NCBI GenBank assembly: GCA_016185345.1
Contig: JACPNS010000003.1
Span: 310,001 to 374,000, forward strand
Direction: 5' to 3'
DNA: 64,000 nucleotides
DNA from: Solirubrobacterales bacterium
GTDB lineage: Bacteria; Actinomycetota; Thermoleophilia; Solirubrobacterales; JACPNS01
Under the pieces are notes generated by a model. That model made no database searches and was not told the DNA's origin. It saw only the letters and a list, made by a program, of their open reading frames with translations. The translations under genes were made by a program, and so were the position numbers. Below, piece by piece: positions 1 to 64,000 of this stretch; the stretch's first letter is position 1, and every line of letters starts with the position of its first letter.

Positions 1-685
1 TCGTCGCGCCAGGTTGCACAGCCTTCACGGAGTCGCGCATCGAATTGAGCAGGCCGCGATAGAGCTCTGCGGATGTCGGCGCAAGGAACAGCGGAAGGTT
101 TGGCTCGTTCCACGCCTGCCAGATCGAGACTCTGGGGAGGTTGCCAGCAGTGGTCGCGTCGGAGTACCCGCCCGAGTAGCGGACCGCCGCGGCGCGCGCG
201 AAATCGCCGAAGGCCGCGGCGCTCGGCTTCCAGGCGCCGCTGCCGGCTTTGGCGCTATCCGGCGCCATCCCATCTTGCGCCCAGCGCGGTGCTTTGAAGA
301 GCATCAGGTAAGGCGCGAATCCTGCGTCGACCGCCCGACGCACCTGGGCGTCGGTACCGGCCCAGTTGTAGTTCGGATCGGCCGGGTTGCGGGCGTCGAA
401 GTCGGACGGCTTCGTGGCGCCCGACGGCGCGATCGCATTCCAGGCGGCCGCAATCCGGACGTAGCTGGCGCGCAACGTCGTCGCTCGCGCCAGCGCGGTT
501 GCTGCCGATGATCCGTTCGCCAACCCTGAGTCATCGATCCCAGTACTGAAGCTCGGCAGCGCCGACCGCGTCTGCTTCATCTTCCCGGTCGCGGCAGATC
601 CGGTGAAGCCGACGCAGAGCCCAGCGATCAATGCGGTCATGACGAGCGCGGCGGCAACGCCTGCGCTGCGACCCCGGCCGGACAT
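1..685 (-). CDS. Glycoside hydrolase-like secreted protein (C-terminus outside window)
   Basis: The reading frame opens at ATG 685 on the minus strand and is still open at the window edge (about 228 residues visible). A hydrophobic segment follows a short basic N-terminus (residues 1-30), so it looks exported or membrane anchored. The visible part resembles the start of a (beta/alpha)8 glycosidase: DAGFAPYLMLFKAPRWAQ, then WQAWNEPNLPLF, where the Asn-Glu of WNEPN matches the acid/base position of clan GH-A enzymes. It begins 5 nt after the stop of the sugar transferase, so it is probably the last visible gene of that operon. A role in trimming or remodelling the exported polysaccharide is inferred from context. 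The second catalytic glutamate lies beyond the window. Confidence 0.7.
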   Translation of the reverse strand, partial: MSGRGRSAGVAAALVMTALIAGLCVGFTGSAATGKMKQTRSALPSFSTGIDDSGLANGSSAATALARATTLRASYVRIAAAWNAIAPSGATKPSDFDARNPADPNYNWAGTDAQVRRAVDAGFAPYLMLFKAPRWAQDGMAPDSAKAGSGAWKPSAAAFGDFARAAAVRYSGGYSDATTAGNLPRVSIWQAWNEPNLPLFLAPTSAELYRGLLNSMRDSVKAVQPGAT

Positions 686-690
686 GGCGT

Positions 691-2199
691 CTAGACGCCG
701 CGGCGCGCGAGGACGTGGCGCACGGTGCGGAGCATGATTTTCGCATCCGACCACCACGACCAGTTGGCCACGTAGAGGTAGTCCGTGCGCATCATTTCAT
801 CCAGCGGCATGCTGACCGGGCCGTGAAGCTGCCAGGCGCCTGTGATGCCGGGTGTGATGCTGCTGCGACGGCGATACCAACCAGTCACCGCGACGTCTTC
901 GCGTGGAACCAGCGGTCGCGGCCCCACCAGCGACATGTCGCCGCGCAGAACATTGAAGAGCTGCGGGAGTTCATCGGTCGATGTGGCGCGCAGGAGCTTT
1001 CCGACGCGCGTGATGCGCGGATCGTCCTCGATCTTGAACAGGCCATCGGTTTCGTTGAGGTGCGCGAGCTCGGACTTCTCACTGTCTGCGCCCTCGCGCA
1101 TCGTGCGGAACTTGAAGATCGCAAAGTCCTCGCCAAGTCGCCCGATTCGAATCTGGCGGAAGAAGACGGGTCCGCGGGAGTCGAGCGTGATCGCGATTGC
1201 CGCCAGCACCATGACCGGTGAGGCGAGCAGCAGCAGTAGCGAGGCGCCGACGACGTCGGTTGCGCGCTTGAGCACCGTCGAAGAGGCCGTCATGCGGTAG
1301 TCACGCACGCCCAGCAGTTGCTCTCCGCCGACGTCGTCGCTCTCGACGGCAAAGCCGATCGCGTCGAACAGTCGCGGCAGCAAGCTGATCTTCACGCCGA
1401 GGCTCTTGACGCCCCTCACGACTTCGCTGACTTCATCGGGGTTGCGGTTGCCCGGCACCACGACGATGCGGTCGATCTCGTAGAACGACAAGAGCACGGG
1501 GAGGTCATCGATCTCTCCGAGCACCTTGGCTTGACCGACCGTGAGGTCGGTCGTCGTGATTGGAACACGGCCGACGATTTCGGCCCGGATCTGAGGCGAG
1601 AGCACGATCTTGCGCGTCAGGTGGTCGCAGTCCACGCTGCTTCCGACCACGAGCAGGCGTTCGGTCGGCGAAACGAGGCGCGCCGCGAACCGCGCGATCA
1701 CGCGGCCGACGATCAAGAAGACGGTCATCACCGCGATCAAGAAGACAAGCTGCTTGGTCCCCAGGCCAGGGCTGCCGATCACCGCAAGGTCACGCGCAAA
1801 GAACGCGATCACCGTCGTCATCATCGCCAGCGTGAAGATCTTCGGAACTTCTTCGATCGTCGTGTGATTGAGCACGTGTGCGTCGCGGTCGTAGAGACCG
1901 GCGAGTTTTCCAATCGGCACGACGAACAGCACCGCGACAAACATCGCCCAGTAGACCTGGGAAGTGTGCGTGAACGTCGCTGTGGCGACGAGCGCCAGTA
2001 CAGCGGCGATCAGGTCGCTCGCGCCGAGCAGGCGGCGATAGGTGGAGTCGCGACGATCGGCGGCCTGCGAAATCTCATTCGACTCGGCGATCGCTTCGGG
2101 GGGATCGAGTGCGAGTAGTTCACCCGGTAGATCCTCAAGCGTCCTTGCCTGTTGACCGCGAACCAGCTCTTCCGTGGCTCGTTGTTCTTGTGCTGACAT
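691..2199 (-). CDS. Polyprenyl glycosylphosphotransferase (WbaP/WcaJ-type sugar transferase)
   Basis: 502-residue membrane enzyme expected to transfer a sugar-1-phosphate from a nucleotide sugar to undecaprenyl phosphate, the first step in building an exopolysaccharide repeat unit. A cytoplasmic N-terminal stretch of about 55 residues is followed by four to five hydrophobic segments (about 58-165), a soluble nucleotide-binding-like middle domain (about 175-300) and the C-terminal bacterial sugar transferase domain (about 310-502). Diagnostic motifs are KRATDVVGA, FFRQIRIGR, FKFRTM, STDELPQLFNVLRGDMSLVGPRP and PGITGAWQ. Length is normal for the family. It is 14 nt downstream of the EF-hand protein and 5 nt upstream of the glycosidase-like gene, so the three are probably one operon. 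Confidence 0.93.
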   Translation of the reverse strand: MSAQEQRATEELVRGQQARTLEDLPGELLALDPPEAIAESNEISQAADRRDSTYRRLLGASDLIAAVLALVATATFTHTSQVYWAMFVAVLFVVPIGKLAGLYDRDAHVLNHTTIEEVPKIFTLAMMTTVIAFFARDLAVIGSPGLGTKQLVFLIAVMTVFLIVGRVIARFAARLVSPTERLLVVGSSVDCDHLTRKIVLSPQIRAEIVGRVPITTTDLTVGQAKVLGEIDDLPVLLSFYEIDRIVVVPGNRNPDEVSEVVRGVKSLGVKISLLPRLFDAIGFAVESDDVGGEQLLGVRDYRMTASSTVLKRATDVVGASLLLLLASPVMVLAAIAITLDSRGPVFFRQIRIGRLGEDFAIFKFRTMREGADSEKSELAHLNETDGLFKIEDDPRITRVGKLLRATSTDELPQLFNVLRGDMSLVGPRPLVPREDVAVTGWYRRRSSITPGITGAWQLHGPVSMPLDEMMRTDYLYVANWSWWSDAKIMLRTVRHVLARRGV

Positions 2200-2213
2200 G
2201 GGAAGTTCTTGTT

Positions 2214-2810
2214 CTATCGCGGTCCCTGGCCGGGATTCGAACCGGCTGAGGCAGCAGATCCATCGCCACCAAGAATCGATCCCGCGCCGCCACCGAAGAC
2301 TGCGAAACCAAGTCCACCGACGAGTGCCAGCCCCGCGATGATCAGCGCCGTTGAGCGGCTGACTGGACCAAACTTTGCGGACGTTGCGACCGATTCTGCG
2401 GCCGGCGGAGTTGGTGTGGTGCCGCTTCCTGCGACTGCCCCAGATGCCCCGCTGGGGCCTTCTTCGGACCCATCCCTCTTGACCGACTTCTTGTTCTTCC
2501 TGGCTGCCTTCTTGACTTCTTCTTCAGAGACTGTGCCGTCGCCGTTTGCATCAACGGCCGGGAGTGCGGCGCCTGACTCCTCATCACGCTGTTCGCTGCC
2601 GCCGCCCCTGGGGGCCTGTTCGAGGTACTGATCCTCACCGGAACTCGTGGCTGCGAATGCAACGTTGGCGAGCGCGAGCAGGCAGCCCACCACTGAGAGC
2701 ACGGTGAAAAAGAACAGACGGAAGCTCGGCTTAGACTGGCCCGATGGCTGAGAACGTGACAAAGCTTGGGCCCGCGCCTGCTGGTCTGGGATGGCTGTTG
2801 CGGCTGTCAT
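2214..2810 (-). CDS. Exported single-EF-hand membrane protein
   Basis: Small protein of unknown function. From ATG 2810 (198 residues) it has a basic N-terminus and a hydrophobic export segment (FRLFFFTVLSVVGCLLALA) ending in AFA-like cleavage residues. A canonical EF-hand loop follows (DANGDGTVSEEE, acidic residues at positions 1, 5 and 12), then a Lys-rich stretch, a Pro/Thr-rich linker, and a C-terminal hydrophobic helix (ALIIAGLALVGGLGFAVFGGG). The layout suggests a membrane-tethered calcium-binding protein outside the cell. The start is uncertain: ATG 2810 overlaps the divergent gene by 67 nt, and TTG 2762 is an alternative. It heads the minus-strand polysaccharide operon, so a link to surface glycan assembly is inferred. 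No enzymatic motif was recognised. Confidence 0.7.
   Translation of the reverse strand: MTAATAIPDQQARAQALSRSQPSGQSKPSFRLFFFTVLSVVGCLLALANVAFAATSSGEDQYLEQAPRGGGSEQRDEESGAALPAVDANGDGTVSEEEVKKAARKNKKSVKRDGSEEGPSGASGAVAGSGTTPTPPAAESVATSAKFGPVSRSTALIIAGLALVGGLGFAVFGGGAGSILGGDGSAASAGSNPGQGPR
2732..2737 (+). promoter_or_regulatory. Putative -10 box of a leaderless promoter
   Basis: TAGACT ends 6 nt before ATG 2744 and there is no Shine-Dalgarno-like sequence, so transcription would start at or next to the start codon. The same geometry recurs at several other genes in the window. Confidence 0.5.
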
Positions 2811-4678
2811 TGATTCTGGTCTCATCTCTCGTCGTTTCGTACTACGCGTTGCGTCACGGGTCCTACTCGTTGCTCGATCGGCAACAAATGGCAGTTTTTG
2901 TATGGGTCGGCGTTGGAGTTGCAGCAATTTGCGGGGTGCTGCCCGCCGTAAAACTGCCTCGCGTACTGCTGGTTCCGTTAATCGCGATCTTGGGCCTCGC
3001 AGCCTGGACGCTGGTTTCCCTGGCCTGGACAGAAAGCGCGGAGCGAACATTCGCTGAGTTCGCACGCATCGTCGGATATCTGGGGGTCGTGATCCTCATC
3101 TGGCTGGGCGTCGGGCGGAGCACTTGGCGTCTAGTCGCCGCGGGCCTGCTGACCGCCGGTGTACTTGTCTGCTTCTTGACCATGCTGAGCCGATTCTGGC
3201 CAGCATTGTTTCCATCGGACACGGTTGCCATTAACTTGAAGACGACACGGATCAACTACCCGTTTGGTTACTGGAATGCCGTAGGTAGCTGGAGCGCGAT
3301 GACGATCACCCTTTGCCTTGCCTACGCGGCCCACGCGCGCTCTGGAATCGTTCGTGGCCTGGCATTGGCGGCGGTGCCCATGTGTTCGATCGGGTTGTAT
3401 CTGGCGCTCTCGCGGGCCGGTTTCGGCGGAGTATTGATTGGCATAATCGTGCTCCTCGTGCTGGCCGAATGGCGGTGGTTGACCTTCATTCAGACGCTTT
3501 TGGCGGCCGTCGGAAGTCTGGTTGTGATCCTCGCTCTGCAGGGACACCGGGAACTGGTCGAGGGAACGGGAAGCGGCGGTGCATGGTCCGTGGCGCTGGT
3601 CCTGACCCTGGTAGGCGGTGTCCTCGCCGCGTTCGCTGCAGTTGGAAGGTCAAAGAGGTTTGGTCAGCGGTTGAAGATGCATCCGATCAGCGGGCGGCGA
3701 TTCTCGATCGCGGTCGTATCGGTGGCGGTCGTCGCGATAGCTTTCCTGGTCGCCGCCTGGGGTGGCAGCGCCTACGACGAGTTCACGGGAGGCGACACCG
3801 GCGCGATCGCAACCAACGACGAAACTCGCCTGCTGCAACTCAACGGCAACAGGAATAATCTGTGGGCCTCTGCGTGGCGCGCCTTCGAGGCCAATCCAAT
3901 CGGCGGCATCGGCGCCGGCACTTTTGAGTTCTGGTGGAGCCGCGACGGGACTAACGGCGAGTTCGTTCGTGATGTGCACAACATCTACCTCGAGGCCCTC
4001 GCCGAACAGGGTGTCGTCGGACTGGTTCTGCTTCTGGCGGTGTTCCTTGGGCTGCTGCTCGCTGCATGGCGGGCGCGTTCCCCACTGATGGAGCGAGATC
4101 GCGGTGCCGTCGGTGTTCAGGCGGGGCTGATCGCTGTATTCGCTGGATTCATGTTCCAAGCCGGGGTCGACTGGATGTGGGAGTCAACGGCGGTGGCCGT
4201 TTTCGCGCTCGTTGCGGTCGCGATCGCGTCCGTAGTTTCGAGCGAACCTCGAGATGCTCCGGCCGGCGCGACCAGGTCTGTCGGACTTTTGCTTCTTTCG
4301 CTGCTCGCGGTAATAACGATGTTCGCTGGACTCTCGAACGCCAGGCAAATCGAAAAGAGCCAGAACGCCTTCAGGGCAGCGGATTACAAAAACTCCCTCG
4401 CGGCGGCTGACGACGCGATCAGGGCCGAGAGCTGGAGTGCGACCGCCTATGGGCAACGTGCATTGGCGCTGCTGAAGCTGGGCGAGCTGGGGCAGGCGCA
4501 GGCGGCGATTGACCTGGCCGAGCAGAAGGAACCGACCAACTGGCGTTGGCCGCTGATCACCCTGCAGATCGCGATCGCGGATGGCGACCCAATCGGTGCG
4601 GTCGAGGCCAGGCGCCGCGCGCTCAAGTTGAGGCGCTTCTCCAAGTCGCTCGGTGAGCGTTCGCCGGGAGTTCGCTGA
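2744..4678 (+). CDS. O-antigen ligase/polymerase family membrane protein with C-terminal TPR region
   Basis: 644-residue polytopic membrane protein with about 12 hydrophobic segments up to about residue 530, then a soluble TPR-like tail (about 540-644). The Wzy_C/O-antigen ligase signature is clear around residues 360-430: GNRNNLWASAWRAF, NPIGGIGAGTFEFWW, then DVHNIYLEALAEQG. Such proteins join or polymerise lipid-linked glycan units outside the membrane. The Gram-positive-like context suggests capsule or wall glycan rather than LPS. The TPR tail ends in TNWRWPLITLQIAIADGD and LRRF; a second decayed copy of this unit follows the stop codon (4679-4852). The start is supported by the adjacent -10 box and lack of a Shine-Dalgarno. 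Convergent with the pyruvyl transferase gene. Confidence 0.88.
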   Translation: MAENVTKLGPAPAGLGWLLRLSLILVSSLVVSYYALRHGSYSLLDRQQMAVFVWVGVGVAAICGVLPAVKLPRVLLVPLIAILGLAAWTLVSLAWTESAERTFAEFARIVGYLGVVILIWLGVGRSTWRLVAAGLLTAGVLVCFLTMLSRFWPALFPSDTVAINLKTTRINYPFGYWNAVGSWSAMTITLCLAYAAHARSGIVRGLALAAVPMCSIGLYLALSRAGFGGVLIGIIVLLVLAEWRWLTFIQTLLAAVGSLVVILALQGHRELVEGTGSGGAWSVALVLTLVGGVLAAFAAVGRSKRFGQRLKMHPISGRRFSIAVVSVAVVAIAFLVAAWGGSAYDEFTGGDTGAIATNDETRLLQLNGNRNNLWASAWRAFEANPIGGIGAGTFEFWWSRDGTNGEFVRDVHNIYLEALAEQGVVGLVLLLAVFLGLLLAAWRARSPLMERDRGAVGVQAGLIAVFAGFMFQAGVDWMWESTAVAVFALVAVAIASVVSSEPRDAPAGATRSVGLLLLSLLAVITMFAGLSNARQIEKSQNAFRAADYKNSLAAADDAIRAESWSATAYGQRALALLKLGELGQAQAAIDLAEQKEPTNWRWPLITLQIAIADGDPIGAVEARRRALKLRRFSKSLGERSPGVR

Positions 4679-4852
4679 GATGTCGCCGCACTGACGCTTG
4701 AGGCGATCGAACTTGCCCAGAAGGAGGAACCGAGAAACCCACGAACTGGCGCTGGCCACTGGTGGCACTGAAGATCCACATTGCAGCAGGCGATGTGGAA
4801 GCGGCGGCCGCCGACGGGCGTCGAGCGATCGAGTTGCGCAGATTCGCTGAAC
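4679..4852 (+). pseudogene. Decayed duplicate of the preceding TPR unit
   Basis: Directly after the stop of the O-antigen-ligase-like gene, translated fragments repeat its C-terminal TPR unit. One frame reads EAIELAQKEEP; after about 8 extra bases another frame reads TNWRWPLVALKIHIAAGD then RRAIELRRFAE. The intact copy upstream reads AAIDLAEQKEP, TNWRWPLITLQIAIADGD and RRALKLRRF. The remnant has no start of its own and contains a frame change, so the gene probably once carried one more TPR unit at its 3' end and lost it by stop and frameshift mutations. Confidence 0.75.
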
Positions 4853-4854
4853 GG

Positions 4855-5970
4855 TCAAGCTGTCCGCACCAACGCCGTGATCTGATCGATCGCAACCTCG
4901 GCGCGCGCACCGAGCGCACCGAGCACAGCCTGATCTGGAGGCACTGCCGATCCGATCGCGCTGGCGATCTGATCGGCGCTGGCGGTGAGCGGGACGCTGC
5001 TCAGCCCGAGTTCGTCAGCCAGCGCGGCGGTCTTGTTCTCTGTGCGCACCACCACGGCTGGCGTACCGACGAGCGAAGCGAAGATGCAGGCGTGAAGCCG
5101 CATTCCGATCAACACTCGGGCGCATGCGATTTCCCGCATTGCATCAGTCCAGGAAGACTCGCGGCTCACCTGTGCCCACGGCGCGTCTGCATCGGCGAAG
5201 AACCCGCGCAACTCCTGCTCATCCGCATGCGGCCGTCGGTCAGTCGGCACCGCGAGGAGTGACTTGACCTTCAGCGAGCGGATCGCTCCGACGAGACTGC
5301 CGACAAGCGCCGTGCTCGCGTCCGGTCGGAGGCTGAGTGCGAGGTCAAACTTTGGATTGGCAGCCGGGCCGAGGTCATCGAGAGCTTCCGGCAGGAAGAG
5401 CGGGTCAGCGGAAACGGTCGCCTCGCAGGCGGACCAGCTTGCCAGCAATTCGAGGGATCCGCCATCGCGGACCGTCACGTTTCGCGCGCGCCGAACTGCA
5501 AACCAGTAGAACGGTCTCAAGTGGACAGGCACGCGTTCGACGCCGATGGCGCAGATCACGAGCGGAGTTCGCGTCAACATCGAGATCACCGCGACTTTCA
5601 GGCAGTAGAGCGCAAGCCCTTTGTCGTTCTGGATCAGGGTTCCGCCTCCCAGTGCCGCAACCTTCGACCTGCGCATTGCCGAGTGGAGCGACCAGACCGA
5701 TGTGGAGACACGACCGACGCCCGGTGCTTCTCCAGATCGGCGCACGTTGATCGTTCGCAGAACGACCGAGTTCGGGCCCAGCGCCCGTCGCACTCCTCGC
5801 TCGAGGCATTCGCTGATCGCCTCATCGCCCAGGTTGAGGGCGATTCCGTCCTCGGTCTGCACGGCGGCAGAACAGATCAGCACGTCGACCTCGCGGGCAC
5901 AGCGACCGCTCACCAGAGCGCTTTCCGGCGCTTTTTTCGAGCCAGCGCTTGGAGTAGTGTCGTCGCCCAT
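4855..5970 (-). CDS. Polysaccharide pyruvyl transferase family protein
   Basis: 371 residues from ATG 5970 (MGDDTTPS). The frame is open further upstream, but that would run into the divergent glycosyltransferase; ATG 6030 is the main alternative. Family features are an N-terminal LNLGDEAI motif, GGGTLIQ, and the late GMRLHACIFASLVGTPAVVV motif typical of the CsaB/WcaK superfamily, which transfers pyruvyl groups from phosphoenolpyruvate to form ketal substituents on surface sugars. No signal peptide, so it is cytoplasmic. It lies convergent to the ligase-like gene and divergent from the GT4 gene. Pyruvylated wall glycans in Gram-positives can anchor SLH-domain proteins; whether that applies here is not visible. 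Confidence 0.85.
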   Translation of the reverse strand: MGDDTTPSAGSKKAPESALVSGRCAREVDVLICSAAVQTEDGIALNLGDEAISECLERGVRRALGPNSVVLRTINVRRSGEAPGVGRVSTSVWSLHSAMRRSKVAALGGGTLIQNDKGLALYCLKVAVISMLTRTPLVICAIGVERVPVHLRPFYWFAVRRARNVTVRDGGSLELLASWSACEATVSADPLFLPEALDDLGPAANPKFDLALSLRPDASTALVGSLVGAIRSLKVKSLLAVPTDRRPHADEQELRGFFADADAPWAQVSRESSWTDAMREIACARVLIGMRLHACIFASLVGTPAVVVRTENKTAALADELGLSSVPLTASADQIASAIGSAVPPDQAVLGALGARAEVAIDQITALVRTA

Positions 5971-6086
5971 GGTTCTGATTTCCCGTCGATTATCTGGGCC
6001 ATCCCTCGAGGACCGAGGAATCAACACCATATGACCTTCGGAATTGTTACTGCGATCAACGACAGAGACGTGCTGAAAGGTCGAAG

Positions 6087-7223
6087 TTGAAGCGCTCAGG
6101 CGCGGGCGGCGAACCGGTGCGCGTACTCGTTGACGGCCTCGCCATGAAGCCGGAGCTCGGCGGCATCGCAACCTACGTCCGTTCGGTCGTGCGGGAGCTT
6201 GCCCGGCACGACGAACTTCGACTCACGCTGGTGACAAGCATGCGGGAGGAGTTCGACCCGCTCGACCGCGTCGAGTTGATCGAGGCTCCAGATTCGGTGC
6301 GAAGGTACGGTTTGCGCGTCGTCTGGCGAGAGCGGAATCTGGCGCGGATTGTCCGCCAACAACGAACGGAAGTCGTTTTCTCGCCGACGATCGAGCTGCC
6401 GCTGCGGAAGATCCGCGTGCCCACGTTGATGGTTGTGCATGATCTCGGACCGGCGCAGTCCCCCGCAATATATGGCTGGGGCAGGTGGATGCGATACCAC
6501 TCGCTCCTACGGCACTCGCTTTCTGTTGCGAATCGGGTCGTCTGTGTGAGCGCAGCGACAGAGGTTCAGCTGGCATCTTCAATTCGCATGGAGATGTCGA
6601 AGGTGACTGTGGTCGGCGAAGCTGGCGATGGGCTGCTGAAGTCGAGAAAGCCCGAAACGTCCCGAGTGAGGCGGAACCCGTTCGTTTTACATGTCGGCGC
6701 GCTCCTGCCGCATAAGAACTTCAACACTTTGATGCTCGCGTTCGCCGACAACTCGCTGTCGCACTTCGAACTCATCGCTGTAGGACCTCTGAGCGATTCC
6801 GAGCGGGCCGAGTTGCAGGCGCTAGCAGACGAGCACGGATTCGGTGATCGCTTTCACCATCTCGGCTTCGTCGAGCGCGCAGAGCTCGACGAACTCTATT
6901 TGGCGGCGAGCTGCGTCGCGATCCCAACGCTCAACGAAGGATTCGGTCTGCCTCTGCTGGAGGCTCAGGCGCGCGGAGCGCCAGTGGTTGCATCGAGCAT
7001 CCCCGCGTTGCGGGAGGTTGCCGAATCAAATTCTGCCTTCTGGGTGGAGCGGCCGCTCGATCCTCAGAGCTGGGCTCGCGCGATTCTGGCGGTGACCGGA
7101 AACGCTCCGCTCCGGCAGTCGTTGGTCGACGCCGGTGCGACGAGCGCGGGCGCTCACTCGTGGGAGGCGGTCGCCACGAAACTCGCCGCAGAACTGCTCG
7201 CACTCACAGATGCGTCTGCCTGA
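6087..7223 (+). CDS. Glycosyltransferase family 4 (GT-B fold)
   Basis: 378 residues, start TTG 6087 preceded by AAAGG at a suitable distance. N-terminal Rossmann half has GGIATYVRSVVREL (acceptor side). The C-terminal half has FVLHVGALLPHKNFNTLMLAF and the EX7E-type motif in PTLNEGFGLPLLEAQARGAPVVAS, the nucleotide-sugar binding hallmark of retaining GT4 enzymes. Expected to add a sugar, often mannose or rhamnose, to the growing lipid-linked repeat on the cytoplasmic face; the donor cannot be read from sequence. It overlaps the flippase gene by 14 nt, and the flippase overlaps the polymerase, so these three are one transcription unit. Confidence 0.9.
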   Translation: MKRSGAGGEPVRVLVDGLAMKPELGGIATYVRSVVRELARHDELRLTLVTSMREEFDPLDRVELIEAPDSVRRYGLRVVWRERNLARIVRQQRTEVVFSPTIELPLRKIRVPTLMVVHDLGPAQSPAIYGWGRWMRYHSLLRHSLSVANRVVCVSAATEVQLASSIRMEMSKVTVVGEAGDGLLKSRKPETSRVRRNPFVLHVGALLPHKNFNTLMLAFADNSLSHFELIAVGPLSDSERAELQALADEHGFGDRFHHLGFVERAELDELYLAASCVAIPTLNEGFGLPLLEAQARGAPVVASSIPALREVAESNSAFWVERPLDPQSWARAILAVTGNAPLRQSLVDAGATSAGAHSWEAVATKLAAELLALTDASA

Positions 7224-8475
7224 TCGAATTTCGAACACCGAGCGCTCAAGCGTACCGGTGGCCGCTGCGGCGCTCTTCTCGCGGGCGAGCGTCTTGACTG
7301 TGCTTTACGTGGCCAGCACGTCGCTCTCGGTCGGTGACAGGGACAGTTTCATCTTTGCGGTCGGAGTGGTCACGGCGGTCCAGGTGCTCGTTGACCCCGT
7401 GGCGCTCGCCAATTTCTACCTGGCCTCGCACCATCACTTCGACGCCCTCCGAAGCCATGGCCTGTTCGTGGTCGCGCGGCTGCAGCTGGTTCTCGGGCTT
7501 CTGGTGGTCGCGCTCCCGCCGCTCGTCATTCTTGCGGCCGGCGAGACGGCCGGGTGGGTCGGCTTGACAGTTGCGCTGGGCGTGCTCGCGTTCGGTGAGA
7601 ACACGATGCGGTTCAAGCGTGTGGCCAGCCAGGACCGCGAAGACTTCATCCGCTTCTCGGGTGTCGATGTCCTCGTCGGCGTGGTCCGGTGCGCGACTGC
7701 GGTCGTGCTGCTGGTCTCGAGCCTTGAAGCATTTGCGGTTGCATGTGTGGTCGCCGGCCTCGTAGAAGTTGTAGTTGCGGCTCCGCGCCGACCCGGGGAC
7801 TTCGATGCCGCGGACGACCTTTCGTTCCGAATCCTTGTCAAAGAAGCGTGGCCTTACTCAGCGACCACCGTGTTCTCGGCGACCTACTCACAGGGGCCGG
7901 TCGTTCTGCTCGGAATCTTTGGCTCGGTTTCTTCGGCCGCCACCTACGCAATCGCCGCGCGGCTGACGCAACCACTTGAGCTGCTTCCATCCGCAATAGC
8001 GAGCGTGCATATGCCTCGACTCGTCCGTCATAGTGCTGCCGAGTTTTCGACGGCAATCCGACGACAATCCCTCTTCGCGCTGGCTGCTGCGATTCCGGTG
8101 GTGATCGCCGTGGACCTGATCGGTCCGCCAGTGCTCGACGCATTCGGCTTTGACGACGACACGGCCCACACAACACTCTTCGTGTTGTCGGTGGTGTTGC
8201 TCTTCAAGTTCGTCACGTACCAGTTGGTCGCCGGGGCGATCTCTAGGGGTCGTATCCGAGCCCGCTGCAAGATCACTGCGTTCATCGCCCTCGTGAGCGT
8301 GGCCTCGGTCTCGGTGGTGGCGAGCGTCGGATCTGTCGCTGCGGCGCTGGTTACGCTGGGATGCGAGATCACGCTGTGCGCGGCTTTGTTGATCCTCCAC
8401 GCGCGAGAGGGCGGGCCGGTCGAAGCTGAGGCGCAGCTGGCAGAAGGCGCGAACGGCCCGTTCGGAGGCGCATGA
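7210..8475 (+). CDS. Polysaccharide flippase (Wzx/MOP superfamily)
   Basis: 421 residues from ATG 7210 (MRLPDRISN). The frame is open upstream but those codons lie inside the GT4 gene. About 12 hydrophobic segments are spread over the whole protein with few charged residues, matching MOP-superfamily flippases that move undecaprenyl-linked repeat units across the membrane. No sharp signature motif exists for this family, so the call rests on topology and on position between a glycosyltransferase and a polymerase. The stop overlaps the next start as ATGA, implying translational coupling. Confidence 0.78.
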   Translation: MRLPDRISNTERSSVPVAAAALFSRASVLTVLYVASTSLSVGDRDSFIFAVGVVTAVQVLVDPVALANFYLASHHHFDALRSHGLFVVARLQLVLGLLVVALPPLVILAAGETAGWVGLTVALGVLAFGENTMRFKRVASQDREDFIRFSGVDVLVGVVRCATAVVLLVSSLEAFAVACVVAGLVEVVVAAPRRPGDFDAADDLSFRILVKEAWPYSATTVFSATYSQGPVVLLGIFGSVSSAATYAIAARLTQPLELLPSAIASVHMPRLVRHSAAEFSTAIRRQSLFALAAAIPVVIAVDLIGPPVLDAFGFDDDTAHTTLFVLSVVLLFKFVTYQLVAGAISRGRIRARCKITAFIALVSVASVSVVASVGSVAAALVTLGCEITLCAALLILHAREGGPVEAEAQLAEGANGPFGGA

Positions 8476-9879
8476 AGTTTCGTCCACTCGAATTGCTCAC
8501 CTGTCTCATCGCCATCGCGGTGGGAGTAGGTGTCGCGGCACTTACCGAAGATTGGTCAAACGCCGGCGTTGCTGTTCTCGCGACGGCCGCGATCCTGGTC
8601 GCGGCGATGTTCGCGAGCTACCGATGGCTTCGTGATCCGCTCTCGCCGCTGATGTTGGTGCTGATCTTCGGCACTCGGGCTGGTCATTCTCGGTCTCTTC
8701 GCGCTGTTGCTCGGGTTCGTCGCATGGGTTCAGCTCTCCAACGGCACAGCAGAGGTATCTCCGGACACCGTTCGGATCCGCAGTGGAGCAGTGCTGGAGC
8801 GTTCGTGGGCTGTTGTCGGCCTTGTGCTGCTGGGCTTGCTGGTGGCAGCCTGGGCGTATTTCACGTTGATCGCATCGGTCGGGGGCATAGGCGCATACAT
8901 CGATGCGCTCTCCCAAAGAAGCGGATTCTTTTTCGGTCGCGGCTACCTGAATCTCGCCGCACTGCCGCTCAAAGTCGTCACGCTCCTGCTCTTCTGTCAT
9001 GCGATCTCGGCGGACCGGATTTCTGGAATCAGGAAGGCGCTGATAGGCGGCCTGATCGTTTCCGTGCTCATCGGCGACTTCCTCAGCGGCGGCCGAGCCG
9101 CGATCCTCACCGGAACGATGGTGCCGCTCGTAGTGATCTACCACTACGTCCGCCACCGGATTTCCATTTTGAGACTTGGAGCGTTGGCGCTTATCGCTCT
9201 GTTGATGTTCGTTTCGATCCGAGTCATCACTCGCGACGCTGTGTACCTCGGAGAGTCGAACGGCTCAAGCGATGCCGCCGCACTTACGCTGGAGGCGTTC
9301 AAAAATCTGCCCGAGACGACGGTCGGCGGCCAGGAGGCGATCCCGTTCGACTCACTTTTGGTGCTCCGGCTCCAGGCCGAACGGGGGCTGGATATCCAGT
9401 ACGGCGCCACCTACCTCCCGATTCTCACATTTCCGGTCCCGCGCTCTGTGTGGGAGGACAAACCGCTCGGCGGCGGCAACGCCTGGTTCACACAGACTTT
9501 CTTTCCGCGCTTCTACGGTCCTCAAAAAACAGAAACGTCAATCAGCATGATCGGCGAGGCCTACGCAAACTTCGGCCGCGTCGGCGTGCCTTTCGTGCTA
9601 TTTCTGTTCGGCTTGGGGCTTGGGATCGCACGATCGAGCCTTGGCCGGGTGACGACGCCGCGAGGGATGGTCATCTATGCCGTGACTGTCGGTTACTCGA
9701 TCAATATCGTTCGCGGCGACGCTTTTCAGTCGGTCACGCGATACGCCCTGACGGTGGCTCTCGTCTCGCTCTTTGCATCGCTGATGCAGCAGCGCACTCG
9801 CGCCGTAGAGGCGTCGACACCTTCGGTCAGATCGACGTCAGACGGGTTGTCCGGGCGTGAACTTCCGAGCTCGTCCTAG
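8472..9879 (+). pseudogene. O-antigen polymerase (Wzy-like), frameshifted
   Basis: The gene starts at ATG 8472, coupled to the flippase, and encodes a hydrophobic N-terminus up to PLSPLMLVLIFG. After that the frame turns into Arg/Pro-rich non-membrane sequence, while the +1 frame becomes a classic polytopic protein (ALGLVILGLFALLLGFVAWVQ onward) through to stop 9879. One extra base near 8668-8672 (ttcggcac) would account for it. Downstream motifs fit Wzy-type polymerases: FLSGGRAAILTG, FPVPRSVWEDKP, SMIGEAYANFG. Joined product would be about 468 residues. The change may be a real null mutation or a sequencing/assembly error; because the downstream frame is undamaged, it is recent or artefactual. 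Confidence 0.8.
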
Positions 9880-9883
9880 AGGA

Positions 9884-10678
9884 TCAGGCCGACAGCCCAA
9901 GAATGTACTTCGGGTGCTGCCGATAAAACCGCGCCGCACTCCGCGCATGCCGCCGAGTACTCGGCCCAAGCAGCGACCGCCGGCTGTCCCCACGGTGAAA
10001 ATGGATCGCTGACATCGTCGGATCGAAAACAGTTTCCCAGCCAGCCTCACCGAGGCGAACGCAGAAATCCACGTCCTCGAAGTACAGCGGGTAACTGGGA
10101 TCGAAGCCATGAACTGAGTCGAACGCCGTGCGGCGGATCATCATGCAAGCGCCTACGACCCAGGGGACCGTGGTCGGCCGATCGGAGCGAATCACCCCGA
10201 GTTCGGCGTGCAACCAGCGACGCCATGCAAGTTCGTGCGGGCGCGGCACGCTGCGCGCCGAGTCCTGAAGGCTGCCGTCGGGAAGCTCCAGAGCGGGCGC
10301 CGCAACCGCGACTCGTTCGTCGTCAAAGCGGTTTTCGAGATCGCTGAACATGTGACGGTCGTTGACGCGGATGTCGGGATTGATCAAAGTCACTATCGGT
10401 CCGCTGGCCGCGCGAATCCCGACGTTGGATGCTGCGGCGTAACCACCGTTGGTTTCAAGCTCGATGACGTCGAAGCCACTTCCGCGAGCGATCTCGACCG
10501 AATCGTCGCTCGAACCGTTATCCACAACGATCACCTTCGAGAACGAGTCGAGCAGCGGCTTGCACTCAGTGAATCCGCGCAGGTCCTCCGCACTGTTGTA
10601 CGTGACAACCACGCACTCGAATCGAGGGCGCTCGGCCAGTCCTGGGCGATGGGGTTTGTGTGACTTCCGTGTGCGCAC
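9884..10678 (-). CDS. Glycosyltransferase family 2 (rhamnosyltransferase-like)
   Basis: 264 residues, start GTG 10678. The GT-A fold is clear: CVVVTYNSAEDL, VIVVDNGSSDDS, NGGYAAASNVGIRAA, and LINPDIRV in the DXD position, then GACMMIRRTAF and HGFDPSYPLYFEDVDFCVRL with the ED acidic pair of WbbL-like enzymes. It is an inverting transferase acting in the cytoplasm on a lipid-linked acceptor; rhamnose is common for this subfamily but is not proven by sequence. It is convergent to the polymerase gene, whose stop lies only 4 nt away, and divergent from the FkbM gene. Confidence 0.9.
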   Translation of the reverse strand: MRTRKSHKPHRPGLAERPRFECVVVTYNSAEDLRGFTECKPLLDSFSKVIVVDNGSSDDSVEIARGSGFDVIELETNGGYAAASNVGIRAASGPIVTLINPDIRVNDRHMFSDLENRFDDERVAVAAPALELPDGSLQDSARSVPRPHELAWRRWLHAELGVIRSDRPTTVPWVVGACMMIRRTAFDSVHGFDPSYPLYFEDVDFCVRLGEAGWETVFDPTMSAIHFHRGDSRRSLLGPSTRRHARSAARFYRQHPKYILGLSA

Positions 10679-10814
10679 GCGGTTCTCCGAACCTCAGGGC
10701 CGGACGGCCCTCAGTTGGTGATCGGCAGATGCGCAGCGGCAATTGAGCGCCAAAGTGAATAGAGCCCCCGGGGACACAGAACGATCAGAGGCGGAAGCAC
10801 GGCTGAATATTGGG

Positions 10815-10820
10815 TAGTTT
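10815..10820 (+). promoter_or_regulatory. Putative -10 box of a leaderless promoter
   Basis: TAGTTT ends 6 nt before ATG 10827, with no Shine-Dalgarno. Upstream, 10696-10711 carries a short GGGCC/GGCCC hairpin between the divergent genes. Confidence 0.5.
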
Positions 10821-10826
10821 TCCCCG

Positions 10827-11624
10827 ATGACTTCGTCCCGAGAACTCGCGGGCAAGATCCGCTCTCGCGCTCGCGGCCTGGCCAACGATCTTGGTTACGA
10901 CGTCCACAAGCTTCGAGACGAGCCCGTGCAGCCCGGCGAGCCAGACCTTCCGCCAACGACCCTGCTCAGTGCCGACGAGGCAATCGCAGAACTGATGGAA
11001 GTCGCACACCCGCGCGCGGTGATCGACGTTGGCGCGAACATTGGGCAGTTCGCGAGCTGGGTCAGGGGCTCTGGCTTTGATGGTCCGATCATCTCGTTCG
11101 AGCCTCAGCCAGTGGAGCACGCAGAATTGACCGCGGCGGCCGAATTCGACTCCGAGTGGTTCGTCGCCCCCCGCTGCGCAGTCGGGGCAAGCGACGGAAA
11201 CGCCCAGATCCACGTCGCCGGAAACTCGCAGAGCAGCTCAATGCTCGGGATGCTCGATCTGCACAGGGACAACGCTCCGACCTCCGCGTACGTGGACTCG
11301 ATCGAAACTCCGATCCGCCGGCTCGACGACTTGCTCGCTGAACTCGGCTTTGATCCCACGGACGCCCTGCTGAAGATCGACACCCAGGGCTACGAGGCCG
11401 AGGTCCTGCGCGGCGCGCCATCGACACTCCCAGTGATCGCCGCCGCCCATGTCGAACTCTCGCTCGCGCCGCTCTATGCCGGTCAGGCGTTGGCGTCCGA
11501 GATCTTCGCCCTGTTTGGCGCGGCAGGCCTTGAGCTCGCGATCATCAACGACTGCTTCAACACAGGTGACGGTCAAATCCTGCAGATTGACGGCGGATTC
11601 ACCCGTTTGAACGCCGCAAAATAA
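10827..11624 (+). CDS. FkbM-family methyltransferase
   Basis: 265 residues. The SAM-binding Rossmann core begins around residue 63 with AVIDVGANIGQFASWVR, continues with ISFEPQP (acidic residue for the SAM ribose), and the family motif LLKIDTQGYEAEVLRGA occurs in the C-terminal half, followed by HVELSLAPLY. FkbM enzymes O-methylate sugars or natural products. At the end of a polysaccharide locus, methylation of a glycan hydroxyl is the reasonable inference. No signal peptide. The start is fixed by the -10 box 6 nt upstream. Confidence 0.88.
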   Translation: MTSSRELAGKIRSRARGLANDLGYDVHKLRDEPVQPGEPDLPPTTLLSADEAIAELMEVAHPRAVIDVGANIGQFASWVRGSGFDGPIISFEPQPVEHAELTAAAEFDSEWFVAPRCAVGASDGNAQIHVAGNSQSSSMLGMLDLHRDNAPTSAYVDSIETPIRRLDDLLAELGFDPTDALLKIDTQGYEAEVLRGAPSTLPVIAAAHVELSLAPLYAGQALASEIFALFGAAGLELAIINDCFNTGDGQILQIDGGFTRLNAAK

Positions 11625-11657
11625 TCACTGACAATCTGCCCAACAGCCCTTGCCAAC

Positions 11658-12215
11658 ATGAAAAATCACCCCTACCCTTCGGTAGCGATGGATCGCAGGA
11701 AAGAAGATCAACTCGCGGCTCTCGACACGCAGCCGCTCGAGTGGTCATGGGTAGAACGCAAGCTGATCACTAGTGCTTCGTACTGGCTCGTCACCACCAA
11801 GCCCAACGCGGGAGGCCCCCACGCGCGCCCAGTCTGGGGCGTCTACTACGACGGAAGCGTCTGGTTTTCGACCGGCCGTTCGTCGGTCAAGGGCCAGAAC
11901 CTCGCGGTCGACCCGCGCTGCATCATCCACATCGAGAGCGCCGACGACGTCGTGATCGTTGACGGAGTAGCCGAACTCGTCGCCCCGTGGGAGGACGTGT
12001 TTGCCGGCGACCACTCGCGCGCAGTGTTACGGCGCTACATGGCCAAGTACGTGATGACCGAATCCGAACTCTCGCCCCAGGGCGAACTCTCCGACGCCGG
12101 CCTCTACCGCGTACATCCCAAAACGATCAACGCCTGGCTCGAAGGTGCCTACCCAACCACCCAGTCGCGTTGGAGCTTTGAACTTCCCGAGCCTTCCCGC
12201 CCCCGCGGCGCGTAG
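11658..12215 (+). CDS. Pyridoxamine 5'-phosphate oxidase-fold protein (FMN/F420 binding)
   Basis: 185 residues from ATG 11658; ATG 11688 (MDRRKEDQ) is an equally possible start. It has the split-barrel PNPOx-like pattern: SYWLVTTKPNAGGPHARPVWGVYYDGSVWFSTGR, SVKGQNLAVDPRCIIHIES, VVIVDGVAELV, then YRVHPKTINAWL at the end. In actinobacteria many members are F420- or FMN-dependent reductases of unknown substrate. The closest pattern is the general stress/F420-binding group rather than true PdxH. It stands 33 nt behind the FkbM gene but is functionally unrelated. Confidence 0.8.
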   Translation: MKNHPYPSVAMDRRKEDQLAALDTQPLEWSWVERKLITSASYWLVTTKPNAGGPHARPVWGVYYDGSVWFSTGRSSVKGQNLAVDPRCIIHIESADDVVIVDGVAELVAPWEDVFAGDHSRAVLRRYMAKYVMTESELSPQGELSDAGLYRVHPKTINAWLEGAYPTTQSRWSFELPEPSRPRGA

Positions 12216-12246
12216 TCGCACCGGCACGTGGGGGTAGGATTGATCT

Positions 12247-12327
12247 GTGGAACACAGCTCGATCAACCTGTCCGCGAACTTTCAGACCTTGAAGACTTTC
12301 AGCCAGCCGGTAGTAGGCAACACTTGA
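12247..12327 (+). CDS. Possible leaderless small ORF upstream of the ABC1 kinase
   Basis: GTG 12247 lies exactly 6 nt after TAGGAT (12235-12240), the same geometry as clear leaderless genes here, and opens a 26-codon frame ending TGA 12327, 43 nt before the kinase start. The peptide has no recognised motif. It could be a translated leader or a coincidence. Confidence 0.3.
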   Translation: MEHSSINLSANFQTLKTFSQPVVGNT

Positions 12328-12370
12328 TCAATTTTCAGCGGCCGATGTTTTCCGACAATCGAGCGGACAC

Positions 12371-14032
12371 GTGAGCAACCATCGAGCGCGATATCGCGAG
12401 CTTGCCGTAGTCATGTCCCACCATGGGCTGGGGTACCTTGCCGGCGTTCTCGGCCTACAACAGCGCATTCCATTTCAGCGGGGCTGGCTGGGCCACGAGC
12501 CTCGCGACGATGCTTACGCGCGGCCGGAGCACGTTCGGCTTGCGCTGGAAGAGATGGGCGCGACTTTTGTCAAGCTCGGCCAGATTCTCTCGACGCGCCC
12601 GGACCTGCTTCCAGAGTCGTATCAACACGAACTTGCAAAGCTTCAGGACAGTTCGCCCGCCTTGCCGGGAAGCACAATCCGTGAGGTCATCGCCCAGGAA
12701 CTCGGGCGTGACGTCCAAGAAGCTTTTGCCGATTTCGATGACGAACCACTGGCGACTGGGTCGATCGGCCAGGCACACGCGGCGACGTTGCTCGACGGGA
12801 CCGAGGTCGTGGTCAAGGTGCGCCGGCCCGGTGTCATGGCGCAAATCGAAGAAGACCTTGAAATATTGCGCAACCTGGCCGATCACGCCAGTCGCAAATG
12901 GCGGGCCGTCGATGAATACGACGTAATTGGCCTTGCGGAAGAGTTCACCTCGACTTTGAGGGCGGAACTGGATTACCTGCAGGAGGGGCGAAGTGCCGAA
13001 CGATTTGCGGACAACTTCAAAACTGAATCCGACGTGCATGTGCCGCGGGTGTTCTGGGAGACGACGACCTCGCGTGTTCTCACACTGGAGCGAATCCGGG
13101 GAATCAACGTGCGCGACCTCGCAGGACTGGACGCCGCCGGGATTGACAGGCACGCGCTCGCGGAACGCGCCACCAACGTGACGGCGAAAATGATCTTCGA
13201 GGACCGCTTTTTTCATGCCGATCCGCACCCCGGCAATCTATTTATTGAGCCGAATGGCACAATCGGAATAATCGACTTCGGCATGGTCGGCACTATCGAT
13301 GAAAATCTGCGAGCGCAGCTGGCCGCATTGCTCGTCTCCGTCGCGCGAAAGAATCCCGACCGGATTGCCGACGCGGTGCTGGATCTGGCAATAGCTCGCG
13401 TAGAGGTCGATCGCCATGCCTTGAGCGCGGATCTCGGGACGCTGCTCGCACGCTACGAAGGAAAGTCGATCGGCGAGATTCAGTTCACCCGACTAATCGG
13501 GCAGGTGCTCGTGATCGTGCGGAACCACCACCTGCGTCTTCCACGCGAACTCGCACTGATTCTGAAGATGCTTTCAATGAACGAAGGCATGGCCGTGGAG
13601 ATGGATCCTCAATTTCAGATCGGCGAAGTAGTGGCTCCGTTTGCGCGCCGCCTAGCCGCCGAGGAATTCACTCCAGCAGCATTCGCACGCCGGCTTGCTC
13701 GTTCGGGCATCAATGTGGCCCAGTTCGGAGCCGAGCTACCCGAGTTGCTCATGCGCTTGACCGCCGTGATAGATGAGGGCGGCATGGAGGTCCATCTTCG
13801 CGCCGCAGAACTCGAACCGCTGGTCACACGGGTCGAGCGGCTTGGCAATCGGCTGGTGGCGGGTGTTGTGGCTGCCGCATTTATTGAGGGAATCGCCGAA
13901 CTGCTCACGGTGGAGCCGAGCCGTCGCCGTGCGATCGATCGCCCGCTGCTCGCGGTCGGCGCGGGCGCCGTCGGATCTCTCGGCGCGTATCTGGTCTGGA
14001 CCGGACGTCGCGGAAGGCGTCCGATCCGCTGA
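12371..14032 (+). CDS. ABC1/UbiB-family atypical protein kinase
   Basis: 553 residues, start GTG 12371. All family hallmarks are present: FVKLGQILSTRPDLLP (KxGQ motif), PLATGSIGQAHAA (Ala/Gly-rich nucleotide loop), VVKVRRPG (ATP lysine), ELDYLQEGR, FHADPHPGNLF (catalytic loop) and IIDFGMVG (metal-binding DFG-like). A C-terminal hydrophobic stretch (AVGAGAVGSLGAYLVW) suggests membrane anchoring. UbiB/ADCK proteins are ATPases or kinases supporting isoprenoid quinone metabolism; in a menaquinone-using actinobacterium the exact role is unknown. It precedes disA with a 134-nt gap containing a separate promoter. Confidence 0.92.
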   Translation: MSNHRARYRELAVVMSHHGLGYLAGVLGLQQRIPFQRGWLGHEPRDDAYARPEHVRLALEEMGATFVKLGQILSTRPDLLPESYQHELAKLQDSSPALPGSTIREVIAQELGRDVQEAFADFDDEPLATGSIGQAHAATLLDGTEVVVKVRRPGVMAQIEEDLEILRNLADHASRKWRAVDEYDVIGLAEEFTSTLRAELDYLQEGRSAERFADNFKTESDVHVPRVFWETTTSRVLTLERIRGINVRDLAGLDAAGIDRHALAERATNVTAKMIFEDRFFHADPHPGNLFIEPNGTIGIIDFGMVGTIDENLRAQLAALLVSVARKNPDRIADAVLDLAIARVEVDRHALSADLGTLLARYEGKSIGEIQFTRLIGQVLVIVRNHHLRLPRELALILKMLSMNEGMAVEMDPQFQIGEVVAPFARRLAAEEFTPAAFARRLARSGINVAQFGAELPELLMRLTAVIDEGGMEVHLRAAELEPLVTRVERLGNRLVAGVVAAAFIEGIAELLTVEPSRRRAIDRPLLAVGAGAVGSLGAYLVWTGRRGRRPIR

Positions 14033-14109
14033 GTGCGGCCTACCCCAGAAACTCTGCAGAATTATTGGTAACCACCCAATCCCGCCAAAACCCTCAAAAT
14101 GCCCGCAAT

Positions 14110-14127
14110 ACCGCATTGCTATGCGGT
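14110..14127. repeat. 7-bp inverted repeat upstream of disA
   Basis: ACCGCAT, 4-nt loop, ATGCGGT, located 27 nt before the putative disA -10 box. It could be an operator, or a weak terminator for the kinase gene (no T tract follows). Confidence 0.4.
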
Positions 14128-14153
14128 CTAGCCAGTATATGTATGTGATCATC

Positions 14154-14159
14154 TACACT
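14154..14159 (+). promoter_or_regulatory. Putative -10 box of the disA promoter (leaderless)
   Basis: TACACT ends 7 nt before ATG 14167 with no ribosome binding site between them. Confidence 0.5.
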
Positions 14160-14166
14160 TAGACCT

Positions 14167-15279
14167 ATGGCCCAACGTGGTGTAGAAGAGTCAGTAGAAC
14201 TGCACAACAGGTTGGAGCCGAAGCTTCTCAGGGCCTTGGAGATGATCGCTCCGGGCTCGTTCATCCGCGAAGGAATCGACGAAGTGCTGCAAGGCGGCAC
14301 CGGCGCGTTGATCATTATTGGCGAACCCGAAGAGCTCGCTTTTATGTTCTCAGGTGGCATCAAGATTGACCTTGACTACCAGCCAGCCATGTTGTACCAA
14401 GTCGCGAAGATGGATGGCGCCATCGTCCTCAGCTCCAATGCATCAAAGATCGCCTGGGCCAACGTCCAGCTGATGCCGGACCCCACGATCCACTCCGTCG
14501 AGACCGGCACCCGCCACCGCACCGCCGAGCGTGTCGCCAAGCAGTCCGACGCGATCGTCCTCGCGATCAGCGCAAGACGAGAAGTCGTATCCCTTTACGT
14601 CGACAACGCCAAGTACGTAATGGTCGACATCCCCGAGGTCCTCGCGAAGGCCAACCAAGCTCTCGTGACTCTTGACAAGTACCGCCGCCGACTTGACCAG
14701 GTAAGTGCCCGCCTCACCCTTCTGGAGTTCGAAGGCCGCACGTACATGCACGATGTCCTCACCGTCCTCCAACGGGCCGAGCTGATCACACGCATGTCCG
14801 TAGAAGTTGAGCGCTACATCGTCGAGCTCGGCACCGAAGGCCGATTGATCGAGATGCAGCTCGAGGAAACGATGATCGGCGTCGCCGCCGAGAAACACGG
14901 CCTCGTACGCGACTACATGACGCAGGACACCGACGAGACCTACGGCCAGGTCGTCGATCACCTCGCGCGCATGCCCCACCAAGACCTTCTTGACTTCGGT
15001 CGCCTGGCAGAGCTGCTGGGCTACGACCGCAAGATGAACACCATCGACTACGCGGTGGCTCCGCGCGGCTACCGGATCCTCTCAAGGATTCCGCGTCTGC
15101 CGAAGATGGTGGTCCACGACATCGTCAACGAGTTTGGCGGTCTGGACGAATTGCTCAGCGCCGATGATTCCGAGCTGGAAGCGGTCGAAGGCGTGGGCGA
15201 CGTACGTGCAAAAGACATCCGGGAGGGCCTCAAGCGCCTCCAGGAGATCAACTTGGTGGATCGGTACATGCAGGCCTGA
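14167..15279 (+). CDS. disA: DNA integrity scanning diadenylate cyclase DisA
   Basis: 370 residues, full length. DisA converts two ATP to cyclic di-AMP and monitors branched DNA. The N-terminal DAC domain carries the DGA motif (83-85, KMDGAIVLS) and RHRT (116-119, GTRHRTAERVA), both needed for catalysis. A helical spine follows (about 145-290), and the C-terminal helix-hairpin-helix DNA-binding region contains GLDELLSADDSELEAVEGVGDVRAKDI. It sits just before carD and ispD, the same neighbourhood as in mycobacteria and Bacillus, but radA is not adjacent. A c-di-AMP riboswitch occurs at 45.9 kb of this window, so the product has at least one plausible local RNA target. Confidence 0.97.
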   Translation: MAQRGVEESVELHNRLEPKLLRALEMIAPGSFIREGIDEVLQGGTGALIIIGEPEELAFMFSGGIKIDLDYQPAMLYQVAKMDGAIVLSSNASKIAWANVQLMPDPTIHSVETGTRHRTAERVAKQSDAIVLAISARREVVSLYVDNAKYVMVDIPEVLAKANQALVTLDKYRRRLDQVSARLTLLEFEGRTYMHDVLTVLQRAELITRMSVEVERYIVELGTEGRLIEMQLEETMIGVAAEKHGLVRDYMTQDTDETYGQVVDHLARMPHQDLLDFGRLAELLGYDRKMNTIDYAVAPRGYRILSRIPRLPKMVVHDIVNEFGGLDELLSADDSELEAVEGVGDVRAKDIREGLKRLQEINLVDRYMQA

Positions 15280-15328
15280 GGCCCGCGCTGCTTTTAAAGC
15301 AAGTACCGCCGCCAGCAATCAGGAGGCG

Positions 15329-15358
15329 ATGGACTATTCCCGCAACAGACGCAATTGA
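15329..15358 (+). CDS. Possible 9-codon leader ORF coupled to carD
   Basis: AGGAGG (15321-15326) lies 2 nt before ATG 15329, which encodes MDYSRNRRN and stops at 15356-15358, one base before the TTG taken as the carD start. carD itself has no Shine-Dalgarno, so termination-reinitiation is possible. The 2-nt spacing is short for efficient initiation. Confidence 0.3.
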   Translation: MDYSRNRRN

Positions 15359-15359
15359 C

Positions 15360-15908
15360 TTGGAGTTGGACGACCTGGAACTGGCGCCGGTGGCGCCGAA
15401 CATCAAGTTCAAGGTTGGCGACAAGGTGGTCTACCCGCACCATGGTGCAGGCAAGGTCCTGAAGAAGGAAAAGAAGAAGTTGCTCGGCGAGTCGCGTGAG
15501 TACCTCACGATTCAGATTCTCCACAACGACATGACCGTGATGGTCCCGTGCGAGAAGACCGGCGTTGCCGGCCTGCGTCGCGTGATCGACCACGCGACGG
15601 TCAAGAAGGTCGTTGCAGTGCTTCAGGACGAGGTTTCAGAGATGCCCGGCAACTGGAATCGCCGCTTCAAGCACAACCGCGAGAAGATCCGCACTGGCGA
15701 CATCTTCGAGCTGGCCGAGGTCATCCGCAACCTCTCCGCACTCGAGTCCGAAAAGGGTCTCTCGAGCGGCGAGAAGCAGATGTTCGTGCGCGCAAAGCGC
15801 ATCCTCGCAAGCGAGTTCATGTATGCGCTCGACCTCGACGAGGAGGCCGCTGAGGCCCACGTCGACGAGGTTCTCGGTGTAGAAGTAGAGGAGCCGGTCG
15901 AGGCCTGA
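15360..15908 (+). CDS. carD: CarD-family RNA polymerase-binding transcription factor
   Basis: 182 residues from TTG 15360; no ATG or GTG is available in frame. CarD binds the RNA polymerase beta subunit and stabilises open complexes, notably at rRNA promoters. The N-terminal RID/Tudor-like domain (about 15-70) shows FKVGDKVVYPHHGAGKV and LTIQILHNDMTVMVP; the C-terminal helical DNA-binding domain (about 80-165) includes the conserved Trp (PGNWNRRFKHN) and LSSGEKQMFVRAKRILASEFMYAL. Its place between disA and ispD matches actinobacterial gene order. An acidic tail closes the protein. ispD follows after 27 nt with its own GGGGAGAGGG ribosome binding site. Confidence 0.95.
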   Translation: MELDDLELAPVAPNIKFKVGDKVVYPHHGAGKVLKKEKKKLLGESREYLTIQILHNDMTVMVPCEKTGVAGLRRVIDHATVKKVVAVLQDEVSEMPGNWNRRFKHNREKIRTGDIFELAEVIRNLSALESEKGLSSGEKQMFVRAKRILASEFMYALDLDEEAAEAHVDEVLGVEVEEPVEA

Positions 15909-15935
15909 CGGCTTCATTTCCCCCGGGGAGAGGGA

Positions 15936-16688
15936 ATGAAGAATGCCACCACGCGCGATGGCGCCAGCGGCCACAAGCCGCTGGCGCTAATTGCTGCAGG
16001 AGGCGAAGGCAAGCGCCTTGGGTCCGTTGGGCCCAAGGCGTTGGTCTTTTGTGCGGGCAAGCCGCTGCTGGCCTGGTGCCTCGACGCGTTCGCGAAGAGC
16101 AAGTCTTTCGGTGACGGCGCAGGGCTCGTCGTGGTCGCCGCGCACGCGTCTGACCTCCCAGCCTTCGAGGCTGCCGCCGACGAAGCACGCGCCGCCGGCC
16201 TACAGATCCTGATCACCGAGGGCGGCCCCAGCCGATCACATTCCGTCGCCGCTGCCTTACGGGCCGGCCAATCGGAAGCCACCGAAATAGTCCTCGTTCA
16301 CGACGCCGCCCGCATCTTCACAACCCCGGGTTTGATCGATGCTCTCCACGACGGGCTCGCATCAAACAAAGACCTCGACGCCCTGATCGCCGCCAGACCA
16401 GCGACCGACACGATCAAGATCGTTGATGACCACAACGTCGTCCACGAGACCCCACCACGCGAGAAGCTCTGGGCCGTGCAGACGCCACAGGCCTTCCGCG
16501 CAAACGCGCTCGAAGACGCGCTCAGCGCCGACGATGAAACGCTCTCCACGGCAACCGACGATGCCTCGTTGGTCGAAACCCGCGGCGGCCGAGTCAAGGT
16601 CTACGACTGGAAGGCGCCCAACCCGAAGATCACCACGCCCGAAGATCTTGCCGCGGCCGAGGCCGAGTTCACTCGATCAGTTTCTTGA
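15936..16688 (+). CDS. ispD: 2-C-methyl-D-erythritol 4-phosphate cytidylyltransferase
   Basis: 250 residues. Catalyses CTP plus MEP to CDP-ME in the non-mevalonate isoprenoid pathway. Motifs: LIAAGGEGKRLG and PKAL (CTP binding), GGPSRSHSVAAAL, LVHDAAR, ATDTIK, LWAVQTPQAFR and TDDASLVE. A strong GGGGAGAGGG ribosome binding site precedes ATG 15936. The 3' end overlaps the convergent response regulator gene by 20 nt. The partner ispF is separated from it by the two-component genes and a PHP phosphatase gene (about 2.8 kb), unlike the usual direct ispDF adjacency. The ispE step is not in the window. Confidence 0.95.
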   Translation: MKNATTRDGASGHKPLALIAAGGEGKRLGSVGPKALVFCAGKPLLAWCLDAFAKSKSFGDGAGLVVVAAHASDLPAFEAAADEARAAGLQILITEGGPSRSHSVAAALRAGQSEATEIVLVHDAARIFTTPGLIDALHDGLASNKDLDALIAARPATDTIKIVDDHNVVHETPPREKLWAVQTPQAFRANALEDALSADDETLSTATDDASLVETRGGRVKVYDWKAPNPKITTPEDLAAAEAEFTRSVS

Positions 16689-17064
16689 GCGTGCCGACCA
16701 GCTCGTCGATGTCGAACGGCTTGACGAGATACGCGTCCGCGCCGAGATCGAGCCCAAGCAGCCGGTCCTCTTCTTCGCCCCGCGCGGTCAGCATCACGAC
16801 CGGGATGTCGGCGGTGCGCGGGTCGGTCTTCAGCTTCACGCAGAGCTCGTGCCCCTGAATGATCGGCATGACCCAGTCGAGCAGCGCGATGTCGGGATGC
16901 TCGGCCAATGCGACCTCGAGCGCTGCCTGCCCGTCGGCCGCGGTGGTCACTTCAAACCCACGGGTACTCAGGCGGGTCGCGAGCAGGTCGCGAATGTCCG
17001 CATTGTCATCGGCGACCAGAATAAGCGGTCGCTCGCGATCAATCTCTTCTGTCAACGGCGCCAC
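16669..17064 (-). CDS. Single-domain response regulator (CheY-like receiver)
   Basis: About 131 residues from GTG 17064 (TTG 17076 is an alternative). Only a receiver domain is present: LILVADDNADIRDLL (acidic pair), ALLDWVMP with the phosphoryl-accepting Asp, VVMLTARG (Thr) and YLVKPFD (Lys). There is no DNA-binding output domain, so it would act by protein contact or as a phosphate sink. It is divergent from the histidine kinase gene, with starts 25 nt apart and apparently overlapping -10 regions (on the minus strand TATTGT; on the plus strand TAGGTA), suggesting shared control. Its 3' end overlaps ispD. Confidence 0.9.
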   Translation of the reverse strand: MAPLTEEIDRERPLILVADDNADIRDLLATRLSTRGFEVTTAADGQAALEVALAEHPDIALLDWVMPIIQGHELCVKLKTDPRTADIPVVMLTARGEEEDRLLGLDLGADAYLVKPFDIDELVGTLKKLIE

Positions 17065-17089
17065 CTGATGTAACAATAGGTATCACGGA

Positions 17090-18652
17090 ATGCCAACGGA
17101 ACCCGCAAACGCGCCGTCGTCCGAACGCTTCAGCTTTCGCCGGCTGATCCGTTACAGCATCGGACTGCAGGTCTTCGTGATCGCGGTCCTGCTCGGCGCA
17201 ACGCTGTGGGGAGCACTGCAGACGCGGGAAAAGTCAGAGGAACTCGCACGCGAGACGAAGAACGTGCTACTGCTTGCGGGCGTCAACCAAGAGTTCGAGA
17301 GAGCGCGCGTCGCGCTCCGCCAATACGTGCGTAGCGGCAGCGGCTTCAGTCTTGGCGCACTCAGTCAGTCGCGCAAACAAATCTCGATCATCGCGCCGAT
17401 CCTTGAGGGCGGCCTGTCGCCCGGTGCGAAGGAGATGGCCGGGCAGCTGACCGATCAACAGCTTGCGTATCTGAAGAGCATCGGCGACAAGGCGATTGTC
17501 CGGGTGCGCCGAGGCGACATGGAGGGCGCGAACGCTGCGCTCACCTCGCCGGAGGCTTTTGCCCAGCTCAACCGCATCACCGGAACCAACAAGAACCTCA
17601 GCGATGATCTGACAGGTCGGCAGGCGAGTGCCGATCAGGCGGTCTCGCGGAGGCAGGAACTGAACGCGCTGCTGATCGTGCTCAGCGGACTGATCATCCT
17701 CGGCACGGGAATCGGCGTTCTGCTGTGGATCCGCAGCGAGACGATGGTGCCGCTCGAGAATCTCGCGGTCGCGTCGCGCAAACTCGGCCACGGTGATCTC
17801 TCGGCGCGCGTCGAGCCCGGTGGGGTGGAAGAGATCGCGTTGACCGGAAGCGCCTTCAACCAGATGGCAGAAGAGATCGAGCAGCACGTCGGGCAGTTGC
17901 ACGAGTTGTCGGTCGCCCGCAGTCGTTTCGTCTCCTCGGTCTCGCACGAGCTGCGCACGCCGATCACCTCGCTGCGTGGATACCTTGAGCTGCTCGCGCA
18001 GGGAGAGGCTGGACCGCTCCAGCCCGACCAGGTCCGCTTCGTCGAAGTCGCCGATCGCAACGCGCGCCAGCTGTCCGATCTGATCGATGACCTGCTCACC
18101 CTCTCGAGAGTCCAGAGCGGACGAATGAGCCTGCGGACCGAGGGCGTGAACGTACGCGACCTGCTTCACGAACTGAAGACCGAGATGATGCCGATCGGCT
18201 CCGAGCGCGGGGTGGACGTGGTGCTCGTAGACACCGGTGACCTGATCGTTCAAGGCGACGCGATGCGACTGCGCCAGGCGTTCGGGAATCTCTTGAGCAA
18301 CTCGATCAAGTACTCGAGGGACGGTCAGGCCGTTGTTGTACGCGCTCTCGCGGTCGATCGTCAGTCGGTGATCTCGTTTGTCGACTGGGGCATGGGAATC
18401 CCGCGCGAGGATCTGCCGCAGATCGCCGAACCGTTCTTTCGCTCGTCGAGCAGCGAGGGCGTGCCCGGGACTGGCCTCGGCCTCGCGATCGCCAAGCAGA
18501 TGATCGAACTGCACGGTGGAAGGCTCGCGGTCGAAAGCGAACTCGGCAGCGGTTCTACCTTCACCGTGTACCTCCCGCTGGACGTGCTGCCGGCTGGCGG
18601 GCCCGACGAAGAGCCGCCGCTCGCCCAGTCCGCTACAACTTCTGGCGACTGA
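17090..18652 (+). CDS. Membrane sensor histidine kinase with HAMP domain
   Basis: 520 residues. Order: TM1 (about 24-44), an extracytoplasmic helical sensor region (about 45-195) resembling four-helix-bundle chemoreceptor-type sensors, TM2 (about 196-216), HAMP (PLENLAVASRKLGHGDLSARV), HisKA with VSHELRTPITSLRGYLELL (phosphorylated His), and HATPase_c with NLLSNSIKYSRDG (N box), FVDWGMGIPREDLPQIAEPFFR (G1/F) and GTGLGLAIAKQMIELHGG (G2). The ligand is unknown. It probably phosphorylates the divergent receiver protein. It is 23 nt upstream of the PHP phosphatase gene, so it likely leads the ispF-gltX transcript. Confidence 0.93.
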   Translation: MPTEPANAPSSERFSFRRLIRYSIGLQVFVIAVLLGATLWGALQTREKSEELARETKNVLLLAGVNQEFERARVALRQYVRSGSGFSLGALSQSRKQISIIAPILEGGLSPGAKEMAGQLTDQQLAYLKSIGDKAIVRVRRGDMEGANAALTSPEAFAQLNRITGTNKNLSDDLTGRQASADQAVSRRQELNALLIVLSGLIILGTGIGVLLWIRSETMVPLENLAVASRKLGHGDLSARVEPGGVEEIALTGSAFNQMAEEIEQHVGQLHELSVARSRFVSSVSHELRTPITSLRGYLELLAQGEAGPLQPDQVRFVEVADRNARQLSDLIDDLLTLSRVQSGRMSLRTEGVNVRDLLHELKTEMMPIGSERGVDVVLVDTGDLIVQGDAMRLRQAFGNLLSNSIKYSRDGQAVVVRALAVDRQSVISFVDWGMGIPREDLPQIAEPFFRSSSSEGVPGTGLGLAIAKQMIELHGGRLAVESELGSGSTFTVYLPLDVLPAGGPDEEPPLAQSATTSGD

Positions 18653-18675
18653 AGCCAAACAGACTCAAGGAAAGA

Positions 18676-19503
18676 ATGCTCAGCGATTACCACGTGCACC
18701 TGCGCCCAGACGGCCCGGGTTCTGAATTCGAGAAGTACATGACTGCCGAGAACGCCGACCGCTATCGCGCCGCGGCCGAAGAGGCGGGGATCGAGGAGCT
18801 CGGCGTCAGCGAGCACATCTACCGCTTCAAGCAGGCGCTGGCGATCTGGGATCACCCGTACTGGCTGGGCGCAGCGGTCGACGACATTGACGCCTACGAA
18901 GCCTTCGTGCGCGAAGAGACCGACCTGCGCCTGGGGATCGAAGCCGACTTCATCCAGGGCCGCGAGGACAAGATCGAAGAAGTCCTCGCCGGGCACGCCT
19001 GGGACTACGTGATCGGCTCGGTTCACTTCTTGAAGCAGGCCGCGCTCGACATGGACACCTACGACATCTGGCGCGAGCGCACTGACCCCGCCGACATCTG
19101 GCGCGAGTACTTCCAGACGCTCGCCGACGCCGCGAAGACCGGCCTCTACGACATCATGGCCCATCCGGATCTCGTGAAGTACTGGGGCAAGGATCGGCCG
19201 CTTCCGGATACCGATCTGCGCTTTTTCTATGAGCCTGCGATCGAGGCCTTCGCCGAAGCAGGCGTGACCGTGGAGATGTCCACCGCGGGACTGCGCAAGC
19301 CGATCGGCGAGATCTACCCGGCGCCCGCGTTCATCGACATGTGCCTTGATGCTGGCCTGAAGTTTGCGCTGTCCTCTGACGCGCACGAGCCTTTGTATAT
19401 CGGCCACGGATACGAGACGGCAGTTGAATTGCTCGGCGCGCACGGCATTACGGAGCTTGCGAAGTTCGAGGGCCGCAAGCGCACCATGGAGTCGATCGGA
19501 TGA
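18676..19503 (+). CDS. PHP-family phosphatase, histidinol-phosphatase (HisK/HisJ)-like
   Basis: 275 residues, preceded by AAGGAAAG. The PHP active-site pattern is intact: DYHVHL at residues 4-9, SEHIYRF, GIEADFI, IGSVHFL, DIMAHPDLVKYWG and LSSDAHEP. These residues bind two or three metals for phosphoester hydrolysis. HisK-like PHP proteins dephosphorylate histidinol phosphate; without other his genes nearby the substrate is a family-based guess. The stop overlaps the ispF start as ATGA, so the two are translationally coupled. Confidence 0.85.
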   Translation: MLSDYHVHLRPDGPGSEFEKYMTAENADRYRAAAEEAGIEELGVSEHIYRFKQALAIWDHPYWLGAAVDDIDAYEAFVREETDLRLGIEADFIQGREDKIEEVLAGHAWDYVIGSVHFLKQAALDMDTYDIWRERTDPADIWREYFQTLADAAKTGLYDIMAHPDLVKYWGKDRPLPDTDLRFFYEPAIEAFAEAGVTVEMSTAGLRKPIGEIYPAPAFIDMCLDAGLKFALSSDAHEPLYIGHGYETAVELLGAHGITELAKFEGRKRTMESIG

Positions 19504-19997
19504 CCGGCGGATTTGTGCGCACCGGGCTTGGCTGGGACACGCACCAGTTTGCCGAAGGCCGCGCGCTGGTTGTCGGCGGCGTGCCGATCGAGCATGAGCG
19601 TGGATTGCTTGGGCACTCAGACGCCGATGTGTTGACGCACGCGATCGCGGATGCTGTGCTTGGCGCCGGCGCCCTGGGCGACATCGGGGAACATTTTCCC
19701 GACACTGATACAGAGTGGAAGGACGCCGACTCGCTTGAGCTTCTGGCGCGCTGCTCGGAGCTGGTTCGTGAGCGCGGTTTGTTCGTCGTGAACGTCGACG
19801 CTACGGTGATCGCCGAAGAGCCGTTGATGGGCGGGCACCGGGCGCAGATGGTCTTCAACCTTGCCGCGGCGCTTGGCGTCGGCAACGATCACGTGAATGT
19901 GAAGTTCACTCGCGGCGAAGGAATGGGTTATCTCGGGCGCGCCGAGGGCGTCGCGGCGATGGCGGTTGCTTCGCTCGCGCCGGTACCTGAGGTTTGA
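19500..19997 (+). CDS. ispF: 2-C-methyl-D-erythritol 2,4-cyclodiphosphate synthase
   Basis: 165 residues, normal length. Cyclises CDP-ME 2-phosphate, releasing CMP. Metal ligands are in GWDTHQF (Asp and His near residues 13-15) and the signature LLGHSDADVLTHAIADAVLGA; DIGEHFPDTD and the C-terminal TRGEGMGYLGRAEG complete the family pattern. ATG 19500 overlaps the upstream PHP gene by 4 nt and the stop overlaps gltX by 4 nt. The protein forms a trimer in known homologues. Confidence 0.96.
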   Translation: MTGGFVRTGLGWDTHQFAEGRALVVGGVPIEHERGLLGHSDADVLTHAIADAVLGAGALGDIGEHFPDTDTEWKDADSLELLARCSELVRERGLFVVNVDATVIAEEPLMGGHRAQMVFNLAAALGVGNDHVNVKFTRGEGMGYLGRAEGVAAMAVASLAPVPEV

Positions 19998-21172
19998 GCG
20001 TGGTCCGGGCGCGGTTTGCCCCTTCGCCGACGGGTTCGCTGCATGTCGGGTCTGCTCGTACTGCGCTGCTGAACTGGTTGTTTGTCCGCCATGCCGGCGG
20101 GCGGTTGCTCTTGCGGATCGACGACACGGATGCGGAGCGCTCCGAGGCCGCGCTCGAGGAGGCGATCTTTGAGGACCTGAAGTGGCTCGGACTTGATTGG
20201 GACGATGGACCGGTGCATCAGAGCGATCGCGTCGCTCGGTACGAGGAAGTCTTGGCGGAGCTTCCTGTCGTGCGGCGCGGCGACGCATATGAATTTGAGG
20301 GTCGCGTGATCGCTCGATCGGATGGCTCGCCGTTGTACCACTTGGCAACAGCGGTGGACGAAATTGATGATTCGATCACGCATGTGCTTCGCGGCCGCGA
20401 CCACCTGAGCAACACCGAGCTCCAGATCGCGATCATCCGCGCGATGGGGGCCGAGCCACCGGAGTACATCCACGCACCGCTGCTGGTGTTTGAGGGTGGG
20501 AGGAAGGTCTCCAAGCGTGAGGGGGCGGGGTCTGTGACGGTCGCTGATCTGCGCGAAGCCGGATATCCGGCTTCGGCGGTTTGCAATGCGCTTGCTCTGT
20601 CGCTGGCTGACTACGGCACCGAAGAGTTGATGCTCGGGCTGGATGAAATGGCCGCTCGCTTTGACATTCAGCGCCTGCACACAGCCGACTCCCAGTTCGA
20701 CGAAGCCAAGATGCACTGGGTCGCCGGGCACCACATTCGCGAGATGGATCGATCGGCATTTGCTGGATTTCTGGCGGAGTTCGAGAGTGGGTCATTGCCC
20801 GACGTAGCGGTTGAAGCCGCGCAGACCGGCGGCGACACGTTCGTCGAATGCGCGGCCGTAGGTCGTGCGCTGGTCGATCCCCCGGAGCCCGACGATGACG
20901 CCCTCGATGCCATGGCCTTGCCCGAGGTCGCGGCGGCATTCAGTGCACTCGACGCGCTGGTAGCCGAATGGCCGCTCGATCTTGAATCGGCCGATCGCGA
21001 ATTCGTGGCGCTGAAGGGTGCATTGAAGGCCGAGGGCATCTCACTGGGTAACGCGCTGCACGGTCTGAGGGCGCTTCTGACCGGTCGCACGCAGGGGCCT
21101 GAATTCCCCTACGTTCTCGCGACGCTCACCTCTGATCGTTTCGAGGCTGCGCGCGCTCGCATCTCCGCGTAG
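19994..21172 (+). CDS. gltX: Glutamyl-tRNA synthetase (compact form)
   Basis: 392 residues from TTG 19994 (GTG 20000 is an alternative). Class I signatures are FAPSPTGSLHVGSARTALLNWLF (HIGH region) and VSKREG (KMSKS region), with LRIDDTDAERS. Typical bacterial GluRS is about 460-490 residues; the C-terminal anticodon-binding part is shortened here, and the connecting region is also lean. It is longer than the GluQ enzyme, which lacks an anticodon domain. The position between ispF and cysS matches the Bacillus order ispF-gltX-cysE-cysS, without cysE. Whether it also charges tRNA-Gln is not decidable here. Confidence 0.88.
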   Translation: MSVVRARFAPSPTGSLHVGSARTALLNWLFVRHAGGRLLLRIDDTDAERSEAALEEAIFEDLKWLGLDWDDGPVHQSDRVARYEEVLAELPVVRRGDAYEFEGRVIARSDGSPLYHLATAVDEIDDSITHVLRGRDHLSNTELQIAIIRAMGAEPPEYIHAPLLVFEGGRKVSKREGAGSVTVADLREAGYPASAVCNALALSLADYGTEELMLGLDEMAARFDIQRLHTADSQFDEAKMHWVAGHHIREMDRSAFAGFLAEFESGSLPDVAVEAAQTGGDTFVECAAVGRALVDPPEPDDDALDAMALPEVAAAFSALDALVAEWPLDLESADREFVALKGALKAEGISLGNALHGLRALLTGRTQGPEFPYVLATLTSDRFEAARARISA

Positions 21173-21211
21173 GCTTTCCGCGTCTGCCGGGGAATCAACC
21201 GTGGACCTCCT

Positions 21212-22567
21212 ATGCGCGAAATCCAGATACACGACACCCTGACCAACGAGGTCAAGCCGCTCCATCCCCGTGACCCGGGTAAGGTCTCGATCTACGCCTG
21301 CGGCCCCACGGTGTATTCGCGCATCCACATCGGAAACGCGCGTCCGTACACCGTCTTTATGCTTTTGCAGCGCTTTCTCGAGCATGAGGGCTATGACGTG
21401 ACCTTCGCGGTCAACGTCACGGACATCAACGACAAGATCTATGTTGCTGCCCGCGAGGCCGACGTGCACAGTGCCCAGCTGGCGCACGACATGACCGAGC
21501 ACTACTTCGCTGACACTTCGCGTCTGGGTCTCGGGCGACCGGACCACGAACCGCTCGCAACTGAGACTGTGCCGGAGATCGTCAATCTGATTGAGGCATT
21601 AATCGAACGCGATCACGCATACGAGAGCGGGGGCGACGTGTATTTCTCCGTCCCGTCCTACGAGCGCTACGGCGAACTCTCCAACCGCGATCCAGACACG
21701 ATGGACCAGGGCGAGGAGGACAACTCCCTGAAGCGCGACGCGCGCGACTTCGCGCTTTGGAAGACGCGCAAGGACGATGAGGACACGGCCTGGCCCTCCC
21801 CGTGGGGCGACGGCCGCCCGGGCTGGCACATCGAGTGCTCGGCGATGAGCGAAACGATCCTCGGTGTGGATTTCGACATCCACGGCGGCGGCATCGATCT
21901 CGTGTTCCCGCACCACGAGAACGAATGCGCCCAGACCTATGCCGGCCGCGGGGCCCCGCTCGCCAGGCTTTGGATGCACAACGGAATGGTCCGCTTCTCA
22001 GGCGAGAAGATGAGCAAGTCGGTGGGCAACATCTGGCTGCTTCACGAGGCGCTCGATGTCTATGCAGCATCCACTCTGATCATGTTCTTCATCAGCGGTC
22101 ACTATCGCGCGCCGATCGAGTGCACCGCCGACACCCTGGCGCAGGCCGCATCCAACGTGGAGCGCCTGAAAGAGCTCGTCAAAAGGCTCGACCCCAACTT
22201 GACGGACGATGGCTTATTCGCAGTGTCAGAGCGGTTTTACGCCGCTTTGGCCGACGATTTCAACACTCCGGCGGCGATGGCCGAGATTTTCACCTGGGTT
22301 CGGGATGCGAACCGTCGATTGGACGCCGGCAAAGAAGTTGGGGGGCTCGAGACTCTGCGCGAGGCGCTGACCGTGTTGGGACTCGAAAGCGTGTTTGAGT
22401 CTGGCGGCGAGGAAGCAGATTCGGAGGCTTTGGCGCTGCTCGATGCGCGCCAGGCGGCGCGTGCTGAGAAAGACTTCGCAAAGGCCGATGCGATGCGGGA
22501 TGAGCTCCTGGCCCTTGGATGGGAGATCCGGGACACTCCCGAAGGCCCGGTCCTCCGCGCTGTCTGA
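21212..22567 (+). CDS. cysS: Cysteinyl-tRNA synthetase
   Basis: 451 residues, normal length. Motifs: YACGPTVYSRIHIGNARPYTVF (zinc Cys plus HIGH), FAVNVTDINDKI, GRPGWHIECSAMS (zinc Cys), DIHGGGIDLVFPHHENE (zinc ligands) and GEKMSKSVGNIW (KMSKS), then the helical C-terminus with ARAEKDFAKADAMRDEL. It charges tRNA-Cys in the cytoplasm. A short GGACCTCCT run precedes ATG 21212. The mshC paralogue of mycothiol synthesis is similar but shorter and lacks this C-terminal region, and the gene order supports CysS. Confidence 0.95.
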   Translation: MREIQIHDTLTNEVKPLHPRDPGKVSIYACGPTVYSRIHIGNARPYTVFMLLQRFLEHEGYDVTFAVNVTDINDKIYVAAREADVHSAQLAHDMTEHYFADTSRLGLGRPDHEPLATETVPEIVNLIEALIERDHAYESGGDVYFSVPSYERYGELSNRDPDTMDQGEEDNSLKRDARDFALWKTRKDDEDTAWPSPWGDGRPGWHIECSAMSETILGVDFDIHGGGIDLVFPHHENECAQTYAGRGAPLARLWMHNGMVRFSGEKMSKSVGNIWLLHEALDVYAASTLIMFFISGHYRAPIECTADTLAQAASNVERLKELVKRLDPNLTDDGLFAVSERFYAALADDFNTPAAMAEIFTWVRDANRRLDAGKEVGGLETLREALTVLGLESVFESGGEEADSEALALLDARQAARAEKDFAKADAMRDELLALGWEIRDTPEGPVLRAV

Positions 22568-22579
22568 CCCGCCCGGTCG

Positions 22580-22585
22580 TACTCT
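22580..22585 (+). promoter_or_regulatory. Putative -10 box of an internal leaderless promoter for rlmB
   Basis: TACTCT ends 6 nt before ATG 22592 in the 24-nt cysS-rlmB gap. Confidence 0.4.
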
Positions 22586-22591
22586 CCGGAC

Positions 22592-23302
22592 ATGATTCTT
22601 TACGGCAGGAACCCGGTCAGGGAGGCGTTGCGCGGCCCGCGCTCCGTCAGCCGCATCTGGGCGACCCAGGCGGCCGAGAAAGAGCCATGGCTTCGCGAGC
22701 TCGCCGGCGCGACGTCGATAAACCGGGCCAACACTGATGAACTGGTATCTCTTGCCGCCACGCCCGACCATCAGGGGGTCGCCGCGGAGGTCTCGGACTA
22801 CCAATATGCGGACCCGAAGGCTCTTCTGCGCCCGGATGACGCTCTGGTGCTCGTCCTTGATGAGATCCAGGATCCTCACAACCTCGGCGCGCTCGCTCGC
22901 GTGGCCGAGTCTGCGGGCGCTACGGGCATGGTGATTGCCGATCGTCGAAGCGCCGAAGTCACGCCGACCGTGTGCAAATCGTCTGCTGGAGCCGTTGAGC
23001 ACTTGAAGATCGCCAGGGTCGGAAACATCTCGGACTACTTGATTGCGGCGAAAGAGGCCGACGCTTGGGTTTACGGCGCCGCCGCCGATGGCGACATGGC
23101 CTACAACCAGCCCGACTACAAAGGCAAAGTCGTGATGGTCGTCGGTTCAGAAGGCAAAGGCATGCGCCCAAAGGTCGCAAAGACTTGCGACGCGCTCGTT
23201 TCGATTCCCCAGCGCGGCCAGATCGAGTCGCTCAACGTCAGCACCGCGACGGCCGTCCTGATCTACGCGGTCCTCCAGTCCCGCGACATCAAGCCCGCTT
23301 AG
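22592..23302 (+). CDS. rlmB: 23S rRNA 2'-O-ribose methyltransferase (TrmH/RlmB family, SPOUT)
   Basis: 236 residues. N-terminal substrate-binding part (LYGRNPVREALRG) followed by the SPOUT knot with the three family motifs: LDEIQDPHNLGALAR (motif 1), VVMVVGSEGKGMRPKV (motif 2) and SIPQRGQIESLNVSTATAVLIY (motif 3). RlmB 2'-O-methylates a guanosine of 23S rRNA. Gene order cysS-rlmB is shared with Bacillus and mycobacteria. A strong hairpin follows 14 nt after the stop. Confidence 0.92.
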   Translation: MILYGRNPVREALRGPRSVSRIWATQAAEKEPWLRELAGATSINRANTDELVSLAATPDHQGVAAEVSDYQYADPKALLRPDDALVLVLDEIQDPHNLGALARVAESAGATGMVIADRRSAEVTPTVCKSSAGAVEHLKIARVGNISDYLIAAKEADAWVYGAAADGDMAYNQPDYKGKVVMVVGSEGKGMRPKVAKTCDALVSIPQRGQIESLNVSTATAVLIYAVLQSRDIKPA

Positions 23303-23316
23303 TTGTGCGGGAAAAT

Positions 23317-23351
23317 TGGCCCAACCTGTCCCTCGGGGAGAGGTTGGGCCA
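23317..23351 (+). terminator. Hairpin terminator after rlmB
   Basis: Perfect 11-bp stem TGGCCCAACCT / AGGTTGGGCCA closing a loop that itself contains CCC/GGG. No T tract follows on the plus strand, so it is a weak or factor-dependent terminator. The minus-strand copy would be followed by ATTTTC. Confidence 0.5.
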
Positions 23352-23670
23352 TAACCCAGGGGTGATCTGTCACGTTCCCGCCGCGCGGCGGTCACAAGCA
23401 CGCCCAATGTTGCAATTTTCACTGCAATAAAGGGACCAAAACGCACGGTTGCCACAAAAGCGCAATAATTGCCGTCCGACAGTAAACCTAAAGTCCAGCT
23501 TCAGGTTTGAGGTCCCGGCAATGTCGGCCTCAACTCAGATGGACCGTAGGACACATAGAAGATCCATTTGACGCAAGTTGGGAGGCATGCGTCACGACAC
23601 CAATGGGTATCCGCCTTGAATTGCTCACAAAGTGCGTGATTTGCAGGTGTTTAGCTCATTTGGAGGCAAC
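23352..23670 (+). promoter_or_regulatory. AT-richer sigH upstream region with inverted repeats
   Basis: No gene is seen in these 319 bases, which are visibly richer in A/T than their surroundings. Small inverted repeats occur: TTGCA...TGCAA at about 23413-23430 and GCAATAATTGC at about 23462-23472. GGAGG (about 23662) fixes the sigH start at GTG 23671. No confident -35/-10 pair was identified. Confidence 0.4.
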
Positions 23671-24399
23671 GTGACACACGCATTCCAGGCAGCAGCAGTA
23701 CCCGCAGAAACGCTCGAAGAATCAGAAGAGCTCGCTCCCCGCACCAATGCAGGGCGCATCAGGCAAAAGTCTAAAGCTCTACCTGAGGTTGATGATCACT
23801 ACCTGATCGCCCTCGCCAAGTCTGGAAACAGCGAGGCATATGAGATGGTGTGCAAGCGCTACTACGGATTCGTCCGTTTGAAGGCGTCGTCCTACTTTTT
23901 GATCGGTGGAGACTCCGATGACCTGATCCAAGAGGGTCTCGTTGGCCTTTACAAGGCGATCCGCGATTACCGCACTGACCGCGAGAGCAGTTTCCGCAAC
24001 TTCGCGGAGCTCTGCATCACCCGTCAGATCATCACGGCGGTCAAAACCAGCACACGTAACAAGCACACGCCGCTGAACCAGTACGTCTCCTTCAACTCGC
24101 CCCCGGGCGCGGGCGACGACGACGGCGACCAGACTCTCGACGAAATGCTCCCGGGCAGCCACGTGCACGACCCGGTAGTCCAGGTGATCAGTTCCGAAGA
24201 GCTCACCAGCCTCGTCGGCTGCCTCTCAACCACGCTCAGCGAGCTCGAAGGTGACGTTCTGCGCTTCTACCTCGACGGCTACTCCTACGAGGAGATCGGA
24301 GTGAAGATCGACTGCGACGCGAAGACGGTGGACAACGCCCTCCAGCGCGTCAAGCGCAAGGTCGGCGGGCACCTCGACGAGCGCAACGTAATTCTCTAA
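23671..24399 (+). CDS. sigH: RNA polymerase sigma factor, SigH (Spo0H)-like
   Basis: 242 residues from GTG 23671, chosen because GGAGG sits just upstream; the frame is open to 23632. An N-terminal extension of about 35 residues precedes region 2. Region 2 reads SSYFLIGGDSDDLIQEGLVGLYKAIRDYRTD, then SFRNFAELCITRQIITAVKTSTRNKHTPLN; region 4 reads YLDGYSYEEIGVKIDCDAKTVDNALQRVKRKV. Compared from memory with Bacillus subtilis SigH, the stretches SYFLIG, FAELCITRQIITA and NALQRVKRK are shared, far beyond generic sigma similarity. It is placed right after rlmB, as in Bacillus. Sporulation is not implied; targets are unknown. Confidence 0.88.
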   Translation: MTHAFQAAAVPAETLEESEELAPRTNAGRIRQKSKALPEVDDHYLIALAKSGNSEAYEMVCKRYYGFVRLKASSYFLIGGDSDDLIQEGLVGLYKAIRDYRTDRESSFRNFAELCITRQIITAVKTSTRNKHTPLNQYVSFNSPPGAGDDDGDQTLDEMLPGSHVHDPVVQVISSEELTSLVGCLSTTLSELEGDVLRFYLDGYSYEEIGVKIDCDAKTVDNALQRVKRKVGGHLDERNVIL

Positions 24400-24470
24400 T
24401 CAGGGGCTGATACTCGTCGAGTCGTTGCATACCTGGGTGCGGCGACTTTGCGCCTCGCATCTCCTGCAGC

Positions 24471-24486
24471 TATCGCTTTATAGATA
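24471..24486. promoter_or_regulatory. HipB operator 1
   Basis: TATC-N8-GATA palindrome, the spacing of E. coli HipB operators (TATCC-N8-GGATA). First of three, centres 49 bp apart. Confidence 0.7.
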
Positions 24487-24519
24487 ATTGGGTGTGAATC
24501 GACTGTCTTGCGCAGGATT

Positions 24520-24535
24520 TATCGCTAAAGCGATA
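24520..24535. promoter_or_regulatory. HipB operator 2
   Basis: TATC-GCTAAAGC-GATA. The best palindrome of the three, extended by one pair on each side (TTATC...GATAA). Confidence 0.75.
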
Positions 24536-24568
24536 ATTCAGCCCAGGCGACCGATGTAGAGGGTAAAT

Positions 24569-24584
24569 TATCGATTAAGCGATA
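24569..24584. promoter_or_regulatory. HipB operator 3
   Basis: TATC-GATTAAGC-GATA, 24 nt before the hipB start codon, so binding here could block transcription of hipBA directly. Confidence 0.7.
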
Positions 24585-24608
24585 TTTAGGAACGCGAGGT
24601 CGCACGAA

Positions 24609-24857
24609 GTGGAAATCACGAAGATCAAGAACGCTGAAGAACTGGGCGCGATCATTCGCAAAGTCCGAAAAGCACAGGGCCTTCGGCAGGAGGACCTCGC
24701 ATTGGCGGCAGGCGCGGGAATTATGTCGATTAGCCGTCTCGAACGCGGGACGTCTCACGTGCGAATTGATCTGGTGCTGAGAGTTTTGGACGTGCTCGGA
24801 CTGGATTTCAAGATCGCGAGCGCGAGCGACGAGGCAGATGGGTGGTCGGATGTCTGA
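24609..24857 (+). CDS. hipB: HipB-like XRE-family antitoxin/repressor
   Basis: 82 residues, start GTG 24609. A single Cro/CI-type helix-turn-helix fills the middle: AIIRKVRKAQGLRQEDLALAAGAG, then SISRLERG and the C-terminal dimer region LVLRVLDVLGLDFKI. Expected to neutralise the HipA kinase and repress its own operon through the three TATC-N8-GATA sites upstream. It overlaps hipA by 8 nt. The regulatory region is much more AT-rich than flanking DNA, which together with placement beside a tRNA gene hints at acquisition. Confidence 0.9.
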   Translation: MEITKIKNAEELGAIIRKVRKAQGLRQEDLALAAGAGIMSISRLERGTSHVRIDLVLRVLDVLGLDFKIASASDEADGWSDV

Positions 24858-26154
24858 GCTGCTCGACGTCTACTGCTTCGGGGAGACCGCGGGGTCGCTG
24901 ACCGATGAACGGCCCATGCGATTCGAGTACTCCCGCGAGTGGATTGAGGGCGGACGTCCGCCAATCTCCCAGTCACTGCCACTCGACGGTCGCGCCGACC
25001 CGGAAGCTGCAACGGCGTTTTTTGGCGGCTTGCTTCCCGAGGGAGTGCCACGCAGGTTGATCGCTCGGTCATCGGGGATCAGCGAGGGGAACGACTTCGC
25101 GTTGCTCGCTGAGCTTGGCTGGGACTGCGCAGGCGCCGTGAGCGTCTATCGCCATGGCCAGCCACCGCTACCGGACGGAAACGGAGACGACGTCAAATGG
25201 TTGAATGGCGACGAACTGGCCCAAGTGATCGATGAGCTGCCGCGGCGGCCGATGCTGTTCGACGACGATGGAGAGGTCCGTCTTTCGCTCGCTGGTGCCC
25301 AGGACAAACTGCCGGTGGTTGTAGGAAGCGACGGCCGCATTGGTCTGGGCGGAAGAAGAAGTGGTACGGGTCGGGGTACGGCGCGCACGCCTTCAACCCA
25401 CATCCTCAAACTGCCTATCGAACGCCTGGAAGGAACGGTCGTCAACGAAGCGTTCGCGCTGTCGCTGCTGAATCGCATTGGGGCGAACGCAGTTGAGGCG
25501 TCCCCGCGAACGGTGAACGGGCGGCAGTTTCTACTCGTTCGGCGGTACGACCGACGCGCCGCCGGGGCCGGCTCATCTTCGACACAACAGCGTCTCCATC
25601 AGGAAGACTTTTGCCAGGCACTTGGCGTGCCGTCGGATCGCAAATATCAATCCGAGGGGGGTCCCGGGCAGGCGGACTGCTTTGACCTCATCCGTCGGGC
25701 ATCGGGTCGAAGGGCACCAGACGTCACCGCCCTCCTCGACGCCGCAGGGTTCAACTTTCTGATCGGAAATCACGATGCGCACGGCAAGAACTTTTCGCTG
25801 CTCTACACGCCTCAGAAAGCTCAGCTAGCCCCGTTTTACGACGTGCTCAGTTCGTTTGTGTATCGCTCGAGTGGTCACAACATGGATCGAAAGCTCGCAA
25901 TGAAGATCGGTGGGGAGAATCGTTGGGACTATGTCCGTAGGCGGCATTGGGATCGATTCTTTGAAGAGGCGGGCCTCGGTGTGTTCCCATCGCGTCGCAG
26001 GTTGCTCGACCTTTGCGATCGGACCACACGAGCGGCGCGAGATGTGCGGAATGAGTTCGCCGCCGCAGGATGGGACGATCCGCTTCTCGACAGCATTATT
26101 GAGCTGATCGACTTGCGAGCCGCCGCAGTCCTCGCCGAGCTCGCAAGCCAGTAA
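24850..26154 (+). CDS. hipA: HipA-family serine/threonine kinase toxin
   Basis: 434 residues from ATG 24850 (ATG 24838 possible). Full two-domain HipA: N-subdomain with RFEYSREWIEGGRPPISQSLPL and FFGGLLPEG, then the kinase core. The P-loop RLSLAGAQDKLPVV has Ser146 at the position of the autophosphorylated Ser150 of E. coli HipA. THILKLP supplies the ATP lysine region, LVRRYDR and RLHQEDFCQALG follow, the catalytic loop is GNHDAHGKN (Asp309), and the metal-binding motif is FYDVLSS (Asp331). E. coli HipA phosphorylates glutamyl-tRNA synthetase; a gltX gene lies 5 kb upstream but the target here is untested. No inactivating change is seen. Confidence 0.93.
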   Translation: MSELLDVYCFGETAGSLTDERPMRFEYSREWIEGGRPPISQSLPLDGRADPEAATAFFGGLLPEGVPRRLIARSSGISEGNDFALLAELGWDCAGAVSVYRHGQPPLPDGNGDDVKWLNGDELAQVIDELPRRPMLFDDDGEVRLSLAGAQDKLPVVVGSDGRIGLGGRRSGTGRGTARTPSTHILKLPIERLEGTVVNEAFALSLLNRIGANAVEASPRTVNGRQFLLVRRYDRRAAGAGSSSTQQRLHQEDFCQALGVPSDRKYQSEGGPGQADCFDLIRRASGRRAPDVTALLDAAGFNFLIGNHDAHGKNFSLLYTPQKAQLAPFYDVLSSFVYRSSGHNMDRKLAMKIGGENRWDYVRRRHWDRFFEEAGLGVFPSRRRLLDLCDRTTRAARDVRNEFAAAGWDDPLLDSIIELIDLRAAAVLAELASQ

Positions 26155-26166
26155 CCTCGCAGCCAC

Positions 26167-26239
26167 GCCGGGATAGCTCAGCTGGTAGAGCAACTGCCTT
26201 GTAAGCAGTAGGTCAGGGGTTCGAGTCCCCTTCCCGGCT
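26167..26239 (+). tRNA. tRNA-Thr (anticodon TGT)
   Basis: Full 73-nt cloverleaf: acceptor GCCGGGA/TCCCGGC, D arm GCTC...GAGC, anticodon arm ACTGC-CTTGTAA-GCAGT giving anticodon TGT, 5-nt variable loop AGGTC, T arm AGGGG-TTCGAGT-CCCCT, discriminator T. CCA is not encoded. Confidence 0.96.
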
Positions 26240-26284
26240 TCCATCTCACGTAACTCGCTGACCGCGAGCGTGTACAACTAATTC

Positions 26285-28111
26285 ATGAGCGCAGACGAGA
26301 CCACGACCGCGCCTCCGGATTCATCCCCCGAGGAGAAAGCGCCCGTCCAACAGGACGCGGCATCGCGAGCCGCGCGCCCTACGGCGCCCGAGACCGGCCC
26401 GCTGACGCCGATCGTCGCGCCCCGGACTCACCACTCGGACCCGCCGGAGCCTGTTCACAAGGCAGGCGAGTTGCCGCCGGACTACTTCTTCAAGTTTCAC
26501 GAACGCGCGCGCACCAAGGGCGTGAACAATTGGGTTTACCGCCCGGTGCGCTTCTTCCTACTGCCGTTCTTCCTCATCTATTTCCGCCTCGACCGCATCG
26601 GCCGCGAGCACGTCCCGACCGATGGGCCGATCATCTTCGCCAGCAACCACCGAAGTTTTCTCGACCCCTTCATTATCGCCACCATGACCAAGGGTCCGCT
26701 CTTCTACGTGGCCAAAATGGAGCTGTTCAAGAAGCCGTGGCAGGGCTGGATACTCAACTCACTCGGCGCAATCCCTGTGATGCGCGAACAGTCCGATCAG
26801 GAACTTCTGATCACAGTGCGAGCGCTGCTCGACCGCGGCGACAGCCTCGTGATCTTCCCCGAGGGCACGCGGGTCAGGCCCGGCTCGCTCGGTCGACCGC
26901 GTCGCGGCGTCGGTCGATTTGCGCTTGAGACCGGTGTGCCGATCGTCCCGATCGCGTTGATCGGCACCGAAGACGTGCGCAAGGGCTGGCGCGTGCGGCC
27001 GCGCAAGGTCTCGATTCGCGCAGGCGACCCGTTGGTCTTCCCGCACACGATCGACGCCTCCAAGGAGCTAGCCGTTGAAGTGACCGACCGCATCTGGCCG
27101 CGCGTCGAGCTGCAGTGGGAGTGGCTCGGTGGATTGCCGCCGATGCGTCGCGCCGCCGTGATTGGTTCGGGCGCCTGGGGGACCGCCGTCGCCGTGCTGC
27201 TCGCCAAGTCGGGCATGGAAGTTGAACTCGGAACTCGCGAGGAAGAGCTCGCGCAGAAGATCGATCACGAGCGTCGCAACGAGCGCTACCTGCCCGAGGT
27301 GGACCTGCCGCCGGAGCTCACGGTGAAGGCCGCGGCCACGATCGAGCTCTCCGGCCAGGATCTGATCGTGTTTGCGATCCCCTCCAAGGAGCTTCCCAAC
27401 GCCGTGGCCCAGGCCGCCGACCGTATCGGCGCACGCAGCGCGGTGCTGGTGCTGAGCAAAGGGCTCGTTCCGCCGCTTGGAACGTTGCCTTCGGAGTACG
27501 TTGGCGCACGCGTTCGAACACGCGCAATCGCCTGTCTTGGCGGCCCGGCGCACGCCGCCGAAGCCGTGCTCCACGGCGCCTCAGTCGTTCTTGCGACGCC
27601 CGACGACGCGCTCCGCCGGCAGCTGGGCGACACGCTCGAGCAGGCCGGACTGGGCGTTGAACGCTCCCGCGACCTGGTCGGCACTGAGCTCGCCGGTTGC
27701 GCGAAGAACGTTGCCGCGCTGGCCGCCAGCGCCGCCGGCACTGCGGGCATGAACGCCGCCGGTGCCGCCGCAGGGCACGCCTTCAGCGAGGTCGAAGAAT
27801 TCGCCGGGACCTATGGCGCTGCGCACGAAACTTTCCTGGGGCTCGCTGGAACTGGCGACTTGGTCGCAACGGTGCTCGCGGCAGGTAGCCGCAACCGCCG
27901 TGCAGGCGAGCTGCTCGGATCTGGCGTCCCGGCCGACCAGATCAAACAGGAGCTGGGACACGTCGCCGAAGCTGTGGACACCGTGCCGCTGCTCGCGACG
28001 GTGATTGAGAACGCGGGCTTTGATGCCCCGACCGTCTTTGCGCTGCGCGACCTCATAAATGGATCGATCGAGCCTGCAGAGTGGGTGTCGATCGTGCGGC
28101 GGGCGGCGTGA
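26285..28111 (+). CDS. Bifunctional PlsC-type acyltransferase / glycerol-3-phosphate dehydrogenase GpsA fusion
   Basis: 608 residues. A disordered Pro/Glu-rich N-terminus (1-60) leads to a PlsC-like acyltransferase domain (about 80-280) with a hydrophobic patch (FFLLPFFLIYF), NHRSFLD (121-127), FPEGTR (191-196) and VPIVPIAL. From residue 288 a complete NAD(P)-dependent glycerol-3-phosphate dehydrogenase follows: AVIGSGAWGTAVAVLLAKSG, IVFAIPSKELP, LSKGL, GGPAHAAE, TELAGCAKNVAALAASAA and AGTGDLVATVLAAGSRNR. GpsA makes glycerol-3-phosphate; PlsC acylates the sn-2 position of lysophosphatidate. The joining segment LPPMRRAAVIG is seamless, with no internal stop or start-like gap. TACAAC lies 6 nt before ATG 26285. 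Confidence 0.92.
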   Translation: MSADETTTAPPDSSPEEKAPVQQDAASRAARPTAPETGPLTPIVAPRTHHSDPPEPVHKAGELPPDYFFKFHERARTKGVNNWVYRPVRFFLLPFFLIYFRLDRIGREHVPTDGPIIFASNHRSFLDPFIIATMTKGPLFYVAKMELFKKPWQGWILNSLGAIPVMREQSDQELLITVRALLDRGDSLVIFPEGTRVRPGSLGRPRRGVGRFALETGVPIVPIALIGTEDVRKGWRVRPRKVSIRAGDPLVFPHTIDASKELAVEVTDRIWPRVELQWEWLGGLPPMRRAAVIGSGAWGTAVAVLLAKSGMEVELGTREEELAQKIDHERRNERYLPEVDLPPELTVKAAATIELSGQDLIVFAIPSKELPNAVAQAADRIGARSAVLVLSKGLVPPLGTLPSEYVGARVRTRAIACLGGPAHAAEAVLHGASVVLATPDDALRRQLGDTLEQAGLGVERSRDLVGTELAGCAKNVAALAASAAGTAGMNAAGAAAGHAFSEVEEFAGTYGAAHETFLGLAGTGDLVATVLAAGSRNRRAGELLGSGVPADQIKQELGHVAEAVDTVPLLATVIENAGFDAPTVFALRDLINGSIEPAEWVSIVRRAA

Positions 28112-28117
28112 TCAAAG

Positions 28118-28123
28118 TAGGCT
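28118..28123 (+). promoter_or_regulatory. Putative -10 box of a leaderless promoter
   Basis: TAGGCT ends 6 nt before GTG 28130, the start of the ECF sigma gene. Confidence 0.45.
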
Positions 28124-28129
28124 GACCAT

Positions 28130-28690
28130 GTGGGCGAGCAGAAGACGTACGAGATGGACAAGAAGGAGCTCGATCGCGCGTTCACCGAGCTCTACCAAGC
28201 GAACCTCCGCGACGTCTACTCCTTTCTTTACTACCGCCTCGGAAATCACCACGACGCCGAAGACGTCTCCGAGCAGGTCTTCCTCCAGGCCTACCGCCAT
28301 CTTCCCAAGGCGCTCGCCGAGTCGCAGGGCCGCTCGCTCAGGCCGTGGCTCATCAGGATCGCTCAGAATCTCGCGATCAACCTTTACCGCGATCGCTCAC
28401 GCAAGCCGCAGTCACCGCTTGATCTGGCCGGCGAGTTCGCCACCAACCACGACACCGAGCAGCTCGTCGAGAACCGAGAAGAGCTCGAGGCGATCTTCGA
28501 GAAGGTCGCCGAGTTGTCCGACGACCGGCGCGAGGCGTTGATCATGCGCTTCGCACTTGGTATGGACAACGGAGAGATCGCGCGCGCGATGGGCAAGACC
28601 GAGGGCGCCACGAAGGTGCTCCTGCACCGCGCGATCAAGCAGCTTGAACAGGCGCTGATCGCAGACGAGATGATGGAGGCACGGAAATGA
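28130..28690 (+). CDS. ECF-type RNA polymerase sigma factor
   Basis: 186 residues, start GTG 28130. Sigma region 2 reads FTELYQANLRDVYSFLYYRLGNHHDAEDVSEQVFLQAYRHL with RPWLIRIAQNLAINLYRD; region 4 reads VAELSDDRREALIMRFALGMDNGEIARAMGKTEGATKVLLHRAIKQL. No extra C-terminal domain. It overlaps the next gene, a small membrane protein, as ATGA, the usual sigma/anti-sigma arrangement. Subgroup cannot be assigned from motifs alone. Confidence 0.92.
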   Translation: MGEQKTYEMDKKELDRAFTELYQANLRDVYSFLYYRLGNHHDAEDVSEQVFLQAYRHLPKALAESQGRSLRPWLIRIAQNLAINLYRDRSRKPQSPLDLAGEFATNHDTEQLVENREELEAIFEKVAELSDDRREALIMRFALGMDNGEIARAMGKTEGATKVLLHRAIKQLEQALIADEMMEARK

Positions 28691-29064
28691 CCGAGCGTGG
28701 AATCTTTGAGCACGAGTCGATTGAGAGCGTCCTGAATCGCGCCTTCGCGCCTGTCGAGCCACCGGCGCGAATGTACGAAGAGGTCCAATCTCGCCTGCAG
28801 GACATTTCACACAGCGCCGCAGAAGAGATCGCTGATTGGGAGCTCGCCGCGATGGGCGATCCGCGCAACTGGGTCCGCCCAGCCGTTGCGCTGGCAGCCG
28901 GTGGCGCGGCAGCAGGAGCACTTGTCGTGATTGGCCTGCGCAGGCGCAGGCATGGCGATGACGCCGGCGCGGCAGCGGTCAAGGCCTTGACCGACGCGAT
29001 CGGCGAAGCAGCAGAAGGCGCGCGCGAAGAAATCAAGCGCGCCGCTCGCGACCTGACCAGCTGA
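28687..29064 (+). CDS. Small single-pass membrane protein, candidate anti-sigma partner
   Basis: 125 residues. N-terminal soluble helices (about 1-60), one TM segment AVALAAGGAAAGALVVIGL (about 64-82) followed by RRRR, then an amphipathic Ala/Glu-rich C-terminal helix. It lacks the HxxxCxxC zinc anti-sigma motif. The candidate anti-sigma role rests only on translational coupling to the ECF sigma gene and on topology (soluble N-terminus that would face the cytoplasm). It could instead be a stress-related membrane protein. Confidence 0.6.
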   Translation: MTERGIFEHESIESVLNRAFAPVEPPARMYEEVQSRLQDISHSAAEEIADWELAAMGDPRNWVRPAVALAAGGAAAGALVVIGLRRRRHGDDAGAAAVKALTDAIGEAAEGAREEIKRAARDLTS

Positions 29065-29093
29065 ACGTCCGCACCGGCCCCCAAACTCTGGGG

Positions 29094-29099
29094 CATACT
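29094..29099 (+). promoter_or_regulatory. Putative -10 box of a leaderless promoter
   Basis: CATACT ends 6 nt before ATG 29106. Confidence 0.45.
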
Positions 29100-29105
29100 G
29101 GTTTT

Positions 29106-30728
29106 ATGCGTTTCTCTCAGCGGTTCCTCGTTCTGCCAGCCGTGCTGGCGACCCTCCTGCTCGCGCCCTCAGCTGCATCGGCGCTGACCCAGACCGATCT
29201 CGATTCTTCGTTCGGTGCGAACGGAGTCGCGACGCCGGCGCTGCCGCCAACGGACTCCCTCGTCAGCGTGAGCGTTCAGCCCGATGGGAAGACCGTCGGC
29301 GCATACCGTGGCGTCCCGAACGCACCGCTGGCGTTCCGCCTGAACGCAGATGGTTCGCTCGACCAAAGCTTTGGCGCCGGTGGCCGCGTTGACCTCGCCG
29401 TGATGGGCATGACGAACATCTCGGTCAAGCGCGTGCAGCTTGCCGCTGACGGAACGATCTACATCGCCGGTTCCGGATCGCTTGCCGGAAATGTGCGAGT
29501 TGCAGTTTGGGCGCTGACCGCAAGCGGCGCGCCAAAGCTCAGTTTCAACGGCACGGGTTCGCGTGTACTGCCAATCGTTCCGGCGAGCCCGAACAACATC
29601 GGAGACGCGGCAATAACTCCGTCGGGGAGCCTCGCGGTTGCAGCTGAAGCTATATCTGGTGGCGACGATGTCATATCGCTGCGCGTGGTCGATCCCTCCG
29701 GCGCGATCACGGTGGACGTCACCAGAACCATCCCCGCATCGGACGTTGATCCCGAGTCGCTCACCGCAATGCCAGACGGTCGATTGATCGTCGGTGCAAC
29801 GCTTGACGGTGGCGGTCAGGCTTTCGGCTTGTTGTTCGCATTTTCATCTACCGGGGTGGCCGAGCCAACGTTCGGCGGCCCCGGATACGCGACCTTCGGG
29901 CCGTCGCTTCCGCTTTTCACGGTGCCGCTAAGAGTGTTCAACGTCGGCGGGCAGATCGGCGCCGTAGGAACAGTGGGCTTTACCTCGGCGGTCGGAATCT
30001 TCACTCCGGACGGCGTCGCCATTCCTTCGATCGGATCGCTCGGAGCGAAGCGCTCATTCCCGCCTGGGGCCGCATTCGCCTTCTTGCTTGACGGCGGCGC
30101 GGTAGCTGGCAACAAGATCCTTGGCGTCGGTCAGGCGTCGGGAGCAGAAAGCTTGCCGCCCTACATTGAGCGCTTCAACGCCGATGGAACTCCGGACAAC
30201 AGTTTTACGCCCGGCGGATCGGCCTATCTGCCGGCTGCGGCCGACACCGCTGCAAGCTTTGCGCTGCAGCCCGACGGCAAATACGTGATCGCCCTGGCAT
30301 CGCCCGACGATCGCTTGAGTCTCCTCCGCATGTGGGGCGACAGTCCCGCCCCGCAGCCCGCAGTGGTTGCCTTCTCGCGTTCACTGAAAAGCAAGCTGAA
30401 GGTCAACAAGGCGCGGCGGTTTTCCGGTACCACCGGCGGAACTGGGATCACCAAGGTTGAACTCGCGATTCAAAAAGTCGATTCAAAACTGCTGAAGAAA
30501 TCGAAGCGATGCTCCTACGTGAAATCAAAAAACGCAGCGCTCAAGAACTACAAGGCGGTGTCCAGGAAATGCGTTCCCGGGAAATGGCTGGGCGCGACCG
30601 GAACGAGCCAATGGTCGCTCAAGCTGAGTAAGTCCCTCAAGCCGGGCAAGTACGTGCTGAGTGCCCGTGCGACGGGCGTGCTGGGCGTCAGCACGGTCAT
30701 CGCGAAGTCGATCACCTTGACCAAGTAG
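29106..30728 (+). CDS. Secreted delta-60 repeat (DUF5122 beta-propeller) protein A
   Basis: 540 residues with a clear signal peptide (RFLVLPAVLATLLLAPSAASA). The body consists of delta-60 type repeats: DLDSSFGANG, VSVQPDGKTVGA, FRLNADGSLDQSFGAGG, VQLAADGTIYIAG and later ALQPDGKYVIAL. Such repeats form beta-propeller-like exported proteins. The last about 110 residues are a separate Lys-rich domain with the motif VDSKLLKKSKRC and a second Cys (RKCVPG), nearly repeated in the paralogue at 31712. The function is unknown; attachment to anionic wall polymers by the basic domain is a guess. Confidence 0.85.
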   Translation: MRFSQRFLVLPAVLATLLLAPSAASALTQTDLDSSFGANGVATPALPPTDSLVSVSVQPDGKTVGAYRGVPNAPLAFRLNADGSLDQSFGAGGRVDLAVMGMTNISVKRVQLAADGTIYIAGSGSLAGNVRVAVWALTASGAPKLSFNGTGSRVLPIVPASPNNIGDAAITPSGSLAVAAEAISGGDDVISLRVVDPSGAITVDVTRTIPASDVDPESLTAMPDGRLIVGATLDGGGQAFGLLFAFSSTGVAEPTFGGPGYATFGPSLPLFTVPLRVFNVGGQIGAVGTVGFTSAVGIFTPDGVAIPSIGSLGAKRSFPPGAAFAFLLDGGAVAGNKILGVGQASGAESLPPYIERFNADGTPDNSFTPGGSAYLPAAADTAASFALQPDGKYVIALASPDDRLSLLRMWGDSPAPQPAVVAFSRSLKSKLKVNKARRFSGTTGGTGITKVELAIQKVDSKLLKKSKRCSYVKSKNAALKNYKAVSRKCVPGKWLGATGTSQWSLKLSKSLKPGKYVLSARATGVLGVSTVIAKSITLTK

Positions 30729-30765
30729 CCGCTCCGGCCCTGGGCGCGATTACTCTCTGCGCCCA

Positions 30766-31659
30766 ATGGAAGCCTCCCAGCAAGTTTGTTACCGCCACCC
30801 GAATCGTGAGACCAACGTCTCGTGCTCGAACTGTGGCAACCCGATCTGCACCGACTGCATGACGCCGTCACCGGTCGGCATGCGCTGCCCGGACTGCGCC
30901 AGCGAACGCCAAAAGGTCTATACGCGCGCCGACATCACGCCTGGTCCGGTTGCAGCGATCTGGCGTGAGGCTCCGGTTACGACCGCGCTGATCGCGATCA
31001 ATATCGCGGTCTTCCTGCTGCAGATCGCGACCGGCTCGCCGCTTGGGTTGATGACGTCGAGCGTCGCTGGCTGGGTGACCGAGAACGGCGTGTTCTTCGG
31101 TCCGCTGATCGCCGACGGCGAGTACTGGCGCATCATCACGCCGGGCTTTCTGCACTTCGGCCTTCTGCACATCGCTCTGAACATGTACCTGTTGTACGTG
31201 CTTGGGCGCATGCTCGAGCCTGAGCTGGGCGCGGTCCAGATGCTGGCGGTCTACATGACTTCGCTCATCGCTGGTTCGCTCGGCGCGATGATCCTTGAGC
31301 CCGGAACTCCGTCAGCTGGAGCATCGGGAGCGGTGTTCGGGCTGATGGGCATGGCGCTGGTGGTCGCATGGTCGCGGCGCAACACCCACGCGCTTCAGCA
31401 GATCGGCATTCTGCTGGCGATCAACCTATTCATCACCTTCGGCAACTCGTCGATCTCCAAAGGCGGGCACCTCGGTGGATTGATCGGCGGCGCGCTGAGT
31501 GCGTTGCTGCTCTTCAAGCTCGGCGAGCGTCAGGGGTTGCTCGGGGTGCACGGGAGACGCCGCTGGCTCGGCACTGGAATCATTGTCGGGCTGGGCGTAG
31601 CGATGTACGTCGCGTGCATCGTGCTTGCGCGCAACGAGTACGCGCAGCTCATCGCCTGA
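30766..31659 (+). CDS. Rhomboid-family intramembrane serine protease with N-terminal zinc finger
   Basis: 297 residues. The N-terminus is a B-box-like zinc finger: Cys8, His11, Cys20, Cys23, Cys28, Cys31, Cys41 and Cys44 (CYRHP, SCSNCGNPICTDCM, RCPDC). The rhomboid domain (about 70-290) has 6-7 membrane segments, the His/Asn region LHFGLLHIALNMYLLY, the catalytic Ser187 in SAGASGAVFGLMG, and His235 in GGHLGGLIGG. Cleaves transmembrane segments of substrates. It is flanked on both sides by paralogous secreted delta-60 proteins, with gaps of 37 and 52 nt, but each of those has its own -10 box. Confidence 0.93.
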   Translation: MEASQQVCYRHPNRETNVSCSNCGNPICTDCMTPSPVGMRCPDCASERQKVYTRADITPGPVAAIWREAPVTTALIAINIAVFLLQIATGSPLGLMTSSVAGWVTENGVFFGPLIADGEYWRIITPGFLHFGLLHIALNMYLLYVLGRMLEPELGAVQMLAVYMTSLIAGSLGAMILEPGTPSAGASGAVFGLMGMALVVAWSRRNTHALQQIGILLAINLFITFGNSSISKGGHLGGLIGGALSALLLFKLGERQGLLGVHGRRRWLGTGIIVGLGVAMYVACIVLARNEYAQLIA

Positions 31660-31699
31660 CGTAGTCCGCAGCATCTCGCCGGTCCGCTACGAGCTCGTG

Positions 31700-31705
31700 T
31701 AGTTT
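31700..31705 (+). promoter_or_regulatory. Putative -10 box of a leaderless promoter
   Basis: TAGTTT ends 6 nt before ATG 31712. Confidence 0.45.
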
Positions 31706-31711
31706 TAGGTA

Positions 31712-33340
31712 ATGGTCACCAAATCGTTCCGACTGCTTTTGCTCACCACTTTGGCGCTACTGGCGTCGGTCAGCGCCGCCGGTGCGGCACCTGCCGACCT
31801 GGACCCAAGCTTTGGAAGTGGCGGGGTCGTAACGCTGCCAGCAATCGTCAGTTCGACGCTGATCGACCAGGGTTTGCAGTCCGATGGCAAGGTCGTATTC
31901 GGGTACGAGCGCGACGTTGACAGCATGCCGGAGCTGATGCGCATCAATCCGGACGGATCAGTTGACTCCTCCTTCGGGACCGCTGGAAAGTTTGCTCCGC
32001 CGTTGGCTGGAGGCACTGCGGCTGAGGTCGAAGCCGTGGTCCCGCTTTCAACCGGCAGGATCCTCGTTGGCGGGACGACAACGATTGCTGCGGTTGAGCG
32101 GATGATTGTGTGGGCGGTGACTCCCGCCGGCACTCTGGACACGAGCTTCAATGGCGGCGTCGGATATGTGGTGTTTACGGCCGTCGGAACTGACGGCAAC
32201 GCCACCGCGGATATCGGCGTTCAGCCGGACGGTGACATCGCGGTTGTTGGCAGCGTCACCATCGGTGGGATCGAAGGCGCGATCTTGCGGCTGCTGTCGT
32301 CCACGGGAGTCGTCGGAGCCAGTACCACCAAAGTGCTTAGCGACGACATGGCGCCAACGTCCGTCGCGATGCAAGCCAACGGCGACATCGTGTTTGGGTC
32401 AGTGGCCGTGACGCCGGGCGACACCGTGGGAGTGACTCAGCGATTCACAGCGGCCGGCGTCTGGGACGCCACGTTTGCCAGCTCTGGTTTTGCTCTGTTC
32501 GGGTTCGCTGTACCGATCGTCTCGCAGGTGTACTCGGTCCTGGCGAGACCAGACGGATCATTGGTGTCGCTCGGACATGTCGGATTCGCGTCCACGCTCC
32601 AATCGCTGGGCTCGAGCGGAGTTCCGAGCAACGCAATCGATCCATTTGGCATCACGCGCGTGCTCGGGCCGAACTCAGCATCGGTTTTCATATCTGGAGC
32701 TCTGGTCGGAAACGGTCGAACCTTGGCGGTCGGAATCACGACCAACGTTGGAACGATCAACAGTCCATTTGTTGCCCGCTTCGAAGCATCCGGAGCGCTC
32801 GACCCGACATTTGCCGCCGGAGCGCTCGCCGCAGGTTCCGAGAGCGCGACTGCATCCGGAGCCGCTGTCCAGGCGGACGGCCGCTATCTCGTCACGCACG
32901 TGGTCAACAGCACTGGCCAGCTCAAGGTCGCAAGGCTGATGGGCGATTACGTGGCTCCGCCCGTGGAGCCGCTGAAGGTCAAATTCAAGACGATCAAGTC
33001 GAGCCAGACGGCATCCAAATTCAAGAAGTTCTCAGGGACCGCGAGCGGCGCCGGCCTGGCCAAGGTCCAGATCGCAATCCTCAAGGTCGACTCCAAGTTG
33101 CTGAAGAAGTCGAAGAAGTGCAAGTTCGTGAAGAGCAGTTCCGGTGCCACCAAGACCTTCAAGGCAGTCAACGGCAAGTGCACACCGAGCGCGTTTCTGA
33201 ACGCCAAGGGAACCACCGGCTGGAGCTACTCGTTGAAGAAGTCGCTGCCCCCGGGCAAGTACAAGCTGTATGCGCGTGCGAGCGGCGCGGGCGGTGCGAC
33301 GAGCTCGATCATCAACAAGTCGCTGACGCTCAAGAAGTAA
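31712..33340 (+). CDS. Secreted delta-60 repeat (DUF5122 beta-propeller) protein B
   Basis: 542 residues, paralogue of the protein at 29106 with the same architecture: signal peptide ending SAAGAAP, delta-60 repeats (DLDPSFGSGG, MRINPDGSVDSSFGTAG, VGVQPDGDIAVVG-like units, RFEASGALDPTFAAGA), and the same basic C-terminal domain (VDSKLLKKSKKC, NGKCTPS, SLPPGKYKLYARASG). The two proteins differ through the repeat region but keep the C-terminal domain, suggesting that the domain has a conserved surface role. Convergent with the BtuF-like gene, stop codons 6 nt apart. Confidence 0.85.
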   Translation: MVTKSFRLLLLTTLALLASVSAAGAAPADLDPSFGSGGVVTLPAIVSSTLIDQGLQSDGKVVFGYERDVDSMPELMRINPDGSVDSSFGTAGKFAPPLAGGTAAEVEAVVPLSTGRILVGGTTTIAAVERMIVWAVTPAGTLDTSFNGGVGYVVFTAVGTDGNATADIGVQPDGDIAVVGSVTIGGIEGAILRLLSSTGVVGASTTKVLSDDMAPTSVAMQANGDIVFGSVAVTPGDTVGVTQRFTAAGVWDATFASSGFALFGFAVPIVSQVYSVLARPDGSLVSLGHVGFASTLQSLGSSGVPSNAIDPFGITRVLGPNSASVFISGALVGNGRTLAVGITTNVGTINSPFVARFEASGALDPTFAAGALAAGSESATASGAAVQADGRYLVTHVVNSTGQLKVARLMGDYVAPPVEPLKVKFKTIKSSQTASKFKKFSGTASGAGLAKVQIAILKVDSKLLKKSKKCKFVKSSSGATKTFKAVNGKCTPSAFLNAKGTTGWSYSLKKSLPPGKYKLYARASGAGGATSSIINKSLTLKK

Positions 33341-33346
33341 TAACAG

Positions 33347-34258
33347 CTAGAAATCCAGCTCGATCATCGCGCCGGTCGCAGGCTCGGGAACGAGTGTGGG
33401 GTGGAGTGTGTGCGCGAGCAGCTCGATGCCGTCAATCAGACGCGGGCCGGGGCGGCTGAAGTAGGCGTTGGCGTCGGTCGCGTAGATGTTCGCGGCGCCG
33501 AGTCCGCGCAGCTGTTCTGTGAAGTCGTAGGCCTCTTCGGCCGCGCGCGCCGCGTCGTAGCCACATTGCATGAGGATCACGGTGCTCGGCTCGGCGATGC
33601 GAACCTCGTCCCAGTCTGCCTCGCGTGAAGGCTCTCCGGGCAGTCCCAGAAAATCCATCCCGCCGGCCAGCTCAATCATTTGTGGAACCCAGTGGCCGCC
33701 GAGGAATACCGGGTCGAGCCACTCGAGCGCTGCCACGGAGACCCGCTCGGGTCCATCAGGCCTGCCGACGTCCTTGAGCGCGATCTTCACGTCGTCGATG
33801 CGGTCGGCAAGCGTCTGCACCAGGTCAACGCCGAGGTCCTTCTCGTCGGTTGCCTCGGCAATCTTGCGAATGGCGCCGAGCATCTCGCCGATCGTGGTTG
33901 GATCGAGCGAGATGACCTTCGGCTTTGACTCCATGCGCTCGGCCACGGCACGGACGTCGTCGATCGACACGGCGCAGACGTCGCAGAGCTGCTGGGCGAC
34001 GATCAGGTCTGGCTCCTCTTCCTTGAGCAGTTCCTCGTCGAGGGTGTACAGCGACCGGCCATCACCGACCTGGCCGCGAACGAGTGCGTCGACCTCCCCC
34101 GGAGGCAGATTCGCCGGGATCACGCTCGTGGTCAGCTGGGGCAGATCGGTCGCCTCAAATGGGTAGTCGCACTCGTGGGTGACGGCGACGACGTCGTCGC
34201 CGAGGCCCATCGCAAAGAGGAGCTCGGTGGCGGAAGGGACAAGGCTGGCGATACGCAT
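33347..34258 (-). CDS. BtuF-like cobalamin-binding (periplasmic-binding fold) protein
   Basis: 303 residues. Fold and motifs fit the BtuF/FecB type III binding-protein family: MRIASLVPSATELLFAMGLGDDVVAVTHECDYP, PDLIVAQQLCDVCAVS, LEWLDPVFLGGHWVPQMIELAGG, YDAARAAEE and SRPGPRLIDGIELLAHTLHP. It begins directly with the mature fold, with no signal peptide or lipobox, so it looks cytoplasmic. No transporter permease or ATPase is adjacent. Such orphan family members exist in many actinobacteria and may bind corrinoids without transport. Divergent from the pterin dehydratase gene. Confidence 0.82.
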   Translation of the reverse strand: MRIASLVPSATELLFAMGLGDDVVAVTHECDYPFEATDLPQLTTSVIPANLPPGEVDALVRGQVGDGRSLYTLDEELLKEEEPDLIVAQQLCDVCAVSIDDVRAVAERMESKPKVISLDPTTIGEMLGAIRKIAEATDEKDLGVDLVQTLADRIDDVKIALKDVGRPDGPERVSVAALEWLDPVFLGGHWVPQMIELAGGMDFLGLPGEPSREADWDEVRIAEPSTVILMQCGYDAARAAEEAYDFTEQLRGLGAANIYATDANAYFSRPGPRLIDGIELLAHTLHPTLVPEPATGAMIELDF

Positions 34259-34282
34259 GGCGCAAGGTTAGGCCGCGCCGCG

Positions 34283-34288
34283 TAGGAT
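34283..34288 (+). promoter_or_regulatory. Putative -10 box of a leaderless promoter
   Basis: TAGGAT ends 6 nt before ATG 34295. Confidence 0.5.
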
Positions 34289-34294
34289 CGGCGC

Positions 34295-34543
34295 ATGAAT
34301 TCGGGGTGGGAGTACGTCCAGACGGGCGGCGGCGACAAACTGGTCAAGGAATTTGACCGCGGTGACTTCAGGGGAGCGGTCGCGTTCTTGAACGCGATCC
34401 TCCCGGTCGCCGAAGCAGCCGGTCATCATCCGGACGTGGAGATCAGCTGGAAGACCGTGACGATCACCCTGAGCACGCACTCTGAAGGCGGCGTGACCGA
34501 CAAGGACCGCGCACTCGCCGATCAGATCGATGGGCTGGCCTGA
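34295..34543 (+). CDS. 4a-hydroxytetrahydrobiopterin dehydratase (PCD/DCoH)
   Basis: 82 residues, slightly short at the N-terminus. The active-site signature is intact: AGHHPDVEISWKTVTITLSTHSEGGVTDKDRALADQID, with the paired His, the later His and the acidic residues. Dehydrates 4a-hydroxytetrahydropterin, recycling the cofactor of aromatic amino-acid hydroxylases; no such hydroxylase is in the window, and many bacterial homologues serve pterin or molybdopterin metabolism. The leaderless -10 box supports the ATG. Confidence 0.88.
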   Translation: MNSGWEYVQTGGGDKLVKEFDRGDFRGAVAFLNAILPVAEAAGHHPDVEISWKTVTITLSTHSEGGVTDKDRALADQIDGLA

Positions 34544-34568
34544 CCTGCTGCTAGCTTGGACCGGACTT

Positions 34569-34643
34569 ATGGACGTCCCTGAAGACGCGCCTCCCCGAAG
34601 TAGCCGGCGCACGTTGCGCCCGGCGCGGGGGGCCATCGCATGA
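34569..34643 (+). CDS. Possible upstream ORF coupled to the CBS/DUF21 gene
   Basis: ATG 34569 opens a 24-codon Arg/Pro-rich frame ending in TGA that overlaps ATG 34640 as ATGA. TAGCTT lies 11 nt upstream. The overlap would allow coupled translation; no homology is recognised. Confidence 0.3.
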   Translation: MDVPEDAPPRSSRRTLRPARGAIA

Positions 34644-35980
34644 CCTACCTACTGCTGCTGGTAACGCTTCTGCTGGTGCTGATCAACGGCTTTTTCGTCG
34701 CCGCTGAGTTCTCGCTCGTGCGCGCGAAGGCGTCGCTGCTTGAGAACCCGGATGAAGAAGGAGCCGATAGCTCCCGACGCAACCGCGCAGCGCTGGCGGC
34801 GATGTCGCAGATTGACTCGTACCTGTCGGCTTGTCAGCTCGGAATCACGCTGGCTTCGATCGGGCTTGGTTTTGCTGGTGAGCCCGCGCTCGGTCATCTG
34901 ATCGAGGACGTTCTGGGAAACTCGCTGGGTGAAGGTGCATCGGCGGCGATTTCAATCACGATCGCCTTCACGATCATCACGGTGCTTCACATCGTTATTG
35001 GCGAGCTCGCACCGAAGTCGGTCGCGATCGCCAATCCTGAACAGACCGCCCGCTGGCTCGCCGGGCCGCTGAGCATCTTCAAGCGCATCTTCCACCCGGC
35101 GATCGTCGTGCTCAATGGCGCGGCAAACCGCTTGGTCGGACTGTTCGGCATCCGGCCCGCGTCGGAGATGGAGCTCGGCGCCACCGGTGAGGATCTGCGC
35201 GCACTGGTCGAACACGGCCGCTCACATTCCACGCTGGACCCGGGCGAGGCCCACATGCTTTCTGGCGTCTTCGAACTGCATGAGAACGAAGCGCGCAACG
35301 TGATGACGCCGATCCCCGCCGTTGTGACGATCGACGTCGACGACACCGTCGAGGTCGCGCTGCGTCGCTGCACTTCTTCCGGCCACACTCGTCTGCCCGT
35401 CACCGAAGATCGCTCGACCGACAAGATCAAGGGTGTGCTGCATCTGTCGTCGCTGGTGAGATTGATGCTTTCCAAGGGCGAAGACGCGACGATTGGCAAG
35501 GCAGTGCGCGATGCGTATGTCGTGCCCGAAACGAAGCCGCTTGATGACCTTTTGGCTGACCTGCAGCGCGAGCGCATGTCGATGGCGATCGTGGTTGACG
35601 AGTACGGCCGGACGGTCGGAATCGTCACGGTCGAGGACATTGTCGAAGAGGTCGTCGGCGAGATCGACGATGAGACCGACTCGGCGCTGAGCGCCGTCCG
35701 CCGCTTGGCCAATGGTGATCTCTTCGTGCGCGGCCACGTCCCGCTGGTTGATCTTGAGGACCACGGCATCGAATTGCCGGTGGATTCAGACGCGTACAAC
35801 TCGGTCGGAGGCTTCGTCTTCGCCGAGCTCGGCCGCCTGCCCAAGCGCGGCGACGCGATCCGCGCAAACGGCTACGTGATCCGCGTAGAGAGCGTCCGCG
35901 AGAACCGCATTGAAGCAGTACGCATCGCCGAGGTAGGCCACGGCGAAACGGCCGAAATTGCTGCCGTGCCAGCTGAGTAG
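34640..35980 (+). CDS. DUF21/CBS/CorC-HlyC family membrane protein (CNNM-type)
   Basis: 446 residues. N-terminal CNNM/DUF21 domain with about four membrane segments (about 1-180; FFVAAEFSLVRAKASLL, SYLSACQLGITLASIGLGFAGEPAL, IGELAPKSVAIANPE), two CBS domains (about 200-335; NVMTPIPAVVTIDVDD, GHTRLPVTED, MAIVVDEYGRTVGIVTVEDIVEEVVGEIDDE) and the C-terminal transporter-associated CorC_HlyC domain (LFVRGHVPLVDLEDHG). Members are linked to magnesium or sodium efflux and are often mislabelled as haemolysins. No evidence on which ion here. Confidence 0.92.
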   Translation: MTYLLLLVTLLLVLINGFFVAAEFSLVRAKASLLENPDEEGADSSRRNRAALAAMSQIDSYLSACQLGITLASIGLGFAGEPALGHLIEDVLGNSLGEGASAAISITIAFTIITVLHIVIGELAPKSVAIANPEQTARWLAGPLSIFKRIFHPAIVVLNGAANRLVGLFGIRPASEMELGATGEDLRALVEHGRSHSTLDPGEAHMLSGVFELHENEARNVMTPIPAVVTIDVDDTVEVALRRCTSSGHTRLPVTEDRSTDKIKGVLHLSSLVRLMLSKGEDATIGKAVRDAYVVPETKPLDDLLADLQRERMSMAIVVDEYGRTVGIVTVEDIVEEVVGEIDDETDSALSAVRRLANGDLFVRGHVPLVDLEDHGIELPVDSDAYNSVGGFVFAELGRLPKRGDAIRANGYVIRVESVRENRIEAVRIAEVGHGETAEIAAVPAE

Positions 35981-36011
35981 CGCCCGGCCCCGCGCACCTA
36001 AGCCACATCCT

Positions 36012-36058
36012 GCCCCTACATACGTCCTGCCGAGGGTCGGCAAGACGTATGTAGGGGC
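36012..36058 (+). repeat. Left REP-like hairpin
   Basis: Arms GCCCCTACATACGTC and GACGTATGTAGGGGC (15 bp perfect), then one mismatched pair (C/A), TGCCGA/TCGGCA, and a GGG loop. Confidence 0.85.
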
Positions 36059-36139
36059 AAAAATGTGAGGTTTGGGGGGTAAACATTTCTCGCTGAGCCC
36101 TTAACCGAGTGGAAATGATTTCGACTCGGAGGTTTTGGG

Positions 36140-36781
36140 ATGGCAAGCGGAATTCAGTTGAAGCCGTTGACTGCGGCAAATCAGACGTTTCAGGTGACGT
36201 CGCGCGGGGTGGGGAGCCTAAAACCGTTCCTACGAAACATCGACAAGCGGGAGTTTCTCGGTCGACTCTCGTGGTACCTGAGCCCGACGGTTACCAAGGA
36301 TGCAAAACGCCGGCCCTACCTCCAGCTCTTTGACGAGGTGGCGGTGCTGGCGTACTGCGTACTCGACAACCATTTTCATCTGATCGTCCATCAATACTCC
36401 GTCGATGGAATGCAGAAACTGATGCGGCGAGTATTGACCGGGTATGGCAAGTACTACAACCGGGAACACAACTGGAGAGGGCCGATCTTCGACGCCAGAT
36501 ACGCGGCTGACCCGCTCAGAGATCCCGACCACGTTCGCGAGATGCTCGGTTATGCGATCCTAAACGACCCGATCCAGCAGTTGGGAAATGAGTTCTGCAG
36601 CAATGCGATCCACCTCGGCGAGCGGAACTCACATTGGGTGCGGAATGACCTGACGATGGACGTACTCGGAGGCGTCGATGGATACCGCGCCTATATGAAT
36701 CGCACCGGGCCAGCGAGGGTTGAGTCAAAGCTCAAGCGCTGGGGGGTCGATCCCGCGCTCCACCCATATCGACCAATCTGA
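36140..36781 (+). CDS. REP-associated tyrosine transposase (RAYT, Y1_Tnp)
   Basis: 213 residues, GGAGG upstream of ATG 36140. The HUH endonuclease motif is HFH (78-80) in YCVLDNHFHLIVHQ, and the catalytic tyrosine is in GYGKYYNREHNWRGPIFDARY (Tyr105 or Tyr106), which matches the RAYT pattern of a Tyr helix followed by RGxxFxxRY. The protein is complete with no frameshift. RAYTs nick single-stranded DNA at palindromic ends; the flanking hairpins are the obvious substrates. Insertion lies between the CNNM gene and the 3-hydroxyacyl-CoA dehydrogenase, disrupting neither. Confidence 0.9.
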   Translation: MASGIQLKPLTAANQTFQVTSRGVGSLKPFLRNIDKREFLGRLSWYLSPTVTKDAKRRPYLQLFDEVAVLAYCVLDNHFHLIVHQYSVDGMQKLMRRVLTGYGKYYNREHNWRGPIFDARYAADPLRDPDHVREMLGYAILNDPIQQLGNEFCSNAIHLGERNSHWVRNDLTMDVLGGVDGYRAYMNRTGPARVESKLKRWGVDPALHPYRPI

Positions 36782-36798
36782 TTCCCAAGCCAAAAAAC

Positions 36799-36845
36799 GC
36801 CCCTACATACGTCCTGCCGAGGGTCGGCAGGACGTATGTAGGGGC
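36799..36845 (+). repeat. Right REP-like hairpin
   Basis: Same sequence as the left copy except one base that restores pairing: a perfect 22-bp stem with a GGG loop. Confidence 0.88.
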
Positions 36846-36898
36846 TTAATCTCGCTGAGCGGCGTTTCCGCAGAGCGGCGGTGGGGCCGGCCGGCCGA

Positions 36899-37705
36899 CT
36901 ACTTGTTGTAGTCGTAAAACCCCTGCTTGGTCTTGCGGCCGAGCTTTCCAGCCGCAAGCAGGTCCTGGCAGTTCTGCGGGATCTCCACGCCAATCTGCTC
37001 GCCGATCGCGATGGACACGTCCAGACCGACGTAGTCCAGCAGCGCAATCGGGCCCATCGGGAAGTTCGCGCCGAGCTTCATGGCGGTGTCTACTGCCTCG
37101 GGCTCAAGGCCTGAGGTCTCAAGGAAGCGCGCCGCGTCAAACAGGTACGGGAACAGAAGACGGTTCACGATGAATCCCGGGGTGTCTGGAACCTCAACGC
37201 CGACCTTCCCGATCGCCTCGCACAAAGCGCGCGAGCGGGCGCGCACGTCTTCCGAAGCCTGATCCGCGTAAACGATCTCGATCAGCTTCATCATCGGCAC
37301 CGGAGAGAACACGTGGAAGCCGACGAAGCGCTCCGGAATTCCAGCGGCAGCCGCCAGCTTGTTGACGCTCAGAGAAGAGGTGGTCGAAGCCAAAACCGCG
37401 TCATCAGCGATCACGCCAGCAAGCTCAGCGAGCAAAGGATTCTTGACTTCATAATCCTCGCTGACGGCTTCCACCACAAATGTTCGATCCGCGAGGTCGG
37501 AAAGCTCCACGGTATGCGTAATTCGCGCAACGATCTCCTCAGGATTCTCGAGCCGCGAAGTCGCCTTGTCGATCGCGGCCTTCGCCTTTTCGACGGATTC
37601 TTCGGAGCGGGCGCGGATAACAACGTCTCCGCCCGCCGAAGCCGAAGCCACTGCCAGCCCAGTCGCGATCAGACCACTTCCGACGATTCCAAGCTTTTCA
37701 CTCAC
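36899..37705 (-). CDS. 3-hydroxyacyl/3-hydroxybutyryl-CoA dehydrogenase
   Basis: 268 residues from GTG 37705, chosen because GGGGA lies about 9 nt upstream; the open frame extends to 37759. NAD-binding LGIVGSGLIATGLAVASASAG, then VVEAVSEDYEVK, LASTTSSLSVNKLAAAA, and the catalytic His in FVGFHVFSPVPMMKLIEIV; the C-terminal domain has GFIVNRLLFPYLFDAARFLE and GPIALLDYVGLD. It interconverts 3-hydroxyacyl-CoA and 3-oxoacyl-CoA. Divergent from the thiolase gene 71 nt away, forming two consecutive steps of beta-oxidation or acetoacetyl-CoA metabolism. The short glycine loop variant (GSGLIA rather than GAGxMG) is usual among single-domain members. Confidence 0.9.
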   Translation of the reverse strand: MSEKLGIVGSGLIATGLAVASASAGGDVVIRARSEESVEKAKAAIDKATSRLENPEEIVARITHTVELSDLADRTFVVEAVSEDYEVKNPLLAELAGVIADDAVLASTTSSLSVNKLAAAAGIPERFVGFHVFSPVPMMKLIEIVYADQASEDVRARSRALCEAIGKVGVEVPDTPGFIVNRLLFPYLFDAARFLETSGLEPEAVDTAMKLGANFPMGPIALLDYVGLDVSIAIGEQIGVEIPQNCQDLLAAGKLGRKTKQGFYDYNK

Positions 37706-37776
37706 GACAAGATTCCCCTTAAACGTTGAAAGAATGTGCACTTCTACAGCGAGCGACAAGGATAGGCCTCCAGAAC

Positions 37777-38970
37777 ATGAGTATGCAGACCGGCAGCAGC
37801 CGCGAAGTCACGATCATCGACGCAGTACGCACCCCGGTCGGCCGCGGACACAAGGAAAAGGGCTACTACAAGGACACCCACCCGAACGAGCTTCTCGGCG
37901 CGGTCCAGAAGGCAGTCCTCGAGCGCGCAGGGCTTGAGCCAACCAAAGTTGACAACGTCCTCGCGGGTTGCGTTCAGCAGATCGGCGAGCAGTCGCTGAA
38001 CATCGGCCGCAACGCCTGGCTCCAGGCCGGACTCCCGATCGACGTCCCGGCCACCACGCTCGATCTTCAGTGTGGATCGAGCCAGCATGCAACAAATCTC
38101 GGCGCAGGCCTGATCGCCAGCGGCGCAGACGACATCACCGTTGCCTGCGGCGTCGAGCACCTCGGGCACGTGCCGATGGGCATCGGTTTCCAGCCGGGCA
38201 TCAGCGACCTCGTCGGCGTCCCATTCACCAAGGAGCTCCACGACCGCTATCAGCTGATCCCGCAGGGGCTCAGCTCCGAGATGATCGCCGAGCAGTGGGA
38301 GATCCCTCGCAGCGAACTCGATGAACTCGGCCTGCGCTCACAGCAGTTGGCCGCCCAAGCCACAGAAGAAGGCCGATTCGAGCGCGAAATCCTTCCGATG
38401 ACCGTCGGCACCAACGGCAGCACGGCCACCTACGCAACCGACCAGGGACTCAGGGAGACAACCCTCGAAACCCTCGCCGGCCTGAAGCCCGCCTTCAAGG
38501 AAGACGGCGTGACCACCGCTGGCAACTCCAGCCAGATCTCCGACGGGGCCGCCGCGATCCTGCTCGCCGAGAAGTCAGAGGCCGAAGAACTGGGCCTGAC
38601 GCCCCGCGCAAGCATCGTCGACCAGGTCACCGTTGGCGTCGACCCAGTGATCATGCTCACCGGCCCGATCCCAGCTACAAAGAGGATCCTCGAACGCAAC
38701 AACATGACGATCAACGACATCGACCTGTTCGAGGTCAACGAGGCCTTCGCATCGGTCGTTGCCGCCTGGCGCCGCGAGCTGAATCCCGACTGGGATCGCG
38801 TGAACGTCAATGGCGGTGCGATCGCAATCGGCCACCCGCTCGGCGGATCCGGCGCGCGCCTGATCACCACGATGCTGCACGAACTCGAGCGCGCCGACAA
38901 GGAGTTCGGGCTCGTCACGATGTGCTGCGGCGGTGGCATCGGCACCGCCACGCTGATCCAGCGCGTCTAA
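37777..38970 (+). CDS. Thiolase (acetyl-CoA C-acyltransferase)
   Basis: 398 residues from ATG 37777; the frame extends to 37726. Motifs: AVRTPVGRGHKEKGYYKD, active-site Cys in LDLQCGSSQHATNLGA, HxxxGS-type GGAIAIGHPLGGSGARL, and the C-terminal Cys motif TMCCGGGIGTATLIQ. Catalyses thiolytic cleavage or condensation of acyl-CoA. Pairing with the divergent 3-hydroxyacyl-CoA dehydrogenase suggests fatty-acid oxidation; an acyl-CoA dehydrogenase is 4.5 kb downstream. Full length. Confidence 0.92.
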   Translation: MSMQTGSSREVTIIDAVRTPVGRGHKEKGYYKDTHPNELLGAVQKAVLERAGLEPTKVDNVLAGCVQQIGEQSLNIGRNAWLQAGLPIDVPATTLDLQCGSSQHATNLGAGLIASGADDITVACGVEHLGHVPMGIGFQPGISDLVGVPFTKELHDRYQLIPQGLSSEMIAEQWEIPRSELDELGLRSQQLAAQATEEGRFEREILPMTVGTNGSTATYATDQGLRETTLETLAGLKPAFKEDGVTTAGNSSQISDGAAAILLAEKSEAEELGLTPRASIVDQVTVGVDPVIMLTGPIPATKRILERNNMTINDIDLFEVNEAFASVVAAWRRELNPDWDRVNVNGGAIAIGHPLGGSGARLITTMLHELERADKEFGLVTMCCGGGIGTATLIQRV

Positions 38971-39012
38971 GCACATTGGGTAGTGACTGAAATATCTGTT
39001 GCAGTGCTAAAG

Positions 39013-39040
39013 CGCGCGGGCCGGGATTCCGACCCGCGCG
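39013..39040 (+). terminator. GC-rich hairpin after thiolase
   Basis: CGCGCGGG (39013-39020) pairs with CCCGCGCG (39033-39040). It is followed by TAGAAAACTG without a T tract, so termination is only likely. Confidence 0.4.
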
Positions 39041-39183
39041 TAGAAAACTGACCACGAAGTAACCGCGTCACCGCCGGCCCCGGTGACATGCGGGATCATT
39101 CAAGAACTGTCAACAGGATCGACCCGCGACGCCCGCGAAGTCGAACCGATAAGAATCAGGTGCCAGAGAGCTCAGGAGTTCTT

Positions 39184-40383
39184 ATGCAGTCGACCGACGC
39201 CGAATCCCGAATCCAAAACATCATCTCGGTAGGAGCTGCCTACCAGCCGAGTCGCGACACGCGCGAGATTCTCGGTTCGTTTTTTGCGATTGGCATGCTG
39301 GGAGCCAGCATCGCCGCTGCGGTGTATGCCACTGCGACCGATCGTTGGACTCCGGCCGCAATCGGCCTTGTTTCACTCACGGCCATCGCCGCGTTGTTCG
39401 GCGTGCTCATTCCCTGGGATCGCCTGCGTCGCGAATGGCAGTTGTCGCTGTATTGGGTCTCGATGTTCGCGATCACGGCCGCGGTCTACACCTTTGACGT
39501 ACCGACGCTTTCGATCCTCCTGCTCCTGCCGATGATGGCTCTCACATGCTTCTTCTGGGATCACCGCAAGCTCGTCGCGATCAACCTCGTCGGTGCCGCG
39601 CTCGTCTTCACGCTGCCGGTCGACACCGGCGACGCCAACGATGCTGCGTCAGCCTTGATCATCACGCTGCCGGCGCTGATCGCTGTTGCTCTGCTGGCCG
39701 GCGTCCTGTCGGCGCGTTTCAACACGATGCGCCGCGCCGAGCGCAGCCGCTACAAGGCGACGATCGAAGCCCTTTCAACTGCACTCACCGCACGCGACGG
39801 CTACACCGGATCGCACTCCCAGGAGACGCTCTGGCTGGTCAACGCGATCTGCGATGAACTTCGCCTGACCGAGAATGCCTGCGAGTACGTCGCCGACGTC
39901 GCGCTGCTCCACGACATCGGCAAGATCGGAATCCCCAACGAGATCCTGCACGAGCCGGGCAAGCTCAGCGACGATCAGTGGGAAGTGATGAAGCAGCACC
40001 CGGTGATCGGCGAGCGCATCGTCGTGACCGTGCCTGGCCTCGAAGAAGTCGCCCGCGCGATCCGTCATGAGCACGAACGCTGGGACGGCGGCGGGTACCC
40101 CGATGGCTTGAAGTCCGGCGAGATTCCGTTGGCCAGTCGGATCGTTCTTGTCTGTGATGCCTTCCACGCGATGACGAGCGACCGTCCTTATCGCAAGGCG
40201 ATGAATATCGAGGACGCCCGCCTTGAGCTTTCACGCAACGCAGGCACTCAGTTCGACCCGACGGTTGTCGGCGCACTGCTGCATGTGCTCGACAGGCGCG
40301 AGCCCGCCGAACGCGATCGCCGCGCATTTGTCCCGAACGGAAACTTCGGTCAACCGTCCCGCATGACAGCAGCAGCGGTCTGA
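39184..40383 (+). CDS. Membrane HD-GYP domain phosphodiesterase A
   Basis: 399 residues from ATG 39184, with AGGAG 5 nt upstream. About six membrane segments (about 20-190) precede an HD-GYP domain (about 205-375): DGYTGSHSQETL, ADVALLHDIGKIGIPNEIL, LSDDQWEVMKQHPVIGERI, IRHEHERWDGGGYPDGLKSGEIPLASRIVLVCDAFHAMTSDRPYR. The HD pair and the GYPDGL motif are intact, so cyclic di-GMP hydrolysis is expected from the family. The sensor part is only transmembrane, with no PAS or GAF domain. A paralogue follows directly. Confidence 0.92.
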   Translation: MQSTDAESRIQNIISVGAAYQPSRDTREILGSFFAIGMLGASIAAAVYATATDRWTPAAIGLVSLTAIAALFGVLIPWDRLRREWQLSLYWVSMFAITAAVYTFDVPTLSILLLLPMMALTCFFWDHRKLVAINLVGAALVFTLPVDTGDANDAASALIITLPALIAVALLAGVLSARFNTMRRAERSRYKATIEALSTALTARDGYTGSHSQETLWLVNAICDELRLTENACEYVADVALLHDIGKIGIPNEILHEPGKLSDDQWEVMKQHPVIGERIVVTVPGLEEVARAIRHEHERWDGGGYPDGLKSGEIPLASRIVLVCDAFHAMTSDRPYRKAMNIEDARLELSRNAGTQFDPTVVGALLHVLDRREPAERDRRAFVPNGNFGQPSRMTAAAV

Positions 40384-40460
40384 CGAAAAAAGCACCCAGG
40401 TACACATAATCGGGGTTCTCTGCAAATACCGCGTTTTCGGCTTGTTTTTGCTTGTGACAA

Positions 40461-41774
40461 ATGTCATACTTACCCCGCCCTGAGGGTCAAACTTCAGGGG
40501 GAGGAGTACCGGAAGGCTCTGGGGAGATTCGGCCGGTGCACGAAGTTCGAGGACACGCTGTGCACTACGAAGTCTTGAACAACGGTCAATCGACCGATGA
40601 CGATTCGGCAAGCTGGCAAGGCCTCAAGGCCGAAGCCCAGCTGACGTTCATCTGGGTTGGCCGCCTCGCCGCTTTCGCGTGGTTCCTTGGCGCGTTGTTG
40701 GCGACGATCTACATGGTCTCGACCAACGATCTCTCTCGCGCCTCGTACCTGATGCTTGGTCTCTGCGCAATCGGGTTCATTGCCTCACTGATCATCCCTT
40801 GGAGCCACGCCGAACGCTGGTGGGTGCTTCCGATGATCGGATACGCGACCGCAGTGATCGCAGTCGCAACCGTGGTCCTGAACAAGCCCGGCATCACTGC
40901 TTTCCACCTTTTCCCGCTGCTCTTCCTCGCGTTCTTCTATTGGGGACGCTGGGATGTCATGGTCGGCGGATATGTGGCCTGGGCGGCCGTCTTCATCGGA
41001 GCAGAGTTCCTGCGCCCCGGCGGGGTCAATCTTGAGCAGCTCATCGTGGCGATGCCGACCTACATCGCCACATCAGCGATGGTTGGAGTTCTGGCCAACC
41101 GCGTTCGCGGTATCAGCCGGACCGAGCGTCGGCGCTTCAAAGCAACGGTCGAGGCACTCTGCGCCGCACTCTCCGCGCGCGACGGATATACAGGGGAGCA
41201 CTCGGCCGAAACCTTGGAGCTCGTCAGATCCGTTACCGAGCAACTTGAACTACCGATCGATCAGGTCGAGACGATCGCCGACGTGGCGTTGCTCCACGAC
41301 ATCGGCAAGATCGGTATCCCGAACGAGGTTCTCCACGAGCCGGGCAAGCTCAGCGACGATCAGTGGGAAGTGATGAAGCAGCACCCGGTGATCGGTGAGC
41401 GCATCGTCGCGCGCATCCCGGGCCTCGAGTCGGTCGCGCAGGCGATCCGCCACGAGCACGAGCGCTGGGATGGCAGGGGTTACCCCGATGGCCTGAAGGG
41501 CGACACGATTCCGCTGGCAAGCCGCATCGTTCTTGTATGTGACGCCTTCCACGCGATGACCAGCAACCGTCCGTACCGCGAAGCCATGCCGGTAGAGGAC
41601 GCGCGCGCAGAACTCGTCCGCCACGCGGGCACCCAGTTTGACCCAGTGATCGTCGGGGCGCTCTTGTCCTCGCTCGACGTTGAATCCGAGCGTGCTGCAA
41701 GCGCTGTCGACCCGGCCGCGTCAAAGTTGATCGACGGCAAGTTTGAGCCGTCGGGCGCGCTGCAGTCTGTCTAG
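40461..41774 (+). CDS. Membrane HD-GYP domain phosphodiesterase B
   Basis: 437 residues from the first ATG; the true start is uncertain (GTG 40536 follows a GGGGAG run). Same architecture as its upstream neighbour: about six membrane segments, then DGYTGEHSAETL, ADVALLHDIGKIGIPNEVL, HPVIGERIVARIPGLE, IRHEHERWDGRGYPDGLKGDTIPLASRIVLVCDAFHAMTSNRPYR. The HD-GYP cores are nearly identical while the membrane parts differ, as expected for a tandem duplication with diverged input. No diguanylate cyclase (GGDEF) gene is in the window. Confidence 0.9.
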   Translation: MSYLPRPEGQTSGGGVPEGSGEIRPVHEVRGHAVHYEVLNNGQSTDDDSASWQGLKAEAQLTFIWVGRLAAFAWFLGALLATIYMVSTNDLSRASYLMLGLCAIGFIASLIIPWSHAERWWVLPMIGYATAVIAVATVVLNKPGITAFHLFPLLFLAFFYWGRWDVMVGGYVAWAAVFIGAEFLRPGGVNLEQLIVAMPTYIATSAMVGVLANRVRGISRTERRRFKATVEALCAALSARDGYTGEHSAETLELVRSVTEQLELPIDQVETIADVALLHDIGKIGIPNEVLHEPGKLSDDQWEVMKQHPVIGERIVARIPGLESVAQAIRHEHERWDGRGYPDGLKGDTIPLASRIVLVCDAFHAMTSNRPYREAMPVEDARAELVRHAGTQFDPVIVGALLSSLDVESERAASAVDPAASKLIDGKFEPSGALQSV

Positions 41775-41787
41775 CCGCGCGGGCGCT

Positions 41788-42048
41788 CTAGCTCTGGTTC
41801 AGCCGAGCGAGGTCTGAGCCGCCCGATCCGCGCTCGCCCTCGACGGCGAGCCTTTCAAGCTTTGCGATCTCCACTTCGGCGAGCAGCCTGGCTGGATCGT
41901 CTGCGGCGAGCGGAGCGACGAGGCGCTTGAGCCTGTTGCGTACCTGTAGCGAGAAGTGCGGGGTCGCGGCGCCGGCGAGGATGCGAACGTCATCGACGGT
42001 CACGGTGTGACTCGCGGATTTCAGCTCGGGCTTCTCGAACTCGCTCAT
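41788..42048 (-). CDS. Conserved small protein of unknown function
   Basis: 86 residues, soluble and mixed-charge. It begins MSEFEKPELKSASHTVTVDDVRILAGAATPHFSLQVRNRL and is predicted mainly helical. No family recognised. Its stop is 14 nt from the stop of the convergent HD-GYP gene, and its start is 21 nt past the stop of the upstream lipoprotein gene on the same strand, so the two may be co-transcribed. Confidence 0.6.
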   Translation of the reverse strand: MSEFEKPELKSASHTVTVDDVRILAGAATPHFSLQVRNRLKRLVAPLAADDPARLLAEVEIAKLERLAVEGERGSGGSDLARLNQS

Positions 42049-42068
42049 TGAGTTGAGTGTATGAAGGC

Positions 42069-43322
42069 TTAAGGGACCGGCGCGCCGCCGCCGTCGCCGG
42101 TGCTGCCGGTTGAGCCCTGCGGGGCGAGCTTCGTGACGGCGAGCAGCTCGTCGAAGGTTGCCTGGATGCCGGGCGACAGCTGCTGCTCATCTCCGAGTAG
42201 CCATGCGCGGTTGTAGACCGCGTTCGCCGGGTTGTCGATATATGCCGACTGCTCATCGAGCAGGTAGTTGCGCAGCGCGCGGTCGACCACGTCCGGGCTG
42301 CCGTTGATCAGGAGCGGTCCGTAGGCGGCGCCAGAAGACAATGTGGTCGCAGCCGCGACGTTCATCTCGTTGCGCGAATTCATGATCACAAAGCCGTGTC
42401 CGGGGTCGGTGATGCCCCAGCCCCAGTCGGTGGCCGGGTCCGAGAACGTGGAAACCTCAACCGCATTCTGCGATGGGTTTGGACCGGCGACCCGGCGGAC
42501 TTTGCCGTACTTGCGAAGCACGGCAAGCACCTGGTCACTGATCGCCACGTCGGGCCCGACGACGTAGATCGAAGGCTTCTTGTGGTCGGCGATCGCGCGA
42601 AGCGTGGCAAGCGGCACGGTTTCCTTGTTGGCGAAGAAGACCGGGCTTCCCGTATTGGCTGCCAATGGTCCAGCCGGTAGCGCGTAGCGCTTGAGGCTGG
42701 GATCGGCGGTTGTGACGATCACCTGCTCGGAGGGCTTACCGCCCGTAAGACGCGTCCATAGGCGATCGATTGCGAGGGTGAGATTCTCGAAATTGTTGTT
42801 GACCAGGTTGACTCGAGGCGTGCGCTCGGGCAGCGCGAGGGAGCCCGCAGCGATTGCCTTCGGTCGCAGCGTCTGTCCTGGGATCATGACGCCGCTTGGA
42901 TTTAGCGCGGCCATCGCAGACTTGGTGACGTCGGGGAGCTTTTTTGGGCCGCTGAGCAGCATTGGTGCGCCGAGCGGGGCCGCCGAGAGGACGCTCATCG
43001 CGATCGCGGCGCGCCAATCGTTCTCGCCGACGGCGGTCACCACCGTTGGTCGGGTGAAGGCGCTGCTCGAGGGGTAGACGGTGATGGCCGCGGCGGCAGC
43101 GTTTGCGTCGGGGTCGGACCCGGGGATGCGAATCGTGTTGCGAGTCGTGAGCGCCGGCGCGCCGCTCCCGCGTGAAAAGTCCTTCACGCTGGTGTCGCTG
43201 GTGAGGCTCGTCTCCTGCAGCGCCTGGTCGCCGAGCGTGCAGCCAGAAAGGACCAGTGCGGCAAGCAGCGTGAGCGGCGCGAAACTCAGCGCGCGGCGAT
43301 GAAAGTGCAGGAAGCGGGACAT
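42069..43322 (-). CDS. Lipoprotein with cell-wall-binding repeat 2 (CWB2)-like domains
   Basis: 417 residues from ATG 43322; the frame is open much further upstream, but that part is antisense to the acyl-CoA dehydrogenase. The signal peptide ends in a lipobox (LAALVLSGC). The mature part shows CWB2-like units: TVYPSSSAFTRPTVVTAVGENDWRAAIAMSVLSAAPLGAPMLLS, and later KKPSIYVVGPDVAIS and NAVEVSTF followed by LSSGAAYGPLLING. Such folds bind anionic wall polymers. Likely an outer-face membrane lipoprotein. Lgt, needed for lipidation, is encoded at 47.5 kb. Confidence 0.8.
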   Translation of the reverse strand: MSRFLHFHRRALSFAPLTLLAALVLSGCTLGDQALQETSLTSDTSVKDFSRGSGAPALTTRNTIRIPGSDPDANAAAAAITVYPSSSAFTRPTVVTAVGENDWRAAIAMSVLSAAPLGAPMLLSGPKKLPDVTKSAMAALNPSGVMIPGQTLRPKAIAAGSLALPERTPRVNLVNNNFENLTLAIDRLWTRLTGGKPSEQVIVTTADPSLKRYALPAGPLAANTGSPVFFANKETVPLATLRAIADHKKPSIYVVGPDVAISDQVLAVLRKYGKVRRVAGPNPSQNAVEVSTFSDPATDWGWGITDPGHGFVIMNSRNEMNVAAATTLSSGAAYGPLLINGSPDVVDRALRNYLLDEQSAYIDNPANAVYNRAWLLGDEQQLSPGIQATFDELLAVTKLAPQGSTGSTGDGGGAPVP

Positions 43323-43499
43323 GCAACCGGCACGATACCCGTGCGCGGGGCGTCCGGACTCGGGCTTAACCGGGTCGCAACCGCGGCTATAAAGAAATGC
43401 CGGGGTCATTTCGCGGATACAATTTCGCGCTGTTCGCCGCCTTACCCATGGGACACCTGCGGCGACATCCTCTCCCAATTTTCGTAACAGGAGCAAAAA

Positions 43500-44768
43500 G
43501 TGGAATTCGGTTACACGCCTGAGCAGCAAGCGCTCAAGGAACGCATTCATAAGTTTGCCGTCGAGCACATTCGCCCGGTTGCTGGTAAGCACGACAAAGA
43601 GCAGACCGTGCCGTGGGACGTGATGAAGGCAGCTGCGGCCGAAGGAATCGGAACCCTCGACTTCATGATGTCGATGGGCGGTGACCCGCAGGGCCAGTTC
43701 GCCACGATCTACGCAGAAGAAATGCATTGGGGCTGCGCAGGAATTGCACTCTCGATCGCTGGCTCGGGCCTCGCTGCCGCCGGTATCGCCTCGTCTGGCA
43801 CTAAGGACCAGATGATGGAGTGGGTGCCCAAGTGCTTCGCCAACGGCGACGAAATGCACCTTGGCGCATACGCCGTGACCGAACCGGCTGCCGGTTCCGA
43901 CGTCAAGTCTCTCCGCACCACGGCAAAGCTCGAAGGCGACGAGTGGATCCTCAACGGTTCCAAGGTCTTCATCACCAACGGCGGAATCGCCGACGTGACG
44001 GTTGTGGTCGCGGTCGTGGACCCCGAGCTCGGCACGCGCGGTCAGGCTTCGTTCATCGTCCCGAAGGGCACGCCCGGCCTTTCGCAGGGCAAAAAGGAAG
44101 ACAAGCTCGGCATCCGCGCTTCTCAGACCACGGAAGTGGTTCTTGAGAACTGCCGCGTCCCGGCCGAGTACCTGCTGGGCGGTATGGACAAGCTGAACAA
44201 GAAGCTTGAGAACGCCCGCAGCGGCAAGAAAGTCGGAGGCGCTAACGCGCTGGCAACCTTTGAGCTCACGCGTCCGTTCGTCGGCGCGAGCGCGATCGGT
44301 ATCGCCCGCGCTGCCTACGAGTTCACCCTCGAGTACCTCTCGGAGACAAGGATCGACGGCAAGCCCGCGCTCGACAACCCGGGTATTCACCAGCAGATCG
44401 CCGACATCGCCACAGAGATCGACGCAGCCCGTCTGCTCGTGCAGCGCGCATCCTGGATGGGTGCCAACGGCCGGCCCCTGATGGGCGGCCAGGGCTCGAT
44501 GAGCAAGCTCAAGTGTGGCGACGTCGCAATGTGGTCAACGGCCAAGTGCATGGACTTGATCGGTCCCGCCGCGTGGGACACCGACCTGCCGCTCGAGAAG
44601 TGGTACCGCGACGCGAAGATCTACCAGATCTTCGAAGGCACGAGCCAGATCCAGCGCATGGTAATCGGCCGCCTGCAGGTTGGCCAGTTCCGTGCGCAGC
44701 TCGAGGAGGCCAAGCAGGAGTTTGCTGCGAAGTCAGAGGCTGCAAAGGCCGAGGCCGTCCCGGCATGA
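43500..44768 (+). CDS. Acyl-CoA dehydrogenase
   Basis: 422 residues, start GTG 43500 behind CAGGAG. FAD enzyme introducing the 2,3 double bond into acyl-CoA. Motifs: GAYAVTEPAAGSDVKSLRTTA (FAD/substrate), WILNGSKVFITNGGIADVTVV, LGIRASQTTEVVLENCRVPAEYLLGG, and the C-terminal catalytic base region KIYQIFEGTSQIQRMVIGR with Glu in the usual YQIFEGT site. Complete. Two TANNNT-like boxes lie upstream (TATAAA near 43389; TACAAT near 43419). A strong terminator follows. Confidence 0.94.
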   Translation: MEFGYTPEQQALKERIHKFAVEHIRPVAGKHDKEQTVPWDVMKAAAAEGIGTLDFMMSMGGDPQGQFATIYAEEMHWGCAGIALSIAGSGLAAAGIASSGTKDQMMEWVPKCFANGDEMHLGAYAVTEPAAGSDVKSLRTTAKLEGDEWILNGSKVFITNGGIADVTVVVAVVDPELGTRGQASFIVPKGTPGLSQGKKEDKLGIRASQTTEVVLENCRVPAEYLLGGMDKLNKKLENARSGKKVGGANALATFELTRPFVGASAIGIARAAYEFTLEYLSETRIDGKPALDNPGIHQQIADIATEIDAARLLVQRASWMGANGRPLMGGQGSMSKLKCGDVAMWSTAKCMDLIGPAAWDTDLPLEKWYRDAKIYQIFEGTSQIQRMVIGRLQVGQFRAQLEEAKQEFAAKSEAAKAEAVPA

Positions 44769-44793
44769 TCGCCAAAGAGATCGAGTTGTTTCG

Positions 44794-44825
44794 AAGGGCC
44801 GCCTCTTGGGGCGGCCCTTCTTTTT
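44794..44825 (+). terminator. Rho-independent terminator
   Basis: AAGGGCCGCC, 6-nt loop, GGCGGCCCTT, then CTTTTT. Serves the acyl-CoA dehydrogenase transcript. Confidence 0.9.
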
Positions 44826-44828
44826 GGG

Positions 44829-45764
44829 CTACTCGCCGTCCGTGCCGATCGCGGCCGAGCAGGTGACGTTGCCCTTGGTCGCGCCGGAAACGATCACGTT
44901 CACCGAGTAGGCGACTGATCGCAACAGTGTCTCAGCGGCCAAGTTCTTGTCGGACGTGGCGTCGGTCAGGATTGCGTTCTTGGCGATATCGAGCTTGAAC
45001 GCAACGGCGGCCGCCTGGGGGTCGTTCTCGGCCCACGGCACGGTGACGACCTGAGCCTTGCCTGAGCGCGCCTCGCTAGTGGTCCTGCTCACGTCTGCGT
45101 CGGTCGCCGTGTCGGCACCGCGCTCGGTCAGTTGAGCGACCAGCCTGAATCCGTAGCGGCGAGCGAGGTAGTCGAGGTCGTCGTGCCCCGAGACGACGCG
45201 AAGCTTTCCGCCCTTCGGGAGGTCAATGCAGTATTGGAGTGAGTCGTCCATGTTCTGGACCTTTCCGAGATAAGTCGCGAGGTTTGCGTCGTAGGTCGCT
45301 TTCGCGCGCGGATTCGCCTTGGTCAGCTCGCTTGCCACCTTCGTCGCGGCCAGCTTGACGTTTCGAAGATCCGTGTACCAATGAGAATTGATCTTGCCCT
45401 CGTTGCGGATGATCTTCGCGGACTCAGAAAGATCGACAACCTTGCTCTCGGCCTTGGCCTCGGTGATCGCGGGCTCGATCCAGGGGTCCATGTCGCCACC
45501 AGAACGAAAGACCAGTTTGGCCTTGCCGACTGAACTCGCAGCATCCGATGGCGGCGTCCAGGTGTGGGTATTCACCAATGGTCGAGCAAGTCCGGTGACT
45601 TTCACCGCCGTGCCGCCAACCTCGCTCACAAGATCGGCCATCTGGCTTGTGGTGGCGACAACGCTTGGTGCGGGAGCAGGATCGTCTCCTGCTCCGCAGC
45701 CGGAGAGCGCAACAACCATCGCAATCACCACGAGTACGCAGGCACGAGTCCACAAACGATTCAT
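44829..45764 (-). CDS. Metal-binding ABC-type lipoprotein (ZnuA/TroA family)
   Basis: 311 residues from ATG 45764, with GGGGG about 9 nt upstream. Lipobox VVALSGC. TroA-like cluster: VVATTSQMADLVSEVGG, a first His in NTHTWTP where the usual loop is DPHxYEP, HWYTD, GHDDLDYLARRYGF, then WAENDP. Three candidate His ligands are kept but the acidic residue before the first His is replaced, so metal preference may differ from the ZnuA domain encoded at 49.8 kb. It is an orphan, with no permease or ATPase adjacent in its operon. Confidence 0.85.
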   Translation of the reverse strand: MNRLWTRACVLVVIAMVVALSGCGAGDDPAPAPSVVATTSQMADLVSEVGGTAVKVTGLARPLVNTHTWTPPSDAASSVGKAKLVFRSGGDMDPWIEPAITEAKAESKVVDLSESAKIIRNEGKINSHWYTDLRNVKLAATKVASELTKANPRAKATYDANLATYLGKVQNMDDSLQYCIDLPKGGKLRVVSGHDDLDYLARRYGFRLVAQLTERGADTATDADVSRTTSEARSGKAQVVTVPWAENDPQAAAVAFKLDIAKNAILTDATSDKNLAAETLLRSVAYSVNVIVSGATKGNVTCSAAIGTDGE

Positions 45765-45871
45765 CCAAAAACCCCCTTGCGCGCATCCCACGCGCGCTCT
45801 TGATCGGGCTGATTCCTACCAGATCCAGACCGAAGTTCTTCCGTAAACTACGTATTTCCAGCAATTAAGGC

Positions 45872-45900
45872 TTGACCAACTACCGCCGATCCGTTATAGT
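45872..45900 (+). promoter_or_regulatory. Sigma-70-type promoter for the riboswitch transcript
   Basis: TTGACC (45872-45877), 17-nt spacer, TATAGT (45895-45900). The start would be near 45906, at the 5' edge of the aptamer. Confidence 0.8.
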
Positions 45901-45904
45901 GGCC

Positions 45905-46060
45905 GACAGCGCTGAATGACCAAGCCTGCCAGGCGAGGTCAGCGGGGGACCCAAATCCCCGGGGCGAATTGCAGTCGTTAGGACTGCATAGCGTGCAGGT
46001 ATCTGACCGAGATCAGGATCCATACGCGAGCCCGACAGCTAACTCCGTAAGCGCGTTGTC
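45905..46060 (+). ncRNA. Cyclic di-AMP riboswitch (ydaO/yuaA class)
   Basis: Conserved elements of the class occur in order: GCGCTGAATGACC at the 5' side, CAGCGGGGGACCCAAAT, CGGGGCGAATTGCAG, and GACAGCTAACTCCGTAAGCGC at the 3' side. The P1 helix closes GCGCT (45909-45913) with AGCGC (46050-46054). The long leader to ATG 46300 carries GTCTC-TCTG-GAGAC near 46058 and a GC hairpin at 46263-46278 as possible expression-platform parts. In actinobacteria this class typically precedes wall-hydrolase genes, and an M23 peptidase follows here. In Bacillus, c-di-AMP turns such genes off. Confidence 0.93.
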
Positions 46061-46262
46061 TCTCTGGAGACTGTTGGCACCCAATATGTACCGACGTCGC
46101 CAATGACGTTGTCAACCTTGCACCTCGCGTGCGCGCTGGCCGGATCCTCAGGCAACCACAGCCGCATACGGGCTTGCAGGTTGTCATATAGAAGCAGGAA
46201 ATTTCCAAGAAACACGGATTTCATTTCTAGCCTCGAACGGCCTACGCGAACCCTTCGCCCTG

Positions 46263-46278
46263 GGCGGCTCAGGCCGCC
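46263..46278 (+). promoter_or_regulatory. Hairpin near the M23 start codon, possible expression platform
   Basis: GGCGGC-TCAG-GCCGCC, 21 nt before ATG 46300, no T tract. Could mask the initiation region or act as a factor-dependent terminator. 46061-46262 otherwise shows no gene. Confidence 0.4.
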
Positions 46279-46299
46279 GACCCCAAACCCCACCTAAAT

Positions 46300-47469
46300 A
46301 TGCCTCGACTAATCCACACGAATTTCCGCGCAATCCTCTGGATCTGCATCATCTTCACTGCGTTGAGCGCGCTTTATCTAGCACGGCCGTTGGGCTCGAG
46401 TGCGAAGAGTTCCGCCGAGTTGCAGAACAACATCGCAAAGAAATCGACCAGGGCGAGCTCGCTCAGCAGTGACATCACCCGCATGTCGGGCAAGATTCAG
46501 GGTCTCCGTGGCCGCATCGCCAAGCTGCAGGAGCGTCAAAACTCGATCCAGACCAACCTGGACGCAAAGGCCGCCCGTCAGAAAAAGATCGCCAACGCAC
46601 TCAGCGTTTCGCGGGAGCGCCTGTCCCGCCTGCGCGGGCAGCTGGCGCGCTCTCGCGAGCTCTTGAAAGCTCGCATCGTTGCGGTGTACAAGCAGGGCGA
46701 GCCGAACATGATTCAGGTGGTGCTCAGCTCCCGCGGGTTCGTTGACATGGTTGAACGTGCCACATACATGGAACGAATCGCGAGGCAGGATCACAGGATC
46801 ATCACTAGGGTCACGCGTTTGAAGGGGCAGACGAAGAACGAGACAGTCAAACTCGCCGGCCTCGAAAAGAAGGCCTCGCGACTGGTGGCCGAGGTCCGTA
46901 GCGAACGCGACCGTGTCGCCGGTGCCAAGGGCACTCTCGCCGCTCAGCGCAACGAATTGAACGCCGCTGTCGGCAGCAGAAAGAGCAAACTCGCTGTCGT
47001 CTCGAAAAGCCTGCGCCGCGACAGGGATGACCTCGCCGCGATGCAAGCCAGCAACGGCGCGATCGTCGGAGCCCTCGACGAAAGCGCGCCGATCAAGAAG
47101 GGCTCAGGCCAGCTGATCTGGCCGGTGAACGGACAGATCACTTCTCCGTTTGGCAACCGCTGGGGACGCCTTCACGGCGGACTCGACATCGCGGTGCCGA
47201 TGGGCACCGCCGTCCGCGCCGCGGACTCAGGAACGGTTCGCATCGCTGGCTTGATGGGCGGATACGGAAACTTCGTCTGCGTGCAGCATTCGAGCTCGAT
47301 GAGCACGTGCTACGCCCACAACGGTCCGCTGGCTGTCAGGGTGGGCCAATCGGTCAAAAAGGGCCAGACGGTCGCTGCGTCTGGCAATTCCGGACTCTCC
47401 ACGGGCCCGCACCTTCACTTCGAAGTGCGCATCAACGGCAATCGGGTCGACCCGATGGGCTACCTCTAG
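46300..47469 (+). CDS. M23-family peptidoglycan endopeptidase with coiled coil (EnvC-like)
   Basis: 389 residues. One N-terminal TM/signal anchor (AILWICIIFTALSALYLA), a long coiled coil (about 35-255) similar to EnvC/PcsB-type regulators, then a LytM/M23 domain (about 275-389): WPVNGQITSPFGNRWGRLHGGLDIAVPMGTAVRAADSGTV, YGNFVCVQHSSSMSTCYAHN, TGPHLHFEVRINGNRVDPMGYL. Zinc ligands (His and Asp of HGGLDIA, and HLH) are intact, so it may be catalytically active. It is under the c-di-AMP riboswitch, coupling wall cleavage to c-di-AMP level. The 3' end overlaps lgt by 4 nt, tail to tail. Confidence 0.93.
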   Translation: MPRLIHTNFRAILWICIIFTALSALYLARPLGSSAKSSAELQNNIAKKSTRASSLSSDITRMSGKIQGLRGRIAKLQERQNSIQTNLDAKAARQKKIANALSVSRERLSRLRGQLARSRELLKARIVAVYKQGEPNMIQVVLSSRGFVDMVERATYMERIARQDHRIITRVTRLKGQTKNETVKLAGLEKKASRLVAEVRSERDRVAGAKGTLAAQRNELNAAVGSRKSKLAVVSKSLRRDRDDLAAMQASNGAIVGALDESAPIKKGSGQLIWPVNGQITSPFGNRWGRLHGGLDIAVPMGTAVRAADSGTVRIAGLMGGYGNFVCVQHSSSMSTCYAHNGPLAVRVGQSVKKGQTVAASGNSGLSTGPHLHFEVRINGNRVDPMGYL

Positions 47470-48227
47470 GCCGTTGTAACCGACCGCCCGCTCGGTACCG
47501 GACGATCCTTCAGAGCGAGCACGAAGGCGACTCCAATCAGCGCCAGCGCCACGCTGACGATCTGCGCGAGCGTCAAGCCGAGTGCGACGTCCTCGTTGCG
47601 GCGGAGGAATTCCACGAAAAAGCGCGAGGTGCCCGATCCGATCAAGTAGATGCCAAAGAGCATTCCGGGGTGCCAGCGGTCGCGCCAGCGCCAGAGGAGA
47701 ATCGCGAACAGGCCCATCGCGGACACCTCGATCAGCGGCGTGGGGTAGACCTCCACGCCCGGGGGAGTCGGCACGGTCCCGTTGGGGTAGCCCATTCCCC
47801 ACCAGGCGTCGGTAGGTTTGCCGTAGTCGCCGTCCCCCGAAAGTTGGTCGCCGATTCGTCCAACCGCGTATCCGGCAGCCACCGCGGGGGCGCAGACGTC
47901 CATCAAGGTGAAGGTGAGTATTTTGCGCCAGTACGCGTAGGCCGCCACCGCCGCGGACGCGCCGAATGCGCCGCCGTACCAGACAAGCCCTGAGCCGGAG
48001 AAGATCTGGTCCAAAGCCCAGTCGCCCTCGGCGGCCGAAAACCAAAGTTTCGCGCCGAGGATGCCGCCGACTGCCGCTGCGAGAATCAGCTCGTACGCCC
48101 AGTCGACGGTGTCGCCAAGCTCTTTCAGTCGGCGCCCGATGATCAGCCCCGCAACGACGAATCCCAAGGCAAACATCAGCCCAAAGGTCTGAAGTGTCAC
48201 TGGTCCGAGATCGATCTCTGGCTGCAT
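47466..48227 (-). CDS. lgt: Prolipoprotein diacylglyceryl transferase (divergent)
   Basis: 253 residues, seven or so membrane segments. The Lgt signature is recognisable but divergent: YAVGRIGDQLSGDGDYGKPTD where the usual form is GRxGNFxNxE, then YPTPLIEVSAMGLFAIL and GTSRFFVEFLRRNE with the conserved Arg. Transfers diacylglycerol from phosphatidylglycerol to the lipobox Cys. Several lipobox proteins occur in the window. It is 7 nt downstream of the ABC permease gene, so it probably ends the zinc-transport operon. Confidence 0.85.
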   Translation of the reverse strand: MQPEIDLGPVTLQTFGLMFALGFVVAGLIIGRRLKELGDTVDWAYELILAAAVGGILGAKLWFSAAEGDWALDQIFSGSGLVWYGGAFGASAAVAAYAYWRKILTFTLMDVCAPAVAAGYAVGRIGDQLSGDGDYGKPTDAWWGMGYPNGTVPTPPGVEVYPTPLIEVSAMGLFAILLWRWRDRWHPGMLFGIYLIGSGTSRFFVEFLRRNEDVALGLTLAQIVSVALALIGVAFVLALKDRPVPSGRSVTTA

Positions 48228-48234
48228 CGGGCGG

Positions 48235-49065
48235 CTAGCCTAGCGGCAGAACGCGGGCTCTTAGGCCAGCTACCGAGGTCGCCGCCGCCGCCCATAGACA
48301 GATCAACAGCGCGATACTCGCGCCTGCGGGCCAGTCGGCGTAGTATGAGAGGAAGAGGCCAGCAATTCCGCTGACGGCGCCAGAGAGCGTTGCGAGCGCA
48401 ATACAACTCTGAAGACGGTGCGTCACTGCGGACGCACCAAGCGCGGGACCAGTGACAAGCGCGAGCGCGAGCAAGCTCCCAGCCACGCTCGCCGCCACAG
48501 CGACCGAGATTGCCAGGAGTGCGAGCGCCGCCGCCGAAACGCGCCCGACATTGATGCCGAGACTGGGTGCCGAGCGCGCGTCAAAAACCAACGCTGCGAA
48601 CTGGCCGCCGAGCGTGGTCAGGGCAATCGCGATACCCAACGCCAGCGCCACCGCCAGGATCACGTCGTTCCATGAGGCTGCGAGCAGGTCGCCAAAAAGC
48701 AGATCCAAGTTGGCCTCGGCGTTGCCGCCGTTGACCATCAATGCACCGAGCGCGACGAGTAGCGTCACCGAAACCGATGTTGCCGTCGGGCTGGAGGTCT
48801 TGGGTGCGCGCGCGGCCAGGAGCAGCAGTGAGTACGCCGCGACCACACCCACGATCGCTCCGAGCAGAAGCCCTGCGCCGATCAGCGCGGCGATCACCAG
48901 TCCGGGGAGCAGCGCATGCGTGAACGACTCGGCAAGGATCGCGCGGCCAAATTGCAGCACCCAGACCCCGACGGCGCCGCAGGCTCCACCGATGATCACC
49001 AACGCGAGCGCGCTGAGCAGATCGAAATCGCCGGAGACGGGATCGAGTATCGACCCAGCGATCAT
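48235..49065 (-). CDS. Metal ABC transporter permease (ZnuB family)
   Basis: 276 residues, 8-9 membrane segments. ABC-3 family pattern: FGRAILAESFTHALLPGLVIAALIGAG, then DLLFGDLLAASWNDVILAVALALG, FDARSAPSLGINVG and the coupling-helix/late region ALVTGPALGASAVTHRLQ. ATG 49065 overlaps the ATPase gene as ATGA. With the permease domain of the fusion protein two genes upstream it would give a heteromeric transmembrane channel. Ion identity is inferred as zinc from the Zur-like box and Fur-family gene. Confidence 0.88.
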   Translation of the reverse strand: MIAGSILDPVSGDFDLLSALALVIIGGACGAVGVWVLQFGRAILAESFTHALLPGLVIAALIGAGLLLGAIVGVVAAYSLLLLAARAPKTSSPTATSVSVTLLVALGALMVNGGNAEANLDLLFGDLLAASWNDVILAVALALGIAIALTTLGGQFAALVFDARSAPSLGINVGRVSAAALALLAISVAVAASVAGSLLALALVTGPALGASAVTHRLQSCIALATLSGAVSGIAGLFLSYYADWPAGASIALLICLWAAAATSVAGLRARVLPLG

Positions 49066-49835
49066 CCGTCGTGGTAGTGGTCACGACCGCAGGTGTCGGC
49101 CGTCGCAAGCACCGGCCGACCGTCCACATCGCCGATCACTGTCAGATCTGCGGCATAGGTTTCGCGTAGCTTCGCGTCGGTCAGGACCACGAACGGAGCG
49201 CCGTCGGCGACCACCCTCCCGTTAAGGCAGATCACGCGATCGGCAATGCGCGCGTGTTCGATGTCGTGTGAGGCCTCGATCACCAGTCGGCCCTCGTCGC
49301 GAAGGCTGCCGAGCGTCGCTCGGATGACCGCGGCCGAGCTTGGGTCGACGCCCGCCAGTGGTTCGTCCAGCGCGATCACTTCGGCGCCGCCGACAATCGT
49401 GCGCGCGAGCAACACGCGCCGACGCTGACCGCCAGAGAGTTCGCCGTAGGTTCGATCTGCGCTTCCGGCCAAGCCGACGCGTTCGAGCGCAGCAATTGAT
49501 CGTTGCTTCTCAGCCCGTCGTGCGCGCTGCCAGAAGCGACGTTCCGAAAGTGTCCCCATCAACACGACGTCGAGCGCCGAGACGGGAAAATCGCTTCGGG
49601 AGCTGTCGTGCTGGGGCAGGTAGGCAACCTTCGACTCGACCGCGATCGTGCCATGGATCGGCTGAAGTTCACCGACCAGCGCACGAAGGAATGTCGTTTT
49701 GCCGCCGCCGTTGGGACCGAGCAGAATCACGAGCTCGCCGGCTGGCAGCTCGACCGAAAGCTCCGTCAGCGCCGGCTCGCCTGAGTCATAGGCGAGGGTC
49801 GCGTGGTCCGCATGGATTAGTCGGTCGCCGGGCAA
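49062..49835 (-). CDS. Metal ABC transporter ATP-binding protein (ZnuC family)
   Basis: 257 residues, start TTG 49835 behind GGGGAG. Walker A LLGPNGGGKTT, Q loop YLPQHD, signature YGELSGGQRRRVLLAR, Walker B VIALDEPLAG, H loop IEASHDIEHA. The end is unusually His/Cys rich (TCGRDHYHDG), a possible metal-sensing tail. It overlaps the upstream fusion gene by 19 nt and the downstream permease by 4 nt. Confidence 0.93.
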   Translation of the reverse strand: MPGDRLIHADHATLAYDSGEPALTELSVELPAGELVILLGPNGGGKTTFLRALVGELQPIHGTIAVESKVAYLPQHDSSRSDFPVSALDVVLMGTLSERRFWQRARRAEKQRSIAALERVGLAGSADRTYGELSGGQRRRVLLARTIVGGAEVIALDEPLAGVDPSSAAVIRATLGSLRDEGRLVIEASHDIEHARIADRVICLNGRVVADGAPFVVLTDAKLRETYAADLTVIGDVDGRPVLATADTCGRDHYHDG

Positions 49836-51619
49836 CGGACTCTCCCCGAAGTCACAGTGTTTGCGATTCGGTCGACGTCATATTCGATCGCACCGAGCAA
49901 CGTCGAGGCATCGTCGCCGGTGGTGAGATTGTCGGCGTACAACGCGAGCAACGGAACCCTCAGCTTCTGAGCGACCTGCTGCTCTCGACTCGTGACCGCG
50001 CCCTTGCTCGCGATGACTGCGTCTACATTTGCTCCGCGGGCCTGGTCGACTGCATCCTGCAACCCCCTCGTGGAGGGTTCTGACCCGCCACTGCTTGCGG
50101 CCTGCGCAGCAATCTGAAACCCGAACGACTGCGCCAGATAGGCGAAGTCGTTGTGGCCAGCCATCAGCTTGCGGTCGGCCGCTGGGATCTTGCTCGCGCA
50201 CTTGGCGAGCTTCTGGTCCGACGCGTCGATCTCATCGAGATACTGAGTTGCGTTGGTTCGGAAGGTCTCACGCGCCGACGGGTCGGCCTTGATCAACTCA
50301 TCGCGAACGCGCTGCGTCGCGCGCGCGACGTTCTGCGGCGCGAGGTACCAGTGGGCGTTGTAGCCCTCGCCGGATTCGCCGGCCGGAATCAGAAGCACGG
50401 AACGCGATAGATCCACTGGCGCGTAGGCCGGGTTGGCTGCCTTCACCGCAGGGAGCAGCCATGCATCGAGGTCGCCGCCAGAGCGGACCACGACATCAGC
50501 ATCGGAGATCGCAGCCACTGCCCCGCGCTTGGGCTCGTAGTCATGGGGGTCGGCGCCGGGCGAAAGTAGAGTGGTGACCTCGACCGCATCGCCGCCGACA
50601 CGATTGACGATGTCTGCGACCTGTGGGGTGGTGGAGACGACCTTCAACGTCGCGTCGCTGTCCGAGGTCTCGCCGGTAGCTCCGCCGCCGCAGCCGCCAA
50701 CTGCCACCGCGACGAAGCTGATCAGCGCAATCGATGCGGCCAGGCGCAGCGGAGTACGCGCGCTGCGCAGCGAGAGCAGGCCGGCCACTGCGAAGAATCC
50801 GAGGCCGGCCACGCCGGCAATCGCCGCGCCGGTCGGCAGATCAAAGTTGAGCGAGAGATAGAGCCCGGTAGCGCCCTCGACTAGCGCGAGCGCGAAGATC
50901 AGCAACGGCAGTTGCTTCGCGCGATCGGTGAGCATGCGTGCCGTCGCGGCCGGGATGATCAGCAGCGCGCCGGTCAGCAACGAACCTGTGACCGGGAGCG
51001 AGGCGCCAGTTCCGATCGCCACACAGGCGAACAGGGCACTGTCGCTGCGCGATGCGCCGAGGTGGCCGGCGGCACCGTGATCGAATCCGCCGGCGAGCCA
51101 ACGGTCGTACGCGAACCAGGCGGTTGTGACCACGACCAGAGTCACAATCGCGAGCGCGGTGAGCGTCTCGGTGTTGACCGTCAAGAGCGATCCAAAAAGC
51201 AACGCCTCGGGTGGGATCTCGAGCCGCGTGTCTCCGAAGCCAGCGCGTGCGGCGAGCACAGCGCCAACCGCCAAGGCCCCCGCGACCGCAAGCCCCGTCA
51301 ATGCGTCGCGACGTCCAAAGTTCGCCTCGTTCGCATGCGCCCGGCCAATCCCGGTGACAATTCCAATAAACAGCGCAAAGGCCAGCGCTCCCGCAAGCGC
51401 CGAGATCGCGATCGATACCCCGGTGAGAATGCCGAGCACTATCACCGGGTACGCGCCTGCACCAATTGCGTGGATGAAAAAGGGAAGATCGCGCAGAACT
51501 ATCGCCCCGCCGAGCGCCGCAGCCACCAGGGCAAGCATCAGAACAGCGAGCAGAGCGCGTTGTGCGAACACAGGTGCAAAGAGGTCGAACGGATTTTCAA
51601 GTGCGGCGGATAAGGTCAT
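49817..51619 (-). CDS. Fusion of ABC metal permease (ZnuB-like) and substrate-binding domain (ZnuA-like)
   Basis: 600 residues in one frame. Residues about 1-290 form a polytopic ABC-3 permease (FFIHAIGAGAYPVIVLGILTGVSIAISALAGALAFALF, HANEANFGRRDALTGLAVAG, LLFGSLLTVNTETL, FACVAIGTGASLPVTGSLLTGALLIIPAATARMLTDR). A last hydrophobic helix (LAASIALISFVAVAVGGC) leads into a complete TroA-type binding domain (about 320-600): VVSTTPQVADIVNRVGG, GADPHDYEPKRG, AHWYLAPQN, MAGHNDFAYLAQSFGFQ and ALYADNLTT. The helix resembles a lipoprotein signal (VGGC), so an ancestral ZnuA lipoprotein was probably fused to the permease end. It heads the operon. Confidence 0.92.
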   Translation of the reverse strand: MTLSAALENPFDLFAPVFAQRALLAVLMLALVAAALGGAIVLRDLPFFIHAIGAGAYPVIVLGILTGVSIAISALAGALAFALFIGIVTGIGRAHANEANFGRRDALTGLAVAGALAVGAVLAARAGFGDTRLEIPPEALLFGSLLTVNTETLTALAIVTLVVVTTAWFAYDRWLAGGFDHGAAGHLGASRSDSALFACVAIGTGASLPVTGSLLTGALLIIPAATARMLTDRAKQLPLLIFALALVEGATGLYLSLNFDLPTGAAIAGVAGLGFFAVAGLLSLRSARTPLRLAASIALISFVAVAVGGCGGGATGETSDSDATLKVVSTTPQVADIVNRVGGDAVEVTTLLSPGADPHDYEPKRGAVAAISDADVVVRSGGDLDAWLLPAVKAANPAYAPVDLSRSVLLIPAGESGEGYNAHWYLAPQNVARATQRVRDELIKADPSARETFRTNATQYLDEIDASDQKLAKCASKIPAADRKLMAGHNDFAYLAQSFGFQIAAQAASSGGSEPSTRGLQDAVDQARGANVDAVIASKGAVTSREQQVAQKLRVPLLALYADNLTTGDDASTLLGAIEYDVDRIANTVTSGRVRCPATD

Positions 51620-51640
51620 CGGCGAGCAGGTTAGTAAAAT

Positions 51641-51655
51641 CGAGAATCATTATCA
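51641..51655. promoter_or_regulatory. Zur/Fur-type operator
   Basis: Near-palindrome GA(g)AAT-c-ATT(a)TC within CGAGAATCATTATCA, 7-1-7 type, in the intergenic space between the transporter operon (start 51619) and the Fur-family gene. TAAAAT (51635-51640) overlaps it. Confidence 0.65.
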
Positions 51656-51675
51656 GTAAGACCACCGACAAGCCC

Positions 51676-52083
51676 GTGTCAGAGGAGCACAGCGCCGGCG
51701 CCAGCCGCGCGACAGTTCAGCGCGCGGCGATCATCGAAGAGCTGAAGAAGAGCAACAGCGCTTTGACTGCTCAGGAGCTCCACGAGCGCCTCGACAAGGT
51801 CGGCCTGGCCACGGTCTACCGCAACCTCAGCCGCCTCGAGGAACACGACGAGATCGACTCGATCCGCCGCCAAAACGGTGAGACGGCCTATCGCGCCTGC
51901 GCCCACGGCCATCACCACCACCTGATCTGCCGCGAGTGCGGCACGGTCGTCGAGGTGCACGACTGCTCGCTCGGCGAGTGGAGTCGTAAGATCGGCGACG
52001 AGTACGGATTCAGCGGCATCGAGCACCATGCCGAGCTGATTGGAACTTGCACCAGGTGCGCAGCAAAAGGAGCAAAGAAATGA
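51676..52083 (+). CDS. zur: Fur-family transcriptional regulator, probable zinc uptake regulator
   Basis: 135 residues from GTG 51676; the frame is open to 51562. Winged helix (LTAQELHERLDKVGLATVYRNLSRLEEHDEIDSI), then the metal-binding dimer domain: HGHHHHLICRECGTVVEVHDC and a final CTRCAAKGAKK supplying the structural-zinc CxxC pairs. Divergent from the zinc-type ABC operon across a Zur-like box, which supports Zur over Fur. The next gene overlaps its stop (ATGA). Confidence 0.88.
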   Translation: MSEEHSAGASRATVQRAAIIEELKKSNSALTAQELHERLDKVGLATVYRNLSRLEEHDEIDSIRRQNGETAYRACAHGHHHHLICRECGTVVEVHDCSLGEWSRKIGDEYGFSGIEHHAELIGTCTRCAAKGAKK

Positions 52084-52409
52084 CCGGCAGCCAAGGCGAT
52101 TACGTCGTGTTCAACGTGGTCGACGTGCCGATTTCCGGCGCCGACGGATTCGAGCAGGCCTTCGCGCAGCGCCAGAGCAGTCTGCGTGAGGTCGAGGGAT
52201 TTGCCGGCTTCGAGTTGCTCCGCCGCGAGGACGCCGAGCAGTACATCGTCGTCAGTCGCTGGCGCAACGAGGACGCCTTCAAGGCGTGGCGCAGCGGCGA
52301 GCATTTCGCCAACGCCCACGGCGGCGAGCCCAAGCCAGAGGGCGAGCGCCCAACCGGCTCGGAAACGCAGGCCTTCACGGTCGTGCTTTCTGAACCCGCG
52401 CACGGCTGA
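52080..52409 (+). CDS. Antibiotic biosynthesis monooxygenase-fold protein (HmoA/IsdG-like)
   Basis: 109 residues from ATG 52080. ABM-fold pattern: FNVVDVPISGADGFEQAF, LREVEGFAGFELLRRED, YIVVSRWRNEDAFKAWRSGEHFANAH. The late His (HF..AH) and Trp match heme-degrading members, but the key Asn is not clear, so heme degradation is only possible. Co-translation with the Fur-family gene suggests metal-linked expression. Confidence 0.78.
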   Translation: MTGSQGDYVVFNVVDVPISGADGFEQAFAQRQSSLREVEGFAGFELLRREDAEQYIVVSRWRNEDAFKAWRSGEHFANAHGGEPKPEGERPTGSETQAFTVVLSEPAHG

Positions 52410-52434
52410 CGGTCCGTCATACTTACGCCTCGCA

Positions 52435-53763
52435 ATGGCGCTTCAACCTGACATTTCAGCGGTAGCCGGGGCGGCGTTCGAGGAGACCGGTCCGCTGGGT
52501 CCGCCGTACCCGATAGACGCCCGCGTCAACGACGCAGGCCACCTGGAGATCGGTGGTTGCGACGTGCTCGAAGTCGCAGCCGAGTTCGGCACGCCGTCGT
52601 ACATCTACGCAGCATCAGACTTGCGCTCGCGCGCCGGCGCCGCAGTCACCGCCTTCCGCGAAGCCGAGCAGCAGTTTGGCGATGGCAACGCCGAGGAACC
52701 CGGCGTGCTCTTTGCCAGCAAGTCCTTCCCGTGCACGGCCGCGTACCAGTTGATGGCAGCCGAAGGCATCTACTGCGACGTTGCCTCAGGTGGCGAGCTG
52801 CACCTCGCGTGCAAGGGCGGATTTGCCCCCGAGCGCATCCTCATGCACGGAAATAACAAGACCGACGCCGAGCTGGAGCAGGCAATCGCCGCGGGCGTCG
52901 GGTACATCGTCATCGACTCGTTCGACGAGATCGACCGCCTGGCCAAGGTCATGCCCGCCGACGGCGGCCCCAGCACCCTGGTGCGCGTCGCGCCCGGCAT
53001 CAAGCCTTCAACCCACGCCTACATCCAGACCGGTCAGGTAGACAGCAAGTTCGGTATCCCGCTGAGCCAGGTCGAGCAGGCGATCCAGAAGGCGCCGAAC
53101 TTCGTCGGACTGCACTGCCACCTGGGCAGCCAGTTCTTCGAGGTTGAGATCTTCAAGGCCGCTGTCGAGGTCCTGGCCGGCTTCGAGGTTGACTGTAAGG
53201 TCGTGAACGTGGGCGGTGGATTCGGCATTCCCTATCTAGAGCACGAGCATCCGCCCGCGATCGCGACCTACGCGCAGCAGATCACCTCGGCAGTCCGCGA
53301 GACCTTCGGTTTCGGCGCGAAGATCATGGTCGAGCCCGGTCGCTGGCTTGTCGGCAACGCCGGCGTCACTGCTTACACAGTTGGCACCGTCAAGGAGATC
53401 CCTGGCGTACGTCGATACGTCGCAGTTGATGGCGGCATGAGCGACAACATTCGCCCGATGCTCTACGACGCCGAGTACACGGGACTGATCGCCGATCGCG
53501 CCTCGGTAAAGCCAGACCGCGACGTTCGCGTGGTCGGAATGCACTGCGAAAGCGGCGACGTGATCCTCCCCGAGGTGATGCTCGGCGAACCTACTGTGGG
53601 CGACACGCTCGTCGTCCCGGCCACGGGCGCGTACGGTCATGCAATGGCCAGTAACTACAACGGAGTCCTGCGGCCCCCAGTCGTCTTCTGCGAGGGCGGC
53701 AACGCGAGAGTCGTCGTGCGTCGCGAGACCCACGACGATCTGTCCGCGCGGGACGTCGAATAG
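52435..53763 (+). CDS. lysA: Diaminopimelate decarboxylase
   Basis: 442 residues from ATG 52435 (the frame is open to 52186, antisense-like). Last step of lysine synthesis. PLP lysine in LFASKSFPC, substrate/PLP motifs GGELHLA, HCHLGSQ, VNVGGGFGIPY, EPGRWLVGNAG, and the C-terminal active-site Cys in GMHCESGDVI with GAYGHAMASNYNG. CATACT lies 11 nt upstream of the start. It is the first gene of a lysA-hom-thrC-thrB cluster with 12-nt or smaller gaps, so one operon covers the lysine and threonine branches. Confidence 0.95.
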   Translation: MALQPDISAVAGAAFEETGPLGPPYPIDARVNDAGHLEIGGCDVLEVAAEFGTPSYIYAASDLRSRAGAAVTAFREAEQQFGDGNAEEPGVLFASKSFPCTAAYQLMAAEGIYCDVASGGELHLACKGGFAPERILMHGNNKTDAELEQAIAAGVGYIVIDSFDEIDRLAKVMPADGGPSTLVRVAPGIKPSTHAYIQTGQVDSKFGIPLSQVEQAIQKAPNFVGLHCHLGSQFFEVEIFKAAVEVLAGFEVDCKVVNVGGGFGIPYLEHEHPPAIATYAQQITSAVRETFGFGAKIMVEPGRWLVGNAGVTAYTVGTVKEIPGVRRYVAVDGGMSDNIRPMLYDAEYTGLIADRASVKPDRDVRVVGMHCESGDVILPEVMLGEPTVGDTLVVPATGAYGHAMASNYNGVLRPPVVFCEGGNARVVVRRETHDDLSARDVE

Positions 53764-53775
53764 CTTTTGCGCTCC

Positions 53776-55008
53776 ATGGGGGAGGGAGAAGCAATCAAGG
53801 TCGGCCTGCTTGGCCGCGGAACGGTCGGCGGCGCATTCGCCGAACTGGTTGATCAGCGCGCTGATTCGATCGCGAAGCTGACGGGCAAGCGCCCCGAGAT
53901 CGGCGGCGTCCTCACCACCTCTTCCGGCGACTTCGACCAGATCTTCGAAGAGAGCGACGTGATCGTCGAGTTGATCGGCGGACTCGATCCAGCCCGCGAC
54001 TATGTGCTGCGCGCGCTGAAGGCCGGCAAGCCCGTGATCAGCGCCAACAAGGCGCTCGTCTCCAGTTACGGTCCGGAGCTCTTTGCCGCAGCCGCCGAGT
54101 CCGGCGCGTCGTTGTTCTTCGAGGCCGCAGTCGCAGGAGTGATCCCCGCGGTCCGCGTGATCGAGGAGTCGCTCGCCGGCGCGCATGTCGAGCGCGTGCA
54201 CGGCATCGTCAACGGCACGACCAACTACATCCTCACCGAGATGGCCCGCAACGGCCTCTCCTATGACGACGCCTTGAAGCAGGCACAGGACCTCGGTTTC
54301 GCCGAGGCCGACCCGACGGCAGACGTCGGCGGCGGCGACGCAGCCGCAAAGATGGCGATTCTCGCGCGCCTCGCCTTTGGCCTCGACGTCTCGTTCGATC
54401 AGGTCACCTTCGAGGGCATCGAGAACATCACTTCAGAGGACATCGCCTACGCGAAGGAGTTCGATCTCGTCCTTAAGCTCGTGGGCACCGCCGAACGGAT
54501 CAACGGCGGGATCAGCGTCCGCGTGTTCCCGGCGTTTCTCTATCCCTCGCACCCGCTCGCCTCTGTGCACGGCTCATTCAACGCCGTCACCGTCGAGTCG
54601 CCCGCGATCACCGAGATCACGATGAGCGGACCGGGAGCCGGGGGAGTGCAGACCGCCAGCGCGGTGCTCGGCGACCTGGTCTCGATCCTGTCTGGCGTGC
54701 CGCGCACTCGCCGCGCCGCGCCCGCAGCGACGATCGTTGATGACGTCGAATCGGCCTTCTACCTGCACCTCGAAGTCGAGGATCGCCCCGGCGTGCTCGC
54801 AGAAGTCGCCGCCGCGCTCGGCAACCACGATGTGTCGGTCCGAAACTTCAACCAGCAGGGCACGCCAGACGCCGCGCGCCTCGTGATGGTCATGCACCCG
54901 ACGCTCGAGTCCAAGTTCTTTGCTGCGGTCAACGAGATCGCCGCCCTGCCATTCGTCGGAGCCGCGCCACGCGCAATCCGCGTGATCGAAGAGGAGTTTG
55001 GTGACTGA
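53776..55008 (+). CDS. hom: Homoserine dehydrogenase
   Basis: 410 residues from ATG 53776 (TTG 53767 possible). Order: NAD(P) domain VGLLGRGTVGGAFAEL, catalytic domain with SANKALVSSYG, EAAVAGVIPAVRVI, GIVNGTTNYILTEM and ADPTADVGGGDAAAKMAILARLAFG, then a C-terminal ACT domain (FYLHLEVEDRPGVLAEVAAALGNHDVSVRNFNQQG) usual for threonine feedback. Reduces aspartate semialdehyde to homoserine. Its stop overlaps thrC by one base. Confidence 0.95.
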   Translation: MGEGEAIKVGLLGRGTVGGAFAELVDQRADSIAKLTGKRPEIGGVLTTSSGDFDQIFEESDVIVELIGGLDPARDYVLRALKAGKPVISANKALVSSYGPELFAAAAESGASLFFEAAVAGVIPAVRVIEESLAGAHVERVHGIVNGTTNYILTEMARNGLSYDDALKQAQDLGFAEADPTADVGGGDAAAKMAILARLAFGLDVSFDQVTFEGIENITSEDIAYAKEFDLVLKLVGTAERINGGISVRVFPAFLYPSHPLASVHGSFNAVTVESPAITEITMSGPGAGGVQTASAVLGDLVSILSGVPRTRRAAPAATIVDDVESAFYLHLEVEDRPGVLAEVAAALGNHDVSVRNFNQQGTPDAARLVMVMHPTLESKFFAAVNEIAALPFVGAAPRAIRVIEEEFGD

Positions 55009-56045
55009 TGGCCGGATTGATCGAGCGATACATCGACCGAATGCCGGTCGAAGTCACCGAACAGATCATCTCGATCGAAGAAGGCTCCACGCCTCTGGTG
55101 CCTGCGCCCGCGCTCAGCGAACGCGTAGATGCCGACGTGTTCCTGAAGCTCGAGGGCGCCAACCCGACCGGCTCATTCAAGGACCGCGGAATGACCTGCG
55201 CCGTGAGCGCCGCCGCCCGAGAGGGCGCGGAAACCGTGATTTGCGCCTCGACCGGCAATACAGCCGCCAGCGCCGCCGCCTACGCCGCCCGCGCCGGAAT
55301 GACCTGCGCCGTGCTCGTGCCAGAGGGCAAGATCGCCGCGGGCAAGCTCGCACAGGCGCTGATCTACGGCGCTCGGGTCATCTCGCTGAACGGAAACTTT
55401 GACGTCGCACTCCAGCTCGTCCGCGACCTCGCAGATCACCACCCGATCTCACTCGTCAACTCGGTCAACGACTTCAGGCTCGAGGGCCAGAAGACGTCGT
55501 CATTCGAGATCGTTGACGAGATCGGCCCGATCGACCTGCTGACGATCCCAGTCGGAAACGCCGGAAACATCACGGCGTACTGGAAGGGCTTCAAGGAGTA
55601 CGACGAGGCCCCCGAGCTCAACGGCTATCAAGCAGCTGGCGCGGCCCCGCTGGTCGAGGGCAAGCGCATCGAGAACCCCGAGACCGTCGCTTCGGCGATC
55701 CGCATCGGCAACCCGGCACGCTGGGAAGAAGCGATGGCCGCGATCACCGAGTCACGCGGCGCCGTTCGCGCGGTGACCGACGAAGAGATTCTCGACGCCT
55801 ACAAGTGGCTCCCGGCCAACGAGGGGGTGTTCTGCGAGCCGGCTTCTGCCGCATCGGTCGCGGGACTGATCAAGCACGGCGTATCGGACGCGGCCCGCGC
55901 CGGCGCCGAGGGCAGTCGCCCGAAGGTCGTCTGCGTGCTGACCGGCAACGGTTTGAAGGACCCCGACACCGCGTTTGACAATGTCGGATCTGTCATCCCG
56001 TGCGAGCCCGAAATTGGCCAACTCGAAAAGGCAGTGCTGGGGTAG
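55008..56045 (+). CDS. thrC: Threonine synthase
   Basis: 345 residues, normal for the short bacterial type. PLP lysine in GANPTGSFKDRGMTCAV, phosphate loop VGNAGNITAYWKGF, plus ICASTGNTAASAAAYAARAG and VCVLTGNGLKDPD. Converts O-phosphohomoserine to threonine. It lies between hom and thrB with a 1-nt overlap upstream and no gap downstream, matching actinobacterial hom-thrC-thrB order. Confidence 0.95.
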   Translation: MAGLIERYIDRMPVEVTEQIISIEEGSTPLVPAPALSERVDADVFLKLEGANPTGSFKDRGMTCAVSAAAREGAETVICASTGNTAASAAAYAARAGMTCAVLVPEGKIAAGKLAQALIYGARVISLNGNFDVALQLVRDLADHHPISLVNSVNDFRLEGQKTSSFEIVDEIGPIDLLTIPVGNAGNITAYWKGFKEYDEAPELNGYQAAGAAPLVEGKRIENPETVASAIRIGNPARWEEAMAAITESRGAVRAVTDEEILDAYKWLPANEGVFCEPASAASVAGLIKHGVSDAARAGAEGSRPKVVCVLTGNGLKDPDTAFDNVGSVIPCEPEIGQLEKAVLG

Positions 56046-56900
56046 ATGAACCGTCGCCGGGTCGTCAAGGTTCCGGCGAGCTCGGCCAACCTCGGGCCGG
56101 GCTTTGACGTGCTGGCCGGAGCGCTTTCGCTGACCCTGACGGTCGAGGTCGAGGAGACCGGAATGTTTGCGGTCGAGACCGACCTCGATGTCCCGAAAGA
56201 CAAATCGAACTTGATCGTCAAGTCTTTCGAGACGCTTTACAGCCCCGATGAATTCACTTTTCGGGTTTCCTCGGAGATCCCGTTGACCGGTGGTCTTGGT
56301 TCAAGCGCCTCGGCGATCCTCGCGGGGCTCGCCGCTGCCGACCACATATTTGAGCTCGGGATTGATTTGTTTCACCAAGCCACGCTGATCGAGGGCCACC
56401 CGGACAACGTCGCTGCTTCGCTCTACGGCGGCTTCGTGGTTTGCGCCGGCGAGGCGGTCACGCGGATTGAGCCGCCTGCGGGGCTGGAGGCGATCGTCGC
56501 GTTTCCTCCGCCCGCCGCGCCCGTGCCGACGTCAGCTGCTCGCGAGGCATTGCCGGATTTGGTGCCGATGGGGGAGGCGGTTGCATCAATAGGGAATGCA
56601 TCAAACGTGGTGCTCGGGCTTGAGCGTGGGGATCTGGAGTTGCTTTCTCGCGGGCTTGTTGATGTTCTGCATCAGCCTCGGCGGGCGCACCTGTATCCGG
56701 AGTCGGCGGCGCTCGTGGCTTCGGCTCGCGAGATCGGCGCCGTTGGCGCGACGATCAGCGGTGCGGGGCCGACCGTGTTGATCTGGACCACTTGGGATGA
56801 CACCGGCAACGTGATGGACGCGGCCGGCCAGCAACTCGCGGACGGTTGGACCCTCCAACGCGTCCCCTTCAGCCCGCACGGCCTCGACGTCGAAGTCTGA
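56046..56900 (+). CDS. thrB: Homoserine kinase
   Basis: 284 residues, GHMP kinase family. ATP motif IPLTGGLGSSASAILAGLAAAD, N-terminal VPASSANLGPGFDVL, EGHPDNVAASLYGGFVV and C-terminal GATISGAGPTVLIW. ATG 56046 starts immediately after the thrC stop. Provides O-phosphohomoserine for ThrC. A strong terminator follows. Confidence 0.95.
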   Translation: MNRRRVVKVPASSANLGPGFDVLAGALSLTLTVEVEETGMFAVETDLDVPKDKSNLIVKSFETLYSPDEFTFRVSSEIPLTGGLGSSASAILAGLAAADHIFELGIDLFHQATLIEGHPDNVAASLYGGFVVCAGEAVTRIEPPAGLEAIVAFPPPAAPVPTSAAREALPDLVPMGEAVASIGNASNVVLGLERGDLELLSRGLVDVLHQPRRAHLYPESAALVASAREIGAVGATISGAGPTVLIWTTWDDTGNVMDAAGQQLADGWTLQRVPFSPHGLDVEV

Positions 56901-56910
56901 TCGCGGGCGC

Positions 56911-56980
56911 CAAAACTCGCAATTTGCGCGCGACCTCTCACACCAGGTGCGACCGGACGGTCGCAAATTGCGGCTTTTTT
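56911..56980 (+). terminator. Bidirectional-type terminator after thrB
   Basis: CGCAATTTGCG (56918-56928) pairs perfectly with CGCAAATTGCG (56962-56972); CAAAA upstream and GCTTTTTT downstream add A/T pairs and a T tract. The loop contains a small GACCG/CGGTC hairpin. It could also act as a leader element for gltB. Confidence 0.75.
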
Positions 56981-57132
56981 GCTCCCGGAGGGCCGTCGCC
57001 CTCGCCGCGCATAACCCTCCCAACTCTGTAAACTCAGCTTTCGCTCGGCCAGCGGATCACTCTTTCGCGAAGCCGATTTTCCCACCCCGAACGCGCGCCC
57101 TCTCGAAGAAGGCGTGGTCCCGAGGAGAGAGC

Positions 57133-60100
57133 ATGTACAACGAGAACTCACAGCGCGACTCCGCCGCGCAGCCACTGTCGTCCTGGCATACCGCCGCGCA
57201 GCGAACGGACAAGACCGTTCCCAACCGCGACGTCGCACGCTTCGACCACCGCACTGATTACTCGCCCCTGCGCCCGCCGCAGTCCGTCGAGGACCAGGAC
57301 GCATGCGCTCTCTACGCCTCGGTCCGCAAGGACGGCAAGCCCTCACACGAGCCGATCCCGCTCGCGCTCGACGCGCTGCATCAGATGCTCCACCGCGCCG
57401 GCAACATCGACGGCGAAGGCGACGGCTGCGGTGTCCAGATCGACATCCCGCGCAAGATCTGGGCCGAAGAGGTCCGCAAGGACGGGCATGCCCCGGACCT
57501 GGCTCTAGACGAGAAGTTCGCCGTCGCACACATCTTTGTTCCGCGCAACTCCGATGTCAAGGCAGTCCAGCACGACGCCCTGGAGCTCATGTCGAGCGCC
57601 GGATTCCGCGTGCTCGCCCAGCGCGAAGGCGCCGTCGACAGCTCCGCGCTCGGGCCGACTGCCCGCGAGGAAGAGCCCGTCTTCTGGCAGGTCGCCGGGA
57701 TCATCGACGGCAAGCGCGCCTGCTTTGACCTGACGATCGAGCTGGAGCAGGATTTCGACATCCACGTCGCGAGCTTCTCGCACAGCAACGTGGTCTACAA
57801 GGTGATGGGCGCCCCGATCGCCCTCGGCAGATACTTCCCGGACCTCCTGGATGAGCGCCTCGAGACCGTCTTCGTACTCGGCCACAACCGCTATTCCACC
57901 AACACCTGGCCAACATTCAAGCGCGTCCAGCCCTTCAGCGTGATCGGCCACAACGGCGAGATCAACACGATCGTTCAGCTGCGCGAGGAAGCCCGCCTGC
58001 TCGGCGTGCCGATCCACACCGACGGCTCCGACTCCCAAGACTTCAACCGCGCAGTCGCCACCTTCATCCAGCGCGACGGCGTCAGTCTGATCGAGACGAT
58101 GGAGATGGTGCTCCCGCCGATCGTCAACGAGATCAAGGACCTCGCAGGCGACCTGCAGCACTTCTACATGTACCTGCGCCAGGTCTTCGGACCGTTCACG
58201 CAGGGCCCGGTAGCGCTGATCAGCCGTGACGAGAACGAGTGCGTCTTCTCAACCGACGCGCTCGGCCTGCGCCCGCTCTGGCTCGTAGAGACAATTGACG
58301 ACTACATATTCTCCTCCGAGCCAGGCGTCGCGCCCGTCGCTGACGTCGTCTCGGACCCCAAGCCGTTCGCCCCGGGAGAAAAGATCGGCGTGATCGTCAA
58401 CCCGGGCAAGGAAGCGCGTCTGCTCAGCCACGACGAGATCCAGCACACGGCGTTCCGCCGCTGGCGCGAGCGCACGAACGTCACTGAATTCCCGCGTTAC
58501 GACACCGCACTGCTCACCGGCGGCCCGATCGAGGGTCCGGACATTCCGGGCTATTCGCACGCAGGTCCCGCCGAGCCCGTCAAGGTCTCAGATGTTGTGC
58601 TGGGCGGCTTCGGCTGGCAGCGAGACGACATGAAGCTGATCCAGCAGATGGCCAGCAACGGCGCAGAGCCGATCGGCTCGCTGGGCTACGACGGCCCGCT
58701 CGCCGCGCTGTCTCCCGAGCGCCAGAACATCGCCGACTACTTCAAGGAGACCGTCGCGGTGGTAACTAACCCGGCGATCGACCGCGAACGAGAGATCGAG
58801 CACTTCTCCTGCCGCACGGTTTTCGGCGAGCGCCCCGCGCCGACCGCAGCGATGGAAAAGGCAACGACGGTCGAGCTGAGCTTCCCGATCGTCCTCGGTG
58901 GCCACCACGAGATCGCTCCGCTGAACGCCGAGACGCTGCGTGGTATCGCACGCTCGCACAAGACGTACCTGCTCGAAGACCTCTGGGAAGAGTTCTCCGG
59001 CCACCGCAGCGCGGTGCTTGACATCGCCTGCCTGGAATCCGAGAACACCAAGGGCGCGATCGAGCGCTTGAAGCACGAAGCGGTTGATCTCGTGCGCGCC
59101 GGCGCAGAGCTGATCGTCCTCTCCGACAAGACCGTCTACGAGGGCGACCGTCGCTTCATCGATCCGCACCTCGCAGTCAGCGCAATCGACTCGGCGCTGA
59201 AGACCGCAAAGCTCGAGAACGGCGAGGTCAACCTGCGCCGCCGCACGAGCCTGCTGCTGCGCAGCGGCGCGATCCGCAACGTCCACGACGTGATGATCGC
59301 CCTCGGCCTCGGCGCCGACGGAATCTGCCCGTACGTGATGCTCGAAGTCGCCTGCGTTGACGACTACGAGTCCGATTACAACAACCTCTGCGCCGCGCTG
59401 CGCAAGGGCATGGAGAAGGTGATCTCCACGATCGGCATCCACGAGATCCGTGGCTACGCCCGTCAGTTCAGCGCGATCGGTCTGCGCCCGGAGCTCGCCG
59501 AGATCCTCGGCACGAAGAGCTACTTCGGCTCGGACAAGGGCGGACTTGGCTTCGCGGAACTCGACGCCGACGGCGACGTCCGTAAGCGGGTTTTCTCAGA
59601 AGAGGAGGTCGCAAAGCCGGCCAAGACTTTCCACTTCTACCCGAAGGTCTGGAAGGCCGCAAACGCCGTCGCAAACCAGCGCAGCGATTACGCCGAGTAC
59701 AGCACGAAGGTGCGCGAGCTAGAGGCCGCAAACCCGATCAGCCTGCGTCACATCATGGACGTCAAGTCCGACCGCGAGCCGATCCCGCTCGACCGGGCCA
59801 GCGCCACGGTGGGCCACCACGACTATCCGATCGTGATCGCCTCGATGAGTTTCGGCTCGCAGTCCGAGACTGCCTTCCGCGCATACGCCGAGGCCGCCAA
59901 GCAGCTGAACATCCTGTCGGTCAACGGCGAGGGCGGCGAGCCCCACGACATGATCGGTCAGTACCCCAAGCACCGCGGCCAGCAGGTTGCGTCAGGTCGC
60001 TTCGGTGTCACCTCGGACCTCTTGAACAGCTCGTACCTCTTGGAGATCAAGATCGGCCAGGGCGCGAAGCCCGGCGAGGGCGGCCACCTGCCCGCGCGAA

Positions 60101-61869
60101 AGGTCACCGAGAAGGTCGCCGCCGCGCGTAACGCGACCACTGGCACCGACCTGATCTCGCCCTCAAATAACCACGACCTTTACTCGATCGAAGACCTCGC
60201 CGAACTGATCGACGAGCTCAAGACCGCCAATCCCGACGCCCGCGTGGCCGTCAAGGTGCCAGTCGTGCCGAACATCGGCACGATCGGCGTGGGCATCGCC
60301 AAGGCGGGCGCCGACATCATCACCCTCTCTGGCTTCGAGGGCGGCACCGGAGCCGCCCGCGCGCACGCGCTGCGCCACGTCGGCCTGCCGAGCGACATCG
60401 GCACCCGTGCCGTGCACCAAGCACTGATGGAGGCCGGCATCCGCAACCGCGTCGAGATCTGGGCCGACGGCGGCTACCGCCACGGCTGGGACATCGTCAA
60501 GCTGCACATGCTCGGCGCCAACCGCGTCGGCTTCGGCACGCTCGCGATGGTCAGCCTCGGCTGCACGATCTGCCGTGGCTGCCAGCTGGACACCTGCCAC
60601 GTCGGCATCGCAACCCAGATCGAAACGGTCGAGCAGGCCGAGCAGCACGGACTGAAGAAGTTCACGCCGCAGGTTCTGCCTACTGCCGTAGAGGCCTGCG
60701 CCACATTCTTCAAGGGCATCGGCGAGGAGGTTCGTGAGATCACCGCGATGCTCGGCTACGAGAATTCACAGGATCTTGTCGGTCGCTCCGACCTGCTGGT
60801 CCAGTCTGCCGCGGCCGACAAGGTCGACATCACCGAGCTGATTCAGCCGCTCGAGGAATACCTCGACCTCACGCCGCTCGACCTGCCGGTCGAAGCGATC
60901 GTCGACGATCGCGCCGAGGCGGGAATCATCATGTCCCGCCCGATCCTGCTCCCCGAGAAAGAAGCTTCAAAAACAATCGCCGGCCTCGTCGCAGACGTCT
61001 GCGGCGGCCCGATCCGCGCAGGCGGCGACCCGCTCTCATACGAATACCCGCGCTCGACCAACAGCAACGACCGCGTTCTCGGCACCGAGCTCGCCGGCGG
61101 AATCTCGCGCGAGCGGATCTTCGGCGACGGCCCCGCAGGCACCGACGAGACGCTCGTAAATGTCAGTTTCAACCAAGGCTCAGTCGCCGGTGGTGGCCTT
61201 GGCGCCTTCAACGTCTACGGCGTAAATATTGATGTCCAGGGCGGCGCCCAGGACGGCGTCGGCAAGTCAATGCTCGGCGGCCAGATCAGCGTGCTCAAGG
61301 GCACCAACCGCTTTGGCAAGCGCGTCAACGGCTCTGTGGGCAAGTCCTTCGCCTACGGCGCTCAGCGTGGCCGCCTGTTTGTTCAGGGCGACGCCGACTC
61401 GCGATTTTGCATTCGCCTCTCGGGCGCCGACGTGGTCATCGCAGGCGAGCCGACAGAGCCGCTCGACGACGCCCGCGGCTGCATCGCCGACCGCGCGAAC
61501 ATCAAGGGCTTCGCATTTGAGTACATGACCGACGGCCGCGCCGTAGTGCTCGGCGACCCGGGCCCGTGGGCCTGCGCCGGCATGACCGGTGGCCGCATCT
61601 ATATGCGCAAGTGGGAAGAGATGGGCCTGACCAAGGCAGCGCTCGAGCGCAGGCTCGGTAAGGGCGCCAAGGCCGTGATCGAAGAGATCGACGCCGAGGG
61701 CCTGCTCGACATCCAGGAACTGCTCGAGGCGTACGCGTTCGAGCTGCGAAAGAGCGGCCAACCCGAAGAGGCAGATCGCATGGTTGCCCTCGCCGCAGCT
61801 GCAGGCGACAACTTCCTCCAGTGCGTGCCCGAGAGCGAGCAGGCCGACCCGTCAATCTCGACTGAATAA
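57133..61869 (+). CDS. gltB: Glutamate synthase large subunit
   Basis: 1578 residues from ATG 57133, with GAGGAGAG just upstream. Class II glutaminase domain (to about 430) with the nucleophile Cys58 in EDQDACALYAS, implying a 57-residue propeptide, and HNGEINT; central domain; FMN-binding synthase domain with IASMSFGSQSETAFRAYAEAA, SVNGEGGEPHD, SPSNNHDLYSIEDLAELI, GFEGGTGAARAH, and the Fe-S loop GCTICRGCQLDTCHVGIATQ; GXGXG beta-helix domain at the C-terminus (GAQDGVGKSMLGGQISV, GMTGGRIYM). Makes glutamate from glutamine and 2-oxoglutarate. The motif after the Cys is ALYAS rather than the common GVGF. No gltD neighbour. Confidence 0.95.
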   Translation: MYNENSQRDSAAQPLSSWHTAAQRTDKTVPNRDVARFDHRTDYSPLRPPQSVEDQDACALYASVRKDGKPSHEPIPLALDALHQMLHRAGNIDGEGDGCGVQIDIPRKIWAEEVRKDGHAPDLALDEKFAVAHIFVPRNSDVKAVQHDALELMSSAGFRVLAQREGAVDSSALGPTAREEEPVFWQVAGIIDGKRACFDLTIELEQDFDIHVASFSHSNVVYKVMGAPIALGRYFPDLLDERLETVFVLGHNRYSTNTWPTFKRVQPFSVIGHNGEINTIVQLREEARLLGVPIHTDGSDSQDFNRAVATFIQRDGVSLIETMEMVLPPIVNEIKDLAGDLQHFYMYLRQVFGPFTQGPVALISRDENECVFSTDALGLRPLWLVETIDDYIFSSEPGVAPVADVVSDPKPFAPGEKIGVIVNPGKEARLLSHDEIQHTAFRRWRERTNVTEFPRYDTALLTGGPIEGPDIPGYSHAGPAEPVKVSDVVLGGFGWQRDDMKLIQQMASNGAEPIGSLGYDGPLAALSPERQNIADYFKETVAVVTNPAIDREREIEHFSCRTVFGERPAPTAAMEKATTVELSFPIVLGGHHEIAPLNAETLRGIARSHKTYLLEDLWEEFSGHRSAVLDIACLESENTKGAIERLKHEAVDLVRAGAELIVLSDKTVYEGDRRFIDPHLAVSAIDSALKTAKLENGEVNLRRRTSLLLRSGAIRNVHDVMIALGLGADGICPYVMLEVACVDDYESDYNNLCAALRKGMEKVISTIGIHEIRGYARQFSAIGLRPELAEILGTKSYFGSDKGGLGFAELDADGDVRKRVFSEEEVAKPAKTFHFYPKVWKAANAVANQRSDYAEYSTKVRELEAANPISLRHIMDVKSDREPIPLDRASATVGHHDYPIVIASMSFGSQSETAFRAYAEAAKQLNILSVNGEGGEPHDMIGQYPKHRGQQVASGRFGVTSDLLNSSYLLEIKIGQGAKPGEGGHLPARKVTEKVAAARNATTGTDLISPSNNHDLYSIEDLAELIDELKTANPDARVAVKVPVVPNIGTIGVGIAKAGADIITLSGFEGGTGAARAHALRHVGLPSDIGTRAVHQALMEAGIRNRVEIWADGGYRHGWDIVKLHMLGANRVGFGTLAMVSLGCTICRGCQLDTCHVGIATQIETVEQAEQHGLKKFTPQVLPTAVEACATFFKGIGEEVREITAMLGYENSQDLVGRSDLLVQSAAADKVDITELIQPLEEYLDLTPLDLPVEAIVDDRAEAGIIMSRPILLPEKEASKTIAGLVADVCGGPIRAGGDPLSYEYPRSTNSNDRVLGTELAGGISRERIFGDGPAGTDETLVNVSFNQGSVAGGGLGAFNVYGVNIDVQGGAQDGVGKSMLGGQISVLKGTNRFGKRVNGSVGKSFAYGAQRGRLFVQGDADSRFCIRLSGADVVIAGEPTEPLDDARGCIADRANIKGFAFEYMTDGRAVVLGDPGPWACAGMTGGRIYMRKWEEMGLTKAALERRLGKGAKAVIEEIDAEGLLDIQELLEAYAFELRKSGQPEEADRMVALAAAAGDNFLQCVPESEQADPSISTE

Positions 61870-61878
61870 GATCGCTGC

Positions 61879-62397
61879 ATGCGTTCGGCTCAGGCCCAAA
61901 TCACGATCGACCGGTCGCCCGAGGAGATCTACGAGTACCTGCTCGATATCGCCTCACGTCCCGAGTTCGCGCCCGAACTTTTCCGCGAGTTTCACCTCGC
62001 CCGCGTCGAGAGCAAGGGCATCGGCGCAGGCGCGCGCTATCGGCTGCATCGCAAGCTGCGCGATCGCTACGCAGGCACCACCATTACCGAGGGCATCCCA
62101 GGCCAGCGCCTGCTTGAGGAGGGCTCAACGGGCCGGGGCGGCCGCGTAGGCATGGCGGCCGAGTTTCTCCTCGAAGAGCAGCCGGGCGGCGCCACAAAGG
62201 TCACCTGGATCCTCGAGCTATACCCGATGAATCCAGTCGACCGCATGCGTGAGATCGGTCAGCGCAGGCAGATCAACCGCCGCATGAAGCGCGGGATCCG
62301 GCGCCTTCGCGGCATTCTCGAAGGCGTCCAGAGCTCGGTGCCGGGCGAACGTCCCACCGTCGCAGGTCTCGATCTGACATACGTGCCCAACCCCTGA
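61879..62397 (+). CDS. SRPBCC (START/Bet v 1-like) family protein
   Basis: 172 residues. N-terminal ITIDRSPEEIYEYLLDIASRPEFAPEL, then SKGIGAGARYRLHRKLRDRYAGTTI, GMAAEFLLEEQPGGATKVTWILELYPMNPVD and a Lys/Arg-rich C-terminal helix. This is the ligand-cavity fold of polyketide cyclase/START proteins; the ligand is unknown. It follows gltB by 9 nt and is probably co-transcribed, without an evident functional link. Confidence 0.82.
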   Translation: MRSAQAQITIDRSPEEIYEYLLDIASRPEFAPELFREFHLARVESKGIGAGARYRLHRKLRDRYAGTTITEGIPGQRLLEEGSTGRGGRVGMAAEFLLEEQPGGATKVTWILELYPMNPVDRMREIGQRRQINRRMKRGIRRLRGILEGVQSSVPGERPTVAGLDLTYVPNP

Positions 62398-62460
62398 TTC
62401 GGCACGCTCGCGACGATCGTCACTTACCCGGCCCTGCCACTTACTAGACTGGCGCCTCGC

Positions 62461-63042
62461 ATGAAGCATTCCCCGTCACGCACGCGCGCAAAGCGCACGC
62501 TCACCAAGCTCGCAACACTTCTCACCATCAGCGCAGTTGCCGCCACGGCATCCGGCTGCGCGAAGCAGGTCAAGCGCATCGAATCTGAAAACGAGGGCAC
62601 TCGCATTTACCTCGACGGCGCGTTCTATCAGATCCAGATTTCGCGGCTGCTCAACCCCAAAGACGTCGAGGACAGCTTCTACCTCAAAGGCCAGCCCACG
62701 CCGGCAAAGGGCGATTCCTACTTCGGAGTCTTCCTCTACGTGACGAACGAGGACCAGGATCGCCGCGTCCTCCCGATCGCCGCCGAGAAGATGAAGATCG
62801 TTTCTGCCTCGGGCGACGAGTTCGAGCCAGTCGAGGTCAAGACTCCGGGTTGGGGCTACGAGCCTTCTCCGATCGGCAAGGGAGCGATGCTTCCGGTGCC
62901 GAACACACCTGCGTTTGTTGGACCGATCCGTGGTGGCCTGGTGCTTTTCCGTATCCCGAACGCCGACCTGGACGACCGTCCACTCGAACTCGAGATCAAA
63001 GCGCTCAACGACAAGACCGGCACGATCCGCCTCGACGTCTAA
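62461..63042 (+). CDS. Lipoprotein with DUF4352-like beta domain
   Basis: 193 residues. Basic N-terminus (KHSPSRTRAKRTLTK), hydrophobic core and lipobox ATASGC. The mature part looks like an Ig-like/DUF4352 extracellular domain: FYQIQISRLLNP, SYFGVFLYVTNEDQDRRVLPI, FEPVEVKTPGWGYEP, GGLVLFRIPNADLDDRPLELEI. Function unknown. TAGACT lies 10 nt before the ATG. Confidence 0.78.
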   Translation: MKHSPSRTRAKRTLTKLATLLTISAVAATASGCAKQVKRIESENEGTRIYLDGAFYQIQISRLLNPKDVEDSFYLKGQPTPAKGDSYFGVFLYVTNEDQDRRVLPIAAEKMKIVSASGDEFEPVEVKTPGWGYEPSPIGKGAMLPVPNTPAFVGPIRGGLVLFRIPNADLDDRPLELEIKALNDKTGTIRLDV

Positions 63043-63121
63043 ACCCGCCGTCCTCAAAAGTTGACATCGTCCGTGGACGCCTGATGGTCAGAGCCTCCTC
63101 CCATCACGTCATCATCAGCGC

Positions 63122-64000
63122 ATGAGCCTGCTTGATTGGACGATCATCCTCGGCGTGGTGGTCTTCGCCGCCTGGGGATTCCGCCAGGGTGCCGTTATCG
63201 GTATCTCCTCGCTGATCGGTTTCATCGGGGGCACGCTCGTTGGCGTGAACGTCGCTGGTCGACTGCTTGAGAGCGGCAACGACTCTCCGTACACACCGCT
63301 GCTCGCGCTCGCGGTGGCACTTCTGGTCGGCGGAATCCTCGCGGAGGTTGCGCTGCTGATCGGGTATCGCATGCGCGTCAAGTTCACGAGCCTTGGGGCG
63401 CGCAGGGTCGACGGCGCGGTGGGGGCTGTGCTACTGGCCGCATTCGCGATCGGCATCGTGTGGGTCGGCGCTGCTGCGATCGCTCAGTCGCGCGCCAACA
63501 AGGAGCTGAGGCGCGAAATTCGCACCTCAGCCGTAGTCAAACAACTGAACGCCGTTCTACCGCCAAGCACAGGCGTGCTTGACGCGCTCGCGCGCATCGA
63601 CCCCGTCCCGCAGATCAACGGACCGGCTCCGAACGTCGCAGCGCCCGACAGCGCCGTCGCCCGCGACCCAGACGTGCAACGAGCCGCGAACTCGACTGTG
63701 CGCATCCTGGGCACGGCCTGCGGCTACGGCATCGAAGGCTCGGGCTGGGTCGCCAGCAATGGGATCGTGGTCACGAACGCCCATGTGGTCGCCGGAGAGC
63801 TCGACACATCCGTTCAGTTGCTCGGAACAGGCCCGCAGCTCAGGGCCCAGGCGATCTGGTTCGACGCCAAGAACGACCTCGCAATTCTTTACGTGCCGGG
63901 GCTCACCGCGCCGCCGCTCCAGATGATCACAGAGACCGCGAAGGGCACCTCGGGCGCCGTGATCGGCTACCCGCTCAACGGCCCGCTCGACATCCAACCC
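63122..64000 (+). CDS. MarP-like membrane serine protease (C-terminus outside window)
   Basis: Frame open from ATG 63122 to the window end (293 residues visible). CvpA-like N-terminal membrane part with four segments (about 1-125: LLDWTIILGVVVFAAWGFRQGAVIG, LLALAVALLVGGILAEVALL, GAVLLAAFAIGIVWVGAAAI), then a chymotrypsin-fold domain: VRILGTACGYGIEGSGWV, catalytic His in VVTNAHVVAG and catalytic Asp in KNDLAILYVPG. The Ser lies beyond the edge. Mycobacterial MarP, of the same layout, maintains intrabacterial pH and processes a wall hydrolase; the Cys in GTACG matches its redox-sensitive Cys region. Confidence 0.88.
   Translation, partial: MSLLDWTIILGVVVFAAWGFRQGAVIGISSLIGFIGGTLVGVNVAGRLLESGNDSPYTPLLALAVALLVGGILAEVALLIGYRMRVKFTSLGARRVDGAVGAVLLAAFAIGIVWVGAAAIAQSRANKELRREIRTSAVVKQLNAVLPPSTGVLDALARIDPVPQINGPAPNVAAPDSAVARDPDVQRAANSTVRILGTACGYGIEGSGWVASNGIVVTNAHVVAGELDTSVQLLGTGPQLRAQAIWFDAKNDLAILYVPGLTAPPLQMITETAKGTSGAVIGYPLNGPLDIQP

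Follow-up and report, generated by a model that had tools for sequence, protein, structure and literature searches.

Among the Actinobacteria, nearly all genes preceded by c-di-AMP riboswitches are related to the cell wall (PMC9960051), and two of these systems are the closest described counterparts of the locus presented here. The nlpC riboswitch of Corynebacterium glutamicum functions as an off-switch: c-di-AMP decreased the amount of a reporter protein and not that of its transcript, which makes the control translational, and a second gene having its own ribosome binding site was unaffected by the switch (PMC9960051). The Streptomyces rpfA riboswitch has no canonical terminator (PMC9960051), and premature transcription termination was reported for it in S. 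coelicolor (PMC10117811). A literature search for c-di-AMP in combination with Thermoleophilia returned, judged by titles and abstracts, no paper on riboswitches.

The locus analyzed here is part of a 64,000-nucleotide stretch of DNA (the window, to which coordinates refer unless another locus is named), and is comprised of a promoter, a c-di-AMP riboswitch, a long leader and a gene for an M23 endopeptidase. Riboswitches were searched in 61 genomes: the window's own, four of the same genus, and the remainder from the same Thermoleophilia-like order. The genomes compared are drafts, that of the window being in 22 contigs.

Promoter and riboswitch aptamer

A sigma-70-type promoter on the forward strand (45872-45900), composed of TTGACC (45872-45877), a 17-nt spacer and TATAGT (45895-45900), matches the consensus at 10 of 12 positions. 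It is the sole promoter-like site within 45780-46400, where shuffled sequences average 0.3, and the closest relative, locus L066, has identical hexamers and spacing, with 26 of 29 positions the same. The promoter sits at the 5' edge of a c-di-AMP (ydaO/yuaA) riboswitch aptamer, and the transcription start was taken to be near 45907. The aptamer (45900-46067, + strand; paired core approximately 45909-46056) matches the full RF00379 model (positions 1-134) at E 1.2e-9, its 53.7 bits exceeding the gathering score of 38. An earlier note, which had described a consensus promoter and an aptamer with intact P1 helix and conserved blocks, was thus correct on these points: the sequence has the conserved blocks, and pairing within the aptamer is preserved through compensatory changes, both sides being altered in 16 of 51 predicted pairs, mostly within the aptamer, in a comparison of only five congeneric sequences. 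By all features tested the window RNA is, as far as its sequence tells, a genuine RF00379 member of an ordinary kind, and it would be expected to bind c-di-AMP.

The likely source of this ligand is disA (14167-15279, + strand), which encodes a diadenylate cyclase with DAC and DisA-linker domains (452.6 bits, NCBIfam DisA equivalog cut-off 201); no second gene with a DAC domain was found in the window's genome. The riboswitch thus occurs in the setting of RF00379, the 5' leader of a wall gene (M23) in a genome with a cyclase gene. The earlier note placed disA correctly at 14.2 kb, in the same window as the riboswitch unit; it stands as the ligand source of the cell, but not as a part of the unit, since it lies 31 kb away.

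Riboswitches in the order and their gene context

RF00379 riboswitches were found in all 61 genomes (2-11 per genome, five in that of the window), mostly before genes for wall hydrolases. Among 47 downstream proteins scanned, Peptidase_M23 and the DPBB lytic transglycosylase domain were each found in 11, the PcsB coiled coil in 10, a peptidoglycan-binding domain in seven, a transglycosylase in two and CAP in one, while DCSG...H motifs mark several further proteins as NlpC/P60-like. The connection of c-di-AMP with wall hydrolases thus extends into the Thermoleophilia-like Actinobacteria, with up to 11 copies and at least two in every searched genome. In 37 of the 47 loci the start codon, picked by a simple rule with several poor choices re-examined, is located 11-44 nt past P1, and at 37 of 47 an SD-like purine run lies in the first 30 nt; this spacing suggests translational control across the order. 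Spacers longer than 100 nt were found in the window and at four other loci, all belonging to the window's genus; a sixth candidate, L028, was dismissed after a plausible start codon was recognized at 13 nt.

Several of these loci display gene contexts of their own. Same-strand glutamine synthetase genes (glnA) follow a c-di-AMP riboswitch at a distance of 0.5-2.5 kb in at least 25 of the 61 genomes, counted over the best-scoring riboswitches listed (for example L004, G000:C1:20654-22317, minus strand). Between the two lies, at the loci inspected, either an RlpA-like gene or one for a small membrane protein, the latter of 136 aa in the window's genome. This arrangement may tie c-di-AMP to nitrogen metabolism. 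We know of no described link between this riboswitch and glutamine synthetase, and the sole literature match for the combination concerned PstA. The small membrane proteins directly behind c-di-AMP riboswitches form a family marked by the motif RT-I-G and by a segment RPDRxAxWAVxxGxFLILVA at the terminus (L004:1087-1494 (-), L014:1652-2491, L028:1639-1866, L029:1234-1494 (-) and L009:647-1501 (-), the last fused to peptidoglycan-binding and RlpA-like parts); two members tested had no NCBIfam match. Genome G003 contains a riboswitch for cobalamin (RF00174, 71.8 bits; L072, 4500-4719, + strand) just past an NlpC gene that itself stands behind a c-di-AMP riboswitch. At another locus of G003 (L071, approximately 3922-4044), a 40-codon ORF begins about 4 nt past P1 and its TGA overlaps the M23 ATG (ATGA), making it a possible coupling leader ORF; none of this type was seen in L066 or L070.

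In the window itself, a ZnuA-like gene (44829-45791, - strand), missing from this place in L066, lies between an acyl-CoA dehydrogenase gene and the riboswitch. A 600-aa ORF (49817-51619, - strand) fuses an AztB-like zinc/manganese ABC permease (residues 11-270) with an AztC-like substrate-binding protein (326-587); L066 appears to share this layout, in an open frame truncated where its contig ends.

The M23 gene and its product

The product of the gene behind the leader (46300-47469, + strand) is 389 aa long and comprises an N-terminal membrane anchor or signal, a PcsB/RipC-type coiled coil and a C-terminal M23 domain (Peptidase_M23, E 5.4e-32), as indicated by Pfam, NCBIfam and PDB relatives. 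It had been called EnvC-like; the M23 assignment and the domain layout are borne out, but not the EnvC identity, the EnvC model giving 91.9 against a cut-off of 270, and the protein is likewise under the NCBIfam cut-offs for DipM, NlpD and RipC. EnvC is catalytically dead. The window protein is probably an active-type peptidoglycan endopeptidase, since its zinc-ligand motifs HGGLD (HxxxD) and HLH (HxH) are intact in both sequence and PDB alignments.

The proteins of the window and L066 are 80% identical, and with dN at 0.12 and dS at 1.0 (dN/dS approximately 0.12) the M23 protein is held by purifying selection, much of which may predate the gene loss described below. The window protein has accumulated more unique changes than that of L066 (30 versus 15), which was considered as a sign of relaxed constraint and rejected, because the neighbouring lgt is equally biased (26 versus 9) and the bias is therefore lineage-wide. 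The M23 ATG, approximately 245 nt from P1, has no SD-like site upstream (CCCCACCTAAAT-ATG). The M23 ATG of L066 has none either and lies about 14 nt past the NlpC stop codon, so that M23 translation may plausibly have been coupled to the gene before it in the older arrangement.

Leader structure and loss of an NlpC/P60 gene

The closest relative, L066 (G001:C17, JAEMSX010000035.1), comes from a Thermoleophilaceae metagenome-assembled genome and has the riboswitch at 765-932, a gene for an NlpC/P60-type coiled-coil hydrolase (P0001) at 1064-2227 and the M23 gene from 2244. A second congener, G004 (L070), has the same order of riboswitch, NlpC and M23, its NlpC protein being 66% identical to that of L066. 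P0001 resembles RipC in both its coiled coil and its catalytic portion (E 1.3e-12, under the cut-off of the RipC model). No full-length NlpC match was found in the window's genome, only partial ones, one to the coiled coil of M23 itself and one, at 42%, between the catalytic half and another protein of 212 aa. The M23 tree joins the window and L066 with 100/100 support and places G004 outside them, and since L066 and G004 share the arrangement, their common ancestor with the window had the NlpC gene. Seen through this comparison, the simplest reading is that the gene was deleted in the window's lineage, which left M23 as the gene first in line after the riboswitch.

The leader carries the traces of this event. 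Its length, given earlier as roughly 390 nt, comes to about 393 nt if the transcript begins near 45907, but a plain designed expression platform it is not, being made up beyond the aptamer of a genus-specific spacer of approximately 160 nt and a terminal scar. Directly after P1 the alignments reveal an 18-nt insertion forming a GTCTC/GAGAC hairpin (46055-46072, + strand) that is missing from the other congeneric copies. The spacer (46057-46213, + strand), aligned with L066 and L070, reaches to the old start codon and contains the SD-like AAGCAGGA at 46192-46199. It is followed by a remnant of the 5' end of the NlpC gene (46214-46260, + strand; L066 1064-1110, the start of P0001), in which both ATGs of the L066 gene, its initial codon and a second ATG that follows 10 codons later, are ACG (46214-46216 and 46244-46246), and whose aligned region ends in an exact 15-nt match, GCGAACCCTTCGCCC. 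The deletion junction (46261-46299, + strand) is comprised of about 25 unmatched bases (46261-46285) and the end of the old NlpC-M23 intergenic region, AACCCCACC...AATATG, including a 9-nt exact match to L066 beside the NlpC stop codon. The alignment with L066 is continuous from the promoter through the NlpC start region, and degenerate start and junction together account for the last 86 nt of the leader (46214-46299). The riboswitch would thus have been handed to M23 through a deletion, and the long leader is, by this alignment, partly the scar of the lost gene, a reason for its length that is new here.

As the earlier note had stated, nothing terminator-like is present between the aptamer and M23, i.e. 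no intrinsic terminator as in a Bacillus-type off-switch was found in 46068-46299; the single terminator-like match, at 46359, lies inside the M23 gene and is not above chance. A 64-aa upstream ORF (46103-46297) was rejected as a leader peptide, its ATG not being conserved in L066; the remnant frame is still open over the same coordinates and stops 2 nt before the M23 ATG. A plasmid search with the leader gave no match.

Proposed mechanism and alternatives

We propose an actinobacterial c-di-AMP off-riboswitch with its own promoter, placed ahead of an active-type M23 endopeptidase: DisA would raise c-di-AMP, the aptamer would close, and hydrolase output would drop, most likely through limited translation and not through an intrinsic terminator. 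A recent ancestor would have had an operon with an NlpC/P60 hydrolase of the same coiled-coil layout as its first gene and M23 as its second; with the deletion of the former, M23 would have come first on a transcript that retains the scar. We consider this explanation as a whole probable. Binding of the ligand, a response towards off, control through translation and a continued action on M23 after the loss are inferred. An SD and start codon beside P1, as found at most other loci, do not occur in the window, and the short-range logic is not directly applicable to its M23 gene, which has no SD and starts some 245 nt beyond P1. M23, as a former second gene, might even escape control, since the second gene in C. 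glutamicum, with its own ribosome binding site, is unaffected; and because rpfA is reported to act by premature termination (PMC10117811), the mode in the window could be other than translational. That M23, as the new target after the NlpC loss, is now controlled from this distance via the spacer and the open remnant frame (46103-46297), whether through coupled translation or through a transcriptional mechanism that needs no terminator, is put forward tentatively and seems to us rather doubtful.

The same long spacer and distant start codon, which in the window's genus hamper a direct occlusion of the SD, would be explained if the switch acted on elongation, i.e. by terminator-less premature termination as reported for rpfA (PMC10117811), controlling any following gene including M23 whatever the distance of its start codon. 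The spacer is conserved (mismatch to L066 0.18, versus 0.55 at M23 synonymous sites), which fits this possibility; however, the leader has no terminator-like hairpin, folds just mildly better than shuffles (z -2.1), and a conserved helix suggested by RNAalifold, from the bases after P1 to those before the SD, was rejected as being no better than shuffles. We hold such a mechanism possible, if less than likely. The loss of both NlpC start codons, the absence of an SD at M23, the private 18-nt insertion beside P1 and an RF00379 score that is the lowest among the five copies of the genome could all be taken to mean that the riboswitch is a leftover with no translated target, while the same promoter drives M23 constitutively or weakly. 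Against this, promoter and aptamer have a mismatch to L066 of 0.10, compared with 0.55 at the synonymous sites (a conservation that may predate the loss), and the aptamer scores as well as that of L066 (52.5 bits), where NlpC is present; we judge a leftover unlikely.

Two further explanations concern the gene loss itself. The riboswitch is located directly before M23 in other families of the order (L022, L077, L079, L080 and L082) and also in G003, as it would be if the window arrangement were original and NlpC had been inserted in the relatives. With the window and L066 as sisters at 100/100, G004, placed outside them, having this NlpC at the corresponding position, and the aligned NlpC start region and NlpC-M23 junction retained in the window, such an insertion is highly improbable. 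The draft state of the genome, with its 22 contigs, leaves room for an assembly error, which we find scarcely credible because the start codons have changed (both ATGs to ACG) and the sequences on either side of the gap are diverged, where a collapse would have kept them intact; moreover, the locus lies well within a 398-kb contig. The favoured explanation, deletion of NlpC from behind an off-switch, would provide a clear example of a riboswitch transferred to a new gene by a simple deletion, and the sister pair of the window and L066 constitutes a natural experiment on whether a gene far from P1 can be controlled by a riboswitch that has no terminator.

Comparison with known systems

The earlier suggestion that the off-switch works differently from that of Bacillus stands as regards the terminator but not as a novelty, the C. 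glutamicum nlpC and Streptomyces rpfA riboswitches being likewise without one; terminator-less switching is the usual case in Actinobacteria, and in this order, too, the start codon mostly lies 11-44 nt past P1. With RF00379 the window shares the full-length match, the conserved blocks, the compensatory pairing and the promoter at the 5' edge, and it differs only in the distance to the gene and in the private 18-nt hairpin after P1, the aptamer itself showing no difference. Like the C. glutamicum nlpC riboswitch (PMC9960051), it combines a wall-peptidase gene, the lack of a terminator and a DisA-type cyclase in the cell, but NlpC is the first gene in C. glutamicum, whereas the window has lost NlpC and M23 follows. 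The Streptomyces rpfA riboswitch also has a wall hydrolase as target and no canonical terminator, while the target belongs to a different enzyme family and the reported mode is premature termination. The M23 protein shares with the RipC/PcsB and EnvC-type hydrolases the N-terminal anchor, the PcsB/RipC-related coiled coil and the C-terminal position of the catalytic domain, and it differs from them by an M23 catalytic domain with intact zinc-ligand motifs.
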